A DNA stretch of 64,000 nt from Nitrosovibrio tenuis (GTDB lineage: Bacteria > Pseudomonadota > Gammaproteobacteria > Burkholderiales > Nitrosomonadaceae). This document shows positions 1-64,000 of the stretch, piece after piece. The notes beneath the pieces are model-generated. The model did not search any database, was not told where the DNA came from, and saw only the letters and a program-made list of their open reading frames with translations. The DNA is taken from positions 434,001 through 498,000 of the forward strand of contig NZ_FOBH01000001.1 of the NCBI RefSeq assembly GCF_900109785.1. Reading direction: 5' to 3'. Made by a program: the position numbers and the translations under genes. Numbering within the stretch: the stretch's first letter is position 1; each line of letters opens with the position of its first letter.

Positions 1-822
1 GAGCATCGTGATTCGTTAAGTGATGCTCTGTATATGGGAATGCAATATCAGGAATTATTGTGGATAAGATATTTTGAATCGCTTGGCAGGCTTATTTATA
101 CAGCCTCAAATCCGATCATAAGTCTTTATGAGAATAATAGAAGGCGTCAAATTGCCGATGGCGCAGATCGTGACCGAACACAAGTTATTCCCAACGGTAT
201 GGAAATGGAGCGTTTTCTTCCTATCCGTGCGCAATGGCCAGGAAAAATCCCGCTCGTGATCGGGTTGCTCGGCAGGATAGTGCCGATAAAGGATATCAAG
301 ACTTTTATCCGAGCTATGCGTACAGTTGTGATTCAACTCCCTGAAGCGGAAGGTTGGCTGATTGGTCCGGAAGATGAGGATAAGGGATATGTGGAGGAAT
401 GTAAAAGTCTGATTCGGGAGCTGGGGCTGGAAGGAAAAGTACGTTTTCTGGGGTTCCAGAAAATTAGCGACGTGCTCCCTCGTCTGGGATTGCTGGTACT
501 GACATCAATCAGTGAAGCCTTTCCATTGGTATTACTTGAAGCTTTCGCAAGCGGTCTGCCAGTCGTGACTACTGATGTGGGTGCCTGTCGGGAAATCGTC
601 GAAGGTAACAGCGACGAGGACTGTGCTTTGGGATGTGCAGGGATTGTGACTCCCATAGCAGATCCGGAAGCAACTGCTACGGCTGTGATTACACTGCTGA
701 CCGATGAAAATCGTTGGCATGCAGCAAAGAGAGCTGGTATTCAACGCGTTGAAACCTACTATACGCAGTCCAGAATGCTTGACAGCTACAAAAGCGTTTA
801 TGACCAGGCGCTGACACAATGA
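1..822 (+). CDS. pelF: PelF, GT4 glycosyltransferase of Pel polysaccharide (5' end outside window)
   Basis: The reading frame is open from base 1, so the gene starts upstream; 273 C-terminal residues are present of a protein usually near 500. PelF is the cytosolic family-4 glycosyltransferase that polymerises the Pel chain from a UDP-sugar. Visible are the C-terminal Rossmann half (VIGLLGRIVPIKD), and the GT4 E-x7-E signature in SEAFPLVLLEA followed by ASGLPVVTTDVGACREIV, which binds the nucleotide sugar. The nearest ATG codons (34 and 40) are internal. The following genes pelG, pelA and pelB make the Pel assignment secure; pelD, pelE and pelC are presumably upstream, outside the window. Confidence 0.88.
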   Translation, partial: EHRDSLSDALYMGMQYQELLWIRYFESLGRLIYTASNPIISLYENNRRRQIADGADRDRTQVIPNGMEMERFLPIRAQWPGKIPLVIGLLGRIVPIKDIKTFIRAMRTVVIQLPEAEGWLIGPEDEDKGYVEECKSLIRELGLEGKVRFLGFQKISDVLPRLGLLVLTSISEAFPLVLLEAFASGLPVVTTDVGACREIVEGNSDEDCALGCAGIVTPIADPEATATAVITLLTDENRWHAAKRAGIQRVETYYTQSRMLDSYKSVYDQALTQ

Positions 823-1058
823 GTCACTGTCGAGGGGTGTGTTACAACTCTGCATCAAGGGGCGATTATGTTCCGGGTACCCCATTTTACGCAGAACTGC
901 ATCGATCAATTCTGACAGACGTGCACCCTTTCAATTTCTCCCTATCGTTTTCCGCGCTTTTGGCGGCCATGAAGACTCTGGCTGCCATGCGCTGGCGTAA
1001 CGCACTGCCTCGCGTTTTTTGCAGAGCCCTTATGCCCAAATTTGGATAGCCCCACATA
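823..1058. other. pelF-pelG intergenic stretch
   Basis: This 236-base gap is unusual because pelF and pelG are normally close. A 76-codon frame at 819-1049 overlaps the pelF stop as ATGA, but it has no Shine-Dalgarno sequence, no recognisable domain and no signal sequence, so I do not call it. It may be a decayed gene or leader sequence for pelG. No clear hairpin or promoter was seen. Confidence 0.4.
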
Positions 1059-2426
1059 ATGGCTGGCATTGGGTTTCGACTGCGGGAGCTGGCGAGAACT
1101 GATACTTTGTCAGGACTACTGCTTGCTTATGGCTTCGCCGGAATCATTGGTTCGGGCCCATGGGTATTGTCAATTATTGGCATCCTCCTGATCGGTATCA
1201 TCAATACAGAAAACACAAGTACACCTTTTTATGTTGGGCAGTTTCAGATATCTGTAACTTATCTGATGGCGATTTCCTTAATCCTGACCAGTCCTTTGCA
1301 GCTGATGATCACACGCTTTATTTCGGACAGGTTGTATGAAAAACAGGATGAACACGTTTTACCGAATCTAACAGGGGCCATATTTATTGTAATAACCGTC
1401 AGCGGAACGCTTGCGGGTTTTTGTTCGATTTACCTGTTTACCGGCTCGGTGTTATATCGTTTGTTGATGTTGAGCGGTCTGGTTATCCTTTCCACGATCT
1501 GGATTGTAGTGATCGTTTTAGCGGGAGTGAAAGCATACCGTGAGATTTTGTTAGCTTTTCTGTTAGGTTATGGGATAACCGTTTGGGCTGCTATCGAGCT
1601 AGGCGACTTTGGACTGGAAGGCCTGCTTTCTGGTTTTGTTTTAGGCCATAGTATTTTGTTATTTATGCTCCTGGTTGTAGTTTTTCGCTCCTATTCGAGT
1701 AATAAATTGATCGCCTTTGATTTTTTACGGCGAAATCAAATATTCCCAACCTTGGCAATTACCGGCTTTCTTTATAACCTGGGTATCTGGGCTGATAAAT
1801 TTATTTTCTGGTTCAATCCTCAAACCAGCGTTGCGATCATTTCACCCTTGCGGGGATCGCCGATTTATGATCTTCCCATATTTCTTGCATATTTATCCAT
1901 CATACCGGGTATGGCAGTATTTTTATTGCGAATGGAGACGGATTTTGCAGAACAGTATAAAAACTTTTATGGTGCCATTAATGGTGGTGCACCCTTAAAG
2001 CTTATTTTAGAGATCTATGAAGAAATGGTCGTAACAATTCGAAGAGGGTTTATCGAAATCTTTAAGGTACAAGGAATGACCATCATTATATTGCTGGCAG
2101 TGGGGGATAAATTACTGGCATGGGTAGGAATATCACCTTTTTATGGAGTACTGTTAAATATTGACCTGGTTGCGGTGGGTGTCCAAGTATTATTGCTGGC
2201 TGTCCTCAACATTTTGTTCTACTTTGATAATCGTAAAGATGCTTTGTATCTGTGTTTGTTATTTATTACCTCAAACATCGTATTCACACTTCTGAGTCAA
2301 TATCTGGGGCCTGCATTTTATGGCTATGGTTTCGCCTTGTCCGTTGTAACAACTACACTGGTGGGTATGGCCATCGTCTCAAAAAGACTTAGCCGATTAG
2401 TTTACGATACGTTCATGCTACGTTAA
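1059..2426 (+). CDS. pelG: PelG, inner-membrane Pel polysaccharide transporter
   Basis: PelG is the polytopic membrane protein, of the MOP/Wzx-like superfamily, that forms the synthase complex with PelD, PelE and PelF and carries the Pel chain over the inner membrane. The 455-residue length matches the family. The N-terminus MAGIGFRLRELARTDTLSG then a first membrane segment (LLAYGFAGIIGSGPWVLSII) is typical of PelG. About 12 hydrophobic segments alternate with short polar loops. The start at 1059 lacks a strong ribosome binding site, but the family N-terminus fits it. It follows pelF on the same strand. Confidence 0.9.
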   Translation: MAGIGFRLRELARTDTLSGLLLAYGFAGIIGSGPWVLSIIGILLIGIINTENTSTPFYVGQFQISVTYLMAISLILTSPLQLMITRFISDRLYEKQDEHVLPNLTGAIFIVITVSGTLAGFCSIYLFTGSVLYRLLMLSGLVILSTIWIVVIVLAGVKAYREILLAFLLGYGITVWAAIELGDFGLEGLLSGFVLGHSILLFMLLVVVFRSYSSNKLIAFDFLRRNQIFPTLAITGFLYNLGIWADKFIFWFNPQTSVAIISPLRGSPIYDLPIFLAYLSIIPGMAVFLLRMETDFAEQYKNFYGAINGGAPLKLILEIYEEMVVTIRRGFIEIFKVQGMTIIILLAVGDKLLAWVGISPFYGVLLNIDLVAVGVQVLLLAVLNILFYFDNRKDALYLCLLFITSNIVFTLLSQYLGPAFYGYGFALSVVTTTLVGMAIVSKRLSRLVYDTFMLR

Positions 2427-2506
2427 TCAATCGATTACGCTGGAGCAAATAAGTATATGGCAAGACCAGGTCCCGCCAGGAATCTTCAGACATTTTAATC
2501 GATTGA
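2427..2506. repeat. 10-bp inverted repeat between pelG and pelA
   Basis: TCAATCGATT at 2427-2436, directly after the pelG stop, is matched by its reverse complement AATCGATTGA at 2497-2506. It could pair in mRNA or be a protein site; no function is known. Confidence 0.45.
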
Positions 2507-2539
2507 TGAAAGCGGTCGGAAGCTGAAGAAGATGAAAAT

Positions 2540-2570
2540 GCCATCATATTGCAGACGGCAATATGATGGC
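2540..2570 (+). repeat. 13-bp perfect stem-loop between pelG and pelA
   Basis: GCCATCATATTGC (2540-2552) and GCAATATGATGGC (2558-2570) form a perfect 13-bp stem with a 5-base loop, 47 bases before the pelA start. No T-run follows, so a classical terminator is unlikely. It may be an mRNA stability or processing element that separates pelFG from pelAB. Confidence 0.6.
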
Positions 2571-2617
2571 GATACGCAGGAATGGCGTTTGCCTCCAAGC
2601 ACAGGAATTAAACACCC

Positions 2618-5398
2618 GTGTATTCTTTTTCAAACCATTATGCTTTTATAACGCTTACTGGCATGTTTTTATCCTCGGTTTTCCTCCCCGCATACGCTGA
2701 TTCCAGTACCGCCTTTTTTTACGGCCGGCCAGCCCCGATAAATCTACTTTCTCATTTTAAGCAAGTCATAGTAGAACCTGAGAATATGGATAATCTGGTT
2801 GATCTTCGTGATAAGGGAACCAAAGTATTCGCTTATGTAAGTGTTGGGGAGGTCAACTGGTCACGATCCTGGTATTCCGAAATCCCGAGAAACTGGTTTA
2901 TGGCCAGTAATAAAGAATGGGGAAGCAGCATCATTGACCTCACCCAGCAGGGATGGCACGACTACCTGGTTGATAAATATTTGTCCCGGTTATGGGAAAA
3001 AGGCTACCGCGGTTTTTTTTTGGATGGACTGGAGAGTTATCAAATATCTGTCGTTGAACCTGGCGGCCGATTGATTCAGGAAAAAGCATTGTCGAATCTG
3101 ATTAAACGCATACATCAGCGTTTTCCGGGAGTCGATCTTATACTTAACCGGGGATTTGCGATCTTACCGGAAGTTGGCGGATATGCGGTTGCGTTAGCTG
3201 CTGAATCGCTATTCCAGGGATGGGATCCCCCAAGTCAACAATATACAAAAGTTCTTGAGCCTGATCGTTACTGGTTGCTCGAGAGGTTAAAGCAAGCAAA
3301 GGATCAATATGGATTACAGGTAATCGTCATTGACTACGTTGACCCAAAGCAGAAGCAATTGGCGCGCACTACCGCCAAACAAATATCTGACCTGGGCTTT
3401 ACCCCCTGGGTGGCAAATCCCGGGCTGGATATCCTGGGCATTGGCGAAGTGGAAGTTTTTCCCAGACGAGTTTTGGCGCTTTATGATGGGAAGGACTACC
3501 CGGAAGGCCTGCAACAGACAGATGTTCATAAATTACTGGCTATGCCTTTGGAATACCTGGGCTATTCGCTCGATTATATGGATGTGAATGTAGGGTTACC
3601 AGGCAATTTATTGACAGGACAATATGCAGGGATCGTGACCTGGTTCAACAACGATGGCTTATTGATACCGACGATTTATAGAGATTGGCTGTTGCGGCAA
3701 ATAGATTCCGGAGTAAAGGTTGCTATTCTGGGAAACTTGGGTTTCAAAGCGGACAATGCTTTTTTGCAACATCTAGGGGTCAAATTAAGTCAGTCAGAAA
3801 ATTTACAGGGGCCACTCAAAATTGGGCAGAGCGATAAGATTGTTGGTTATGAGGCGCAGCCTAACCCCACGTTACAAGGGGTAACAGCCTGGCAAGCACT
3901 CGAAAGCGGTATTGAAAATCATCTAGGCTTGGCAGATCAATCGGAAGCGCCATTGGTTGCTGTGTTTTCGGGAAATTGGGGAGGTGTTGCCTTGCATCCC
4001 TATGTAATAGAGCCAGGTTACCAGGGACGCCAACGATGGATCATCAATCCGTTTGAATTCTTGTCCAAGGCTCTTGATCTGACAGGAATACCTGTACCTG
4101 ATGTCACGACTGAGAATGGCCGGCGTTTATTGCTGGTACAGGTGGATGGTGATGGAGCTGGGAATAAAGCAGAAATACCCGGCGTGCCGTTGGCCGTAAA
4201 AGTCATTCAAGATCACTTTCTGCAAAAATATAATCTGCCTTCAACAGTTTCCATAATTGAAGGAGAAACAGCGAGTGGCCGTTCATCTGACAAATTAACC
4301 CCGATCGAAACAATAGCACGAGATATTTTTAAACTGAACAATGTGGAAATAGCAAGTCATTCCTATAGTCATCCTTCAGCATGGTTCCAAAAGAACAATA
4401 TTATGGCTGCAGGTGATGATTATCACCTTGCTATTGATGGATATGAGTTTGACTTAAAACGGGAAATCGCGGGATCAGCAGAATATATCAATAAAACACT
4501 GGCACCCGAGAACAAACATGCCCGTGTTTTCCTCTGGACGGGTGACGGGCTGGCAAATAAAGAGGCCCTAGTTCTGACGCGTTCGCTTGGATTGGAGAAT
4601 ATGAACGGTGGTGGCGCGACGATATTCGATGATGAACGCACGATGACCCGCGTGCCTCCTCTCGGGTATGCAATTAATGATCAGCTCCAGGTATATGCCC
4701 CCATTGCAAGCGACCATGTTTATACAAATGGATGGCAAGGCCCTTTTTATGGATTTAATCGGGTTATCGAAACCATGCGGCTTACGGACAGCCCACTCCG
4801 TCTGAAACCACTGCATATTCATTATCACTTTTATTCAGGCACTAAGATTGCATCCATTAATGCCCTGAAAGCCGTGTATGACTGGAGTATTAAACAGGAA
4901 CATAGAGCTGTCTGGGTCAGTGAGTACAGCCAGAAGGTAAATGAATTCCAGAACATGACCCTCTCTCGCCGCATGGACGGGGCGTGGACTATCAGAGGGC
5001 TGAATACACTACGTACAGTACGTTTGCCAGTGTCAACAGGATGGCCTGATTTAGAAAGATCCGAGGGGGTTGTAGGCGTTCGTGATGCACGTCAAGGACG
5101 ATATGTGCATCTTTTGCCCGATCATGGTCAAGTTCTATTGTATACCACACCTGATCCTCCCTCATCCCCTTATCTATTACACAGCAATGGCGAGATAGAG
5201 AAATGGCAGCAGACTGCAGAGGGAATTAATTTACAAATACATGCTCATACACCGCTAGAAATAGTCATGGCCCCACCCGAACGGAAATGCTATGTCAATT
5301 GGTCAGGTGGCAGACTGGATGGACAGCACCAAAGTAAAGGCTGGAAATTTATCTTTCCAGTGGCCAATCCCGGTAACGCCACAGTCGTCTGTTATTAA
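2618..5398 (+). CDS. pelA: PelA, periplasmic Pel hydrolase/deacetylase
   Basis: PelA partly deacetylates and can cleave Pel (alpha-1,4-linked GalNAc/GalN) in the periplasm. The protein has 926 residues and starts with GTG, with AGGA about 12 bases upstream. A signal peptide (about 1-27, ending AYADS) is followed by a GH166-like TIM-barrel hydrolase domain (about 30-290; YVSVGEVNW, GFFLDGLESY), a middle domain, and a polysaccharide deacetylase domain with the metal-binding DGDG (D510, D512) and HSYSHP (H581, H585). All expected catalytic elements look intact. The order pelF-G-A-B differs from Pseudomonas pelABCDEFG. It could be transcribed with pelG or from its own promoter in the 191-base gap. 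Confidence 0.9.
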   Translation: MYSFSNHYAFITLTGMFLSSVFLPAYADSSTAFFYGRPAPINLLSHFKQVIVEPENMDNLVDLRDKGTKVFAYVSVGEVNWSRSWYSEIPRNWFMASNKEWGSSIIDLTQQGWHDYLVDKYLSRLWEKGYRGFFLDGLESYQISVVEPGGRLIQEKALSNLIKRIHQRFPGVDLILNRGFAILPEVGGYAVALAAESLFQGWDPPSQQYTKVLEPDRYWLLERLKQAKDQYGLQVIVIDYVDPKQKQLARTTAKQISDLGFTPWVANPGLDILGIGEVEVFPRRVLALYDGKDYPEGLQQTDVHKLLAMPLEYLGYSLDYMDVNVGLPGNLLTGQYAGIVTWFNNDGLLIPTIYRDWLLRQIDSGVKVAILGNLGFKADNAFLQHLGVKLSQSENLQGPLKIGQSDKIVGYEAQPNPTLQGVTAWQALESGIENHLGLADQSEAPLVAVFSGNWGGVALHPYVIEPGYQGRQRWIINPFEFLSKALDLTGIPVPDVTTENGRRLLLVQVDGDGAGNKAEIPGVPLAVKVIQDHFLQKYNLPSTVSIIEGETASGRSSDKLTPIETIARDIFKLNNVEIASHSYSHPSAWFQKNNIMAAGDDYHLAIDGYEFDLKREIAGSAEYINKTLAPENKHARVFLWTGDGLANKEALVLTRSLGLENMNGGGATIFDDERTMTRVPPLGYAINDQLQVYAPIASDHVYTNGWQGPFYGFNRVIETMRLTDSPLRLKPLHIHYHFYSGTKIASINALKAVYDWSIKQEHRAVWVSEYSQKVNEFQNMTLSRRMDGAWTIRGLNTLRTVRLPVSTGWPDLERSEGVVGVRDARQGRYVHLLPDHGQVLLYTTPDPPSSPYLLHSNGEIEKWQQTAEGINLQIHAHTPLEIVMAPPERKCYVNWSGGRLDGQHQSKGWKFIFPVANPGNATVVCY

Positions 5399-5636
5399 TT
5401 GATAAAAGTTCCCGGGGTTGTCGGTCCGTAAGCTCCCCTGCCAAATTCGGGACAAATCCCCGCGCCTGGGTGGCGCTACGGCTTTCCACAGCCACCCTGG
5501 TCGCTTCATTCGCCAGGCCCCAGCTCACATACATGCGCTTGAGCTGGCGACCTTTCGGCTCTATCTCGCTCACTTGCACCGGCTGGGATACATCCAATCG
5601 CCGTACCTGGCTTTTCTGTAATCCGGATTTCATCAT
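5349..5636 (-). CDS. Small hypothetical protein, antisense to the pelA end
   Basis: This 95-codon frame on the minus strand has a near-perfect ribosome binding site (GGAGG five bases before ATGATG). The product is basic, without signal peptide, membrane segment or recognised domain. Its last 50 bases overlap the pelA 3' end in antisense. The strong SD is the main support; the function is unknown and it may be the start of a decayed or mobile-element gene. Confidence 0.3.
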   Translation of the reverse strand: MMKSGLQKSQVRRLDVSQPVQVSEIEPKGRQLKRMYVSWGLANEATRVAVESRSATQARGFVPNLAGELTDRQPRELLSINNRRLWRYRDWPLER

Positions 5637-5966
5637 TAGAACCTCCAGGCAAATCCCTGCCAGAAAGTTTTACTTTTTGCGTCTATGTTAAAGGGGGGAG
5701 AAGAGAGAAGCAGGGCGCATCGTCACTGATCATTTTTTCGGGCGTGCTTACGAACATTTCTCTATTTGATGTTTCTTGCCCTAGCTGTAATAAATTTCTG
5801 ATTATGTGGTTTACCGAACGGAAGAGCTAGTGTGTCAGCATCAAGCTCGGTTTTTGTTCTTTCAGCATCAATCCTGGCTGCTCGATAATGTTGGATCTCT
5901 AGCCAGGGAAGATTTCGGTATTTAAATGTCTGGCATGAATGAATGAAACCCTGAGAGTACCCGATC
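5399..5966. other. Intergenic region between pelA and pelB
   Basis: A 568-base gap inside the pel cluster. It holds the minus-strand small frame (5349-5636); between 5637 and 5966 I see no gene. Around 5690-5710 there is a purine-rich stretch. A TGGCATGAAT sequence at 5931-5940 resembles the -24 half of a sigma54 promoter, but the -12 half is missing. A gap this long suggests that pelB has its own promoter. Confidence 0.5.
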
Positions 5967-8900
5967 ATGAGCTTGTTCGGCAGTTTAAAAAAAACAATAT
6001 TTTTGTTCGGTTTGGCATTGAGTCTTGTTTTTGCCCTTTTGTTTTATAGAGAGGATCGGTTAAGAGAATTATTCCAGATAGAGAAGCCGGATCATCTTTC
6101 AGTATTGTACTTAAACCTTCTGTTAGATATTAATCCTGATGATGCCGGCTTACGCATGGAACTTGCGCGACACCATATCAACCTCGGCGAATTAGATGAG
6201 GCTCGTACTGTTTTAGAACCATTACTAGCCGAAAATGGCCCAGCAGACTTAAGTACCAGGCTACTGGTATTGGAAATTGACTTAAAAGATTATTTATCAA
6301 TAGTGGAAGATGACCCGAGCCGGAAAACAAAGCTGGTTAACTTGCAAAACAGTATTATTGAGATCAGTAAACATCAGGTTCCCATAACGTTATTACCGAA
6401 AATTATTAAACTCAGCCTGGAGCTTGAACAACCAGCTGTTGTTGCAAACCTGTATTACCGATGGTCGGCCGTTACTCTTGATTCTTCCGAACGCCTTGAG
6501 AAATTGCAGGAATCAGCAAAATGGCATATCGCGTCGGAGATGCCGCATAGGGCGGCAGAAATATATAACGAATCCTATACGTTGTCGAAGGATCCGGCGC
6601 AAGCTCGGCAATTTGCGTTTCTAACCCTTCAAACTCTACGAGCAGCCGGTGACAGGAAGCTCGCTCTCGAGTATTTCCATAACTATCACCAGAGATTTCC
6701 CAAAGATCCTGAACTGCTAGATGAGGCGATCAGTATTCATCTGGCTGACAACAATCAAAGGCATGCACATGAAATGGGTGCCGTGCGGTTGGAACTTGAT
6801 CCTGACAATCCCGAACAAATCAGGAAGCAGGTCGATCGCGCTCTTTCAGTTGGGGAAATTCAGTCCGCATTGATATTAGCTCAGCGGCTGGTGGAGGTTG
6901 CTCCAGCTGATGAAAATGCTCATGAAAGTTTAGGACGTATTGCAGAATGGGCTGTAATGCCAGAGGTTGCCCTGAAAGAATGGTTATGGCTGGCAAGAAA
7001 TAGAAAAGATGATGTGTCCATCATGAATACGATCAGACTCTCAAAAGCGCTGTACTCAATCGGTACCGCGCTGGAAATGCTAGTACAGCTATCAGATAGG
7101 CGGAAACTAACCAGTGAGGAAATGAATAGCTTATTGTCTGCATATAATGAGGCCGGCAGTTTATCTGATCATGTTAAGTTTCTGGAATCCTATTTAAAGC
7201 GCTATCCCAATAACTTACAGGTGTGGGAGGCTTTGGCTAAAACACAGGAAAATGCCGGACAGTTAACCGAGGCCATGACAACTTGGGGACTTATCGGGAC
7301 GAACTTCAATCGTGTGCCAGAGACTGTGACCCATCAAGCCAGATTAATATGGAAAAACGGGCAATCTGAGAAGGCGCTTTCTGTATTGTTATCAAATAAA
7401 AATAATGCTCCAGCAAAAGAAACGTACTTCTGGAAGATTCTGAGCGACCTTTCGTGGGAGTTGAAACGACCTGAGCACTCACTATCGGCTTATAACGTTC
7501 TGTGGAAATCAGGTAGTACTAACGCACTTATCCCAGAACGACTGATCCAGTTGACGCGAGATATGGGTAAAACAGAAGAGTCGATCGCCATCGGTGAAGA
7601 GGCCTATCACCGTCTTAGTCAATCTCGTTGGTTACTGCTTTCTATGGATGTTGCCAATCAGGCAGGCTTGACGGAACAACTAAAGCGGCTTTTGAAAAAG
7701 GCGAAGAGCAATGAGTCGCAATTTTTGAAATCGGAGATGTATTGGTTAATGCGCGCTCAGCTAAATATTCATGAGAGCCAACCCGAAACAGCTATGAAAG
7801 ATTACCAGCAAGCCTTGGAAGTCAATCCTGCATCGACTACCGCCAAAGAAGGAATTTTTTGGAATCTGATTGGGCAGGGTGACAAGCGATCGCTGCAATC
7901 TCACATTAAAACCTGGCGAGGCGAAGCTTCAAAAAATCCCTCGTTGTGGGGCGTTTATGGGGTTGCGTTGGTCAAGGTTGGTCAGAACAAGGAGGCTTTG
8001 CCCTGGTTCGAGCGAAAATCACGAATAAGTCCCGATGACTATCTTTGGCTGCTTACCTACGCAGACGCCTTGAGCAAATCGGGGCATATAGATAAAGCGT
8101 GGCATTTACGAAAACATGTCTTATTTAACCTAAGGTCCCGTCTGAATGAACTTGGAAAAACACCAGGCAAAAAGATCAAGGAACTATTGCGTCCAGAATA
8201 TATAGCTTTGATTCGCGACCTGGAAGGCGCAAATGCAGATGTATCCCTATTGAAGAAGCTGCTTGCCAAAGGATACGATGATCCTGTGGTTCAGGAATTG
8301 CTTGTCGCTGCGTATTTATCCCAGGAGAACTATCCCGCGGCGCGTTACTGGTTATTACATGAGCATGTTACGAGACAAAATTCGCCAACATGGCAGCGCC
8401 TTTCATTAGCTTTAGGTGAAAACGATCTCGCTACTGTCGCGAATATTCTTGAAAATGAAAATGACAGTCTTTCCGAATTTAATAAAATGGAGTCGCTCAA
8501 GCGTCTAGGCAGAAATGAAGAGGCATTAGCGTCAACCTATAAGCTTCTTGAGACGCATAAACAACCTTCACCCTTGCAAGCAAGCCTTTTCAATTTAAGA
8601 GATGAATTGGTGGTAAAAACAAGCAGGCAGATAACAGGCTCTTTTGACTATAGGACTCTCGGAAACATCAATTTCATCGAAAGTCGAGCCCGGCTTAACG
8701 TGCCTTACTTGCGTGGAGTGCTGGCGACGGACCTTAGGCATATCCACCTCAGTTCTACAGATCCCAACATCACTTTACCTGCAACTGATGAAGTAGATAT
8801 CTCAACAGAATATAGACATCCTCTTCGCCAGGGAATGTTCCAGGCTAATGTGGGCGGAAATCTCAGGGAAGTGAACTCCATTGCTTATGGCGCCGCTAGA

Positions 8901-9545
8901 GTTAGCCAGGACTTGACCAACAGGCTGAGAGCGAGTCTGCGCGTGGGGGTTAACGAACTCAGTCATGAGACCGGAGCGCTACGGGCGCTCGGAACGAAAG
9001 ATACAGTTTTGCTTGGTATATCCACTCAGTTATCACAGCAAACATTTGTCAATCTTGAGGTCGATGGGCATCGTTATTCGACCAGAGGAGGAGGGGAGCT
9101 GGGTAAGGGGTACAAGCTGCAAGCGATCATGGGGCATTCTCTGCTTTCCGGCTTTCGAGACTGGCAGATCAGATTACAGGGCTCATGGGAAGACAATTCC
9201 CTTGCACAGACACTTCCTTCTGACTTGACTGGGTTACTGAGTCCCGCCATCGCGGAGCCTCAGACCATCGTGCCGCGCCGGTTTGCCATGATGGGTATGG
9301 GTACGAGTTTTCGCTATGGACCACCTGATCAGGGTGTGTTGAGGAGCCCCTTTATCCTTGCAGATGTTTGGGCCGGGTATGTGTGGCCAGCGGATGCCTT
9401 GGGGTATAACGGGCGGTTGTCAATGGGGATTCAATTATTGGGTCCCGATATTCTTAGTGTCGGAGCCTTCTATAGCAATGTCCAGGGCGGCAGGACCAAT
9501 CAACCTTTTGCGGGAGCAGGTGTTCAATATTCCTTTCGCTTCTGA
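5967..9545 (+). CDS. pelB: PelB, outer-membrane Pel export protein (TPR plus beta-barrel)
   Basis: PelB forms the outer-membrane pore for Pel, and its periplasmic TPR domain binds PelA. The 1192-residue length matches the family. One N-terminal membrane anchor (about 9-26) is followed by a long helical repeat region (about 40-870) with TPR motifs (e.g. PDDAGLRMELARHHINLGEL, NLQVWEALAKTQENAGQL), then a C-terminal beta-barrel (about 880-1192) of alternating strands ending in the aromatic QYSFRF typical of outer-membrane insertion. It is the last pel gene here; a GC-rich hairpin follows at 9587-9609. Confidence 0.9.
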   Translation: MSLFGSLKKTIFLFGLALSLVFALLFYREDRLRELFQIEKPDHLSVLYLNLLLDINPDDAGLRMELARHHINLGELDEARTVLEPLLAENGPADLSTRLLVLEIDLKDYLSIVEDDPSRKTKLVNLQNSIIEISKHQVPITLLPKIIKLSLELEQPAVVANLYYRWSAVTLDSSERLEKLQESAKWHIASEMPHRAAEIYNESYTLSKDPAQARQFAFLTLQTLRAAGDRKLALEYFHNYHQRFPKDPELLDEAISIHLADNNQRHAHEMGAVRLELDPDNPEQIRKQVDRALSVGEIQSALILAQRLVEVAPADENAHESLGRIAEWAVMPEVALKEWLWLARNRKDDVSIMNTIRLSKALYSIGTALEMLVQLSDRRKLTSEEMNSLLSAYNEAGSLSDHVKFLESYLKRYPNNLQVWEALAKTQENAGQLTEAMTTWGLIGTNFNRVPETVTHQARLIWKNGQSEKALSVLLSNKNNAPAKETYFWKILSDLSWELKRPEHSLSAYNVLWKSGSTNALIPERLIQLTRDMGKTEESIAIGEEAYHRLSQSRWLLLSMDVANQAGLTEQLKRLLKKAKSNESQFLKSEMYWLMRAQLNIHESQPETAMKDYQQALEVNPASTTAKEGIFWNLIGQGDKRSLQSHIKTWRGEASKNPSLWGVYGVALVKVGQNKEALPWFERKSRISPDDYLWLLTYADALSKSGHIDKAWHLRKHVLFNLRSRLNELGKTPGKKIKELLRPEYIALIRDLEGANADVSLLKKLLAKGYDDPVVQELLVAAYLSQENYPAARYWLLHEHVTRQNSPTWQRLSLALGENDLATVANILENENDSLSEFNKMESLKRLGRNEEALASTYKLLETHKQPSPLQASLFNLRDELVVKTSRQITGSFDYRTLGNINFIESRARLNVPYLRGVLATDLRHIHLSSTDPNITLPATDEVDISTEYRHPLRQGMFQANVGGNLREVNSIAYGAARVSQDLTNRLRASLRVGVNELSHETGALRALGTKDTVLLGISTQLSQQTFVNLEVDGHRYSTRGGGELGKGYKLQAIMGHSLLSGFRDWQIRLQGSWEDNSLAQTLPSDLTGLLSPAIAEPQTIVPRRFAMMGMGTSFRYGPPDQGVLRSPFILADVWAGYVWPADALGYNGRLSMGIQLLGPDILSVGAFYSNVQGGRTNQPFAGAGVQYSFRF

Positions 9546-9586
9546 ATTACCTTCTGAATCTTAAGAAAGCTGGATAAATAAATGGA

Positions 9587-9609
9587 TGCCCCCGGCTTTA
9601 CGGGGGGCA
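9587..9609 (-). terminator. Hairpin between convergent pelB and the 9634-10059 gene
   Basis: TGCCCCC (9587-9593) pairs with GGGGGCA (9603-9609). Read on the minus strand the hairpin is followed by an AU-rich ATTTATTTAT stretch, so it probably ends the minus-strand transcript, and possibly pelB as well. Confidence 0.6.
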
Positions 9610-9633
9610 CCCAAGTGCTTATCGACAGGGAAG

Positions 9634-10059
9634 CTATTTATTGTGACTGTGGGAATGGGCCGCGGGTTCTGGAATCTGAATAGAAAGGTTTTTATTCTGA
9701 CGGGCTTTTGAAACAACCTCAGACTGACCTTCGAGCTGAGCGGCGGCATCGAGAATCGGCTGGGGGTTGCCGCCCTGGCGTGCAACGATCTCCGCCGTTT
9801 CTTTATATTGCGCCGCCAGAGATTTCGCCTGCTCGGCGTATAACGGGTCCCGCGCCTTTAGCTTAAGGTCATTTGCCTCTCCTATCTTTCTTCTTTCATC
9901 ATTGGCTTTTTGGGATGTGTTGCCAGCCTGTCCGGTGTTGCCCGTCTGTTCGGTGGCGGCAGCATATGCCAACACCGGGGCTCCCACGCCGATGGTCACG
10001 GTCACGGCGACAATCAGCAGGGCAGGGACGGCCCGGATCGAGTGGATGTAATTTACCAT
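9634..10059 (-). CDS. Small secreted protein, unknown function
   Basis: A 141-residue protein with AGGAGG eight bases before its ATG. It has a basic N-terminus and a hydrophobic stretch (about 10-32, ending VLAYA-A), so a signal peptide or anchor. The mature part is charged, helical and low in complexity (QTGNTGQAGNTSQKAND at its start) and ends in a histidine-rich tail HSHSHNK. It lies 66 bases after the Agd3-like deacetylase gene on the same strand, so the two are likely co-transcribed. I do not recognise the family; a periplasmic accessory or metal-binding role is only a guess. Confidence 0.65.
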   Translation of the reverse strand: MVNYIHSIRAVPALLIVAVTVTIGVGAPVLAYAAATEQTGNTGQAGNTSQKANDERRKIGEANDLKLKARDPLYAEQAKSLAAQYKETAEIVARQGGNPQPILDAAAQLEGQSEVVSKARQNKNLSIQIPEPAAHSHSHNK

Positions 10060-10125
10060 TTGAAGGTCCTCCTAATTATTTAGTGTTGCCAGAATATTCG
10101 AAAGTAGCGGATGCTCACAGGATGG

Positions 10126-12270
10126 TCACTGGGTGAGCGCCCGGTTGACAGAAATCGTCGTGGAGGTGGTATTTACGTTAATGCTACGGATAAATTGACC
10201 ACCATATAGTTCTCCACCCGACAAACCCGTAACCGAAAGGTTGGGTACAGCTTTATTTGCGGATAGTGTCACCTGGTTGGTCGTGCGATTCCAGACCGCC
10301 TGAATAATCGCGGATTTGGCGCTAAGGCTGTCTGCTGTATGGTCGCCACTCAGATAATGAGGATAATTCTTGACTGGCAGTTTGAACAGCCGCTCGTATG
10401 CCGTGAAGACAGCATTGAGCCAGTCGAACTGGAGCGTATTGCCGCTGGCATCATATTGGGCCAGGTTCGTCTGATGGAAAAAATGAGGCCACTTGTTAAA
10501 GGTCAGCATATGACGTACTGCCGCATCGGCTTCGGCAAGGAGAATTCCGGCATAGTCCCGCGGAGAGCAAACGGCTCCGGGTATCTGACATGGATCTTGT
10601 CCGGCATTCACAAACCTGTCGTGAAAGATGTAGTTGTACTCATCCACCAACTGAGTCGGGTTCCAAACATTGTAGAAAATATTGGTCGGCCAGCGCGGCA
10701 GCATGATCCGATCGGTTTGGCTGCCATCGTCGTACTGGGTGATGTACTGCTCGAGGTTTTGCGCCCGCTGCGACGAGTCGGAGGCAAGATAGCTCACCCC
10801 GGCGCGGGCAGCGGCTTGAAGGAAGAGCGGATTGGCCCCGCCCTGATCAAACGCCACGTCGTCAGATTGGACGTCGGACATTTCCGGATGCAAGGCAGGA
10901 TCAGCAGTGCATTTGCGGTCTTTGAGACCGGAGTGGTTGCCGCTTAAGAGCATCCGGTTATTCTGGCTTTGCTCGGGAAGACCCAGAAGCCCCCAGACAG
11001 TCCGGTTCCTGGTGATTTCCGCCTGGATGGCCGCAAGAGTAGTCAAGGTGGCGTAATCACAAGGGGCATTGGCCGGGACCGGCGCCTTATCCATGTCTGC
11101 ATGCGAGAAGGTGTGATTCATGAAGCGGAAATTGGCTTTGTTGGCAACCACCGCCGCCACCAGGTCATCGGTCAGGTTTGCAGCGAGGGTCGCTGCTTCC
11201 GGATCCAGCACTGCCCCGGCACCATTGAATGGAAAATCCAGCTTGAAAGTGGTACCGGCTGTCGGATGGGCGGCACGAAAGGCGATCTGTTTGCTCACCG
11301 CGTTCGTGATATCGGCGCTATTCAGTCGATAGGTAGTTGCAGGGTTGGTTGCCTTAAGAGCGGGATCCCATAGCTCGTCAGCAAGAAACAAATCGTCCAA
11401 ATGGGTGGCCAGATGGACAAAGCGCGCCCCAATGAAGACGCCTTGTGTCGCCCAGTTGATGAACTCGTAGGCCAGGACCTTGGAATGAAGAAGGAAGTCG
11501 GCATTTGTAATCGTCGAGATCATGACCTCGCGTACCGGTGTTGTCTGCGGAGGCAGGACGTATTGCACGATCGATACCAGGGCCTCGCCATTCTGGGTTT
11601 TAAGGAGCGGCACAACGTTGGGTTTAGTGCCGTCCCGCAGGAGGGTACCATCGTTTCGAGGGTTGGCCGCGAAGGCAAAGTCCGTAACTGGAAAGGGACT
11701 GGCCGGGTTCACATACTCAAAAACCTGCTTGCTGTATGTGGCAGGCACTGCCCACTGGGCATTGTAGGAGTTTCCGCTGGACGAAAAGACCAGGCCATAA
11801 TCGAGGTAAATGCCGAAAGGAGCGTTCGGGTCCCAATAAGTGGCTGGCCATCCTGACAGCACCGCTTCGCGTACGCCAAAGCTTTTTTCATAATCGTGCA
11901 GGACGTCCCATTCCGCTGGCGTGAAGTTGGGAACCAGGTCTGAGTCCGTCAGGATGATGCCATTATAATTGCCGACACAACCCGCATCCGCAGCTTTACA
12001 GCCGGCGCCGGCCGAAGAAGCGGCGAGCATTGCAGCCGTCAAGTCCTGTGTTTCGGCATTCAATACATCATATGGCACGCCCATCTCATCCAGGACGGGC
12101 TTGATATAGGCGAATCCCATATCGTTCGCTATCTCACCGGTCGTGATGAGCAATACCCTTAATTTAACGGCATTATCGGCAAATGCGGGAGCTGCTCCAA
12201 CAATTGACGCCAACCATATTGTCACTGAGACAAGCAGTGAGCATTTCATGCTCGGGTTCTTCTTTTTCAT
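10126..12270 (-). CDS. Secreted Agd3-like polysaccharide deacetylase (CE18-type)
   Basis: The 714-residue protein resembles Agd3, the fungal enzyme that deacetylates galactosaminogalactan. I chose the ATG at 12270 (AAGGAG nine bases upstream) over 12291; it gives a clean signal peptide ending APAFA. A flavodoxin-like N-terminal region (LRVLLITTGEIANDMG) is followed by the deacetylase core: HLDDLFL (H290, D292, D293), NHTFSH (H386, H390) and GNHSG. The C-terminus is beta-rich. The substrate would be GalNAc-containing polymer, which fits Pel made next door; that link is inferred. It is transcribed away from the GH114 gene. The family call is from motif recognition. Confidence 0.72.
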   Translation of the reverse strand: MKKKNPSMKCSLLVSVTIWLASIVGAAPAFADNAVKLRVLLITTGEIANDMGFAYIKPVLDEMGVPYDVLNAETQDLTAAMLAASSAGAGCKAADAGCVGNYNGIILTDSDLVPNFTPAEWDVLHDYEKSFGVREAVLSGWPATYWDPNAPFGIYLDYGLVFSSSGNSYNAQWAVPATYSKQVFEYVNPASPFPVTDFAFAANPRNDGTLLRDGTKPNVVPLLKTQNGEALVSIVQYVLPPQTTPVREVMISTITNADFLLHSKVLAYEFINWATQGVFIGARFVHLATHLDDLFLADELWDPALKATNPATTYRLNSADITNAVSKQIAFRAAHPTAGTTFKLDFPFNGAGAVLDPEAATLAANLTDDLVAAVVANKANFRFMNHTFSHADMDKAPVPANAPCDYATLTTLAAIQAEITRNRTVWGLLGLPEQSQNNRMLLSGNHSGLKDRKCTADPALHPEMSDVQSDDVAFDQGGANPLFLQAAARAGVSYLASDSSQRAQNLEQYITQYDDGSQTDRIMLPRWPTNIFYNVWNPTQLVDEYNYIFHDRFVNAGQDPCQIPGAVCSPRDYAGILLAEADAAVRHMLTFNKWPHFFHQTNLAQYDASGNTLQFDWLNAVFTAYERLFKLPVKNYPHYLSGDHTADSLSAKSAIIQAVWNRTTNQVTLSANKAVPNLSVTGLSGGELYGGQFIRSINVNTTSTTISVNRALTQ

Positions 12271-12445
12271 GAATGAAATCTCCTTTTGCAAATGTGGAGG
12301 GTTTGGGGTTACGGAGGGACTTTGTTAAGCGGACTTTTTTGTTTTTGTTCCAAGAAAATATGAAGCTTTTAAGTCGATGTCGGAGCAAATTCTGCGTGAT
12401 GCTGACACACAGGCATGTCCGTTCGATAACCAACATAGGTCTTTT

Positions 12446-12465
12446 TTGTCGCTAGAAAGCGACAA
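12446..12465. promoter_or_regulatory. Palindromic candidate activator site (TTGTCGCT/AGCGACAA)
   Basis: TTGTCGCT, four bases AGAA, then AGCGACAA form a perfect 8-bp inverted repeat. AGCGACAA recurs once more at 12523-12530. TGTC-N10-GACA dyads are the kind of site bound by NtrC-class activators. It sits about 130-140 bases upstream of a sigma54-like promoter. Confidence 0.5.
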
Positions 12466-12580
12466 TACAGCACGATAAATAACAGAGCGTTACTGCAACC
12501 CAATATCTTTATAGTGCGGTTTAGCGACAATTTTGGAGTTAATTTTTTTAAAACCGCTTATTTCTGGTGACTAAAAAGTT

Positions 12581-12596
12581 TGGCATGAATAGTGCT
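12581..12596 (+). promoter_or_regulatory. Candidate sigma54 promoter
   Basis: TGGCATG-AATA-GTGCT matches the -24/-12 consensus TGGCACG-N4-TTGCW with two changes, and the GG and GC doublets have correct spacing. It points to the GH114 gene, whose start is more than 600 bases downstream. Confidence 0.45.
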
Positions 12597-13220
12597 TCAG
12601 TGAATTCAATGTTTATCGGGACGCTCGTCCGTCATGCTGGGAAGCCCGAAAAGTATCCCTACTGAACCATAGGCTCAAGGCAGAGTTATTTTAAATATCG
12701 GTTAGAGCAAACTTTTTTAAATGGCTGTCATTTCCGCGCTTTCTCAATCGATGGCCAGGATATCGTTCTGCTAATTTGCTGCATGTAAGTCCGGCAGTTT
12801 GGCGAGCTGGCGCGCATCCTGAAGCGCATGCTGATTGTTGGGGAAGTGACAGAATAGGAGGGCAGGGAAAAGGAGGACAAGAGGAATAGGGCAGGGGAAT
12901 AAGGCTAAGAGGGGAAGACGAGCACAAAGACGCTACCGCATACTACCCAACCATGTGAACGAAGGCGGCAACTCGTATGTGATATTTAATTGATGGTAAA
13001 GCGCCAGAGTCTTCACTGTCAGTCTGGCAACAATGTGGGTGGCCACCGGATCTGGCTACCGGGGGATCACTAAAATTCGTCGATCACGCTTTACAAATCA
13101 GTTGTTTCTGAATTTTTAAACTCCAGGATCGCAACTCTGGAATCATGTCACCCAGCTCATCATGTCCCAGATCAATTGCCTTAATTTTAGTTCCATAACT
13201 TTCGCCGAGGAAGACACAGC

Positions 13221-14675
13221 ATGCAGGAATCCAGAACAATCAAAGTTTCTAATATTTCGCTTACTAAGACTTCGAAGACTTCGTTTACTCAGCCCATCTT
13301 TATCAAGCCCATCATTAATTCAATAAAAAAACTTTTGGTTTATAAGATGCATCGATCCAAACAGATAAAAAAATTAATCCAGTTACTTGCAGGCACGGCT
13401 CTCCTTACGGCAAATATCAGTTTTGCCGAATTCATTTTCCCATCCAACTTATTAAATAAAACAGGCTCGTCGACGCCCCAGCCCCTGGAGGTTCTTGCTG
13501 TAAAGGATCAGCAAGGCTCAGACGACAATTTAGACAGCTATATAGAATTTGGAACTGATCAGCGTGGATATTTGGGTACCTTCAGGTTCAACCTGCCCGC
13601 TACACCTGACAAAACGATTCAGCAACTTATATTCCAGGCTAATTATCGCGGTCCACAAAAATCCGTTCAAAAATGGGAATTTCAACTATTGAATGTCAAA
13701 ACTGGCAAGTGGGTTTATATCGCGGACAATCGTGATGCAGCCGACCGATCGTGGAGTAATATCGCTGCAACAGTAACAGACCCCAGTCAATTTATCAGCG
13801 GCCGAAATCAGATAACCTTACGCTACGTGACAAGAAGTAGCGGAAACAATAGCCAACTTGATTTCGTTGCGTTCGAAATAAAAAGTTCTGGTGCCAGTCC
13901 GTCTACCGATACGGCAGGGTTGGGTAGTGATTCGGGTGCCGCATCACCGCCACCAGTTGTGAACAACGGAAACCGCTGGCAACCGGCTCCGGGATTAAAG
14001 TGGCAAATCCAATACACCGGCACGCTTGATACCACCGTGAATGTCGATGTATACAATCTCGATCTCTTCGATACCAGCGCCGCCGTTATCTCGGCACTGC
14101 GATCGAAGGGCAAGCATGTCATTTGTTATTTTAGTGCGGGCAGCTATGAAAACTGGCGCCCCGATATCGGCGCATTTCAAGCCCCGGTCCTCGGCCGGAA
14201 TCTTGACGGCTGGGCAGGCGAAAGGTGGCTGGATGTACGACGGCTAGATATCCTGATTCCCATCATGCGGGCTCGCATGGAACAAGCTGCTCAAAAAGGC
14301 TGCGACGGTATCGATCCTGACAACGTTGATGGCTACAGTAACAATACGGGTTTTGCTCTCAGCTACAATGATCAACTGGCTTATAACATAGCCCTTGCTG
14401 AAGCAGCGCATAGCCTCGGACTCGCCATAGGTTTGAAAAATGATCTTGACCAAATAAAGGATCTTGTGAATTATTTTGACTTTGCTGTGAATGAAGAATG
14501 CTTCCAATATGGCGAATGCAACACTCTCAAACCATTTGTTGATGCCCGGAAAGCTGTGTTCGGCATTGAATATAATCTCGCAAACTCGAGCTTTTGCCCG
14601 CAAGCCAATGCAATGAATTTTGACTTTCTGAAGAAAAATCTATCTCTGGACGCCTGGAGAGAATCCTGCAGGTAA
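13221..14675 (+). CDS. Secreted GH114-type endo-alpha-1,4-polygalactosaminidase
   Basis: The C-terminal half (about 250-480) is a GH114/DUF297 TIM barrel: KWQIQYTGTLD, ICYFSAGSYENWRPD, GCDGIDPDNVDGY (D362, D365, D367, D370), GLKNDL and NEECFQYGEC. Such enzymes, like fungal Ega3, cut alpha-1,4-galactosamine polymers. The N-terminal half (about 75-220) is a beta-sandwich, probably carbohydrate binding, joined by a Ser/Pro/Ala linker. GAGGAAG precedes the ATG at 13221, but the signal peptide (MHRSKQIKKL..., ending NISFA) begins only at residue 43 (13347), so either the leader is very long or the start is 13347. The likely target is Pel or a related exopolymer (inference). Confidence 0.8.
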   Translation: MQESRTIKVSNISLTKTSKTSFTQPIFIKPIINSIKKLLVYKMHRSKQIKKLIQLLAGTALLTANISFAEFIFPSNLLNKTGSSTPQPLEVLAVKDQQGSDDNLDSYIEFGTDQRGYLGTFRFNLPATPDKTIQQLIFQANYRGPQKSVQKWEFQLLNVKTGKWVYIADNRDAADRSWSNIAATVTDPSQFISGRNQITLRYVTRSSGNNSQLDFVAFEIKSSGASPSTDTAGLGSDSGAASPPPVVNNGNRWQPAPGLKWQIQYTGTLDTTVNVDVYNLDLFDTSAAVISALRSKGKHVICYFSAGSYENWRPDIGAFQAPVLGRNLDGWAGERWLDVRRLDILIPIMRARMEQAAQKGCDGIDPDNVDGYSNNTGFALSYNDQLAYNIALAEAAHSLGLAIGLKNDLDQIKDLVNYFDFAVNEECFQYGECNTLKPFVDARKAVFGIEYNLANSSFCPQANAMNFDFLKKNLSLDAWRESCR

Positions 14676-15249
14676 TTGCGTTACCCTAACTGTCAAGCTA
14701 TCCCAAAAGGAAAGGATTCCGGCCAGGTAAAATGCGATGAAGTGGGTACTTACTTAAACTCCCGTTTCGACCGGCGAATGCTCATGCTCTGGTATGCGCT
14801 GCCTTGGCTGGGATGGAAACGGCTTACGGTCATCTATCGCATCATGCGCGGCTGGGTTCCTGGCTGGGTTCCTCTTAACGAAGACCAACCCAGTCGGTCT
14901 TAATCCATTTTTTATAAATCGAAGATACCGGCTTCAATTGCAGGGTCCTGGCTGAAGTCCCGGCTTTTAGAGGCTCTTCATGAGCAGGGTCTTTTCCTGG
15001 TTTTTTATTACATGCCCGTCGGGTCTCCGCTTCACACTATAGCCTAGTCGACTATCAAATCCGGTTGCGTCCTCCTCAATATGTGCCTCGGCGCACAGAC
15101 CCAGCCGATCCGGCTTATTAGTATGTCATTAACGTCGCGTTTTCAATAGCGTGGCGATTCCTGCTTAAGGCGGAATGGTTCCGTCGGTACTATTTCGCAT
15201 TTCGGACGCGCCCGCTGAGTTGCGGAAGTTGGGGCAGACAATAGATAAG
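14676..15249. other. Intergenic region after the GH114 gene
   Basis: No supported gene. A 75-codon TTG-started frame (14676-14903) has a hydrophobic tail but no ribosome binding site. A 12-bp unit (GGCTGGGTTCCT) is repeated back to back at 14850-14873. The rest shows no clear promoter or hairpin. Confidence 0.45.
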
Positions 15250-15733
15250 ATGAGAATTTCCCCATTGCCTACTGATACCCAAGCCAGTGACAGGACCGAA
15301 GAACTTCCGTTGTCGAAAGCCGCGGAGCTTCTGCTGGAGGAATGCCGTATGGTTTTACCCGGCATACAGGCCCTGTTCGGCTTCCAACTGATAGCGGTAT
15401 TTAATGACGGCTTCTCTCAGATGCTCACATCTTCCGAGCAAAACCTTCATCTGTTCGCCTTGTCGCTGACGGCGATAGCCATCGCTTTTGTCATGACGCC
15501 CGCCGCTTTTCACCGGCAGACCGGGACGAAAAAAGTTACTGAGCAATTTATTTGGCTTTGCCACGCGTCTATTGCTCTGGGGCATGCTGCCTCTGCTAAT
15601 GGGTTTATGCGTGGACTTCTATCTGATCGCGAGAATAATCGCGGGGAGCCTGTTAGCATCGTTGCTGGCGTTTGCGGTGGGCGGATGCTTTATAGCCTTG
15701 TGGTTCATTCTTCCCCGGATGAACAAGAAGTAA
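15250..15733 (+). pseudogene. DUF6328-type membrane protein gene with a frameshift
   Basis: The frame from ATG 15250 encodes the conserved start of a DUF6328 protein (EECRMVLPGIQALFGFQLIAVFND, then a second helix and TPAAFHRQ). At an A6 run (15529-15534) the frame turns into a non-conserved tail ending at 15807. Reading with one A fewer gives KKLLSNLFGFATRLLLWGML and two more membrane helices ending LPRMNKK with TAA at 15731-15733, the expected family architecture (about 160 residues, four helices). So one A appears to have been inserted, by mutation or sequencing error. The function of DUF6328 is unknown. Confidence 0.7.
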
Positions 15734-16044
15734 AGAATCGGGTGCGTACTAGGTCTGGCAGTCTGTCTCTGGCAAGGCTATTTTTCTTACCAGGCCTTCT
15801 TCAATGAGCCCTCAGGCTTGTCCACTTTGTTTGTATATCTGCTGGGTTCACCAGTGTGCGGTTTCGTACAGACGTCTGATGTCGAAAACGGCCATGATAG
15901 ACGCCTCGTTGCCTGTTGGTGTCGGGGTTCGGGCTGAGCCGATTCAAGCTTGTGGTAAACGCCGGCTGGAAATCAAAAATAACAGCTGTTAGCGGGAGGA
16001 ATTTAGCGTTTAAGGCGCGCTTCCGCCAGAGAATGGAGGTTGGC
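15734..16044. other. Intergenic region before the cytochrome gene
   Basis: No gene seen in about 310 bases. The frame of the following gene extends upstream to 15916, but the ribosome binding site and signal peptide place the true start at 16045. GGAGG at 16035-16039 is that binding site. Confidence 0.5.
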
Positions 16045-17589
16045 ATGAAAGGAATAAATGTACTGATGCTGGGTCTGGGCATGGCGAGCCTGGGTGCAGG
16101 GATGAGCACTGCTATAAGTCAAAGTGATGTCGAATCCCGTCCCGCAAGAGGATCTTCCCGAGATGTGGTGATGGATGCTCAGACCCCACGCGAGACACCT
16201 GTTACACGACCCGAACAGAGGAAGAACGAACACGACCAGTCCAATGAATTTGCTGCGACGAACGCAAAGCCTTCTTCCCCCGCTTTTGAAAACCAGCCTG
16301 ATAAAGGGAAGACATTGGGCTTTGAGTTTTATCGTGACCCGCTGAATGCCAAAAGGCCGATGCAAACTTTCGAAGAAATCATGAAAGCCGATGTGGCGGA
16401 TCGCCCCAAAGTTATGAAAACCCAGCGTGACCTGCTTATGCGGCGTTACGATTTGACACCCCGGCTTGACCGGGAGGCAAAAATGTCTCGGGGCAAACCT
16501 TTGGCAGTCGGGCCGACCGCACGCCTGTCGGGTGGACTGAGCTGGCAAAAATTGGCCAGCATGTCTCCTGCGGAGATCCGGAGCCAGAATGCCTTTCCCT
16601 ACCCGGCGCTGCCTCATCCCAAACAGTCTCCAGGGGGACAGGTTTTTCCACAATTTCAGATCGATATGTTTCCCCGCCTGCAGCGGTTCGATGTTGATTT
16701 TGACTTGCCTGACGCCTTCCTGCCGGAATTTCCCCCCGCCATTTTTCTCCAGAACCGGCCTGAACTGGGGGATGTATCGCGAGGGGAAGTGGTTTCAATC
16801 AACAATTATTACCGCCTGTTCAAAGATATCCTGACACCCGTGCAACTGGATGGACTGCGGATGTTGCTCACTCCTTTTCCTCAGGAAGAATTTAATCCGA
16901 CGGATGACCGCAAAAGCGCTCAGCCCAGCCTCGGAGTCACTTGCCTTGACTGCCATATAAACGGGCATACGACCGGACAGTTTCATCTTAGTCCCGATAT
17001 CCGACCCGAAGAGCGGCGTTTCCGCCTGGATACGGTCAGCCTGCGCGGACTGTTCAATCAGCAGATACATGGCTCCAAGCGCAGCTTGAGGTCCGTGGAA
17101 GACTTCACCGAATTTGAATTCAGGACTGCTTATTTCAATGGCGACCCGATTCATGCGATGAAAAAGGGCATGACCATTTTTGATCGGATTCACGTAAGCC
17201 ACATGGCGCAGCTTCAAAACATGTTCGATTTTCCACCCGCGCCCAAACTGGACAGTCAGGGCAGGCTTGATCCCGCTAAAGCGACCGAAAAGGAGTTGCG
17301 CGGGGAGAAACTTTTCTTTGGGAAAGGACAGTGCGCGAGTTGCCATAAGCCACCGGCGTTCCTTGACCATCAAATGCACGATCTGAAGCTGGAACGGTTC
17401 CTCAATGAGCCGGGCGACGGCCCGATGAAGACGTTCGCCCTGCGAGGCATCAAGGACAGTCCGCCATATTTCCATGACGGCCGGCTGCTGACACTCGAAG
17501 ATACCGTTGAATTCTTCAATCTCATATTACAGCTCAAGCTTACGGATGAGGAGAAGTCGGATATCGTCGCCTACATGCGGCAGCTCTAG
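16045..17589 (+). CDS. Periplasmic diheme cytochrome c, peroxidase/MauG-like
   Basis: The start at ATG 16045 has GGAGG five bases upstream and gives a signal peptide (MKGINVLMLGLGMASLGAGM). The 514-residue product has two c-type heme motifs, CLDCH (C300-H304) and CASCH (C430-H434), in a C-terminal domain like the bacterial diheme cytochrome c peroxidase/MauG superfamily; FALRGIKDSPPYFHDGRLLTLEDTVEFFN is a hallmark (HDGR loop). The N-terminal 270 residues are long, proline-rich and not recognised. The role could be peroxide reduction or oxidation of a partner protein; the substrate cannot be told from sequence. Confidence 0.75.
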   Translation: MKGINVLMLGLGMASLGAGMSTAISQSDVESRPARGSSRDVVMDAQTPRETPVTRPEQRKNEHDQSNEFAATNAKPSSPAFENQPDKGKTLGFEFYRDPLNAKRPMQTFEEIMKADVADRPKVMKTQRDLLMRRYDLTPRLDREAKMSRGKPLAVGPTARLSGGLSWQKLASMSPAEIRSQNAFPYPALPHPKQSPGGQVFPQFQIDMFPRLQRFDVDFDLPDAFLPEFPPAIFLQNRPELGDVSRGEVVSINNYYRLFKDILTPVQLDGLRMLLTPFPQEEFNPTDDRKSAQPSLGVTCLDCHINGHTTGQFHLSPDIRPEERRFRLDTVSLRGLFNQQIHGSKRSLRSVEDFTEFEFRTAYFNGDPIHAMKKGMTIFDRIHVSHMAQLQNMFDFPPAPKLDSQGRLDPAKATEKELRGEKLFFGKGQCASCHKPPAFLDHQMHDLKLERFLNEPGDGPMKTFALRGIKDSPPYFHDGRLLTLEDTVEFFNLILQLKLTDEEKSDIVAYMRQL

Positions 17590-17665
17590 CGCACGCTGGG
17601 CGCACCAGGAACCAGGAAGAAATTAATTTATCGATGCAGCGCGTCAATATCACGGGAGACCACAC

Positions 17666-18718
17666 ATGAGCATTTCCGCCACACCTGCCGCCTTAAACCG
17701 AAAAGAAATGTTTTCGCTCAACGGTACGTCTTTTCGAAAATCTCCCAAGGCGGTGCGGAAAGCGGTGTTTCCTGTTGCCGGACTGGGCACTCGTTTTTTG
17801 CCTGCGACCAAGGCGATCGCCAAGGAAATGCTACCTATTGTCGATCGGCCGTTGATTCAATATGCCGTGGATGAAGCGGCTGCGGCGGGCATTGAAGAAA
17901 TCATTTTTGTAACTCACCGCAGCAAGCGAGCCATCGAAGATCATCTGCATCGGTCAGTGGAACTGGAAAGCGAACTGGCCTCGCAAGGGAAACATGCCTC
18001 GTTGAGAATGTTGCGGCAACTGAACCATAGTGGGCTGCACTTCAGCTTCGTCCGCCAGGAAGAGCCGAGAGGGCTGGGGCACGCAATTCAATGCGCGCGG
18101 CATCTTGTTGGCAATGAGCCTTTCGCGGTACTGCTTCCAGACGATTTGATCGATGGCCAGCCTCCTGTACTGGCGCAAATGATTTCTCAATATGAGCGGG
18201 TAGCGAGCAGCCTTGTGGCTGTCCGAACAGTCTCCCGGGAGGAAACCCGCCGCTACGGAATTGTGGATGCTTACAGTGACGACGCGGAAAGCCGCAGCAT
18301 GAAAATACGGGGTGTGGTGGAAAAACCTACACCCGAGGCAGCACCCTCAACCCTGGCGATCGTCGGACGTTATGTTCTTTCGCCCGCGATCTTCGATTGC
18401 ATCGCAACCCTTGATCCAGGAGTAGGCGGGGAGATTCAACTTACAGATGGAATTTCGCGTCTTCTTAAACTGGAGCCGGTAATGACCTATCGCTACCAGG
18501 GGAGACATTATGATTGCGGAAGCAAGGCGGGCTTTCTGGAAGCAACGGTGGCGTATGGCTTGCAACATCCCGAGGTAGGTGCTGAATTCCGCGAAATACT
18601 ATTGCGGATGAGCCACGAAATCGCCCAAGAATCCGCTTGTGAGGCCCCCTTTGCGTCGGTCGGTTATGCCACGACTGATGTGGATACCCGTTCGCCCGCG
18701 ATATTGCAAAGAGCCTGA
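17666..18718 (+). CDS. galU: UTP--glucose-1-phosphate uridylyltransferase
   Basis: GalU makes UDP-glucose from UTP and glucose-1-phosphate in the cytosol, a precursor for exopolysaccharide and lipopolysaccharide sugars. The nucleotide-binding motif FPVAGLGTRFLPATKAIAKEMLPI (residues about 35-58), QEEPRGLGHAI, and the sugar-binding GVVEKP are present; the 350-residue length includes an N-terminal extension of about 28 residues compared with typical GalU. GGGAG lies eight bases before the ATG. Its position after envelope genes fits supply of activated sugar, though a direct link to Pel is not shown. Confidence 0.9.
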   Translation: MSISATPAALNRKEMFSLNGTSFRKSPKAVRKAVFPVAGLGTRFLPATKAIAKEMLPIVDRPLIQYAVDEAAAAGIEEIIFVTHRSKRAIEDHLHRSVELESELASQGKHASLRMLRQLNHSGLHFSFVRQEEPRGLGHAIQCARHLVGNEPFAVLLPDDLIDGQPPVLAQMISQYERVASSLVAVRTVSREETRRYGIVDAYSDDAESRSMKIRGVVEKPTPEAAPSTLAIVGRYVLSPAIFDCIATLDPGVGGEIQLTDGISRLLKLEPVMTYRYQGRHYDCGSKAGFLEATVAYGLQHPEVGAEFREILLRMSHEIAQESACEAPFASVGYATTDVDTRSPAILQRA

Positions 18719-18866
18719 TAGCCGCGCAAAATCATCTCTGGCATATCATGTGCAAGGCTCGGTAGGTTGATCTGATCGGGTGCAAGGTATTGGTCGAAGC
18801 TCTGCACCCGCAATTCCCTCTGTAGGAACCAGCCGGATGGAGCGACCTGGTCCCTTTCCAGCCGCT

Positions 18867-19718
18867 TTATTCGATAACCTTGGCCATCCTCTCGCCGAGG
18901 CGGACAGCCCGCGCAGGCGCCCAGAGTGAATTGAAGGCCAATCTATTCTCCGGAAATAGCATGATTACGGTTGAGCCTAGCTGAAACCGGCCCATTTCCT
19001 GACCTTTTTCGAACACCAACTCTTGCGAGCCATATAGCCATTCGCGAACTTCTCCCGGGTGTTGCGGGTTAACGACCCCATGCCACACGGTGGATATACT
19101 GCCGACGATGGTGGCTCCTACCAGGATCATGACAAAGGGGCCGTGCTGCGATTCAAATATGCAAATCACGCGTTCGTTCCGTGCAAAAAGGCTTGGAACG
19201 CCTCGTACTGTAATGGGGTTAACCGAGAATAGCGTGCCCGGAACATGGATCATGCGGGTTAATCGCCCGCTGCAGGGCATATGTACCCGATGGTAGTCCC
19301 TGGGGCTCAGATACACTGTAGCGAAATGGCCGCCGTAAAATTTTTCGGCCAACGCGCCATCACCTCCCACCAGCGCTGTTGCGGAATAGCTTCGCCCTTT
19401 GGCCTGAAATATTTGATCACCCGAAATCACCCCAAGCTGACTTAAAACCCCATCGGCCGGGCAAATATAGTCTGCCTGAGCAATAGGGCGTTTCTCCGAA
19501 AGCAGGGCGCGCGTAAAAAAATCATTGAACGTCCGGTAACTGCGAATATCGGGATTTACGGCCTCATCCATGTTCACGCCGTAATGCTGGACGAACCAGC
19601 GGATAATCAAGGTAGTGAGGCGACCGGCGCTGGCGTTGGCAATGTGTCCAGCCAACACTGTCATTGCCTGTTTAGGCATTAAATATTGAGGCAATACTGA
19701 AAAAAATGCGCTGAACAC
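18867..19718 (-). CDS. psd: Phosphatidylserine decarboxylase proenzyme
   Basis: Psd converts phosphatidylserine to phosphatidylethanolamine at the inner membrane. The 283-residue proenzyme carries the self-cleavage LGST motif near the C-terminus (QLGSTVIMLFP), whose serine becomes the pyruvoyl group, and the family motifs FNDFFTR, ADGVLSQLG and YLSPRDYHRVHMP. The start codon is GTG with AAGGA six bases upstream. It converges on galU with about 150 bases between them, in which no clear terminator was seen. Confidence 0.93.
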   Translation of the reverse strand: MFSAFFSVLPQYLMPKQAMTVLAGHIANASAGRLTTLIIRWFVQHYGVNMDEAVNPDIRSYRTFNDFFTRALLSEKRPIAQADYICPADGVLSQLGVISGDQIFQAKGRSYSATALVGGDGALAEKFYGGHFATVYLSPRDYHRVHMPCSGRLTRMIHVPGTLFSVNPITVRGVPSLFARNERVICIFESQHGPFVMILVGATIVGSISTVWHGVVNPQHPGEVREWLYGSQELVFEKGQEMGRFQLGSTVIMLFPENRLAFNSLWAPARAVRLGERMAKVIE

Positions 19719-19937
19719 TTGAAATCCTTAACAAAAATCCATGAGAGATTATAATTGTTCAGGGGCGTTAAGTCTCGCTTAACCCTTTAAAGGTTGTCGT
19801 TGACATCACCTGGGCCGCGCCAATTTTCCTGAAAGAACGCGTACGGCATGCGGGCATGGCCGCCTGGACACTTCCTCAGCAGTGCCGGGACAAGGCATGC
19901 TACACTGATCTGCCCTACCGACAGCATCACATCCCCT

Positions 19938-22900
19938 ATGACAGAAGCCGACAAAAAGAAATTCGCACCGGGTCCTCTGCTGCCGGACAATTCATCTTAT
20001 GTTCAGCTAACTGGTTCGCCCGATGAAGAAACCACGGAGGAGTCTACCGAGAGAGAAACCGCGCTGTTTCCAATAATAGGGATTGGCGCTTCCGCCGGCG
20101 GGATCGATGCCCTTCAGAGGCTGTTCAAGTTTTTGCCTGCCGGAAAAAATATTGCTTACATCGTTGTATTGCATCTTGCGCCTGACCGACCCAGCTATCT
20201 CGCCGATATTCTGGCGAAGTCCACCCCCATGGCCGTTGTCCAGGTCAAGGAGGATACAGCAGTCGAGCCAGACAAGGTTTATGTCATACCGCCCGGCCAT
20301 TATCTGCTGCTCGATAAAGGTCATTTGCGGCTCGAGGAGATAGCACAACCGCAGCCCTTGCGAAAGGCGATCGACGTTTTATTCACCTCTCTGGCCGAAG
20401 AACTGCAGGAGCGGGCTATTGGTATCGTGCTTACCGGCGCGGAGCATGACGGCACCATTGGCCTCAAGGCGATCAAAGGTGTCGGAGGCATGGTCATGGC
20501 CCAGACGCCCGGTACCGCGCAACATCCCGCCATGCCCGAAAGTGCGGTCGGCACCGGGCTGATGGACTATGTGGTGCCTATCGAGGAGATGGCGCAAACG
20601 CTTGTCCGCTACATTGGTTGCTTGGAATTTTGGCGGCACGGGCTCCTTTCGGCATCGACGGAAGACCAAACACATGCTCTGGAGAACATTGTCGCCCTGC
20701 TGCGTGAGCATGGTAGCGACTTCCGCGGTTATAAAGATGGGATGCTCATGCGCCGCATGAAGCGTCGGATGGCCGTAAAGGGCCTTGAAAATCTGAGTGC
20801 TTATCTTGAGTATCTGAAACAGAGTCCGGAAGAAATCAGGAATCTTAGAAACGACTTGCTGATCAATGTCACCGAATTCTTTCGGGAACCCCAAGCCTGG
20901 CAGGCGCTTGAAGAGACTGTTCTGCCCCGGATCATCCATAACCATGCGCAGGGTGAACCCATACGGGCCTGGGTGGCGGGAGCCGCGACAGGCGAGGAGG
21001 CTTACAGCCTGGGCATCGCCTTGCTTGAGCTGCTTCGACGGGGCAGCCTGAACATTCCCGTAACCATCATCGCGTCCGACCTCGACCCGACAGTGCTTGA
21101 CGCCGCGCGCGCGGGTATTTATTCAGAAGCTATCGCAAATACGTTGGCTCCCGAACTTCTGACCCGATATTTTACACGTCTGGAGGACAATCGATTCAAA
21201 GTGCGCAAAGCTCTGCGCGATTCGGTACTCTTTTCCCAGCACAACCTTATCGCTGATCCCCCATTTTCCCGCATGGATCTGATCAGTTGCCGCAATTTGC
21301 TGATCTATCTGAAGCCAGAGGTACAGGATCGCCTGCTCAGAATGTTTCACTTTGCTCTACAGCCCGGAGGTTACCTGTTCCTCGGCAAGTCCGAGACGGT
21401 TGCGGCACATAACGAACTCTTCAAGCCACTTTCAAAGCAGTTTCGTCTTTACCAGGCGGCTGGAACCTCACGCAAACAACCGATCAGGCTGCCGTTGATA
21501 AACGGTATGTCGACGACCGCAGTGGACGGCGAGATGCGGGAGGCTCAACCGCGGCGTGGAGAATATGCCGATCTAGTGCGCGAGCTGTTGCTGCAGCAGC
21601 GTTCGACCGCCGCGGTGCTCATTGACCGGGATTCGCAAGTGCTCTATTTCTACGGTCCCACCAAGGATTTTCTCGTGCAGCCGGAAGGCACCGTCACACG
21701 CGATTTATTATCGATGGCATCGGATAGCCTGCGTATTGCACTTCGCACGGTCACTCATGCTGTCCGCGCTGAGGGCAATGGTCGAGAAGTTGTGCTTGAG
21801 CGTGCGCCGGATGAGAACCGGCAATTGCATATCAGAGCCGTCAGGGCGGATCATGAGGATCACGGTCTTGTACTGGTGACGTTCGAGTATGAAGCATTGA
21901 TTGCAGTAGGGAATCAAGCGGGGCTCGATTCCGAGGCGTGGACCAGACGACAATTGCAGGACGATCTGTGGGCCTCGCAACGAAATCTTGAAGCCACCAT
22001 TCAAGCACTCGAAGCAGCTAATGAAGAATTGCATATCGCCAATGAAGAGGCGATGTCAATGAACGAGGAACTTCAATCGGCCAACGAGGAATTGGAGACC
22101 TCAAAAGAGGAGCTGGCGACCGTTAACAATGATCTGGACCGCACTATCGCTGAATTGCGCACAACGAATGAGGATATTCTCAATTTATTGGCGAGCAACG
22201 ATTTGCCAACCCTGTTTCTTGACAGCGCGTTGTGCATAAAACGGTTCACCCCCGCATCCCACAGGCTTTTCCGCCTGATTGCCTCGGACATCGGCCGCCC
22301 GATAAGCGATTTCGCACTCAGGATCGAGCCAGGGGATCTGGAAACGGTTGCCAGAGGGGTTCAGATTTCGGGCTCGACGGTGGAAACAGAAGTTCATACC
22401 CCGAAGGGGAACTTCTATTTACGGCGGGTGCTGCCCTATCGTACCGTGGAAGACCGCATTGAAGGTGCGGTGATCACATTTATCCCTATTGATGCGCTGA
22501 AGCAGGCGGAATCCGAAGTCAGGGAAAGTAAAAAATTTAGAGATCTGGCGGATACAGCGCCTGTGTTCATCTGGATCAGCGGTTTGGGGGGCAAGCTCGA
22601 ATTTGTGAATCGCCGTTTTGTTAACGAGACAGGACGATCAGCGGAAAGCCTGCTCGGCACCGGATGGCAAGAGCTTGCCCAACCCGACGATTTATCGGCT
22701 TACCTGGCCGCGTGCTCAACTGCGGAGGCCACTCTCGATGGGTATGACCGGGAATTGAGATTGCGCAAAGTGGACGGCGGCTATAGCTGGATGCGTTTCG
22801 TGGGCGCACCCCGTTTTGAACGCGGGCATCTGGTAGGGTTTGTTGGGTCCAGTGTCGATATTCAGTATCACAAGAATGCCGAGGAACAGTTGCGTAACGT

Positions 22901-24014
22901 TGACCGGCGCAAGGATGAGTTTCTTGCCATGCTGGGACACGAGCTTCGCAATCCGCTCTCTCCCATCCGCAACGCCGCCGAGGCACTGAGTTTCGTAAAA
23001 TCTGACGACAAACGTCTCACATGGGCAAGAGAAACGATCACTCGGCAGGTCGACCATATGACGCGCCTGGTGGAGGATCTGCTTGACGTCGCCAGGTTCA
23101 CTCGGGGCACCTTGATACTGCGGAGGGAAACGGTAGATCTGTCTGTGGTTATACATCACGCCGTGGAATCGACCAGGGTGTTGATAGAGGCTCGACGGCA
23201 CCATTTCAGCGTTACAATGGACGATGAGCCCCTTATTGTGAGTGGAGATGCCGTCCGGTTGACCCAGATCATCGAGAACCTGCTCACCAATGCAGCCAAG
23301 TTCACCAACGATGGCGGCAAGATTGCGCTGTCTGCCCGCCGCGAAGGCGATGAGGTCGTTATCTCGGTCACAGATAACGGTATAGGCATTCCCTCGCGCG
23401 TGCTGCCGAAGATTTTCGAGCTTTATATGCAAGAAGAACGAGCCTTCGGAAAAACCGGTAGTGGGCTGGGGATCGGGCTTGCGCTGGTATCTCAGCTTGT
23501 CACCCTGCACGGTGGCGCAATCACGGCATATAGCAAGGGGCCCGGTCAGGGAAGCGAGTTTGTTCTTCGGCTCCCATTGGCTGATACCCAGACCGTGCCG
23601 AAGGCGATGTCGGTGCTAGCACCTGGCTCCGGAACAGGGGGAGCAGGACGTATTCTTGTTGTGGATGACAACGTGGATAGCGCCGATGCGATGGCCATGC
23701 TGTTGGGCTTGTATGGATATGAGGTACGGAAAGCATATGATTTCGCTACCGCGGTAAGCGAAGCGAGCTCATTTGTTCCGCACGTCGCGCTACTCGATTT
23801 GAGCAGACCCGAACCGGATGGGTTGAGAATCGCCAGCCAATTTCATCAGATGGGAGAAACAAAAAAAACGGTATTGATCGCAGTCAGCGGTTATGGACGA
23901 CCTGATGATTTTGAGCGAACCAGTAAAGCGGGCTTCGCACATCATCTGGTCAAGCCGGTTGAGCCCGAAACGATACATAAACTGATCAAGTCATTGATAT
24001 CGAATGGCAGTTAG
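19938..24014 (+). CDS. CheB-CheR-PAS-histidine kinase-receiver hybrid protein
   Basis: A 1358-residue multi-domain signalling protein. In order: CheB methylesterase (about 25-215; GASAGG, LHLAPDRPS, AEHDGT catalytic Ser/His/Asp), CheR methyltransferase (about 230-500; ATGEEAYSLG for SAM, LISCRNLLIY), a coiled coil rich in NEEL repeats (about 670-760), two PAS domains (about 760-980), HisKA/HATPase (H1001 in MLGHELRNPL; DNGIGIP, GSGLGIGLALV) and a receiver (VDDN; D1287). I chose ATG 19938; an in-frame ATG at 19848 is also possible and neither has a good ribosome binding site. No che or flagellar genes are nearby, so a non-chemotaxis role is likely, but input and target are unknown. Confidence 0.88.
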   Translation: MTEADKKKFAPGPLLPDNSSYVQLTGSPDEETTEESTERETALFPIIGIGASAGGIDALQRLFKFLPAGKNIAYIVVLHLAPDRPSYLADILAKSTPMAVVQVKEDTAVEPDKVYVIPPGHYLLLDKGHLRLEEIAQPQPLRKAIDVLFTSLAEELQERAIGIVLTGAEHDGTIGLKAIKGVGGMVMAQTPGTAQHPAMPESAVGTGLMDYVVPIEEMAQTLVRYIGCLEFWRHGLLSASTEDQTHALENIVALLREHGSDFRGYKDGMLMRRMKRRMAVKGLENLSAYLEYLKQSPEEIRNLRNDLLINVTEFFREPQAWQALEETVLPRIIHNHAQGEPIRAWVAGAATGEEAYSLGIALLELLRRGSLNIPVTIIASDLDPTVLDAARAGIYSEAIANTLAPELLTRYFTRLEDNRFKVRKALRDSVLFSQHNLIADPPFSRMDLISCRNLLIYLKPEVQDRLLRMFHFALQPGGYLFLGKSETVAAHNELFKPLSKQFRLYQAAGTSRKQPIRLPLINGMSTTAVDGEMREAQPRRGEYADLVRELLLQQRSTAAVLIDRDSQVLYFYGPTKDFLVQPEGTVTRDLLSMASDSLRIALRTVTHAVRAEGNGREVVLERAPDENRQLHIRAVRADHEDHGLVLVTFEYEALIAVGNQAGLDSEAWTRRQLQDDLWASQRNLEATIQALEAANEELHIANEEAMSMNEELQSANEELETSKEELATVNNDLDRTIAELRTTNEDILNLLASNDLPTLFLDSALCIKRFTPASHRLFRLIASDIGRPISDFALRIEPGDLETVARGVQISGSTVETEVHTPKGNFYLRRVLPYRTVEDRIEGAVITFIPIDALKQAESEVRESKKFRDLADTAPVFIWISGLGGKLEFVNRRFVNETGRSAESLLGTGWQELAQPDDLSAYLAACSTAEATLDGYDRELRLRKVDGGYSWMRFVGAPRFERGHLVGFVGSSVDIQYHKNAEEQLRNVDRRKDEFLAMLGHELRNPLSPIRNAAEALSFVKSDDKRLTWARETITRQVDHMTRLVEDLLDVARFTRGTLILRRETVDLSVVIHHAVESTRVLIEARRHHFSVTMDDEPLIVSGDAVRLTQIIENLLTNAAKFTNDGGKIALSARREGDEVVISVTDNGIGIPSRVLPKIFELYMQEERAFGKTGSGLGIGLALVSQLVTLHGGAITAYSKGPGQGSEFVLRLPLADTQTVPKAMSVLAPGSGTGGAGRILVVDDNVDSADAMAMLLGLYGYEVRKAYDFATAVSEASSFVPHVALLDLSRPEPDGLRIASQFHQMGETKKTVLIAVSGYGRPDDFERTSKAGFAHHLVKPVEPETIHKLIKSLISNGS

Positions 24015-24070
24015 GAAATCCCCGAATGAGTTTCCGTGTCCCGCGTTCAGAGGTGTTTATTCAGAAGCGT

Positions 24071-25924
24071 CTAGACAGCTGAAATTTTAACCGGGTCCAT
24101 TGTATCGTCGGACTTTTGCCCGATATCGTCCGTCAATCGCAATCCGATCTGTTCTTGTCTCTGCTGGAGCTCCCACATGTGGGCATAAGCACCGTTGGCC
24201 GCCAGCAATTGCCGGTGTATGCCGCGTTCGACAATATGGCCTTTGTCCATAACCAGAATCTCGTCGGCCTCTACGATAGTGGATAACCGATGGGCAATTG
24301 TCAGGGTGGTGCGATTCGCGGCGATACGCTTCAATTCTGTTTGAATCGCTTTTTCCGATTTCGAGTCCAGTGCCGACGTCGCTTCGTCGAACACCAGGAT
24401 TTTGGGGTTTTTCAAAATTGCACGGGCGATTGCGACACGCTGTTTTTCGCCGCCTGAAAGTTTTAATCCACGTTCGCCCACGGTCGTGTCGTACTTATCT
24501 GGCAGGCTCTCAATGAAGTCATGGATATGCGCGGCTTTTGCCGCCGCGATGACCTCGTCTTGAGTCGCCTCAGGACGGCCATAGACGATATTGTAATAAA
24601 TGCTGTCATTGAACAGGACGGAGTCTTGTGGAACGATTCCGATGGCCGCTCGGAGGCTTTTCTGCGTGACGTTTTTGATATCCTGGCTGTTTATCAGAAT
24701 CCGGCCTGAGGTTGTGTCGTAGAAGCGGAATAGCAAACGCGCCAGCGTTGACTTGCCCGATCCACTATGGCCCACCACCGCGACATTACGGCCGGGAGGG
24801 ATATCGAAGCTGATATTGAACAGAATCTGGCGACTGGGCTCATAATTGAAGTTAACCCGCTCGAAGCGAATACCCGCGTCCGCCACCACGAGGTCAAACG
24901 CGTCCGGGTCGTCCTTGATCTCCTCATTCTCGGCTAAAAGGCTGAACATCTTTTCCATGTCCGCCAGCGAGTGCTTTATTTCGCGATAAACAAACCCCAG
25001 AAAATGCAGGGGCATATACAGTTGCAACATAAACGCATTGATCAGTACCAGGTCGCCTAAAGACATAGTGCCCTGGATGACTCCGTCCGCCGCCAGCGAC
25101 AGCAGCAGGGTGATCCCCACCGCAATGATAGCGCTCTGGCCCGAATTGAGGAGGGCAAGCGACGTCTGGTTGCGGACCGCCGCCACCTCCCAATTTCGCA
25201 TATGCTCGTCGTAGCGCCGTGTTTCCCACGCTTCATTGCCAAAATACTTGACTGTTTCGTAATTCAAAAGGCTATCAATTGCCTGGGTGTTCGCCTTTGA
25301 ATCCATGTCATTCATGGTGCGGCGAAAAATCATGCGCCATTCGGTGACGATCAGCGTGAGGGCGATATAGGCGGCTAACGTGCCAAATACGACCACCGAA
25401 AACCAGATGCTGTATCGGGAAATAAGGATTGCCGCCACTAAACCGATTTCCAGCAGCGTCGGCAAAATATTGAACAGCATGAAGTTAAGCAGAAAAGAAA
25501 TGCCGCGCGTTCCCCGCTCGATATCGCGTGATACCCCGCCGGTCTGGCGCTGGAGGTGGAAGCGCAGCGACAGCGCATGCAAGTGACCGAACACCTTGAT
25601 CGCGACCCGGCGGATCGCACGCTGCGTAACTTTCGCGAACACGGCATCGCGCAGTTCGCCGAATAGCGTACTGCACAGGCGTAACGCACCGTAACCGGCC
25701 AACAACAGAAGCGGTAAGGCCAGCAGGGCGCGGGGGCGGTCGAGACCGTCGATAATCTCTTTCAGAATCAGCGGTACGCCCACATTGGCAAGCTTGGCCA
25801 TGACCAGGAGTGCCAACGCCGCAATCACCCTGCCTTTATATTCCCATAGATAAGGTAATAGGAAGTGAATGGTTTTCCAGTCGTTCCGGTTGGCTGGTGG
25901 TTTTTCCAAGCGGGTTGGACGCAT
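24071..25924 (-). CDS. Atm1-like ABC exporter
   Basis: A 617-residue half-transporter with a six-helix membrane domain (about 25-330) and an ATPase domain (about 360-600: Walker A GHSGSGKS, signature LSGGEKQR, Walker B ILVFDEATSALD, H-loop IAHRLSTI). The membrane domain has the Atm1/ABCB7 features NDMDSKANTQAIDSLLNYETVKYFGNE. Family members export glutathione-linked sulfur or metal conjugates and support iron-sulfur or heavy-metal homeostasis. It acts as a homodimer in the inner membrane. It follows cbbX on the same strand, but a strong terminator at 26029-26060 separates them, so it is probably transcribed alone. Confidence 0.85.
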   Translation of the reverse strand: MRPTRLEKPPANRNDWKTIHFLLPYLWEYKGRVIAALALLVMAKLANVGVPLILKEIIDGLDRPRALLALPLLLLAGYGALRLCSTLFGELRDAVFAKVTQRAIRRVAIKVFGHLHALSLRFHLQRQTGGVSRDIERGTRGISFLLNFMLFNILPTLLEIGLVAAILISRYSIWFSVVVFGTLAAYIALTLIVTEWRMIFRRTMNDMDSKANTQAIDSLLNYETVKYFGNEAWETRRYDEHMRNWEVAAVRNQTSLALLNSGQSAIIAVGITLLLSLAADGVIQGTMSLGDLVLINAFMLQLYMPLHFLGFVYREIKHSLADMEKMFSLLAENEEIKDDPDAFDLVVADAGIRFERVNFNYEPSRQILFNISFDIPPGRNVAVVGHSGSGKSTLARLLFRFYDTTSGRILINSQDIKNVTQKSLRAAIGIVPQDSVLFNDSIYYNIVYGRPEATQDEVIAAAKAAHIHDFIESLPDKYDTTVGERGLKLSGGEKQRVAIARAILKNPKILVFDEATSALDSKSEKAIQTELKRIAANRTTLTIAHRLSTIVEADEILVMDKGHIVERGIHRQLLAANGAYAHMWELQQRQEQIGLRLTDDIGQKSDDTMDPVKISAV

Positions 25925-26028
25925 AAGTTAAGTCCCGGGTGGTTTATGGATTTATCGATGAAATCAGAATGAGAACAGTATGGCGCACCTATTTTTATCA
26001 TGGCGCAGCAAATAGGTTATTGTGTCGC

Positions 26029-26060
26029 AAAAAAAAACGGGCGCCCACACCTGGGCGCCC
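26029..26060 (-). terminator. Rho-independent terminator of the cbbLSX operon
   Basis: GGGCGCCCA (26039-26047) and TGGGCGCCC (26052-26060) form a perfect 9-bp GC-rich stem with a 4-base loop; on the minus strand it is followed, one base later, by nine T's (26029-26037). This is a strong terminator after cbbX. Confidence 0.93.
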
Positions 26061-26155
26061 ATCATTGATACGTCAATTTCAGCTAGTGGCTTTTTCCGAT
26101 CGGGATCATGGAAAGCTTTGCATCAAGTATATTTTTCCAGAGCCATCATATCAAA

Positions 26156-27109
26156 TCAGCTGGCCGATAACAGCTCGTTCGCACCCTCATCACCATCCAG
26201 ATCAACCGCACCTTCTTTGAATACGCGGCTTGCGCGGATGTCCTCGGCCTCGATAGTCATCAGGTCAATACGCGAAAGATTTTTACGTGCCCCCTCGAAC
26301 AAGCGATTGGCCTGCCGCAGCCGCGCCCGATCAAGGGCGTTGCGAACGGAGCGGGCATTGGCGAAATGATCCATTTTCATTCTTAGCCGGATATATTCCC
26401 CAAAAGCCTTCTCGCCCTCGGGACTAAAGCGGTAATTCTGCGCAGCCAGCATGAGTTTGGCTATAGCAACCAATTCATCGGCGCTATAGTCGGGGAAGTC
26501 GATATGATGGGCGATACGCGAACGCATGCCCGGATTACTGCGGAAGAATTTTTCCATACGGTCTTTATAGCCCGCAAGAATTACAACCAGATCTTCCCGA
26601 TTGTTTTCCATCGTCTGCAATAAAATTTCTATCGATTCCGCGCCGTAATCGCGTTCGTTCTCGGGTTTGTAGAGGTAATAGGCCTCATCGATGAAAAGCA
26701 CCCCTCCCATCGCTTTCTTCAGCACCTCCTTGGTCTTGGGTGCAGTATGGCCGATATATTGACCCACCAGATCGTCGCGCGTAACGGAGACAAGATGCCC
26801 TTCACGCACGTAACCCAGGCGGTGCAGTATTTCGGACATGCGTAGCGCCACCGTAGTCTTCCCAGTGCCCGGGTTGCCGGTAAAACTCATATGCAGACTT
26901 GGCGCTCCGGCGGTGAGATCCAATTTCTTGCGCACGCGATCCACGAGTAATAACGCGGCTGTCTCACGGATGCGGGTTTTCACGGGTTTCAAGCCAATCA
27001 ATTCAAGATCAAGCTTATCCAGCACTTCCTTGATGTTGGAAGTGCGAAATTCGGCGTCCAGATCAACTGAACTATTATCAGAGGGTAGGGGTTCCGGATG
27101 ATTTTTCAC
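26156..27109 (-). CDS. cbbX: CbbX, red-type RuBisCO activase
   Basis: CbbX is the AAA+ ring that uses ATP to pull the C-terminal tail of red-type RuBisCO large subunits and release inhibitory sugar phosphates. The 317 residues show Walker [10 protein letters not shown], Walker [13 protein letters not shown], the pore-region YIGHTAPKT, sensor/arginine residues in [17 protein letters not shown], and the N-terminal [17 protein letters not shown]. The start is GTG with only a weak ribosome binding site. It lies 186 bases after cbbS on the same strand, past a stem-loop that may tune its expression. Confidence 0.95.
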
Positions 27110-27262
27110 GTTTGATCCACACGATAAAGCGCGTAAGCGTATTCGATACGTGCTTTGGAGTTTTAATTCAAGAAAACGGGCTTACACAGCGAATTCACGA
27201 TCAGGCATAGATAAATGCAGCAGTGTGGTTTATCACACGATTCACCCATGCCCCGGATTGGG

Positions 27263-27285
27263 CCCCTTCCCCGAAAGGGAAGGGG
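27263..27285 (-). repeat. Stem-loop between cbbS and cbbX
   Basis: CCCCTTCCC (27263-27271) and GGGAAGGGG (27277-27285) make a perfect 9-bp stem with a 5-base loop. No T-run follows on the minus strand, so full termination is unlikely; mRNA stabilisation of cbbLS or partial attenuation before cbbX is plausible. Confidence 0.65.
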
Positions 27286-27295
27286 ATAGCCTTCA

Positions 27296-27730
27296 TTAAT
27301 ATCGTTCAGCTTCCGGTTTGTCGGCTGCGTAGGAATGAATGGTGTAGCGAATGTTGCGACCATCCACCTCCTGGCGATCCAACCTAAAGCCCGGCTCTGT
27401 CTTGGGACGGTTGACGATATATGACATGGTTGGACTCTCCACGCCACGCGTCGAGTTGAACGCTGTTACCCGGATATAATGATTCGGGTATGTTTTACGG
27501 CAGTCATTGATCTCCGCCAGAATGCCGGCGGGATCCTTCAAGTCAAACATCGGGTTCCCGAACATTTCCCAGTATGTGTTGCGCGGATGCGGATCGTCGG
27601 TGTATTCGATACCTATTGCCCAGCCGTTCTTCAGCGCATACTTGATTTGCGCCGAGATTTGCTTATCCGTCAGCGGCGGCAGAAAAGAGAATTGCCCTTG
27701 CGTGAGACGGTTTTGAAAATTGGTCATCAT
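27296..27730 (-). CDS. cbbS: RuBisCO small subunit, red-type (form IC)
   Basis: The small subunit completes the L8S8 RuBisCO hexadecamer. The start at ATG 27730 (or the adjacent 27727) follows AAGGAG by about ten bases and gives the family N-terminus TNFQNRLTQGQFSFLPPLTD. GWAIGIEYTDDPHPRNTYWEMFG is conserved in red-type small subunits, and the C-terminal extension (GRNIRYTIHSYA) forms the beta-hairpins that fill the central pore in red-type enzymes. It follows cbbL by 23 bases. Confidence 0.95.
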   Translation of the reverse strand: MMTNFQNRLTQGQFSFLPPLTDKQISAQIKYALKNGWAIGIEYTDDPHPRNTYWEMFGNPMFDLKDPAGILAEINDCRKTYPNHYIRVTAFNSTRGVESPTMSYIVNRPKTEPGFRLDRQEVDGRNIRYTIHSYAADKPEAERY

Positions 27731-27753
27731 AGTGTAGTTTCTCCTTGTGCGGG

Positions 27754-29318
<1,565 letters not shown>

Positions 29319-29367
29319 TATTTACCTTATACATGAATGCTCAAAATCCGCCTGGGCAAAAACGGCT

Positions 29368-30291
29368 ATGCTCCATATCACCCTGAGACAGCTAAAGGTT
29401 TTCGAGTCGGTTGCGCGCAATCTGAGCTTTTCGCGCGCCGCCGAGGAACTCTACCTGACCCAACCCGCCGTATCGATGCAAATCAAGCAACTGGAGGATA
29501 ACATTGATTTGCCTCTTTTCGAGCAGATGGGCAAGAGAATCTATCTAACGGATGCCGGGCACGAGCTATACCATTACAGCCGCGCCATTTCCCAACAATT
29601 GGCCGACATGGAGCTTGCGCTGGATGAGTTGAAAGGTCTGGAAAGGGGGAAACTCAATATCTCGGTGGTAAGCACCGCCAATTATTTCGCTCCTCATCTA
29701 TTGGCCAAGTTTTGCCAGCGTTATAGCGGCGTTACCGTAAGCCTGAATGTTTCCAACCGGGAAACCGTATTAAGACAATTAGCCGATAATGTGATCGATC
29801 TTGCCATCATGGGTCAGCCACCCGATGACCTGGATATTGCCAATGAATCTTTCATGGAAAATCCCTTAGTGGTTATTGCCCCACCGGATCATCCGTTATG
29901 CAAGGTGCGCGACATTCCCGTACAGCAATTAGAGCAGGAAACTTTCCTGGTGCGCGAGCCAGGCTCAGGTACTCGTGGAGCGATGGAGCGGTTTTTTTTG
30001 GCACATCATATTTCCCTCAACAGGGGAATGGAAACGGATACGAGCGAGGCCATCAAGCAGGCGGTTCAGGCGGGGATGGGACTCGGCATCATGTCGTTGC
30101 ATACCGCTGAATTGGAGCTTGAAACGAAACGGCTCAAAATTCTTGATGTGCAGGACTTTCCGATCATGCGCCATTGGCATATCGTTCATCGAAAGAACAA
30201 ACGTCTTTCGAGCGTAGCACAAGCATTCAGGGAATTTTTGTTGAAAGAGGCGCGTGGACTAATGCCGCAGGTCGCAGGGGCGAGGAACTGA
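29368..30291 (+). CDS. cbbR: CbbR, LysR-type regulator of the RuBisCO operon
   Basis: A 307-residue LysR-family protein. The N-terminal winged helix (TLRQLKVFESVARNLSFSRAAEELYLTQPAVSMQIKQLE) binds DNA and the C-terminal domain (about 90-300) binds an effector metabolite. Sequence (GRLNIS-type linker, VREPGSGTRGAMERFF) and divergent placement from cbbL identify it as CbbR, which activates cbb genes in response to carbon and redox metabolites. The 144-base shared intergenic region holds the candidate binding dyad. Confidence 0.92.
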   Translation: MLHITLRQLKVFESVARNLSFSRAAEELYLTQPAVSMQIKQLEDNIDLPLFEQMGKRIYLTDAGHELYHYSRAISQQLADMELALDELKGLERGKLNISVVSTANYFAPHLLAKFCQRYSGVTVSLNVSNRETVLRQLADNVIDLAIMGQPPDDLDIANESFMENPLVVIAPPDHPLCKVRDIPVQQLEQETFLVREPGSGTRGAMERFFLAHHISLNRGMETDTSEAIKQAVQAGMGLGIMSLHTAELELETKRLKILDVQDFPIMRHWHIVHRKNKRLSSVAQAFREFLLKEARGLMPQVAGARN

Positions 30292-30358
30292 TAGATACAT
30301 GATTATTATTTTAAGCTTCCTCCGGAGATTCGCGGGCATCCGAGATACGAGGCATCGA

Positions 30359-30485
30359 TCAAGCTGGCGACCACCCTCCGCCTAAAACCTTATAGAGCTG
30401 CACGACGGATATCAGATGCAGGCGGGTCGCCGTGAGAGGCAAATTCGATATCGAACAGAGGTTGGGGAGCACCACGACAATCAGA
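30359..30485 (-). pseudogene. Remnant of an outer-membrane efflux protein gene (C-terminal end)
   Basis: Right after the RND gene stop, the minus strand encodes a start-less fragment ending LPLTATRLHLISVVQLYKVLGGGWSPA-stop. It aligns with the C-terminus of the intact outer-membrane protein encoded at 35263-36693 (FALTATRRLHLASIIQLYKALGGGWTPG), and the DNA upstream (LFDIEFAS in another frame) also matches, showing a small frameshift. It is what is left of the third gene of this efflux operon. Confidence 0.75.
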
Positions 30486-30491
30486 TGCAGA

Positions 30492-33400
30492 TTACGGCTT
30501 TTCTATGGTAGAAGAAGAATGAGCAGCTTCAACCCGCTGGGTTTCAGCCACTGAATGCTCGCCTCGTCGTGCGATCTTTCCAATCATCACAAAAAAAAGC
30601 GGTACAAAAAAGATAGCGAGAAATGTTGCCGCCAACATCCCCCCGAACACCCCCGTCCCGATGGAATTCCGGCTCGCTGCACCTGCTCCCGAAGCGACAA
30701 CAAGCGGCAGCACACCCAGAATGAAGGCCATCGACGTCATGATGATAGGCCGAAAACGAAGACGTGCCGCGTCGAGCGCTGCATCGTATAACGACTCACC
30801 CGCAGCGTATCGCTGATTGGCAAACTCGACGATCAGGATCGCATTTTTAGCGGCCAGTCCGATCAACGTCACCAACCCAATCTGAAAATAAATGTCATTG
30901 GTCAGGCCCCGGGTCCAGATGGCCAACAGCGCACCGAGCATTCCAAAGGGTATCGCAAGGATGACAGCGAATGGGATGGACCAGCTTTCGTACAAGCCCG
31001 CCAGCACCAGGAAGACCATGAGCAACGCAAAGGCAAACACCACGATGGATTGTCCGCCAGCCTTGCGTTCCTGAAACGATATCCCGCTCCAGTCGATTGC
31101 ATAACCTTTTGGAGTCAGGATTTCATCCGCCACCTGCTCCAGAGCGTCAAGTGCCTGTCCCGAGCTGTACCCTGGCGCGGCGCCTCCCAGCACGAGCGCC
31201 GTATTGAATCCATTGAAATGCGTGACCGGATCCGGTCCGCTGCTAAACTCGGTGGTGACCACCGAGTCCAGCGGAATCATGGTATGTTCCGAGCCATTCT
31301 GAGCGCGCACATATATCTTGCTGATATCCTCCGGGCTGGACCGGTATTCCGGTAGCGCCTCGGTTTGCACCCGATAGATACGGCCAAATTTTACAAAATC
31401 GTTGATATACAGATTCCCAAAATACGCCTGCATCGTATCGAAGACTTCAGAAATGGGTACGCCCAATGCTTTGGCCCGCTCACGATCCACCTTGGCGTTG
31501 AGCCGGGGAGCGCTCACACGAAAGTTGGTGCTGGCCGCTGCAATGGCCGGATGTTCCACCGCCTTGGCAACAAATTCCTGGGCGATGGCGGCAAACTCTG
31601 AAAAATCGCCTCCGCTGGGATCCTGCAATTGTACGGAGAAGCCTCCGGTGGAACCGAGTCCCCTAATCGACGGGGCATTAAAGGCAAGAATCAAGGCTTC
31701 AGGGATTTTGGCAAATTCCTGAAAGGCCGAAGCGATGAGGCCGGGGACTTGCTCGTTTGCATTTTTGCGTGCATCCCAATGGTGCAACGGAATGAACATC
31801 GTCGCCTGATTGGTTCCGCGGGTTCCGAAAACAAAGTTTTGGCCAGCCAGGGTATCTGTCGAGTGGACTGCCGCAATCGACTGAAAATAGCTTTCCACTT
31901 TACTCAGGACTTCGATCGTCCGCGTCAAGGAGGCTCCGTCCGGCAACTGGACGATAGTAATAAAGTAACCTTGATCTTCTTCCGGAAGAAAACTGCCCGG
32001 AATGGTTTTGAACAGGCTCAGGATTACGAAAACCAGCGTTGCGAAAACAGCCAGAGCAATCAGTGATCGTCTGAGGATGATTCCGACCGTTCCGACGTAG
32101 CGCATTTGCAGCCACTCAAAAGACCGGTTGAACGTTTTCCAGAATCCTTTGGGGGGGCCATGGCCTGGCTTGAGAACCAGTGCGCAAAGAGCAGGGCTGA
32201 GGGTAAGCGCCACGAATCCCGAAATGGCGACAGACAGGGCGATCGTAATCGCAAATTGTTTATACAGCTCGCCGGTAATCCCACCCAAAAATGCCACCGG
32301 CACAAACACGGCAGCCAGCACCAGGACGATTGCAATCACGGGGCCGGTCACCTCGTCCATGGCCTTTTTCGCCGCTTCCCTGGGCGGCAGCCTGTCCTGG
32401 GTCATGTGCCGCTCGACATTCTCGACCACAACGATTGCGTCATCCACCACGATACCAATGGCCAGGACCATGCCGAATAGGGTTAGCGTATTGATTGAAA
32501 ACCCCAGCGCTTCCATACCCGCAAGCGTGCCAATGAGCGAAATGGGAACTGCGACGGCAGGAATGAGCGTCGCACGCCAGCTCTGCAGGAAGAGAAAAAC
32601 GACCAGGATGACCAGTAACGTTGCTTCAACGAGGGTTTTCACCACTTCCTTGATGGAGACATCAATGAATATGGTAGTGTCATAGGGAATATCGTAGGAG
32701 ACTCCTGGCGGAAAGGTCTTGCCCAGTTTGTCCATTTCCTGGCGGACCCGATGAACGGTGTCGAGCGCATTGGCTCCCGGGGCAAGAAAGGTTAGAAGAA
32801 ATGTATTGGGCTTCCCATTCCATCGTCCTTCCAAATCATACGACTGAGCACCCAATTCCACGTGTGCGATGTCCCGCATCCGCACCATGGATCCATCCGG
32901 ATAAGCGCGGACAATCATATCCTCGAATTCCTTGACCTCGCTCATCCGGCCGTGCGTGATTACGGGGATGGTGAGTTCTGTACCGCGCGGCGTGGGCTCG
33001 CGGCCTATTCTTCCGGCGGGGAAATCCCGATTTTGCTCGCGGACGACATTCGCGATTTCGGTCGGAGTAAGGCCGAGCTGAGCCATGCGGACGGGATCGA
33101 GAATTAACCGCATGGAGTAATTCTGGCCACCGAAGATGACTGCATCTCCGACGCCAGGAAGCCGTTTTACGCTATCGAGAATCCTGAGCAGGGCGTAGTT
33201 CGACAGAAAAACAGTGTCATAACGCGGATCCGTGGAACTCAGTGCAATGACCGCCAACAGATCCGGTGAGGTCTTTTTCACAGTTACCCCCTGACGAATG
33301 ACTTCGTCCGGCAACTGGGGTTCAGCAAGGCGTTGACGGTTTTGCGTCTGGACCTGTGCGATATCCACATCGGTTCCGATTTCGAACGTGAGCCTCATCG

Positions 33401-33668
33401 TCATGTGCCCGTCGTTCGTGCTGGTGGAGTCGTAGTACAGAAGGTTATCGATGCCAGGGAGCTGCACTTCAATGGGACGCGCGACGGCTTCCGCAACAAC
33501 TTCTGCGCTTGCGCCTGGATAATCGGCGTCAATTTGAACCATCGGCGGCGTGATCTGCGGAAACTGCGCTATGGGCAGATTTCGCAGGGAAACCAGGCCT
33601 GTCACCACAATGATGATAGAGAGAACCGAAGCAAAAATTGGACGATCAATAAAAAAGTGGGAAATCAT
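30492..33668 (-). CDS. RND multidrug efflux permease (HAE1), system 1
   Basis: A 1058-residue inner-membrane proton/drug antiporter of the AcrB/MexB/MexF type. It begins MISHFFIDRPIFASVLSIIIV, has 12 helices and two large periplasmic loops, and keeps the proton-relay residues: the Asp pair in GIVVDDAIVVVENVERHM and the Lys in GLAAKNAILIVEFANQ. Its start overlaps the stop of the adaptor gene, so they are co-translated. The outer-membrane partner gene after it is decayed (30359-30485), so the pump probably borrows a channel, perhaps that of system 2. The substrate is not predictable. Confidence 0.92.
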   Translation of the reverse strand: MISHFFIDRPIFASVLSIIIVVTGLVSLRNLPIAQFPQITPPMVQIDADYPGASAEVVAEAVARPIEVQLPGIDNLLYYDSTSTNDGHMTMRLTFEIGTDVDIAQVQTQNRQRLAEPQLPDEVIRQGVTVKKTSPDLLAVIALSSTDPRYDTVFLSNYALLRILDSVKRLPGVGDAVIFGGQNYSMRLILDPVRMAQLGLTPTEIANVVREQNRDFPAGRIGREPTPRGTELTIPVITHGRMSEVKEFEDMIVRAYPDGSMVRMRDIAHVELGAQSYDLEGRWNGKPNTFLLTFLAPGANALDTVHRVRQEMDKLGKTFPPGVSYDIPYDTTIFIDVSIKEVVKTLVEATLLVILVVFLFLQSWRATLIPAVAVPISLIGTLAGMEALGFSINTLTLFGMVLAIGIVVDDAIVVVENVERHMTQDRLPPREAAKKAMDEVTGPVIAIVLVLAAVFVPVAFLGGITGELYKQFAITIALSVAISGFVALTLSPALCALVLKPGHGPPKGFWKTFNRSFEWLQMRYVGTVGIILRRSLIALAVFATLVFVILSLFKTIPGSFLPEEDQGYFITIVQLPDGASLTRTIEVLSKVESYFQSIAAVHSTDTLAGQNFVFGTRGTNQATMFIPLHHWDARKNANEQVPGLIASAFQEFAKIPEALILAFNAPSIRGLGSTGGFSVQLQDPSGGDFSEFAAIAQEFVAKAVEHPAIAAASTNFRVSAPRLNAKVDRERAKALGVPISEVFDTMQAYFGNLYINDFVKFGRIYRVQTEALPEYRSSPEDISKIYVRAQNGSEHTMIPLDSVVTTEFSSGPDPVTHFNGFNTALVLGGAAPGYSSGQALDALEQVADEILTPKGYAIDWSGISFQERKAGGQSIVVFAFALLMVFLVLAGLYESWSIPFAVILAIPFGMLGALLAIWTRGLTNDIYFQIGLVTLIGLAAKNAILIVEFANQRYAAGESLYDAALDAARLRFRPIIMTSMAFILGVLPLVVASGAGAASRNSIGTGVFGGMLAATFLAIFFVPLFFVMIGKIARRGEHSVAETQRVEAAHSSSTIEKP

Positions 33669-34906
33669 GGCGTTTCCTGAATGAGTTTCTTCTCTGAAGC
33701 GTTGTTCGAAGAAGTTTCCTCGCTCTGATATTGAACGGCGTTGACTTGAGTTCCTGGCTGAATTCGAGAAAACCCTTCCACGACTATCCGTTCACCCGAA
33801 CGGAGGCCGGATTCGATCAACCATTCATTCCCACGCCAGGCGCTGGCCTGAATTGGTCGAAGCTCCACTTTGCTGTCATTATCGATGACGTAGACAAATG
33901 ATCCCTTCGGTCCTTGTTGAACAGCTCGTTGGGGGACGAGTATCGCATCACGGCGTATGTACCCCTTGAGACGAATTTTGACAAACTGTCCAGGGTAAAA
34001 ATAGGATTGCCCAGGAGAAAAGCGCGCTTCCGGATTGGGAAATGTAAACCGTGCCTGTAACATACCCGTCTCGGGGCGTAACGTGACATCCGCAAAATCC
34101 AGTATTCCTTCCTCGGGATACACGCTCCCATCCGAAAACGTCATCACGCCACGCAGCTGAAAAATATCCGGCCTCTCGACTTTATGCTCAGCGAGTTCGC
34201 GCCGCCGCCGGAGGAGATAACTTTCAGGAACGTTCACGTTTACGTACATGGGGTCCAACTGATCAATGGTAACCAAAAGGGTGGTCTGAGCGGAGACCAG
34301 TTGGCCCTCGTAGAAATGGCTGCGACCGATCCGGCCACTCACCGGAGCGGTGATCAGCGTATTATCAAGGTCAAATTTCGCTTTAACCAGGTCGCTTTCC
34401 GCAGCTTCCAGCGTGGCCTTGGCTGCCAACGTTTCGGCCACGGCATCGTCAACGTTCTTCCGGCTGACAGCTTGTGCTTCGAGCAGCGGCTTGACGCGAG
34501 CCAAATCCTGTTCTGTCTGGACCACTCGAGTCTGAGCCTGGGCCACCCTGGCTTTCGCATTGAGGTAGGCGGCTCTAAAGGGAACAGGATCGATCAGGTA
34601 TAACTTATCGCCGTTGCCGATATTGCGACCTTCGGTAAAGAAGATTTTTTGAATAATTCCCGTTACCTGTGGCCGAATCTCCACGGGCCGGAAGGCCTCC
34701 GTCCGTCCGATGAACTCCGGCTCGTCCGCGATCGTTTGCGTAGTCACGGTAATCACTTTTACCTGTGGGATAGGCTGGGCCGGCCCCTGGGGCGCCTTCT
34801 CCGAGCAGCCGGCAAGCAGGATCAGGAATAACCCGATATTCATGCGGGCAATGCGAGGCCCGTCATGACCAGGGAATTTCGTTAAGCGTTGCACTATCAG
34901 GTTCAT
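33665..34906 (-). CDS. RND periplasmic adaptor (membrane fusion) lipoprotein, system 1
   Basis: A 413-residue AcrA/MexE-like adaptor. The lipobox LLAGC follows the hydrophobic segment MNIGLFLILLAGC, so it is a lipoprotein of the inner membrane; an alternative start at 34843 would give a shorter leader. Order: beta-barrel/lipoyl strands (IRPQVTGIIQKIFFTEGRNIG, DTLITAPVSGRIGRS-like NTLITAPVSGRIG), alpha-hairpin (about 100-170), and the C-terminal membrane-proximal domain (VPQRAVQQGPKGSFVYVID). It precedes and overlaps the RND gene and is the first gene of operon 1. Confidence 0.9.
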   Translation of the reverse strand: MNLIVQRLTKFPGHDGPRIARMNIGLFLILLAGCSEKAPQGPAQPIPQVKVITVTTQTIADEPEFIGRTEAFRPVEIRPQVTGIIQKIFFTEGRNIGNGDKLYLIDPVPFRAAYLNAKARVAQAQTRVVQTEQDLARVKPLLEAQAVSRKNVDDAVAETLAAKATLEAAESDLVKAKFDLDNTLITAPVSGRIGRSHFYEGQLVSAQTTLLVTIDQLDPMYVNVNVPESYLLRRRRELAEHKVERPDIFQLRGVMTFSDGSVYPEEGILDFADVTLRPETGMLQARFTFPNPEARFSPGQSYFYPGQFVKIRLKGYIRRDAILVPQRAVQQGPKGSFVYVIDNDSKVELRPIQASAWRGNEWLIESGLRSGERIVVEGFSRIQPGTQVNAVQYQSEETSSNNASEKKLIQETP

Positions 34907-35262
34907 ATGCTCGGCTCTCGGGTTATTCTGAGAAGAGGGTATCGAGATTACGCCAACCCGACGGGTCTCGCAAACTCAGCCTTTAAGAGGCATCCTCCCA
35001 GGGGATAGTTTTGGTGGTTATGGCAGGTGTTGCTATGACAATATTTATTTCCCGCTTCGACCTACTTGAAGAGTTTGAAGTCTGGAATAATCAGGTATAG
35101 CTTGGGTATGGGTACTCAGCATACTGGCAGGGAACTGGCGGAAGCTCTGAATCAGCGAAATGGCAACAATCATTGTAGATGCGTGAGAATGTGCGTGAGA
35201 ATGCACCGGAATGAGAAGCGGCGTTCCTTGTCTCCTCAGTCTGCCCGATGGCTAGGCATCGG
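34907..35262. other. Intergenic region between the two efflux operons
   Basis: About 356 bases separate the end of the upstream operon (outer-membrane gene) from the adaptor gene of system 1. It must carry the promoter of system 1 if that is independent. I saw a short repeated GTGAGAATG at about 35182-35202 but no convincing promoter, terminator or regulator gene. Confidence 0.45.
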
Positions 35263-36693
35263 TTATCCCGGCGTCCATCCTCCGCCCAACGCTTTGTAGA
35301 GTTGGATAATCGACGCCAGGTGGAGGCGGCGCGTCGCCGTCAGCGCGAATTCGGCATCGAAGAGATTGCGCTTGGCGAGGAGCACATCGACATAACTGGT
35401 GATGCCTCCCTGGTAGCGAAGATTCGATACATTCAAAGCCGAGCGCAGCGCTTCAACCTGCTCCTCCTGTGCTTTGCGCTGGTCATTGGCAGTGCGAACC
35501 GCTATCAGGGCATCTTCCACCTCCTTGAACGCTACCAGAATAGTTTGCTCATATTGGGCCAATACCTGCTTCGCCTGGGCTTCGGCAGCACGCTGCTCGA
35601 GGCCCAGGCTTTGGGCATTGAGCAACGGGCCTGCCAGTCCAAGGCCGCCCACACCGAACTCGCTGCCGGAAAGTAAAATTTTCGATAGAGCAGGACTGGC
35701 CACACCCAGAAAACCGGTAATCGTGAGCCTGGGAAACCGTGCCGCCTTGGCCATTCCTATTCTGGCGGTTGCCGCGGCCAGGGTTTTCTCCGCCTGTAGA
35801 ATATCCGGACGCCGTTCCAGCAGCTCGGAAGGGAGACCTGCGGGCACTTCGGGCGGTAGTACCTGCTCGGTCAACGAACGGCCGCGAACGATCGTCACCG
35901 GGTTGTTACCCAGCAAAACGCTCAGTTCATTTTCCTTTTGTACCATTTGGCGTTGGAGTTCCGCCACCCGGGCTGCAGCGTTGGCCCGTTCCGCGTCGAA
36001 CTGATCCGAATCAAGGCGCGAAATTATGCCCCCCCGAAGTTGCGCCTGGGCGAGGGCGACCGATTCTTCCCACGATCGCAGGGCGTTGCGTGCAATATCC
36101 AGCTGCATGTCAAACTGCAGAAGATCAAAGTAGGACTGGGCCACGCTGCTCACCAGGGTAAGCACTACAGCGCGGCGATTTTCCTCGCGCGCCATCAGAT
36201 CGGCCAAGGCAGCCTCGTTGGAACGGCGAACCCTTCCCCAGACATCAATTTCCCAGTTCAAGGTCGCCTGACCAAAATAACTGTAGGGCGTGGGAAATCC
36301 AGGGAAGAGGAAGCCACCGAGGCGCCCAAATGCCGGAGCGTTGATATTCACATCCATCTTGGGAAGGTAATCCATGCGGGCTATCCCGAGCCGAGCCTGG
36401 AGCTCTTCAACACTGGCAACCGCCTGCTTGAGATCCTTGTTTTGCAGCAGGGCCTGCTTGATGAGGTGTTGGAGCTGCTCATCATTAATGAGCTGCCACC
36501 ATGGGAGATTGGCAATCGACTGCCCCTCTGCTTCTGCCATACGAAAACGGTCGGATGCATCGATATGAGGCCGCGAATAGTCGGGGCCCATGGCGCACGA
36601 CATCAGCAACAGGGTTGGCAAAAGCAACAATATCCATGCCCACGGACTGCGCACGCGCTCCCGCGAATCCCATGTCATGCCCGATGTCATCAT
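35263..36693 (-). CDS. Outer-membrane efflux channel, NodT/OprM family, system 2
   Basis: A 476-residue TolC-like channel lipoprotein. Its N-terminus is hydrophobic and ends in the lipobox LLMSCAMGPDYSRP, and GPDY is typical of the NodT/OprM family. Two outer-membrane-efflux repeats (about 70-250 and 280-460) form the helical tunnel and barrel; the second ends LFDAEFALTATRRLHLASIIQLYKALGGGW. Its ATG overlaps the stop of the RND gene (36690-36693). It is the only intact channel gene in the window and may serve both pumps. Confidence 0.92.
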   Translation of the reverse strand: MMTSGMTWDSRERVRSPWAWILLLLPTLLLMSCAMGPDYSRPHIDASDRFRMAEAEGQSIANLPWWQLINDEQLQHLIKQALLQNKDLKQAVASVEELQARLGIARMDYLPKMDVNINAPAFGRLGGFLFPGFPTPYSYFGQATLNWEIDVWGRVRRSNEAALADLMAREENRRAVVLTLVSSVAQSYFDLLQFDMQLDIARNALRSWEESVALAQAQLRGGIISRLDSDQFDAERANAAARVAELQRQMVQKENELSVLLGNNPVTIVRGRSLTEQVLPPEVPAGLPSELLERRPDILQAEKTLAAATARIGMAKAARFPRLTITGFLGVASPALSKILLSGSEFGVGGLGLAGPLLNAQSLGLEQRAAEAQAKQVLAQYEQTILVAFKEVEDALIAVRTANDQRKAQEEQVEALRSALNVSNLRYQGGITSYVDVLLAKRNLFDAEFALTATRRLHLASIIQLYKALGGGWTPG

Positions 36694-39600
36694 GCCTTCT
36701 CCTCCCGCATGCTTTCAGCCGGTTGGGGCGCGTGTTCACGGGTAAGCCAGGTAAAGAACAGGGGAATAAAGATGGTGGCGACAAAAGTTGCAAGCAACAT
36801 ACCGCCTAATACGCCGGTGCCCATCGACTGGCGCGCCGCTGCTCCTGCCCCGGTCGCGATCACCAGCGGCACGATCCCCAGCACAAACGCCATTGAAGTC
36901 ATGACGATGGGGCGAAAGCGCAGGCGTGCGGCTTCAACCGCGGCCTGCGCCACCGGCATCCCTTCCTTCATTTTCTGGCTGGCGAACTCCACGATCAGGA
37001 TGGCGTTTTTAGCGGCAAGGCCAATTAGCGTAATCAAGCCTACCTGGAAATAAATATCATTCGGCATCCCTCGCACCAGGACCGCGAGCAACGCGCCCGA
37101 CAGCGCGAAAGGCACGGCCATGATCACTGCCAGGGGCAACGCCCAGGTCTCAAACTGCGCAGCCAGGATCAGAAACACCATGATGATGGCGAAGGTGAAG
37201 GCGAACACCGCCGCCGAGCCGGTGCGTTTTTCCTGGTAGGCCTGGGCTGTCCAGGCAATCTGGTAGTTATCCGGCAAGCTCCTTTCCGCAATCTCTTCCA
37301 CGAGTTCAATGGCCTCGCCCGAGCTTACGCCAGGGGCGCCGCCTCCCATTACTTTTGCGGAAAGCAGGCCGTTATACCGCTCCAGTTGCTCGGCTCCCAC
37401 AACGGTGCTGATTTTGCTCAGCGCTGACATAGGCACCATGGCGCCTGACTGCGAACGCACATAAACCCTGCCAAGATCATCCGGATTCATGCGATACGCC
37501 GGTTCCGCCTGCAGTTGGACGCGGTACGTGCGACCCGAAAGATTGAAATCGTTGATATAAAGTGAACCCATCGTACTCTGCAAGGTGGCGTAGATATCGG
37601 GGATGCGTACTTGCTGGGAAACCGCCTTTGCCTCATCCACCTCGACAAAGAATTGCGGTACGGTGGGGCGGAAAAACGTGGCAATACCCGCAAGGCGCGG
37701 TTCCTGGTTCAGCGCCTCGATGAAATTGTTGACGACGCTGGATAATTGGAGCGGATCTGCGCCGGCACGAGTTTGCACGTAAACTTCAAAGCCGCCGGCG
37801 GTTCCCAAGCCACGGATCGCAGGCGGATTAAATGCTATTGCTATCCCGTCGGATTGCTGCATGCCGATCGCACTCAGTTTCTGGATAATATCCTCCGCGC
37901 TGGCGGTGCGCTCCGACCAGTCTTTGAAAGCCACAAACATCGTTGCCGAACTGGTTTTATTTCCACCGCCAATCAGATCAAAGCCATTAACCACGAATTC
38001 GTGCGAAACTGCGGGGTCTTTTGCAATCCCCGCCCGCACAGCTTCAGCGGTTCGAGTCGTGCGCGCGAGCGTTGCCCCATCGGGCAGGATGGTCGCCGCC
38101 ACCACATAGCCCTGATCTTCCGGCGGTACAAAACCTTCGGGAACTGTTTGGATCAGATATGCTGCCGCGGCGATGATGCCTGAGAATACAATGGCGCCGA
38201 TAATTTTATGCCGTATGGTAGTGCCGACCATGGCGATGTAGAAATCGGTGAGGCGCCTGAAACCACGGTTAAAGGCCCGGAAGAACGCGGACTCTCCATG
38301 CGTGTGCTTCAGCAGGATGGCGCATAGCGCCGGCGTCAAAGTCAGCGCCACCACGCCTGAAATGGTGACAGCCACCGCGACTGTTACTGCGAACTGCCGA
38401 TAGAGTTCTCCCGCAATTCCGCCCATGAAGGCGACTGGTATAAAAACCGCGCATAGCACCAATACAATCGCCACGACCGCGCTTGCAACCTGTTCCATGG
38501 AGCGGATCGCCGCCTTCATCGGCGAGAGCTTTTCCTCATCCATCAGACGTTCGATGTTTTCCAACACCACGATTGCATCGTCTACGACGATGCCGATGGA
38601 CAAGACCATGGCGAAAAGGGTGAGCGTATTGATCGAGAAACCGAACAGCCACAGCCCTGCGAACGTGCCAATCAGCGAAATGGGGACCGCGATAATGGGA
38701 ATTAGGGTAGCGCGCCAGCTTTGCAGGAACAGGTAGACGACCAATATCACCAGCAGCATTGCCTCGCCCAGCGTCTTTACCACCTCCCACATGGAGGCTT
38801 TGACGAAAAGACTGGTATCGTAAGGCACGACATAATCCATTCCTTCCGGGAAGCGCTTCTTCAACTCTTCCATCTTGGCGACGAGGGCGTTTTTCGTATC
38901 CAGCGCATTTGCGCCGGGTTGAAGAAAGACCGGCATTCCTGCCCCGGGCTCGCCATTCAACGCTGTGCGCACATCATAACTTTGCGCGCCGAGCTCAATT
39001 CGCGCCACATCCTTCAGATAGAGAACGCCGCGCGGACCATCGGCGCGCAAAATGATGTTGCCGAATTGCTCGGGCGTCCGCAGCCGGCCTTTGGCGTTGA
39101 CGGTATAAATCAACTGCTGGTCCGAAAGCATGGGCTCCTGCCCGATCTTGCCGGCAGCATACTGCGCATTCTGGGCCTGAATAGCCGCGGTTATATCGGT
39201 TGTGGCGACGCCGAGCTGCGCCATGCGGTCCGGGCGCAACCAGACGCGCATGGAGTAGTCCTGCCCCCCAAAAACGACTACATCACCCACGCCTTTGGTG
39301 CGTTTCAGCTCATCCAGAACGTTTAACGTAGCGTAATTGCTTAGGTACAGCGGGTCATATTTTCCCTTGTCCTTGGAGATCAGCATGAACACCATCAGGA
39401 TGTCGTTGGAACGCTTTTCTATTCTCAACCCGATCCGCCGGACTTCTTCTGGCAGCCGCGGCAAGGCTATGTTTGCTCGATTACTGATGTTGAACGTTGC
39501 CTGATCGACGTCCGTCCCTACTTCGAAAGTCGCGGTAATGGTCAGCGTCCCGCTTGAGTCGGAGCTGGAGCTGAAATATAGAAGATCTTCCACGCCGCTT

Positions 39601-39806
39601 AGCTGTTCTTCGATAGGGGCGGCGACCGTCTTGGTGAGCGTCTCTGCGCTAGCGCCGGGAAACGTCGCGGTGATCAGCACTGTAGGCGGCGCAATCTGGG
39701 GGTATTGCGCAATGGGAAGTTGCAGCGCCGAGACCAGCCCGGCTAAAACGATGATGATCGACAGCACCGATGCAAAAATCGGGCGGGTGATAAAGAATCG
39801 AGTCAT
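36690..39806 (-). CDS. RND multidrug efflux permease (HAE1), system 2
   Basis: A 1038-residue AcrB-type trimeric antiporter. It begins MTRFFITRPIFASVLSIIIVLAGLV and keeps the Asp pair of helix 4 (GIVVDDAIVVLENIERLM) and the helix 10 Lys (GLAAKNAILIVEFASQ). It is clearly related to, but distinct from, the permease of system 1. It starts 11 bases after the adaptor gene and overlaps the channel gene, giving a complete adaptor-permease-channel operon under the TetR-type operator at 41050-41073. Confidence 0.93.
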   Translation of the reverse strand: MTRFFITRPIFASVLSIIIVLAGLVSALQLPIAQYPQIAPPTVLITATFPGASAETLTKTVAAPIEEQLSGVEDLLYFSSSSDSSGTLTITATFEVGTDVDQATFNISNRANIALPRLPEEVRRIGLRIEKRSNDILMVFMLISKDKGKYDPLYLSNYATLNVLDELKRTKGVGDVVVFGGQDYSMRVWLRPDRMAQLGVATTDITAAIQAQNAQYAAGKIGQEPMLSDQQLIYTVNAKGRLRTPEQFGNIILRADGPRGVLYLKDVARIELGAQSYDVRTALNGEPGAGMPVFLQPGANALDTKNALVAKMEELKKRFPEGMDYVVPYDTSLFVKASMWEVVKTLGEAMLLVILVVYLFLQSWRATLIPIIAVPISLIGTFAGLWLFGFSINTLTLFAMVLSIGIVVDDAIVVLENIERLMDEEKLSPMKAAIRSMEQVASAVVAIVLVLCAVFIPVAFMGGIAGELYRQFAVTVAVAVTISGVVALTLTPALCAILLKHTHGESAFFRAFNRGFRRLTDFYIAMVGTTIRHKIIGAIVFSGIIAAAAYLIQTVPEGFVPPEDQGYVVAATILPDGATLARTTRTAEAVRAGIAKDPAVSHEFVVNGFDLIGGGNKTSSATMFVAFKDWSERTASAEDIIQKLSAIGMQQSDGIAIAFNPPAIRGLGTAGGFEVYVQTRAGADPLQLSSVVNNFIEALNQEPRLAGIATFFRPTVPQFFVEVDEAKAVSQQVRIPDIYATLQSTMGSLYINDFNLSGRTYRVQLQAEPAYRMNPDDLGRVYVRSQSGAMVPMSALSKISTVVGAEQLERYNGLLSAKVMGGGAPGVSSGEAIELVEEIAERSLPDNYQIAWTAQAYQEKRTGSAAVFAFTFAIIMVFLILAAQFETWALPLAVIMAVPFALSGALLAVLVRGMPNDIYFQVGLITLIGLAAKNAILIVEFASQKMKEGMPVAQAAVEAARLRFRPIVMTSMAFVLGIVPLVIATGAGAAARQSMGTGVLGGMLLATFVATIFIPLFFTWLTREHAPQPAESMREEKA

Positions 39807-39817
39807 GAGATACCTGT

Positions 39818-41020
39818 TTAGGTCTGCGTTTGGGGTCCCGACTGCGGCGGAGGACCTGCGGGTGCCTCAACGACCGGATGCGGCGCCACAAGCGTTCCGG
39901 GACGGAGTTTGATGAGGTTATCGACGATGACTTTATCTCCGGCTTTGAGGCCTTCGAGGATGACCCAGTCCTTGCCGACCCAGCGGCCCGCCACCACGGG
40001 CCGGACCGTTGCTTCATTCTTTTCGTTGACCACATACACGATCTTGCCCATATCGGAAACCTGCACTGCGACCTGGGGCACGAGGTAGACGCCGTCCTGT
40101 TCGCCCGTCACCACCCGGGCGCGCACGAACTGCCCCGGCAGCAACTGCCGCCCGCTATTATCAAAAGTCGCGCGTAATTGCTGCGTACCCAATGCCGGGT
40201 CGATTTGGCTCGCGGCGAAATTCAGTTCACCTTCCTTTTCGTATTCAATACCGTTGGGCAATATCAATGTCACCTTCTTGACCTTTTGTTCAGTCAAAGG
40301 CCCGCCAAGCTGAGCAAGTTCATTATCGGACAGGCTGAAGCGCACCCATATGGGCGTCAACTGGACAATCGTGGTCAACAGGCTGTTATTCGCCTCCACC
40401 AACGCCCCTTCCGAAAATTGGAAGCGACCGGATATGCCGCTGACCGGTGCGGTTACCAGCGTGTAGGAGAGGTTGCGCTCGGCATCGCGCACGCGTACTT
40501 CAGCAGCCTGAAGGGCAGCGCGCGCGATGGCACTATCGGATGCGGCATTGTCGTATTCACGCTGGCTGATGGCTTGTGTTGCGAGTAATTCATGCAAGCG
40601 GTTCTCTTCGCGCTCGGTCTGTATGATGCGCGCTCTTTGTTCCGCAAGCTGGGCCTTTGCCTGAGCCAAAGCATATTGATAGGGCACAGGATCGATCTGA
40701 AACATAGGCTGGTCTGCCTTGACCGCCGCCCCTTCCTCGTATAGCCGTTTGAGCAGGATGCCTCCTACGCGAGGCCGTATCTCGACTTCCTTCGCACCTT
40801 CGGTTTGCGCGACGGCCTCGGCACTGATAGGCACCGTAGCAGGTTGCACTTCAATTACACTGACGGGAAGAGCCATATCCGCCTGAGGCTGGCCGGGCGC
40901 ATGACCATTTTTTCCACAAGCAATCAATACAACGCTTGCAGCCAGTGCAATCATGGCCTTTGAACCGATAACCGCTAACAAATTGCGGCGTTTGTTTTTA
41001 TAATGGCTGGCGGCCGACAT
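39818..41020 (-). CDS. RND periplasmic adaptor lipoprotein, system 2
   Basis: An AcrA-like adaptor of 400 residues when started at ATG 41020, where GGAG lies six bases upstream. A longer frame to 41059 would begin inside the operator palindrome, so I reject it. A basic N-terminus, a hydrophobic segment and the lipobox VLIAC mark a lipoprotein. Further features: EIRPRVGGILLKRLYEEGAAVKAD (lipoyl half), an alpha-hairpin, the matching TLVTAPVSGISGRF and a C-terminal VPQVAVQVSDMGKIVYVV. It is the first gene of the operon, divergent from the TetR gene. Confidence 0.92.
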   Translation of the reverse strand: MSAASHYKNKRRNLLAVIGSKAMIALAASVVLIACGKNGHAPGQPQADMALPVSVIEVQPATVPISAEAVAQTEGAKEVEIRPRVGGILLKRLYEEGAAVKADQPMFQIDPVPYQYALAQAKAQLAEQRARIIQTEREENRLHELLATQAISQREYDNAASDSAIARAALQAAEVRVRDAERNLSYTLVTAPVSGISGRFQFSEGALVEANNSLLTTIVQLTPIWVRFSLSDNELAQLGGPLTEQKVKKVTLILPNGIEYEKEGELNFAASQIDPALGTQQLRATFDNSGRQLLPGQFVRARVVTGEQDGVYLVPQVAVQVSDMGKIVYVVNEKNEATVRPVVAGRWVGKDWVILEGLKAGDKVIVDNLIKLRPGTLVAPHPVVEAPAGPPPQSGPQTQT

Positions 41021-41049
41021 CATCAACTCCAGTTTGCGAAAATAATAGC

Positions 41050-41073
41050 TTGCATACATTCGTGTATGTATGT
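41050..41073. promoter_or_regulatory. AcrR-type operator between adaptor and TetR genes
   Basis: CATACA-N4-TGTATG at 41053-41068, followed by another TGTA, closely resembles the E. coli AcrR operator of acrAB (TACATACATT...ATGTATGTA). It lies in the region between the divergent efflux operon and the TetR gene, so the regulator probably represses both. Confidence 0.75.
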
Positions 41074-41127
41074 AAATTATTCACCAAAAGATCGTCAATG
41101 TAAATAGCGAATATTCAAACCGGAGCC

Positions 41128-41745
41128 ATGGCGCGAAAAATGAAAGAAAACGCAGAATTGACTCGACAACGCCTCATCGCGGCGGCACGCCAGGTTTTCC
41201 TGGAACACGGCGTCAGCCGTACCACGATGGAGCACATCGCCGTGCAAGCTGGCGCTACGCGCGGCGCAATTTATTGGCATTTCGACAATAAAATCGAGCT
41301 GTTTCAGGCGATGCGTGAGCAGGTGTTCCTGCCATTGATAGATCGCATGGACGATACCTTGCTCGTTGAAGGCTCGGAAGATCCTCTTACATGCATAGAG
41401 AACTTTCTGTGTGGCACCATACAGGTGCTGACAGACAGCATCGAGACGCGTGAGATTTATGAGATCATGATGATCAAGTGCGAGTACGTGGGTGAATTTG
41501 CCTCTGTCTTACCACAAATAATGGTAAATTGTTCGGGCATTGCAAACAAAATGCAACTGGCTTACGAGCGCGCGCAAGCTCAAGATCAATTGCATCTTTC
41601 CCATGATCCTGCTCAGTTGGCCGTTGATACGCATCTATTCTTTATTGGTTTGCTGCATATGTGGGTCAAAGATACGAATGGCGATCAGTTTCGGTGCCGG
41701 GCAATCGAGCTGGTCAAAGCCCATATGCGGCTCCGCCGCCGATAG
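41128..41745 (+). CDS. TetR/AcrR-family repressor of the efflux operon
   Basis: A 205-residue regulator. The N-terminal helix-turn-helix (about 12-60) has the AcrR/TtgR-type sequence RQRLIAAARQVFLEHGVSRTTMEHIAVQAGATRGAIYWHFDNK; the C-terminal part is a ligand-binding domain like TetR_C_2 of AcrR/TtgR. GGAG is just before the ATG. It faces the RND operon across an AcrR-like palindrome, so it most likely represses the pump until a pump substrate binds. Confidence 0.9.
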   Translation: MARKMKENAELTRQRLIAAARQVFLEHGVSRTTMEHIAVQAGATRGAIYWHFDNKIELFQAMREQVFLPLIDRMDDTLLVEGSEDPLTCIENFLCGTIQVLTDSIETREIYEIMMIKCEYVGEFASVLPQIMVNCSGIANKMQLAYERAQAQDQLHLSHDPAQLAVDTHLFFIGLLHMWVKDTNGDQFRCRAIELVKAHMRLRRR

Positions 41746-41894
41746 ACTCATTCACGCCTGATTCTCCACACCTGATATTTCAGGCAAGCTTCTCTGGCAC
41801 TTCTTTTTTGCGTCATCTTCGCCATCCTTTCGCTTTCTTGCACGCTGCCGTTCCACTCCCTGCCCGTCTGTCCGGTTGATTCGTTATCTTCGTT

Positions 41895-41947
41895 ATAGTT
41901 GACTAAATCGATCAAGTATCTTATAGTTGACTAAATCAGTCATGTAT
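41895..41947 (+). promoter_or_regulatory. iscR-suf promoter with two tandem IscR type-1-like sites
   Basis: Two 25-base copies begin ATAGTTGACTAAATC at 41895 and 41923 (28-base period) and end GTAT. The second fits the type-1 IscR consensus (ATASYYGACT-N5-AGTC-N2-STAT) nearly perfectly; the first has GATC in place of AGTC. A sigma70 promoter is embedded: TTGACT (41899-41904), 17 bases, TATAGT (41922-41927). Holo-IscR bound here would block RNA polymerase. Confidence 0.8.
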
Positions 41948-42020
41948 TGGCATTGGCTGAACTGATTAATGGTCGATATGTCTATTTTAATTGAATGACG
42001 AGAGTGGAAAGGAGTTAATC

Positions 42021-42545
42021 ATGAGGCTAACAACGAAAGGGCGATTTGCGGTAACGGCGCTATTGGATCTGGCCATGCAGCGTACCACTCGCCCGGTGAC
42101 GCTTGCCGAAATCAGCCAGCGTCAGCAAATCTCTCTATCTTATCTTGAGCAATTATTCGCGAAGCTGCGGCAGCGTGCGCTTGTCGATAGCGTGCGAGGT
42201 CCGGGTGGCGGTTATTGCCTTGCCAGAGACATGGGGCAGGTCTCGATTGCCGAGATTATCCTTGCCGTTGATGAGCCGATCGACTCGACGCAATGCAACG
42301 GGAAGGAAAATTGCCACAATGATAAAAAGTGCATGACGCACGACTTGTGGGTAAAGCTAAATGACCTTATTTTCGATCATCTCGGCGGGATTACGCTGAG
42401 GCAATTGGTGGATGAACAGAAAGCAAGACAGAGCGGCGTCGTGCAAATGCTGGATATGCGAAAAGTCATACCCGAGCGTGAGCGTGCCTTACCCGAGCGT
42501 GAACGTATCACGCCCGAACGTGAGCGTGCCGCATTGCCGGCCTGA
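42021..42545 (+). CDS. iscR: IscR, Rrf2-family Fe-S-sensing regulator
   Basis: A 174-residue Rrf2 regulator. The start ATG 42021 has AAGGAG six bases upstream; a TTG frame from 41991 is less likely. The winged helix (MRLTTKGRFAVTALLDLAMQ, ISLSYLEQLFAKLRQ) is followed by the [2Fe-2S] cluster site C-x5-C-x5-C-xx-H (CNGKENCHNDKKCMTHDLW), as in true IscR. The cluster-bound form represses its own operon from type-1 sites, and the apo-form can activate suf-type promoters. The C-terminus carries an unusual threefold PERER repeat. It heads the suf operon, unlike in E. coli where it heads isc. Confidence 0.92.
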   Translation: MRLTTKGRFAVTALLDLAMQRTTRPVTLAEISQRQQISLSYLEQLFAKLRQRALVDSVRGPGGGYCLARDMGQVSIAEIILAVDEPIDSTQCNGKENCHNDKKCMTHDLWVKLNDLIFDHLGGITLRQLVDEQKARQSGVVQMLDMRKVIPERERALPERERITPERERAALPA

Positions 42546-42601
42546 ATCCGGCATAAATTCCGTATTGGTTCAGATCAGGGGGATGCGGCGACTGGAGAAT
42601 A

Positions 42602-42955
42602 ATGATGGCGGTTACATTGACCGAAAATGCGGCAAAGCAAATCCGGAAGCAGGTTGCGAAGCGCGGCAAGGGGCTGGGATTGCGCATCGGCATAAAGAAA
42701 GAGGGCTGCTCCGGATTTGCCTATACCTTCGATTACGCGGACGAACTTCGCGCGGGCGATCAGATGTTCGAGTCTTGTAACGCTAACGTAGTAATCGATG
42801 CCGGCAGCTTGCCGTACATCGACGGTTCGCAGGTTGATTTTGTCAAGGAAGGGCTCAACGACTCGTTCAGGGTCGGCAATCCCAATGTTGACAATACATG
42901 TGGCTGCGGAGAAAGTTTTAGCGTGAAAGAGCCGGCCAGGATTTCGCTGCTTTAA
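42602..42955 (+). CDS. A-type Fe-S carrier (IscA/SufA family)
   Basis: A 117-residue HesB/IscA protein that passes Fe-S clusters from the SUF scaffold to apo-enzymes. It has the three conserved cysteines: GCSGFAY and the C-terminal CGCG. Two adjacent ATGs (42602, 42605) are possible; GGAG is best placed for 42605. It is 57 bases after iscR and before sufB, so it serves as the SufA of this operon; IscA cannot be told from SufA by motifs alone. Confidence 0.88.
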   Translation: MMAVTLTENAAKQIRKQVAKRGKGLGLRIGIKKEGCSGFAYTFDYADELRAGDQMFESCNANVVIDAGSLPYIDGSQVDFVKEGLNDSFRVGNPNVDNTCGCGESFSVKEPARISLL

Positions 42956-43060
42956 TTTTGAATGACGGAAGGCGCCGGCAAAAGCCGGGAGATGCGACGG
43001 CGTTCCACGTGGGAATTCCAGGATCCTGTCTTCAAACATGAACGATAGTGGAGCAATCTG

Positions 43061-44497
43061 ATGAGTGCAGTATTACAAAATCTGGTCAATCAGCCCTACA
43101 AGCACGGCTTCGTTACCGATATCGAATCCGATATTGCGCCAAAGGGGCTGAACGAAGATATTATCCGGCTCATTTCGACGAAGAAGAGCGAACCCGAGTG
43201 GCTGCTCGAGTTTCGCCTCAACGCGTATCACCAATGGTTGAAGATGAAAGAACCGGAATGGCCGAACGTTAAGTATCCAAAGATCGATTTTCAGGCGATC
43301 AGTTATTACGCGGCGCCCAAGCCTAAAAAGAAACTGAGCAGCATGGACGAGGTCGATCCTGAATTGTTACGTACTTTCGAAAAGCTCGGCGTGCCGATGA
43401 ACGAACGGGCGGCACTTGCCGGTGTTGCGGTTGACGTGATTTTCGATAGCGTGTCGGTCGCGACAACCTACAAGCAGAAGTTGGCCGAAGTGGGGATCAT
43501 TTTCTGCTCGATTTCTGAAGCCGTTCATGCGCATCCACATCTGGTTAAACAGTATCTCGGCACGGTGGTGCCAGTGGGGGACAATTATTACGCCGCCCTC
43601 AACTCGGCAGTATTTACAGACGGTACGTTCTGCTTTATTCCCAAAGGCGTGAAATGCCCGATGGATCTATCGACCTACTTTCGAATCAACACAGAGGAAT
43701 CGGGACAATTCGAGCGAACCCTGATCGTCGCCGAGGAAGGGGCGTCTGTTTCATATCTTGAAGGCTGCACCGCCCCGAAATTCGATACCAATCAATTGCA
43801 CGCCGCAGTGGTCGAACTGATCGCGCTCGACAATGCCGACATCAAGTACTCGACAGTGCAGAACTGGTACGCGGGCGACGAAAACGGCATAGGTGGTATC
43901 TACAATTTTGTTACCAAGCGTGGGTTGGCCAAAGGTGTCAATTCACGCATTTCGTGGACGCAGGTTGAAACCGGTTCGGCAATTACCTGGAAGTATCCCT
44001 CCTGCATTTTGCAGGGCGACAACTCGGTGGGGGAATTTTATTCGGTGGCGGTAACCAACAATTATCAGCAGGCGGATACCGGTACCAAAATGATCCATAT
44101 CGGAAAAAATACGCGTAGTACCATCGTCAGCAAAGGCATCTCGGCGGGCCACTCCAACAACAGTTACCGTGGACTGGTCAGGATTGCGCCTACCGCCACC
44201 GGTGCGCGAAATTATTCGCAATGCGATTCGATGCTGATCGGCGATCAGTGCAGCGCCAATACTTTTCCCTATATTCAGGTTCGCAACCAGGCAGCTAAAG
44301 TCGAGCATGAAGCATCCACATCGAAGATTGGCGAAGATCAATTGTTCTATTTTGCGCAGCGCGGCATTGGCAATGAGGAAGCGGTATCAATGATCATTAA
44401 TGGTTTTTGCAAGGACGTATTTCAACAACTGCCAATGGAGTTCGCGGTTGAAGCGACCAAGCTGCTTGGCTTCAAGCTCGAAGGGAGCGTGGGATGA
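43061..44497 (+). CDS. sufB: SufB, Fe-S cluster scaffold subunit
   Basis: SufB (478 residues) is the scaffold subunit of the SufBC2D complex on which Fe-S clusters are assembled. Its characteristic beta-helix core ([64 protein letters not shown] with the conserved Cys, and [16 protein letters not shown]) is complete. GGAG lies seven bases before the ATG, and the stop overlaps the sufC start by four bases. Confidence 0.96.
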
Positions 44498-45282
44498 TTT
44501 ACCCCGACAGCAAGGTACTGCTTGAAGTGCGTGGTCTGCGCGCCACTGTCAATGGCATCGAGATACTCAAGGGTATAGACCTTACGGTGAGAAGCGGGGA
44601 AGTGCACGCCATCATGGGTACAAACGGCTCGGGTAAAAGCACGTTTGCCAAGGTGCTTGCCGGCCACAGCGCCTATCAAGTCACCGGCGGCTCAGTCCTG
44701 TTCGAAGGTAAAAATCTGTTCGATCTCGACCCTGCAGAGCGCGCGCGTGCCGGAGTATTTCTCGCTTTTCAGTATCCGATCGAGATACCTGGGGTCGCGA
44801 ACAGCCATTTTCTGCGGCTTGCCTACAACACAGTGCAAGCACAACGCGGCAAGGACGAGCTTGATCCGCTCGAGTTTGAGGATTTTGTGCGCGAGAAAAT
44901 GAAATTGCTTGAAATGAGCCCGGATTTTCTTGATCGCGGTGTCAATGAAGGATTTTCCGGCGGCGAAAAAAAACGAAACGAAATATTGCAAATGGCGCTG
45001 CTGGAGCCACGGCTGGCGATTCTTGACGAGACCGATTCCGGTCTCGATATCGATGCGCTCAGGATCGTTACGAATGGCGTGAATCGGCTCGCCAACAGGG
45101 ACAATGCGACCATCCTGGTCACGCACTATCAGCGCATGCTTAACTATATCGTGCCGGATTTCGTGCACGTGATGCAGTCGGGTCGCATCATCCGGACAGG
45201 CGGTAAAGACCTTGCGTTTGATCTCGAGGCACATGGTTATGATGGGATCGGCAACGCGCAACCCGTCGCGGCCGGTGCATGA
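44494..45282 (+). CDS. sufC: SufC, ATPase of the SUF complex
   Basis: SufC (262 residues) is the ABC-type ATPase that drives conformational change in SufBC2D. It has Walker [10 protein letters not shown], the SufC signature [11 protein letters not shown], Walker [17 protein letters not shown] and the H-loop [11 protein letters not shown]. There is no membrane segment, as expected of a cytosolic ATPase. It is translationally coupled to sufB (ATGA overlap) and to sufD. Confidence 0.96.
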
Positions 45283-46589
45283 GCATGAGTATGGTTACCG
45301 GTAACAGCTATCTGGAGAGCCTGCTTCAGGGACAGCCGCAGTTGCCGCCCAGTCCTTTGGCCTGGTTCAATCGCTTACGCGCCAGTGCGGTCGATCGTGC
45401 AGGTATGCTGAAAGTGCCGACGACGCGCGACGAGGAGTGGCGTTTTACGGATATTTCGCCACTTGCCAAGCTGTCGTTCCATCCGGTGCGTACTGTGCCA
45501 TCCTTGCAAAAGGAAGACATCGCGCGTTTCTACGTGGAGGGAACGTCAGCTACACTCGTGTTTGTTGATGGCATCTATATGCCAGAGCTGTCCGTGCAAT
45601 CAAACAGGACCGCCGACCTGATCGTCACGAATTTATCCGCAGCGCTGGCCACCCATGCACACGCAATGGAGCCCCATCTCGGCCGCCATGCAGCGTTCCA
45701 GGACAATCTGTTCGCCGCGCTCAACACCGCATTTCTGCATGACGGAGCGCTAATCATTGCGCCGCGCAATACAGCCATCGAGCGGCCCGTGCATGTGCTG
45801 TTCATCGCGACGCAGGCGGAATCCACAAGCCATCCACGCTGCCTGCTGATTGCCGAGCCCGGCAGCGCGGTTACCGTTGTTGAAGATTACGTTACGTTGC
45901 AGGAAGGCCCCTATATCACCAATGCAGTGACGGAAATCGCAATCGGCGATAATGCCCAGGTTAGCCACACCCGGCTTCAGCGCGACAGCGGGCAGGCGTT
46001 CCACATGGCAAACTCTGCAGTATCGCTTGCACGCGCGAGCCGTTATCGATCTATCAGTGTCGCGTTCGGCGCGCGCATTTCCCGCTATGATTTGAACGCC
46101 CGCCTTGCCGCCGAGGGAGCGGAATGCTCTGTTGACGGGCTGGCTTTGATCAATGAGCGCCAACTTGCTGATACGCATACGTGCATAGATCATGCGTCAC
46201 CGGATGGCACAAGCCGTCAATTGCATAAATGCATTATCGACGGTGCTGCGCACGGGGTGTTCAACGGGAAGATCATTGTGCGCCCGGGCGCGCAGCGCAC
46301 CGACTCTTCCCAGTCGAGCCGCAACCTGCTGTTGAGCGCCAGGGCCCATATCGACACCAAGCCACAGCTCGAGATCTTCGCGGATGACGTAAAATGTGCG
46401 CATGGGGCAACCGTTGGGCAGCTCGATAACGAGGAACTGTTTTATCTCAAGAGCCGAGGATTATCGGAGGTTGCGGCGCGTAATCTCCTGACCTACGCAT
46501 TCGGCGCAGAGATCATCGACCGCATACCCATCGCTTCGCTCAAGCGTCGGCTTGAGCAAACGGTGCTGGAACAAACGCAGAGAAACTGA
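45279..46589 (+). CDS. sufD: SufD, Fe-S assembly complex subunit
   Basis: SufD (436 residues), a paralog of SufB, binds SufB and SufC and is needed for iron acquisition by the complex. Features: TRDEEWRFTDISPL at the N-terminus, a beta-helix core (VTVVEDYVTLQEGPYITNAVTEI), and the C-terminal DDVKCAHGATVGQLDNEELFYLKSRGLS with the conserved Cys/His. It overlaps the sufC stop by four bases. Confidence 0.95.
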   Translation: MSMSMVTGNSYLESLLQGQPQLPPSPLAWFNRLRASAVDRAGMLKVPTTRDEEWRFTDISPLAKLSFHPVRTVPSLQKEDIARFYVEGTSATLVFVDGIYMPELSVQSNRTADLIVTNLSAALATHAHAMEPHLGRHAAFQDNLFAALNTAFLHDGALIIAPRNTAIERPVHVLFIATQAESTSHPRCLLIAEPGSAVTVVEDYVTLQEGPYITNAVTEIAIGDNAQVSHTRLQRDSGQAFHMANSAVSLARASRYRSISVAFGARISRYDLNARLAAEGAECSVDGLALINERQLADTHTCIDHASPDGTSRQLHKCIIDGAAHGVFNGKIIVRPGAQRTDSSQSSRNLLLSARAHIDTKPQLEIFADDVKCAHGATVGQLDNEELFYLKSRGLSEVAARNLLTYAFGAEIIDRIPIASLKRRLEQTVLEQTQRN

Positions 46590-46592
46590 ACA

Positions 46593-47852
46593 ATGAATAT
46601 TGTAGAGCCTGCCTTGAAATCTCAATTTAGTTCGGCGTTCGACGTTGAACGCGTTCGCGCAGACTTTCCAATACTCAAGCTCCAGATCGAGGGGAAGCCG
46701 CTGGTCTATCTCGACAATGCGGCATCCAGCCAGATGCCGCAGTCGGTAATAGACCGCCTGGTGCGTTATCAGACGACTCAACATGCCAACATCAATCGGG
46801 GAGTGCATTATTTATCGGAAACGGCCACGGCTGAATACGAGGGATCGCGGCGCAAGCTGCAGGCTTTCATCAATGCGCGCGAAGACAGGGAAGTCATCTT
46901 CACCAGTGGCACCACGGATTCAATCAATCTGGTCATGCACGGTTATGGTCGTAAGTTTGTTGGTGCTGGCGATGAAATTATTCTGACCACGCTTGAACAT
47001 CATTCAAACATCGTACCCTGGCAGATGCTTGCGGAAGAAAAGCGTGCGAAGATCCGCGTCGTACCCATCAATGATGCGGGCGAGCTTCTCATCGACGAAT
47101 ACGAGAAGCTTTTTAACGAGCGCACGAAATTTGTCGGCGTGATGCATGTATCGAACGCGCTCGGCACCATCAACCCGGTCAAGCAAATGATTGAATTTGC
47201 GCATTCAAGGGGGGTGCCGGTACTCGTTGATGGGGCGCAGGCTGCACCGCATATGAAAGTTGACGTACAAGACCTCGACTGTGATTTTTATGCGTTTTCC
47301 GGCCACAAGTTGTGCGGGCCCACGGGCATAGGCATTCTTTATGGCAAGGCCGAATTGCTCGAATGCATGCAGCCATTCAAGGGCGGCGGGGACATGATCC
47401 TGTCTGTAACGTTTGAAAAAACTGTTTACAATACCATTCCTCATAAATTCGAAGCCGGTACACCTCCGATTGCCGCCGCGATTGGGCTGGGGGCGGCAGT
47501 TGATTACCTGTCAGCGATAGGCCTGGATGCAATCGCAGCATATGAGCTTGAGCTACTCAACTATGCAACTGAACAGATGAACGATTTGGCGGGCGTGCGC
47601 ATCATTGGCACCGCTGCAATAAAAACGGCAGTGCTGTCGTTTGAGGTTAGGGGAGTTCATCCGCATGATATCGGCACCCTCCTGAATCAGGAGGGGGTTG
47701 CCGTACGCACGGGGCATCATTGCGTTCAGCCGGTGATGCTGCGCCTCGGTGTGCCTGCGACCACGCGCGCGTCCTTTGCGTTTTACAATACAATGGCCGA
47801 GGTCGATATATTTATTGCCAGCCTATGCACCGTGCAGAAGATTTTTATATAA
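46593..47852 (+). CDS. sufS: SufS, group II cysteine desulfurase
   Basis: A PLP-dependent enzyme (419 residues) that mobilises sulfur from cysteine as a persulfide for cluster assembly. The PLP lysine lies in DFYAFSGHKLCGPTGIG and the catalytic cysteine in VRTGHHCVQPVM; NRGVHYLSETATAEYEGSR and TLEHHSNIVPWQ are group II hallmarks. Its sulfur acceptor is probably SufU encoded directly after it, because no sufE is present. Confidence 0.95.
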   Translation: MNIVEPALKSQFSSAFDVERVRADFPILKLQIEGKPLVYLDNAASSQMPQSVIDRLVRYQTTQHANINRGVHYLSETATAEYEGSRRKLQAFINAREDREVIFTSGTTDSINLVMHGYGRKFVGAGDEIILTTLEHHSNIVPWQMLAEEKRAKIRVVPINDAGELLIDEYEKLFNERTKFVGVMHVSNALGTINPVKQMIEFAHSRGVPVLVDGAQAAPHMKVDVQDLDCDFYAFSGHKLCGPTGIGILYGKAELLECMQPFKGGGDMILSVTFEKTVYNTIPHKFEAGTPPIAAAIGLGAAVDYLSAIGLDAIAAYELELLNYATEQMNDLAGVRIIGTAAIKTAVLSFEVRGVHPHDIGTLLNQEGVAVRTGHHCVQPVMLRLGVPATTRASFAFYNTMAEVDIFIASLCTVQKIFI

Positions 47853-48335
47853 ATGAATTCGAAATCACTTTATCAAGAGGTCATCCTCGACCACAACAAG
47901 AAGCCCCGCAATTACGGTACGCTCGATAACGCGACTCATCATGCCGTCGGCCATAATCCACTGTGTGGTGATCACCTCGACATTGAGCTCCATCTTGATG
48001 GGGAGCGTATCGATCAAATCGCGTTCCACGGCGAGTCCTGCGCCATCTGCAAAGCATCCGCGTCGATGATGACTACCGTCGTCAAAGGTAAGGCACGTGC
48101 GGATGCCGAAACCTTGATTCAGGAATTCCGCGATATGGCGGTTGGCAAGCTCGACATTGAAAGTCCCCATCACCTGGGGCGGCTAACAGTATTTGCGGGG
48201 GTCCGGGATCTGCCGACGCGGGTAAAATGTGCGATTCTACCGTGGCATACGCTGCATGCGGCGCTCAATTCCGTTAACATTACCTCGACCGAGGCGGAAG
48301 ACGATCCGATGCATGCTGCGATCGGCGACGCCTGA
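47853..48335 (+). CDS. sufU: SufU, sulfur acceptor/IscU-like protein
   Basis: A 160-residue IscU-type protein of the SufU branch. The conserved ligands are NPLCGDHLDIEL (Cys, Asp), GESCAICKASASMM (Cys) and the C-terminal VKCAILPWHTL (Cys); the insertion typical of SufU lies between the second and third. SufU receives sulfur from SufS by zinc-dependent ligand exchange. It starts directly at the end of sufS. This SUFBCDSU set resembles Gram-positive operons and is also known in some Proteobacteria. Confidence 0.9.
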   Translation: MNSKSLYQEVILDHNKKPRNYGTLDNATHHAVGHNPLCGDHLDIELHLDGERIDQIAFHGESCAICKASASMMTTVVKGKARADAETLIQEFRDMAVGKLDIESPHHLGRLTVFAGVRDLPTRVKCAILPWHTLHAALNSVNITSTEAEDDPMHAAIGDA

Positions 48336-48369
48336 TGGCGGGCGAGGTCTGGTCAGATAGGAGGACAGA

Positions 48370-48930
48370 ATGCCAAAAATAGCTGAAATCGAGGGTACGC
48401 CTAACCGGAACGCTCTGAAATTCATTCTCAGGGAACCTTTGACCTGGGGAGTTTCGCGCTCATACGATAATGCCGAGCAGGCAAAAGATGATCCGCTGGC
48501 GGCCGCGTTATTCGACATCGATCATGTGACCAACGTGTTTTATGTCGATCGCTGGATCACGATCACCCAGGACGGTGGCGCCGATTGGCAAGATCTGGCT
48601 CGTGTGGTTGCAGATCCTATCCGCGCGGCACCTGCGGCAGATTCGAAATCGGCCGCTACCGTTGCAGCGGCAACCGCTGCAATTGCGGGTTTGAGCCCTG
48701 AGGATCAGGAACGCCTCGAAACGATTAACGCCCTGCTCGACGAAGAGGTGCGGCCCTATCTGCAAAATGACGGAGGCGATCTTCATGTGCTCGGGCTCGA
48801 AGGCAACAAACTCAGCGTACACTACCAAGGCGCATGCGGTACCTGCCCGAGTTCAATCTCTGGCACGCTCCGTGGTATTCAAAATATGTTAAGGTCGATA
48901 GAACCCAATCTCGAGATCGTCGCGATCTAG
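48370..48930 (+). CDS. Nfu-type Fe-S carrier with Nfu N-terminal domain
   Basis: A 186-residue protein with an Nfu_N domain (about 1-90; NPNRNALKF-like TPNRNALKFIL, FDIDHVTNVFYVDRWITITQ), an Ala-rich linker (about 95-115), and a C-terminal NifU-like domain (about 118-186) with the cluster-binding CGTCPSS and LQNDGGDLHVL. Such proteins carry [4Fe-4S] clusters to targets. AGGAGG lies five bases before the ATG. It closes the suf operon, so it likely delivers clusters made by SufBCD. Confidence 0.9.
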   Translation: MPKIAEIEGTPNRNALKFILREPLTWGVSRSYDNAEQAKDDPLAAALFDIDHVTNVFYVDRWITITQDGGADWQDLARVVADPIRAAPAADSKSAATVAAATAAIAGLSPEDQERLETINALLDEEVRPYLQNDGGDLHVLGLEGNKLSVHYQGACGTCPSSISGTLRGIQNMLRSIEPNLEIVAI

Positions 48931-49183
48931 CCAGCTCTGAATAAGCTCCGTCCCTTCGCATCTCATTCGGAAGCTCCACGGTACTGTCCTCACATCCTTA
49001 CCATTTCGATCATAGCGGGACATCGCGAATTTCCATAGCATCGTATTCACCTGGTCACACTGATCGGCTATAGTATGACCTGCCTAAGGTCTCTGCTTGA
49101 AGGCCTTGCATGAAAGTGCTCTGCTTGAAAGAGGTTCTGGCGTACCCCCGGGTGAATGGTTATTGCTGTGTTAAGAGGATCGG

Positions 49184-49597
49184 ATGCTCTGGGTAAAATC
49201 CTTTCACATCATTTTCGTTGTGGCCTGGTTTGCCGGACTGTTTTATTTACCGCGTCTGTTTGTATATCACGCGATGAGCAGCGACCTGCCAGGAATCGAA
49301 CGTTTCAAGATAATGGAACGCAAGCTCTACTATGGCATCATGACGCCCAGCGCGATTCTGGCCATTGTTTTCGGCATGTGGCTCTGGCTGGGCTATGGTA
49401 TTTCAGGTGGTTGGCTGCATGCCAAACTCGCGCTGGTGTTGATGCTGGTTGCATATCACCTCTACTGCGGCAGGCTTCTTGCTGATTTCAAGCATGACCG
49501 TAACCGGCACGGCCACGCTTATTACCGCTGGTTCAATGAAATTCCGGTATTGATCCTGATCGCAGTGGTAATACTAGTGGTGGTTAAGCCGCTGTAA
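49184..49597 (+). CDS. hemJ: HemJ-type protoporphyrinogen oxidase (UPF0093)
   Basis: A 137-residue integral membrane protein with four helices. The N-terminal LWVKSFHIIFVVAWFAGLFYLPRLFVYHA is the HemJ hallmark, with the conserved His in the first helix, and later WLHAKLALVLMLVAYH and YYRWFNEIPVLILI. HemJ oxidises protoporphyrinogen IX in heme synthesis. The presence of hemE about 2.6 kb downstream fits. AGAGGA precedes the ATG. Confidence 0.88.
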   Translation: MLWVKSFHIIFVVAWFAGLFYLPRLFVYHAMSSDLPGIERFKIMERKLYYGIMTPSAILAIVFGMWLWLGYGISGGWLHAKLALVLMLVAYHLYCGRLLADFKHDRNRHGHAYYRWFNEIPVLILIAVVILVVVKPL

Positions 49598-49725
49598 GAA
49601 TGTCTATTTATAAATTTCCTGCGACCCGGCTGTTAAGGTGGACAATTTCGCCAAGGCTGACAAGGTTGGCAGGAATGAATTAAGCCCGAGAACCAGCGAG
49701 TCCCGCCCATACTGCTTTAACCCAT

Positions 49726-50826
49726 ATGCAAACGATTACCGTAATGCTCGATTCCGTACCCGGCGAACGAAGTTACCCGATACACATCGGTGAGGATATT
49801 TTATGCCAGCCTGAGCTTTTTCTTGAGCGCTTGCCTCAGAAACGGGTTGCGATCATTTCCAATACGGTCGTAGCGCCTCTTTATATGGAAAGACTGCGAA
49901 GTGCGCTAGGCCGGCATAATGTCGTGTCCCTGCCGATCATTCTGCCCGACGGTGAGGAACACAAGAACTTGCAAACGCTGAACCTGATTTATGATGCTCT
50001 TCTGGCTCATCGCTGTGAACGCGGTACTTCCATCATCGCCCTGGGTGGCGGGGTCGTCGGTGACCTGACGGGATTTGCCGCCGCGACCTATCTGCGGGGT
50101 GTGCCTTTCTTTCAGGTCCCTACCACACTGCTGGCGCAGGTTGATTCCTCGGTGGGTGGTAAAACCGGAATCAATCATCCGTTGGGCAAGAACATGATAG
50201 GGGCTTTCTATCAACCCCGGGCAGTCATCGTTGATACCGTAACGCTCGATACGTTGCCTGACAGGGAGTTGCGCGCAGGCATTGCCGAAATCATTAAATA
50301 CGGTCTTATTCGGGATCCTGCTTTCCTCGAGTGGCTGGAGAAAAATATTGCAGGGCTTGTGGCTCGGGACGCGGAAATAATGGTCGAGGCGATACGGCGC
50401 AGTTGCGTCAACAAGGCTGAAGTCGTGGAAGCTGATGAGCGTGAGAGCGGCGGCCGGGCATTACTCAATCTGGGCCATACCTTTGGTCACGCGATTGAGA
50501 ACGGGATGGGCTACGGTGTATGGCTTCACGGTGAAGCGGTAGCGGCCGGCACGATACTGGCAGCGGAACTGTCGCAAAGGATGCACCTGATCAATTCGAT
50601 TGATGTTGAGCGGATCCGGAATCTTTATGCACAAGCAGGACTGCCCTGCGTAGCGCCCAATCTAGGCACAGCAGAGTATGTGCGCCTGATGGGACTGGAC
50701 AAGAAGGTCGAGGGTGGAAAGATACGTTTTGTCCTGCTCGAACGCATGGGAAAGGCAGTGGTCCGGTCCGATGTGCCTTCGAATATGCTCGCTGCGACGC
50801 TAGCGGAATGTACCGGCAATGCATGA
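49726..50826 (+). CDS. aroB: 3-dehydroquinate synthase
   Basis: AroB (366 residues) makes 3-dehydroquinate from DAHP in the shikimate pathway with NAD and a divalent metal. Conserved: [45 protein letters not shown], the metal ligand region EIIKYGLI and GHTFGHAIE, and HGEAVAAG. The ATG at 49726 has no strong ribosome binding site. The usual aroK partner is not upstream. The 3' end overlaps dgt by eight bases. Confidence 0.95.
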
Positions 50827-51949
50827 GCTGGCGCCCTACGCGGTAACGCTTGAAAATTCTCGCGGGCGTCGCTTCATGGAGGAGTCGTCCCCTGGACGCA
50901 CCGCATTCCAGCGCGATCGCGACCGGATCATTCACTCCACGGGATTTCGCCGGCTCGAGTATAAAACCCAGGTTTTTGTCAATCACGAAGGCGACCTATT
51001 CCGCACGCGCTTGACGCATAGTTTAGAAGTGGCGCAACTCGGACGCTCAGTCGCCCGCAATTTACGCCTGAATGAAGATCTGGTCGAAGCCATTGCCCTG
51101 GCCCATGATCTGGGTCATACACCATTTGGTCACGCGGGTCAGGATGCTCTAAATGATTGCATGAGAGAATATGGAGGGTTCGAGCATAATCTTCAGTCTC
51201 TTCGGGTTGTGGATGTATTGGAGGAGCATTACGGCGCATTTGATGGGTTGAATCTTTGCTTTGAAACCCGTGAAGGCATACTCAAACATTGCGCCAGAAA
51301 AAATGCACAAAAACTGGGAGATGTCGGTGAGCGGTTCCTTATCAATCAGCGCCCTTCGCTGGAGGCGCAACTGGCAAATCTGACCGACGAAATAGCGTAT
51401 AACAATCATGATGTGGACGACGGCTTGCGCTCCGGCCTTATTTCACAGGAGCAGCTTGAGAATATCGCGATATTTGGCCGACACCTGGCCTTGGCTAAAA
51501 AACACTATCCGGGCATTTCCGGGCGAAGATTGATTCGCGAAACCGTGCGGCGCATGATCAACACGCTGGTAAGAGATCTAACCAGGCAAAGCGCGGCCAA
51601 TATAGCCAATGCATGTCTGGATGGCTTGCCGGCGGTACGCGCAGCGCCCTGCCTGATCGACTTCAGTGCCGCGGTACGCCAGGAACAGCAGGAACTGAAA
51701 AAATTCCTGCACGACCATCTTTACCGGCACTATAAGGTGGTTCGCATGAGTGCCAAGGCGCGCCATACCATCCAAATGCTGTTCAATGCTTTCCATTCCG
51801 ACATCCGGCTTCTCCCACCTGAATACCAAACGAAATATCATGAGGATAAGCATCAGGCGATCGCTGACTATATTGCCGGCATGACTGATCGTTATGCCAT
51901 CCGCGAGTACCAGCGTCTGTTCGCTATCGATGAGATCAAGACATACTGA
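50819..51949 (+). CDS. dgt: Deoxyguanosinetriphosphate triphosphohydrolase-like protein
   Basis: A 376-residue HD-superfamily protein of the dGTPase-like type. The N-terminal [26 protein letters not shown] and the metal site [28 protein letters not shown] (His-Asp) and [13 protein letters not shown]-like [15 protein letters not shown] are present. It hydrolyses dNTPs to nucleosides and triphosphate; substrate range is not known from sequence. Overlap with aroB indicates co-transcription, an arrangement common in Betaproteobacteria. Confidence 0.93.
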
Positions 51950-52193
51950 ATAAGTCACCGCTTGCCGAATTTATGGGCAATACGGATATGTAGTCGGTAT
52001 CATTACTACCTAAGGACCTCAGGAACAAGGGCATATACCGCAAGACCAATCACTGGTAATATCACCGGTTTGAGTGCAATGGTGGAGCGGGGCAGCAGAT
52101 TCGGCGGATCTTATGCATCCATACTTGCCGCCGAGGCAGAAACTTGTCTCCGTCATATTGCCTTGCTGGATTCAGCGATTGATTTGAATACAA

Positions 52194-53261
52194 ATGACAA
52201 GACCAATGAACGATACGCTGCTGCGAGCCCTGCTTCGGCAGCCAACTGAATATACCCCCGTATGGCTGATGCGCCAGGCTGGGCGCTATCTGCCAGAGTA
52301 CAATCAGACACGCGCCCGCGCCGGAAACTTTCTTGCACTTTGCAAGAACCCGGATTTTGCCACCGAAGTCACAATGCAGCCTTTGGCGAGATTTCCCCTG
52401 GACGCTGCGATATTGTTCTCAGATATTCTGACTGTTCCTGATGCAATGGGTCTGGGACTTTATTTCGCCGAGGGTGAAGGGCCCAAGTTCGAACGACCGT
52501 TGCGCGAAGAGTGGGAAATTCGCGCGCTCACCATACCGGATCCCGCGGTGCATCTGCGTTACGTTATGGATGCGGTTTCACAGATCCGCAAAGCCCTGGA
52601 TAACAGCGTGCCGCTGATCGGTTTTTCCGGCAGTCCCTTCACGCTTGCCTGCTATATGGTGGAAGGGTGCGGGGGTACTGATTTTCGTCAGATCAAGACC
52701 ATGTTGTATCAGCGCCCGGATTTGCTGCATCACATACTCAATATCAATGCTCAGGCCGTGACCGCTTATCTTAATGCACAGATAGAATCCGGTGCTCAGG
52801 CGGTCATGATTTTCGATACCTGGGGCGGGGCATTGTCGCATGCCGCTTACCAGGAGTTTTCCCTTCGCTATATCAGCCAGATATTGGCCGGACTGAAACG
52901 TGAATATGGCGGCGCGCGCATTCCGAACATTGTTTTTACCAAGGGAGGAGGACTGTGGTTGGAGCGCATCGCGGACTCCGGTTGTGATGCGGTAGGACTT
53001 GACTGGACAGTGGATATTGCTGAAGCGCGCCGGCGGGTCGGCCATAAGGTGGCCCTCCAAGGAAACCTCGATCCGGCTGTGCTGTTTTCAATGCCTGAAG
53101 TCATTGCTGCTGAAGTAGAGAAAATCCTTGCTGCGTACGGGAACAGCTATGGACATATATTTAATCTCGGCCATGGGATCTCCCAGTTTACGCCCCCGGA
53201 AAATGCTCTGGCACTGGTTGAAGCGGTTCACAGTATCAGTCGAAAATATCGTCCACACTAA
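52194..53261 (+). CDS. hemE: Uroporphyrinogen decarboxylase
   Basis: HemE (355 residues) decarboxylates uroporphyrinogen III to coproporphyrinogen III in heme synthesis. The signatures [15 protein letters not shown] and [16 protein letters not shown] are present, as is [13 protein letters not shown] near the C-terminus and the closing [15 protein letters not shown]. Starts at 52194 or 52206 are both possible, neither with a good ribosome binding site. It follows dgt after about 245 bases that hold no visible gene. Confidence 0.95.
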
Positions 53262-53592
53262 GGAGCGTCTGAACACGTATTATCGGAAGCGCTCAATTCG
53301 CTAAGTTACCGGCGGAACTGTTAAAATCTGAAGAACTTGTCTGAGGCTTTTAATTTTATACACAAAGGGCGATTAATCAGGCACATATTAATCGGAATGT
53401 ACTGGATTCCCGTAGTACTTCAGTTTGGACGCAGTCTAGGGAGACGTATAGGGAGATTCGTGAGACGGATGTGATTATTTCACGCCTGATCGAGCAATCA
53501 TCCTGTGGAACAAAGAAAAGCAAGGCAGGTCAAATTCGTTAGGACATTTGGTTAACCCATTGTTAATTTGTAATTTTCAATAGGATCATCTC
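53262..53592. other. Intergenic region between hemE and the two-component system
   Basis: About 331 bases without a gene. GATTAAT (53371-53377) and ATTAATC (53387-53393) form a 7-bp inverted repeat; GTTAAC and GTTAAT direct repeats lie at 53551-53567. AGGA at 53582-53585 is the ribosome binding site of the next gene. Confidence 0.5.
53551..53567 (+). promoter_or_regulatory. Candidate QseB/PmrA-type response-regulator box
   Basis: GTTAAC-N5-GTTAAT repeats with an 11-base period, as in the TTAA-type direct repeats bound by PmrA/QseB regulators. It is 26 bases before the start of the OmpR-family regulator, suggesting autoregulation. Confidence 0.45.
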
Positions 53593-54276
53593 GTGCATAT
53601 CCTTATTATTGAAGACGATCCCGCGATTGCCACAAACCTTTACGATTTTCTTGAGGCCCGTGGCCATAGCGTTGACGCGGCCGCGGATGGTATTACCGGC
53701 CTCCATCTCGCGGTGACGCAGCGATTTGACGGTATTCTGCTCGATCTGAGTCTGCCTGCCATGGACGGCATCACGTTGTGCCGCAAACTCCGCCAGGACG
53801 CCAATCTCGATACACCGGTACTCATGCTGACGGCGCGTGATACGCTGGAGGACAAGCTGAAAGGGTTCGATTGCGGCGCCGATGATTATCTGGTTAAGCC
53901 ATTTGCATTGAAAGAAGTCGAGGCCCGCCTGGTGGCGATGCACAAACGGCACGGAGGCAAAGTCACCAGCCGCATGCTGGAAACCGGCGATTTGACGTTC
54001 GATCCTAAAACCCTGTCGATACAATTTGCCGGGCAGGGTGTGAAGCTGCCGCCCAAATGCATCCGTCTGCTCGCTCTCATGATGGGCGAGCCCGGCCGCG
54101 TATTCAGCCGAAGAGAACTTGAATCGGAAGTCTGGGGAGATGCGCAGGGGACCAGTGACACATTGCGCAGTCATATGCACGAATTGCGCCGTGCGTTGAG
54201 CCGGGCCGGTGGCTATGATCCGATTGAGACAGTTCATGGGCTCGGTTACCGTCTGATCTCTCGTGCCCGGGCTTAA
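53593..54276 (+). CDS. OmpR-family response regulator
   Basis: A 227-residue regulator with GTG start (AGGA seven bases upstream). The receiver domain (1-120) has the acidic pair IIEDD, phosphoacceptor Asp in DGILLDLSLPAMDG, the Thr in MLTARD and the Lys in YLVKPF. The winged helix (about 130-225) ends IETVHGLGYRL, as in QseB/PmrA/TctD-like proteins. It overlaps the kinase gene by 14 bases. Targets are unknown; the carbonic anhydrase gene directly follows the kinase. Confidence 0.9.
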   Translation: MHILIIEDDPAIATNLYDFLEARGHSVDAAADGITGLHLAVTQRFDGILLDLSLPAMDGITLCRKLRQDANLDTPVLMLTARDTLEDKLKGFDCGADDYLVKPFALKEVEARLVAMHKRHGGKVTSRMLETGDLTFDPKTLSIQFAGQGVKLPPKCIRLLALMMGEPGRVFSRRELESEVWGDAQGTSDTLRSHMHELRRALSRAGGYDPIETVHGLGYRLISRARA

Positions 54277-55573
54277 GCGTGGCCTTCGCCTTCGTGTTGC
54301 GCTGGCGTTCGCAATCTTCTGCATAGTCGTAGTCGGCACTCTTGGTATCAGCCTGTATATCGCTTCAGACGACATCGAAGAGGCGCATATCGAGCAGATC
54401 ATGGAAACCGAGATGGACTATATGCTCCAGCGCTATCACGAGAGTCGCAATTTTGTACCGCAGGTGGGTTTTCACCTCGAAAAATACATCATCCGTGACC
54501 CTTCCGAAGAGTCCCGGCTGCCGTCCTATCTGCAGGGTCTCAACTACAGGCGTCACAGGGTATTTAAAGGTCCCGAGGAGATCAGGGTCGCGGTCAGACA
54601 CATTGATGGCGTCAAATTTATCGTTGCCTATGAAATCGGGCTCCACGATCAGCGCCAGCAGGAACTCAGACTTCTTATCGTTTTATCGCTCCTCTCGGTG
54701 GTCGGCGTCGCGCTTGTGGTGGGATACCTGCTTGCGGGTGTGCTAGTCAAACAGGTTACCGATCTTGCCGAGCGTGTAAGACATCTTGCACCGGGCGACG
54801 GGCAAGGCGCAACGATGATACAGCCCGGGCAGGACGAGGAAGTGGCGCAGCTTGCGCACGCGTTGGATGACTACCAGAATCGCATTACGCGCATGCTGCG
54901 GCGCGAACAGGAGTTTACTGCTAATGTCAGCCATGAACTTCGGACACCTATTACCACCATACTGACGAGTTGTGAGCTTCTGGTTACGGAGCGCAATCTT
55001 TCGGAGAGGGCGCGCGTTCGTGTCGGTATGATCGAAGCCGCCGCAACCCGCATGGGTGAGCAGCTACAGGCTTTGCTTTTTCTTGCCCGCGAGCAGTCAT
55101 TGGGTATCATGGAACCGGTTGCCCTCGCGGAATGTGTCTATGACGCAGTGGAACCCGTATGTTCGGAGATTTACCGCAAGCGTTTGAATTTCGAAGTTGC
55201 GATAGAGCCGAAAGCCGTCCTCACGCTGAACCGCCAGGCGCTGCATACGGCGCTTGTGAATCTGCTTCGCAATGCGGTGCAATATACCGAACGTGGTTTC
55301 ATCCGTGTAAATTTCAGCCAGAGCCGTCTCTCGATCTCGGATTCCGGCATAGGCATCGAACCGTTTTACATGCCCCTCCTGTACGAGCGCTTCTTCCGCG
55401 GTTCGACGCAAGGCGAGGGCCTGGGCATCGGACTCGCTATAGTCAAGCGTATATGCGATCACTACGGCTGGATCATTGATGTCGAGAGCACGCCAGGAAA
55501 AGGCGCCACATTCCATATTACATTTCCCGCTTCTCAGGCTGTAGCCTTAACTAATTCTTCACAATTTTTATGA
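54263..55573 (+). CDS. Sensor histidine kinase
   Basis: A 436-residue inner-membrane kinase with GTG start overlapping the regulator gene. Order: first helix (about 8-30), a periplasmic domain of about 100 residues, second helix (about 133-157), HAMP (about 158-215), HisKA with H in FTANVSHELRTPITTI, and an ATPase domain with N-box LLRNAVQYT, DSGIGIE and GLGIGLAIVKRIC. The sensor domain is short and not recognised, so the signal is unknown. Confidence 0.9.
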   Translation: MPGLKRGLRLRVALAFAIFCIVVVGTLGISLYIASDDIEEAHIEQIMETEMDYMLQRYHESRNFVPQVGFHLEKYIIRDPSEESRLPSYLQGLNYRRHRVFKGPEEIRVAVRHIDGVKFIVAYEIGLHDQRQQELRLLIVLSLLSVVGVALVVGYLLAGVLVKQVTDLAERVRHLAPGDGQGATMIQPGQDEEVAQLAHALDDYQNRITRMLRREQEFTANVSHELRTPITTILTSCELLVTERNLSERARVRVGMIEAAATRMGEQLQALLFLAREQSLGIMEPVALAECVYDAVEPVCSEIYRKRLNFEVAIEPKAVLTLNRQALHTALVNLLRNAVQYTERGFIRVNFSQSRLSISDSGIGIEPFYMPLLYERFFRGSTQGEGLGIGLAIVKRICDHYGWIIDVESTPGKGATFHITFPASQAVALTNSSQFL

Positions 55574-55621
55574 TAGTATTTCCTGGTTTCAATTTCCCTT
55601 GCAAATGACCGGAGCCGACAA

Positions 55622-56743
55622 ATGTATACTAATGTTACCCGCTTACCCATAGAGAAGCGCATAGACTGGCTATTCCATCTTGCCGACCGCCACGGTACGA
55701 CATTTCGCGGACCGGAAGCATGGCTGGCGCGCGAGCGGTATCTTGCGCAGCATCCAACCGCTATTGCCGTGTTGAAGTGTATGGACGGTCGCATCAATCT
55801 CCCCGTGATGACGAATACTCCGCCTGGCATTCTCATGCCGTTCCGCAACCTTGGCGGCGCATTCGATCTTGGTTGGCCGTATCTGGGCGAGGTGCTCTCT
55901 CATCATGTGCAGGGTTGGGTAAGGGCCGGGAGGCGGGTACTGTTTCTGGTTACCTATCACTTTTCCAAAGGTGATCCGCACCGTGGATGCGCCGGATTCA
56001 ATTACGACACGCAGGCGGCCTATGCCCATACCCAGGTCATCCGGCGCCAGATGCAGCAAATCTTCGGCGCGGAGCACGCAACCATATATCCTCTTATTTG
56101 CGGGATCGAGACTGACGAGGATACGATAATCGTTCATGGTTCCAATGGGGAGAAGCTCGATATGTCGCTGGTCACGCCGGATGAGAAAGCGACGCTGGAG
56201 CCCCGTCTTGCCGCCCTGCTGCCCGACATGCCGGCCCAGATGCGCGCCGATCTGTTGCCCCTGCTGCTGGGCAATCTCGATACCATCGCTCGCGTGCGCG
56301 AGCAGGCCGCACGTAATGAGCGGCTTCTGGACATTGAGCATCGCGAATGGATGATCTGCGTCGGCCGCGGCTTTGACTTCCTGCACACGCCTAACCTGGC
56401 TTTGATTATCGGTCCGTACAGCCCGAATCTCGACGTGCCCATTGGCAAGGCTGCCGGTATCATCCAAGGCAACATGCGCAGCGGTCGCATCCCCGATGAC
56501 GGGTTCCTGCTTCTGGCCTCGGTTCCTTACATGGAGATTGGTATGGACAAGGCGCGTGCCGAGCTGAAATCGCTTTTCCTGGCGCGCTTTGCCGCGGAGG
56601 TGGTGCGCCGCGAACATCCGGACCTTGCCGAGAAAATGTTTATCCGTACTGCCGTACTCGACTGGCAATCGCGGACACTGGAAACAATAACCGAAAATCT
56701 GCCGAATACGGATCGCAGTGAGATGACTGCCGCCTCATTCTGA
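55622..56743 (+). CDS. CsoSCA-like beta-type carbonic anhydrase
   Basis: A 373-residue protein resembling the catalytic part of the carboxysome shell carbonic anhydrase CsoSCA. The zinc site is complete: C53 with the D55-R57 dyad (LKCMDGRIN), H113 in YHFSKGD and C123 in HRGCAGF, in the same order and close to the same spacing as Cys173/Asp175/Arg177/His242/Cys253 of CsoSCA (recalled). PLICGIETDEDTIIVHG matches a further family block. It is shorter than CsoSCA (about 515) and lacks the N-terminal domain. No shell or CsoS2 genes are visible. It would interconvert CO2 and bicarbonate, presumably in the cytosol, as there is no signal peptide. It is convergent to the DAB operon. Confidence 0.75.
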   Translation: MYTNVTRLPIEKRIDWLFHLADRHGTTFRGPEAWLARERYLAQHPTAIAVLKCMDGRINLPVMTNTPPGILMPFRNLGGAFDLGWPYLGEVLSHHVQGWVRAGRRVLFLVTYHFSKGDPHRGCAGFNYDTQAAYAHTQVIRRQMQQIFGAEHATIYPLICGIETDEDTIIVHGSNGEKLDMSLVTPDEKATLEPRLAALLPDMPAQMRADLLPLLLGNLDTIARVREQAARNERLLDIEHREWMICVGRGFDFLHTPNLALIIGPYSPNLDVPIGKAAGIIQGNMRSGRIPDDGFLLLASVPYMEIGMDKARAELKSLFLARFAAEVVRREHPDLAEKMFIRTAVLDWQSRTLETITENLPNTDRSEMTAASF

Positions 56744-56782
56744 TACCCCCTCGCTGCCACTGCAATATGAATCGCCTCAAGG

Positions 56783-56817
56783 AGGAGTGATGGGAGAACG
56801 GATCTTCCGTCACTCCT
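56783..56817. terminator. Stem-loop between carbonic anhydrase gene and DAB operon ends
   Basis: AGGAGTGA (56783-56790) pairs with TCACTCCT (56810-56817); loop of 19 bases with partial further pairing. It lies between convergent genes but has no T-run, so the terminator role is tentative. Confidence 0.35.
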
Positions 56818-56964
56818 GGGGCGGACCGGGATTTAACTACCCGCGGGTCCCAATTTCCGGCGGGGCTCCCCAAGGGCGAATATATCACGGGCTATCCGGG
56901 CATATGTTTACGGCTCAGTTATAACCGCATAGGGTGGATCGGTGGGGCGCTCTTTGGCCCAAGT

Positions 56965-58464
56965 CTAATTGGTAAGTCGGCCTAACCATGACTCGGCGGC
57001 CAATCTATTGATATCCATTACCAAGTCGGGGAAGAAGCCAAAAAACAAAACCAGCAAAGCGGGTACACATAACAGTCCGAATTCGCGAGAGCGAAGATCC
57101 TGTACCTGATGTACGCTGACATGAACAATGGGCCCAAAAAATGCACGCCGGACAAACGACAACATATACGCTGCACCGAGGATAGCGCCCAACAACGCAG
57201 CGACACCCAGACCCGGGTGGGCGGTTAGCGCGCCAACGATCAACAAGAATTCTGCCGGAAAGCCGCTGGTTCCCGGTACGCCGATACTCGCCACGGCAAA
57301 CAAAAAGAAAAAACTGGTCAGGCGGGGCATTACTTTCGCCAAACCGCCCAGGTGAATGAGTTCGGTACTGCCGAGGCGGTGTTGAATAAAACCTGCGATC
57401 AAGATCAGGCAGCTTGCAATCAGGGTGAAATTGAGTAATTGAAAAATTGCGCCCTGAATCCCTTGCATATTGAGCGTAGCGATGCCCACTATCACCAAGC
57501 CGACATGACTGATACTCGCGTAGGCCAATAGACGACGCAAGTTGGTCTGCTGCAGGGCGATCATTGCCGCATAGGTAAACGTAATAGCCCCCAGGATACC
57601 CAGCACCCAGGCATATTCCACCGAAGCGTGTGGCGTGAGCGGCATGGCGAAACGCAACATGCCGTAGGCACCTAATTTCAGACCAACCAATAATGCCGTC
57701 AGTTGCGTCGGCGCTTCCACAGCGGTGGTAGGCAACCACGTATGAAACGGCACTAGCGGAGCCTTAACCGCAAATCCGGTGAGCAATAGAATGAAAATAA
57801 CGCGTTGCAAATCGTCCGACATGTACGTATCTAACAGGACGGGAAAGCTGAAAGATAAATTCAGTGGAATGCTGCCACCAGTTTGCATGGCGTGATTGAC
57901 ACCCAGCATGATGAACGCAAATAATAGCGGAACCCCGCTGAACACCATATACAGCATATATTTCATCGCCGCCCCCCTCCGCTCGGGACCACCGCCCCAC
58001 AAACCGATCAGAAAGAAAATGGGCGGCAATATCAATTCCCAGAACAGAAAGAACAACATCATATCCAGCGCCACCAATACACCCATGGTGGCGCCTTCCA
58101 TCACCAGTAGCAAGGCAAAGTGGAAACGAGTCAGGTGCTGCACGGAATTCCATGAAGCAATGAGGGCGACCAAGGTCAACAGTGCCGACATCGGCAAAAA
58201 CAATACGGAAATACCATCAACGCCGATTAGAAACTGAATATTCAGACTCGGGATCCAGGCGTGCTGCTCCACGAGCTGGAAGCGGTGACCCTGTGCGGCG
58301 TCGAACCACTGAACCACTATCAGGGTTGCGATCAGTTCAAGACCGGCAACGAATAGCGCTATCTTTTTTGCCATACTGATGTTGCGCGTAAAGCCTGCCG
58401 CAACGCCACCCAATAGAGGCAGCAGTATAATGAGGCTCAATATCGGAAAATTCGCTTCAGTCAT
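56965..58464 (-). CDS. NuoM-like proton-conducting membrane subunit
   Basis: An approximately 499-residue Mrp/complex-I-type antiporter-like subunit with 13-14 helices. I prefer ATG 58464 (GGGA upstream, eight-base overlap with the preceding gene) to 58491. It keeps the charged residues of proton channels: Glu in FLFWELILPPIFF, Lys in FAVKAPLVPFHTWLP, Lys in VGLKLGAYGMLRF and Glu in FPAEFLLIVGAL. As in NuoM it begins with LLPLLGG. No other nuo genes (B-G, I) flank it, and it is the last gene of the dab-like operon, so it probably works with DabA. Confidence 0.85.
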   Translation of the reverse strand: MTEANFPILSLIILLPLLGGVAAGFTRNISMAKKIALFVAGLELIATLIVVQWFDAAQGHRFQLVEQHAWIPSLNIQFLIGVDGISVLFLPMSALLTLVALIASWNSVQHLTRFHFALLLVMEGATMGVLVALDMMLFFLFWELILPPIFFLIGLWGGGPERRGAAMKYMLYMVFSGVPLLFAFIMLGVNHAMQTGGSIPLNLSFSFPVLLDTYMSDDLQRVIFILLLTGFAVKAPLVPFHTWLPTTAVEAPTQLTALLVGLKLGAYGMLRFAMPLTPHASVEYAWVLGILGAITFTYAAMIALQQTNLRRLLAYASISHVGLVIVGIATLNMQGIQGAIFQLLNFTLIASCLILIAGFIQHRLGSTELIHLGGLAKVMPRLTSFFFLFAVASIGVPGTSGFPAEFLLIVGALTAHPGLGVAALLGAILGAAYMLSFVRRAFFGPIVHVSVHQVQDLRSREFGLLCVPALLVLFFGFFPDLVMDINRLAAESWLGRLTN

Positions 58465-60040
58465 GCTGATCCCGCGTGGCTCCGCCATCAATCGATTTTA
58501 CCGGCACTCCATTGAGACGCTTGTCATGTTTATGGTAGTAGGCGCTCATCCCGGTTGGATCTCGCTCTATATAGTTCAGCCAAGGCGCCGTGTTAAAGCC
58601 TGTGCCGATAAGCAGCCAGCAAATCGTGATGGTGATGACGGGTTCCATTTTAATCAGGTAACGCTCGCTTCTTTGCGGTACGATGGCCCGTTTGGAAGTC
58701 GTCATGAATATCCTCTGAAAAGCTAACAGCAGGAAAGCGGCTGCCATGACGTTGCCGACCAGAATAGCGATGGCAATCAGCCAGCCATATTCTTCGATGG
58801 TTCCTTCGATGAGCAGGTGGGCCGCGTCGAACCCCGGCGTTCCGGGCATGGCAATCGTGCTCAGCGCGGCAATAAAGAAAAGCAGCGCTATGGTGACGTT
58901 GGTATCAAAAAGGCCCCCCAGACGGGGAGTAAATGCTGTGTGGGTGCGCTCGTAAATCAGACCGGCGCTGAACAGCATACCCGCTGACGCCAAGCCCCAC
59001 GCCAGCGTCAGAAATATTCCACCGTTCAATCCATGTTCGTTAAAACAGAAAATACCGATAACCAGTATCCCCACATGACTGATGACTGAAAACGCGAGCA
59101 GTCGCCGGATGTTGATCTGCATCAACGCAAGGAGGGCGCCATAAAAAATAGAGATCAGGCCTAGCGTGACTACAAATCCGGCCCAATGTTCTGCGACTTC
59201 AGTCAGTACCGGCAGGATGAAACGCGCGGTTGCATAAACGCCCAGCTTTAAACCCACCAGGAAAATGGTAACGCTGGCCACGGCGCTCTGTTCGGCGAGT
59301 ATCGGCAGCCAGCCGTGAAAAGGAAACAAAGGCATCCGAATGGCAAAGCCGCAAAACAGAAGAATAAAGATCAGTGTTTGGTTCTGTAATAATGTTTTAT
59401 TCTGCTTCAGGGTCAACCAGTCGAAGCTCAGGTCGTGACCCGAATTCATCAATCCAAAGCCAAGCAGCAGGAAGCCTGCCAAGGTCATCAGCAGACCCCA
59501 GCCCCAGTACTGCGCCAAACGGGTAATCATCCATCGTTTTCTTTGGCCGGTACCGCCATGGACTGTCAAAAGAATCACCGGAAGCAATTCCAGCAGGCTC
59601 CAGAACCAGAACTGGATGACGTTCAATGCGGTAAAAGCGCCCATCATGATGGCCTCATAGCCAAGCAGGCAGGCAATGAATTTCCAGTCAAACGTACGCC
59701 CGGTAATGGTTTTATAGATCAGAACCAGCAACGCTAAAATTGCGGTGAGTGGAATGAAGAGAACATTCAGACCATCAATACCGGCGCTGTAGTAAGTGAA
59801 ACCAAAAAAACGCTCCTGCTCAGCCAGTTGAATTCCGGCCGTTTCAGGGTCAAATACGGATAACAGGTAAAAGCTTAAAAATAAATTGAGCAACGTTCCT
59901 GCAAAGCCGAAGCCCATGGCGATGCCTGTGGACGAACGCGTTAACAGGATGGCGGTCATGGCCGCCAAGGGAACAAGAACCAACGTCGTCAGTAGGGGAA
60001 ACGCTATCGATTCCGACCAAAACATGACGTTGGTGACCAT
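58457..60040 (-). CDS. Divergent NuoM/NuoL-like membrane subunit
   Basis: About 527 residues and about 14 helices, of the same proton-pumping superfamily. The helix 5 Glu is present (SLLELLPVILL), but the Lys of the NuoM KMPxxPxHGWLP motif is Arg (AIRMPLFPFHGWLP), and the C-terminal Glu region is altered (GFDAAHLLIEG). The Lys in VGLKLGVYATARF is retained. The start is uncertain: ATG 60040, or TTG 60055 overlapping the previous gene. It sits between the NuoL-like and NuoM-like genes of the operon. Confidence 0.8.
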   Translation of the reverse strand: MVTNVMFWSESIAFPLLTTLVLVPLAAMTAILLTRSSTGIAMGFGFAGTLLNLFLSFYLLSVFDPETAGIQLAEQERFFGFTYYSAGIDGLNVLFIPLTAILALLVLIYKTITGRTFDWKFIACLLGYEAIMMGAFTALNVIQFWFWSLLELLPVILLTVHGGTGQRKRWMITRLAQYWGWGLLMTLAGFLLLGFGLMNSGHDLSFDWLTLKQNKTLLQNQTLIFILLFCGFAIRMPLFPFHGWLPILAEQSAVASVTIFLVGLKLGVYATARFILPVLTEVAEHWAGFVVTLGLISIFYGALLALMQINIRRLLAFSVISHVGILVIGIFCFNEHGLNGGIFLTLAWGLASAGMLFSAGLIYERTHTAFTPRLGGLFDTNVTIALLFFIAALSTIAMPGTPGFDAAHLLIEGTIEEYGWLIAIAILVGNVMAAAFLLLAFQRIFMTTSKRAIVPQRSERYLIKMEPVITITICWLLIGTGFNTAPWLNYIERDPTGMSAYYHKHDKRLNGVPVKSIDGGATRDQHD

Positions 60041-60044
60041 GGTC

Positions 60045-61679
60045 TTAAAGCGCAACCAATAATATTATTAGAACGAACAGGGCGAGATAACCGGGGTTGA
60101 GCAGCAACTGTTCGATTTTGTTGGCGGCAAGCCCAAGCCGCTGACCATACTTGATCATGTCTTCGCCAATGCCTCGTATGACGAGACGATCCTCGAACCA
60201 ATATAATCCCGCGGTGATCCGCTCGGTAAGATTGCCGGCAAACCCACTGCCTCTGGCAAAGATCTCGTCATGACTATCCTGTTGCGTAACAGTTTTACGC
60301 TTCTGCGGTTGCGCCACGCTCCCGAGAACACCTAGTGATGAGTATAGGGACTGCCGCATGGCGGTTTTTCGTTTTTCCAGTTGCGCCAGCGTAGATATCG
60401 AGCGTAGCGAAGGGAGCGGAATTCCCATGGCGCGATCAACGATATGGTCATCAAAATACGCCAGGTCATGAGCCAGTTTCAGTACCGGCTTTACCAAAGC
60501 CCAATCGGTAATCTGGTCAATCCAGAAACGGTGCAAGGAGGTGGCGTACACCCAGCGCAAACCTGAAATTTCCCGGCTGACCGGCTGGATTGGATTGCCC
60601 AGAATCTGATGCATAAGCGATGGCGCAGCCAATACCTGATAACCGCGAACGATGGCATGGGCGCATAAATGCCAGCTCGCCAATTGCCAGAATCCCAATC
60701 CGCATTCCAGAAACATGAGGCCCAATTGTCCGGTTGTGGCAAAAAATAACGAACTCTTGACATCGGTCTGGGTCAGCCCGACAGCAAAGCCATACACAGC
60801 CGTCAGCAGTCCCACTACCGCGACCAGAGCCATGACCAGCGGTGCGCGCTCAAGAATGGGCTGTATAAGAATCATGAGGTAAACGCCGGAATGCACCATT
60901 ATTGCGCCGTAAAACCCCGCGCTGGATGGCGTCGGACCTTCAGCTGCGCGCGCCAGCCATGGTGCAAACGGCAGCTGGGCTGATTTTGCGAAAGCAGCAA
61001 TGGCAAAGCAGAGGGCAATTGCGCTGGCTTGCCCGGTGGATAGTTGTGTTGACAAAGCGTTAAGCTGCGTCCAGTCGAGTGTTTTGGTCCATGCATAGCT
61101 CAGCGCGATGCCCAAAATGAAACCGATATCCCCCGCCCGTACCGTGACGAACACACGCGTCGCGTTATAGGCGGCAACCGGACGGTCGTAAGCGTAGGCT
61201 ATTAATAGATAAGAGCAAAGGCCGGCAATCTCCCACCCTATGAAGGTTCCCACCGCATTATCCGATAACACCAGTAACAGCATTGCCGACGCATACAGGC
61301 TCAACAAGAAAAAGAAGCGGTGAAAACCCGCCTCCCTATGCAGGTAATTAATGGAGAATCGGATAATGATAAACAACAGGATGGCAAATAACGCTGCCAA
61401 TACCACGCTGATGCCGGTAGTAATAAAATTGACCTGGATGGTCAACATGCCGCTACTCAGCCATTGCCCGGCACTAAATGAGCCGGCGTTTTGACCGATC
61501 AAATCGCCACCGAGCAGAATCAACGCCAATAGACAGGACAGTCCAATCGCCCAGCTTGCGATAGCCGCTGTCGTGGTTTCGGCGGGCTCCCCGTTGAGCA
61601 TTCCGGATAAATGACCGATTCCTATAACGGCCGCAGCGATCGCGGGAAGCAGGGGAATGAAAGCGGCCAGGATATCCAT
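60045..61679 (-). CDS. dabB: DabB-like (NuoL-type) membrane subunit
   Basis: A 544-residue NuoL-like protein. WEIAGLCSYLLIAYAYDRPVAAYNATRVFVTVRAGDIGF, FAKSAQLPFAPWLARAAEGPTPSSAGFYGAIMVHSGVYL and the retained Glu and Lys residues are those of the NuoL/DabB proton channel family. It starts five bases after the DabA stop, the usual dab pairing. DabB is thought to couple the proton gradient to CO2 hydration by DabA. The C-terminal region has a long charged segment (about 420-480) before the last helix. Confidence 0.82.
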   Translation of the reverse strand: MDILAAFIPLLPAIAAAVIGIGHLSGMLNGEPAETTTAAIASWAIGLSCLLALILLGGDLIGQNAGSFSAGQWLSSGMLTIQVNFITTGISVVLAALFAILLFIIIRFSINYLHREAGFHRFFFLLSLYASAMLLLVLSDNAVGTFIGWEIAGLCSYLLIAYAYDRPVAAYNATRVFVTVRAGDIGFILGIALSYAWTKTLDWTQLNALSTQLSTGQASAIALCFAIAAFAKSAQLPFAPWLARAAEGPTPSSAGFYGAIMVHSGVYLMILIQPILERAPLVMALVAVVGLLTAVYGFAVGLTQTDVKSSLFFATTGQLGLMFLECGLGFWQLASWHLCAHAIVRGYQVLAAPSLMHQILGNPIQPVSREISGLRWVYATSLHRFWIDQITDWALVKPVLKLAHDLAYFDDHIVDRAMGIPLPSLRSISTLAQLEKRKTAMRQSLYSSLGVLGSVAQPQKRKTVTQQDSHDEIFARGSGFAGNLTERITAGLYWFEDRLVIRGIGEDMIKYGQRLGLAANKIEQLLLNPGYLALFVLIILLVAL

Positions 61680-61684
61680 AATTC

Positions 61685-63998
61685 TCAGGTTCCTTCCGGT
61701 CTGGATTGCCTTATCAGGGCGGGCGGTAATGGCAGGGTTTGACTTCGGTAATAGTCCGGGGAATTTTTGTGCGACGGTAGATCTCTTGCCTCGGCTCGCC
61801 AGGGGACGAACCCGATCCCGCGCTCAAAAATAAATATTTCACCGGTATCGGGGTCCTTGGCACTGAGCAATATCCATCCGCCGGATATTAATTCACGTAG
61901 ACTTTCCTGACGGCCATAGATTTGTTCCAGGATTGATGTCCTCGCTTCCACCAGAATCTGCAAGCGCACCGCCTCATGAATTTCGATCATTTGCCGCGGC
62001 AGGCCGGTGCGTAGATCGCTGGCCGCACCTTCCATCACGGCAAACATTCCTACGACGTTATGCGGTACTTTTGTACCACAACCAAAACGTTCGTTGTTAA
62101 CGGTAGAGAAGTAATACTCCAGGTTAATTCCGGCGCCGACGGGTCCGACAGCCAGGAGGATTCCTTCCACCACTTTTCCCTCCGGGTCTTGCGTGGGATC
62201 GTAGGAAATCAGAAAAACGCGGCGATCGAAGAACGCACCCTGGGTTACCGATCTGCGTCCGACCACTGCCGCGGCATTGGTAGCGTGCCCCAGTTCAGGT
62301 CTGGCCTGGGAAAAGTCGGTAGCGCGCTCTTCAATATGCTTCAAAGCTTGCTCCGGGGTGGGGTTACGCGGTGCCGATGCCAGCCGGCGGCAGCGCTCGT
62401 GTGCTGACATTTGCTGCGCGTGGCGCAATTCACCCGTTAATTTGGTGAGCGCAGCTTTTCGTTCTCCTGGAACATCCCCTATGTCATACCAGGTGATTTC
62501 CTCGTTGCAGGTATTATGCTCAGCGCCAATAAACCAGGTATCAGATGGGATATTGATGCCACGTTCGGCCACCAGTTTGCGTATTTCCGGCCGATTGGCC
62601 ATCGCTGCGAACAGTCTTGCATTCGGGCCGCCATGGCGGCCGCTACAAGCCCCGCAATCATACGCCGCCAGATGAGGGTTATTCTGGCTAATGGAGCCGT
62701 GCCCCATCAATACCACTATTTCCGAGAAGCCGTAGGTCAGCCCGGTATTGCGCAGGAAACCGGCAACGCGATCGGCCTGTTCCTTATCCGTGAAGCCCAG
62801 CTTGGGGTGATCCGGCGTGGCAATGGTTGCGGTATCCGTTGACGTAAACATCAGCTGGGTGTCCACTGCGGGGGATACTCCCTGGCGAATGCTCGCCAGA
62901 ACGGTTTGCTGGCGTTTAGGCAGCAACGTTTTTGCCAATAATCCAGCCAGGGTAACCGGTGCAATCGCATCAATAAGGGGTTGTGAAAGCAACAGGTTCC
63001 TGCGTAAGCTCTGGTACATCAGGTTAGCGGCGCGCTGTGCCAATCTGCGTCCGTCATTATGCCGCAAGAACGTTTCGTCAGTTTTGGGCCTGGGTATTTC
63101 CCGCACCTCATGGGCGGGTGTTACCACTATGGGACACAATGGCGTAACCCTGGTGTCATCCAGACCTTTATAGTTCATCGGTACGCCAAAAAAGCCCGCA
63201 GCCCCGAGCGTTTCGATTGTGGAATTCAGTTCTTCCAGATGCCTGCGAAAGCCTTCCTCCCGATCATCTATACAGAAAACTACTTGTGAGTCGGGGCGTC
63301 TATCGCGCTGAGCCCATGTTCCATGATTATGGTTAGCGCGTATTGCCTGAAAAAAAGCTTCGCGGTAATGCCGCTCGTAAGCATACAGCCAGACTTTACC
63401 GCGTTCTGCCGGCGAAAATTGATCCAGCAGCGCCAGCATCTGGAGCAAATCGCTTTTTTCAAGTTCCTGTACGTGCGAGGCGTTCAGACCCAGGTGCTGG
63501 CATAAACGAAACAGCCGCCAACCACTACTATAGATGGTATGTTCCGTGTCTTGGGATTCAGCCAGCGGGCTGAATTGCCAAGTCTGAATCAGATCAGCAA
63601 CACGCTGCCAGTCCGCACGCTCATGCCGCTCCGAACCTGCAAGCAGGATCAGAGACGCTACCCGTTCGGTAAGGTATTCCGGCAACCTCCTCTTGTACAA
63701 CTGGCTGCGCACCAGGAATTCCGACAGGTTTTTACGGAAATAGGTCTGCAATCCGCTCAACCTGGCTTCGACGCGCCAATTTTCATGGCAAATACGGTTT
63801 AGCCAGAATCGGTCCAACGTTAACCGTATGGCCAGATAATCGGCGAGGTTAGGTCTCGCATCCTCGACCGCATAATAATTTGGATGATGCTGACGCCAGT
63901 TGATCAGGCCTGACCAGCCGGGTAATTCGAGCGCCAAACGGCGGAGATATCCTTCCCATTTTGCTTGCGGTATTTCCAGTCGCGTCAATTGTAGAATG
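61685..63998 (-). CDS. dabA: DabA-like (DUF2309) bicarbonate-forming subunit, 5' end outside window
   Basis: The frame is open at the window edge; the TTG at 63988 is probably not the true start because homologues have about 100 or more further N-terminal residues. DabA converts CO2 to bicarbonate unidirectionally with a beta-carbonic-anhydrase-like zinc site. Numbered from that TTG, the site is C239 and D241 (VFCIDDRE), H430 (LMGHGS) and C445 (YDCGACSG); the His-Cys distance of 15 equals that of characterised DabA (recalled C351, D353, H524, C539). So the active site looks intact. It is first in an operon with three membrane subunits. Confidence 0.9.
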   Translation of the reverse strand, partial: ILQLTRLEIPQAKWEGYLRRLALELPGWSGLINWRQHHPNYYAVEDARPNLADYLAIRLTLDRFWLNRICHENWRVEARLSGLQTYFRKNLSEFLVRSQLYKRRLPEYLTERVASLILLAGSERHERADWQRVADLIQTWQFSPLAESQDTEHTIYSSGWRLFRLCQHLGLNASHVQELEKSDLLQMLALLDQFSPAERGKVWLYAYERHYREAFFQAIRANHNHGTWAQRDRRPDSQVVFCIDDREEGFRRHLEELNSTIETLGAAGFFGVPMNYKGLDDTRVTPLCPIVVTPAHEVREIPRPKTDETFLRHNDGRRLAQRAANLMYQSLRRNLLLSQPLIDAIAPVTLAGLLAKTLLPKRQQTVLASIRQGVSPAVDTQLMFTSTDTATIATPDHPKLGFTDKEQADRVAGFLRNTGLTYGFSEIVVLMGHGSISQNNPHLAAYDCGACSGRHGGPNARLFAAMANRPEIRKLVAERGINIPSDTWFIGAEHNTCNEEITWYDIGDVPGERKAALTKLTGELRHAQQMSAHERCRRLASAPRNPTPEQALKHIEERATDFSQARPELGHATNAAAVVGRRSVTQGAFFDRRVFLISYDPTQDPEGKVVEGILLAVGPVGAGINLEYYFSTVNNERFGCGTKVPHNVVGMFAVMEGAASDLRTGLPRQMIEIHEAVRLQILVEARTSILEQIYGRQESLRELISGGWILLSAKDPDTGEIFIFERGIGFVPWRAEARDLPSHKNSPDYYRSQTLPLPPALIRQSRPEGT

Positions 63999-64000
63999 AT

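Follow-up and report, generated by a model that had tools for sequence, protein, structure and literature searches.

A csoSCA2 gene, encoding a predicted carbonic anhydrase of CsoSCA type, recurrently faces the operon of a DAB inorganic-carbon pump in several bacterial lineages. The enzyme type itself was already known, and the recurrent pairing is what is new here. The window, by which we mean the whole 64,000-nucleotide stretch of Nitrosovibrio tenuis DNA that was analysed, carries one such pair and belongs to a 3.1 Mb genome close to Nitrosospira. Homologues of this kind, located outside carboxysome loci in both autotrophs and heterotrophs, are widespread (excerpts of PMC9164163, 2022), and the pairing with DAB offers a clue to the job of a protein that the same excerpts call yet to be studied. 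With a defined carbon pump as its recurrent, syntenic neighbour, in hosts that have RuBisCO throughout and of which 11 of 12 had no CsoS2 match, a role of CsoSCA2 becomes testable. In addition, the linked loci are natural cases of a 'pump plus free carbonic anhydrase', a combination so far examined in engineered strains (PMC9894237, as excerpted). Searches of the PMC full-text literature, which leaves subscription papers and preprints outside its coverage, turned up no report of csoSCA2 beside DAB.

The csoSCA2 gene faces a DAB operon

The features of the window and of the sequence just beyond its end are as follows.

26156-27109, - strand: CbbX (TIGR02880, 525 bits, cut-off 459)
27754-29223, - strand: RuBisCO large subunit, sole PF00016 match in the whole genome
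53593-54276, + strand: OmpR-type response regulator (Response_reg and Trans_reg_C), syntenic in Nitrosospira loci L002 and L003
54263-55573, + strand: sensor histidine kinase (HisKA and HATPase_c), ending 48 bp before csoSCA2
55622-56743, + strand: csoSCA2, predicted CsoSCA-type beta-carbonic anhydrase of 373 aa (a short pair of N-terminal helices within residues 10-43; catalytic domain with C53, D55, R57, H113 and C123; C-terminal domain)
56784-56816, no strand: hairpin between the convergent genes (14-pair stem, 5-nt loop)
56965-58491, - strand: NuoM1-like antiporter subunit (PF00361), last DAB operon gene, directed towards csoSCA2
58457-60055, - strand: NuoM2-like antiporter subunit (PF00361)
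60045-61679, - strand: NuoL-like subunit (PF00361 and PF00662), probably of DabB type
61685-64000, - strand: DabA (PF10070, E 1.4e-211), crossing the window end
64965-66503, - strand: NuoM3, beyond the window end, fifth gene of the DAB operon
68280-69260, + strand: Sbt_1 bicarbonate transporter, beyond the window end

The csoSCA2 gene and the DAB operon are convergent, with a stop-to-stop gap of 221 bp in the window, and therefore do not form one operon. The preliminary description had placed a DAB operon opposite the enzyme gene, and Pfam domains bore this out, giving NuoM-NuoM-NuoL-DabA on the - strand. Full-length DabA has 1095 aa and reaches window-equivalent position 64972; it is present in one copy in the whole genome, and its C567, D569, H758 and C773 were kept in every one of the 42 DabA rows aligned. 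DabA (PF10070) with its Zn/Asp residues and a NuoL-type subunit are both present, as in a DAB, and homology suggests that the complex would carry out energy-coupled CO2 hydration. The response regulator-histidine kinase pair stops 48 bp short of csoSCA2 and has the same orientation, so it may be cotranscribed with csoSCA2; the pair may also control it.

The hairpin is a possible, weak candidate for a two-way terminator. The intergenic stretch between csoSCA2 and NuoM1 as a whole was no more stable than its shuffles (z -0.47), and no terminator-like site was predicted at the hairpin; promoter-like sites numbered 6 against 3.4 expected and terminator-like sites 1 against 3.6 expected, counts that gave no guidance.

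CsoSCA2 is a CsoSCA homologue with a short N-terminus

By its sequence, the window protein is a CsoSCA homologue that has the complete set of active-site residues and no long N-terminal domain. It matched the Pfam model CsoSCA_cat (E 5.6e-8, 33 bits, cut-off 21.5) and NCBIfam TIGR02701 (E 7.4e-12), the latter with 44.8 bits where the equivalog cut-off is 241; this makes it a relative of CsoSCA and not a canonical CsoSCA. A sequence search of the PDB returned five matches with E of at most 0.0002, all of them CsoSCA, and a sixth with E 1.9. The CsoSCA-type site described earlier (C53, D55-R57, H113, C123) was complete: C53, D55, R57, H113 and C123 are invariant across alignment A1, which comprises the window protein and 41 of the best 80 relatives (42 rows). 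G161, E163-D165 and H172-G173 of the GIETDEDTIIVHG block are likewise invariant in these 42 rows. In a profile-profile alignment with 20 carboxysomal-type CsoSCA, which covered residues 50-360, C53/D55/R57, H113 and C123 fell on the carboxysomal active-site columns. This alignment began only at residue 50, in agreement with the earlier remark that the N-terminal domain of CsoSCA is missing; residues 1-49, fewer than 50, occupy its place.

The AlphaFold model (pLDDT 82) has N-terminal helices at residues 10-29 and 31-43, and its best five matches in the PDB were all CsoSCA structures (E 1.6e-15 to 1.8e-13). Mean column identity was 76% for CsoSCA2 (A1, more than one phylum) versus 55% for the 20 carboxysomal CsoSCA (one class), a difference that is only a hint because the A1 sequences were selected among the nearest relatives. 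The residues present suggest that CsoSCA2 binds zinc and has carbonic anhydrase activity; it is probably cytosolic.

Carboxysome genes, RuBisCO and other carbonic anhydrases of the genome

The search of the whole genome for carboxysome genes covered BMC, CsoS2 and CsoSCA_cat, and it placed csoSCA2 outside any carboxysome locus. There were no BMC shell proteins (the E. coli and Synechococcus controls were positive) and no CsoS2, a model for which no control was positive here and which was positive in 2 of 50 other genomes. The single CsoSCA_cat match was csoSCA2 itself, with no second CsoSCA found, and the PF08936 profile gave no match in the genome and likewise none in the controls, so that its result carries no weight. 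The preliminary description had seen no carboxysome genes and had named csoS1 or csoS2 genes elsewhere in the genome as evidence that would count against it; with zero BMC and zero CsoS2 matches, its observation was upheld genome-wide.

The RuBisCO had been assigned to form IC. The neighbouring CbbX, the activase of red-type RuBisCO, scores above its equivalog cut-off and is in line with this assignment. A beta-carbonic anhydrase of family PF00484 is present in a single copy (C19; L084:379-2250) and has an N-terminus that resembles a Tat signal; since it is the sole PF00484 enzyme, csoSCA2 may be the cytosolic beta-carbonic anhydrase of the genome. The PF00484 gene adjoins a urea transporter gene (PF03253).

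The pairing recurs in several lineages

We found 282 csoSCA2 relatives in a set with one genome per species and kept the best 80; genes around them were called by a codon-scored gene caller, whose start codons are guesses. The nearest loci among the best 80 of the 282 were from Nitrosospira sp. 56-18 (89% identity) and NpAV (84%). Window and two Nitrosospira loci have a common order: DHQ synthase, HD phosphohydrolase, URO-D, response regulator, histidine kinase, csoSCA2 and the opposing DAB operon. Convergence of csoSCA2 with DAB was observed in 12 of the best 80 of the 282 relatives (the same 12 among the 75 loci whose downstream flank is 1.5 kb or longer), and in these linked loci the DAB genes, read from csoSCA2, follow the order NuoM1-NuoM2-NuoL-DabA-NuoM3. 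The linked loci belong to Nitrosospira (L002, L003), Rhodocyclaceae (L004, L005, L038), gammaproteobacterial bins (L029 and L078, the contig of the latter stopping inside DabA) and Thiodiazotropha (L063, L071, L072, L080, L081). Their stop-to-stop gaps range from 3 to 873 bp, with one predicted ORF between csoSCA2 and DAB in L005 and L029, and a SulP-type gene lies past NuoM3 in all four Thiodiazotropha loci inspected for it (L063, L071, L080, and L121 for L081). Within the flank examined, DAB was not seen in 63 of the 75 loci with enough flank, and the five-gene DAB also occurs in genomes with no csoSCA2 match (L126-L128, L131-L133).

Two further features of the csoSCA2 loci were observed. 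In eight loci csoSCA2 is preceded, in the same orientation, by an iron-containing alcohol dehydrogenase-like gene, its family checked for L035; this gene is at position -1 in L004, L035, L038, L042 and L065, -2 in L077, -3 in L029 and -4 in L052. In Dechloromonas sp. SSD3, a stretch about 4 kb downstream of the complete csoSCA2 (L037:14860-14970) matches a C-terminal portion of the protein. As the match covers only 37 residues, a second csoSCA2 copy was dropped as an explanation; it is possibly a csoSCA2 fragment.

Hosts of csoSCA2

We tested the genomes of 50 of the 80 hosts, namely all 12 linked ones and 38 unlinked ones chosen for spread; absences are soft because many hosts are draft bins. 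RuBisCO over the cut-off was found in 40 of the 50 (12/12 linked and 28/38 unlinked, some partial or low-scoring). No match over the cut-off came from 10 of the 38 unlinked hosts, a Sumerlaeota bin and Desulfobulbus being examples, which argues against a role of CsoSCA2 in the Calvin cycle alone. DabA was present in 27 of the 50 (12/12 linked by construction, 15/38 unlinked), with no match in the other 23, and CsoS2 in two, one linked (L038, elsewhere in the genome; 1/12) and one unlinked (L065; 1/38).

To type the RuBisCOs of linked hosts, we used their identity to the red form of the window, to the L170 RuBisCO beside CsoS2 and to the L005 RuBisCO. Nitrosospira have the red form, accompanied by a green form I in NpAV, and the linked hosts outside Nitrosospira have L005-like and/or green form I enzymes. 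The L005 RuBisCO passes NCBIfam NF010002, the form II model, and at this locus form II RuBisCO, a CbbR-like LysR regulator (54% identical to that of the window), csoSCA2 and DAB lie inside about 14 kb. The arrangement is not tied to form IC RuBisCO, since form II and green form I enzymes occur in linked hosts as well. In Nitrosospira sp. NpAV (L151), the second, green-type form I RuBisCO lies about 30 kb from csoSCA2, and a CsoS2 match was absent.

Frequency and inheritance of the linkage

An even draw of 369 genomes from the class, separate from the best-80 set, contained csoSCA2 in 6 genomes (A1 profile) and DabA in 83. Both occurred in 2 of the 369, our own genome and G350, and were adjacent in both; DabA was absent from the other 4 of the 6 csoSCA2 genomes. 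As G350 is judged to be the genome of L081, the draw brings no further linked lineage. PF20686 matched in 69 of the 369 genomes, for the most part CsoSCA proteins of full length, some 500 aa, and caught csoSCA2 in only 2 of the 6 genomes positive with the A1 profile.

The phylogeny against CsoSCA that had been proposed as a check set the enzyme apart: all CsoSCA2 rows split from the 12 carboxysomal rows by a very long branch with 100% support. Mapping the linkage onto the CsoSCA2 tree (97 rows) needed 6 changes, 4 of them forced by starred branches, and onto the DabA tree (42 rows) 3 changes, all forced. A single clade of linked rows was rejected in both gene trees, with p-AU 0.0008 for CsoSCA2 (reduced 65-row set, 4 changes needed) and 2e-55 for DabA; the p-AU test presumes a group named beforehand, and the linked group was named by locus. 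As the linked rows are scattered in the trees, the arrangement is either old and repeatedly lost, or was assembled more than once. These trees do not tell the two apart, and the identical geometry favours an old linkage with losses over repeated assembly.

A complex-I-like operon as second neighbour

Four further loci have a six-gene complex-I-like operon next to csoSCA2 or in its vicinity.

L042:11106-18339: six-gene complex-I-like operon
L075:11066-18217: six-gene complex-I-like operon
L141:9370-16679: six-gene complex-I-like operon
L077:16566-21070: six-gene complex-I-like operon

It stands where DAB would be in L042 (followed there by SulP) and L075, shares the strand of csoSCA2 and leads into it in L141 (host G082), and in L077 is represented by its end about 5.5 kb downstream of csoSCA2. 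Its NuoCD/HyfG-like subunit has no NiFe-site cysteine pairs in 4/4 loci (families for three); complexes of this kind bear the name Ehr. In the genome of L077, the six-gene operon runs on along the contig (PF00361 subunit in L201), and a DAB operon then follows about 18 kb from csoSCA2. L201 holds a response regulator-histidine kinase pair, SulP, a hexapeptide gamma-carbonic anhydrase-like protein and a five-gene DAB in about 16 kb; the regulator is 52% and the kinase only 30% identical to those of the window. The gene content of this genome is a hint of an ancestral island for carbon uptake that was larger.

Possible roles of CsoSCA2

From the recurrent linkage, which is a direct observation, we infer joint use of CsoSCA2 with DAB. 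On balance it is probable, if narrowly so, that CsoSCA2 acts as a free carbonic anhydrase of the cytosol and that, together with the DAB encoded beside it, it forms a module supplying inorganic carbon without carboxysomes. DAB would hydrate CO2 in one direction, driven by the membrane potential, and the bicarbonate would be trapped; CsoSCA2 would turn part of it back to CO2 for cytosolic RuBisCO, and the remainder would supply bicarbonate-using carboxylases. Leakage would be tolerated because the gain would be a balance of CO2 and bicarbonate, not a high CO2 pool. The preliminary description saw a conflict in a free carbonic anhydrase that dissipates the bicarbonate pool beside DabA. This is not fatal, because DAB and a free carbonic anhydrase jointly improve growth of RuBisCO-dependent E. 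coli, and DAB alongside native carbonic anhydrases was not deleterious in C. necator (excerpts of PMC9894237). Its suggestion of a non-carboxysomal carbon-concentrating arrangement remains plausible given recurrence in 12 of 80 loci that form no single clade, although CsoSCA outside carboxysomes was already known (PMC9164163, in part). A farther-reaching version, which we regard as quite unlikely, would make CsoSCA2 a dedicated partner of complex-I-like carbon machines, namely the DAB of five genes and, possibly, the six-subunit complex that lacks the NiFe cysteines, in a natural carboxysome-free CCM that matches a proposed pre-carboxysome intermediate.

CsoSCA2 could also be an ordinary free carbonic anhydrase, serving bicarbonate supply or pH in an inherited island with no working link to DAB. 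We consider this unlikely while well within reach: 23 of 50 hosts have no DabA, 10 of 50 have no RuBisCO over the cut-off, the genes are convergent and most relatives are unlinked, but the linkage was kept with the same geometry in lineages that form no single clade, and with a Tat-like sole PF00484 enzyme csoSCA2 may be the cytosolic beta-carbonic anhydrase (the search for carbonic anhydrases covered PF00484 and CsoSCA_cat). Improbable, in our judgement, is that CsoSCA2 docks on a complex-I-like module of the membrane, either DAB or the six-subunit complex without NiFe cysteines, and acts at the membrane face; the six-gene operon next to csoSCA2 in three loci (L042, L075, L141) and some 5.5 kb off in a fourth (L077) would fit it, as would the strong conservation of CsoSCA2 (76% vs 55%, a hint only, A1 being the closest relatives). 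That the same scaffold performs other chemistry in vivo would accord with variant proteins being called yet to be studied in excerpts of PMC9164163; the complete residue set aligned with CsoSCA makes it very improbable. Clear homology to CsoSCA might suggest a remnant of a lost carboxysome locus, an origin that is scarcely credible, since the fully supported, very long branch to the 12 carboxysomal rows speaks against a relic, the ORF is intact with a conserved active site, and PMC9164163, in the text excerpted, also denies a carboxysome-locus origin of the variant.

Comparison with known systems

Judged by HMM homology, active site, N-terminus, locus and tree, the window protein fits CsoSCA2 variant 2. 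The excerpts of PMC9164163 describe this truncated second variant as having an N-terminus of about 40 residues in two helices and a complete active site, as yet to be studied and as not derived from carboxysome loci; examples include Nitrosomonas oligotropha and Accumulibacter, and DIC transporter genes, whether close to such loci or elsewhere, are described for most organisms whose loci are atypical. The two-helix N-terminus of about 40 residues, active-site residues, C-terminal domain and non-carboxysome locus are alike and no protein difference was seen, while DAB linkage is not stated in those excerpts. Carboxysomal CsoSCA (PDB 2FGY, 9G4T, 8THM) shares the catalytic and C-terminal domains and the active-site residues. 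The window protein differs in having no N-terminal domain (RuBisCO-binding peptide and hook) and in missing the equivalog cut-off, and its genome has no csoS2 or shell genes; the hook motif is the mark that separates CsoSCA from homologues outside cso operons (PMC12646314, as excerpted).

DAB2 and DAB1 of H. neapolitanus resemble the window DAB in a DabA with the conserved C-D-H-C set and a NuoL-like partner, whereas the window DabA has about 1100 aa and its operon three extra NuoM-like subunits. In excerpts of PMC13144422, DAB2 is a one-way CO2 hydratase coupled to the membrane potential, and DAB1 has one additional small membrane protein. Transporters together with a cytosolic carbonic anhydrase in non-carboxysomal autotrophs have been called curious (PMC10880623, in part). 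The engineered strains with DAB and a free carbonic anhydrase (PMC9894237, excerpted text) combine the same two activities, predicted here, and are likewise carboxysome-free; they use E. coli Can, whereas the window pairing is natural and with CsoSCA2.
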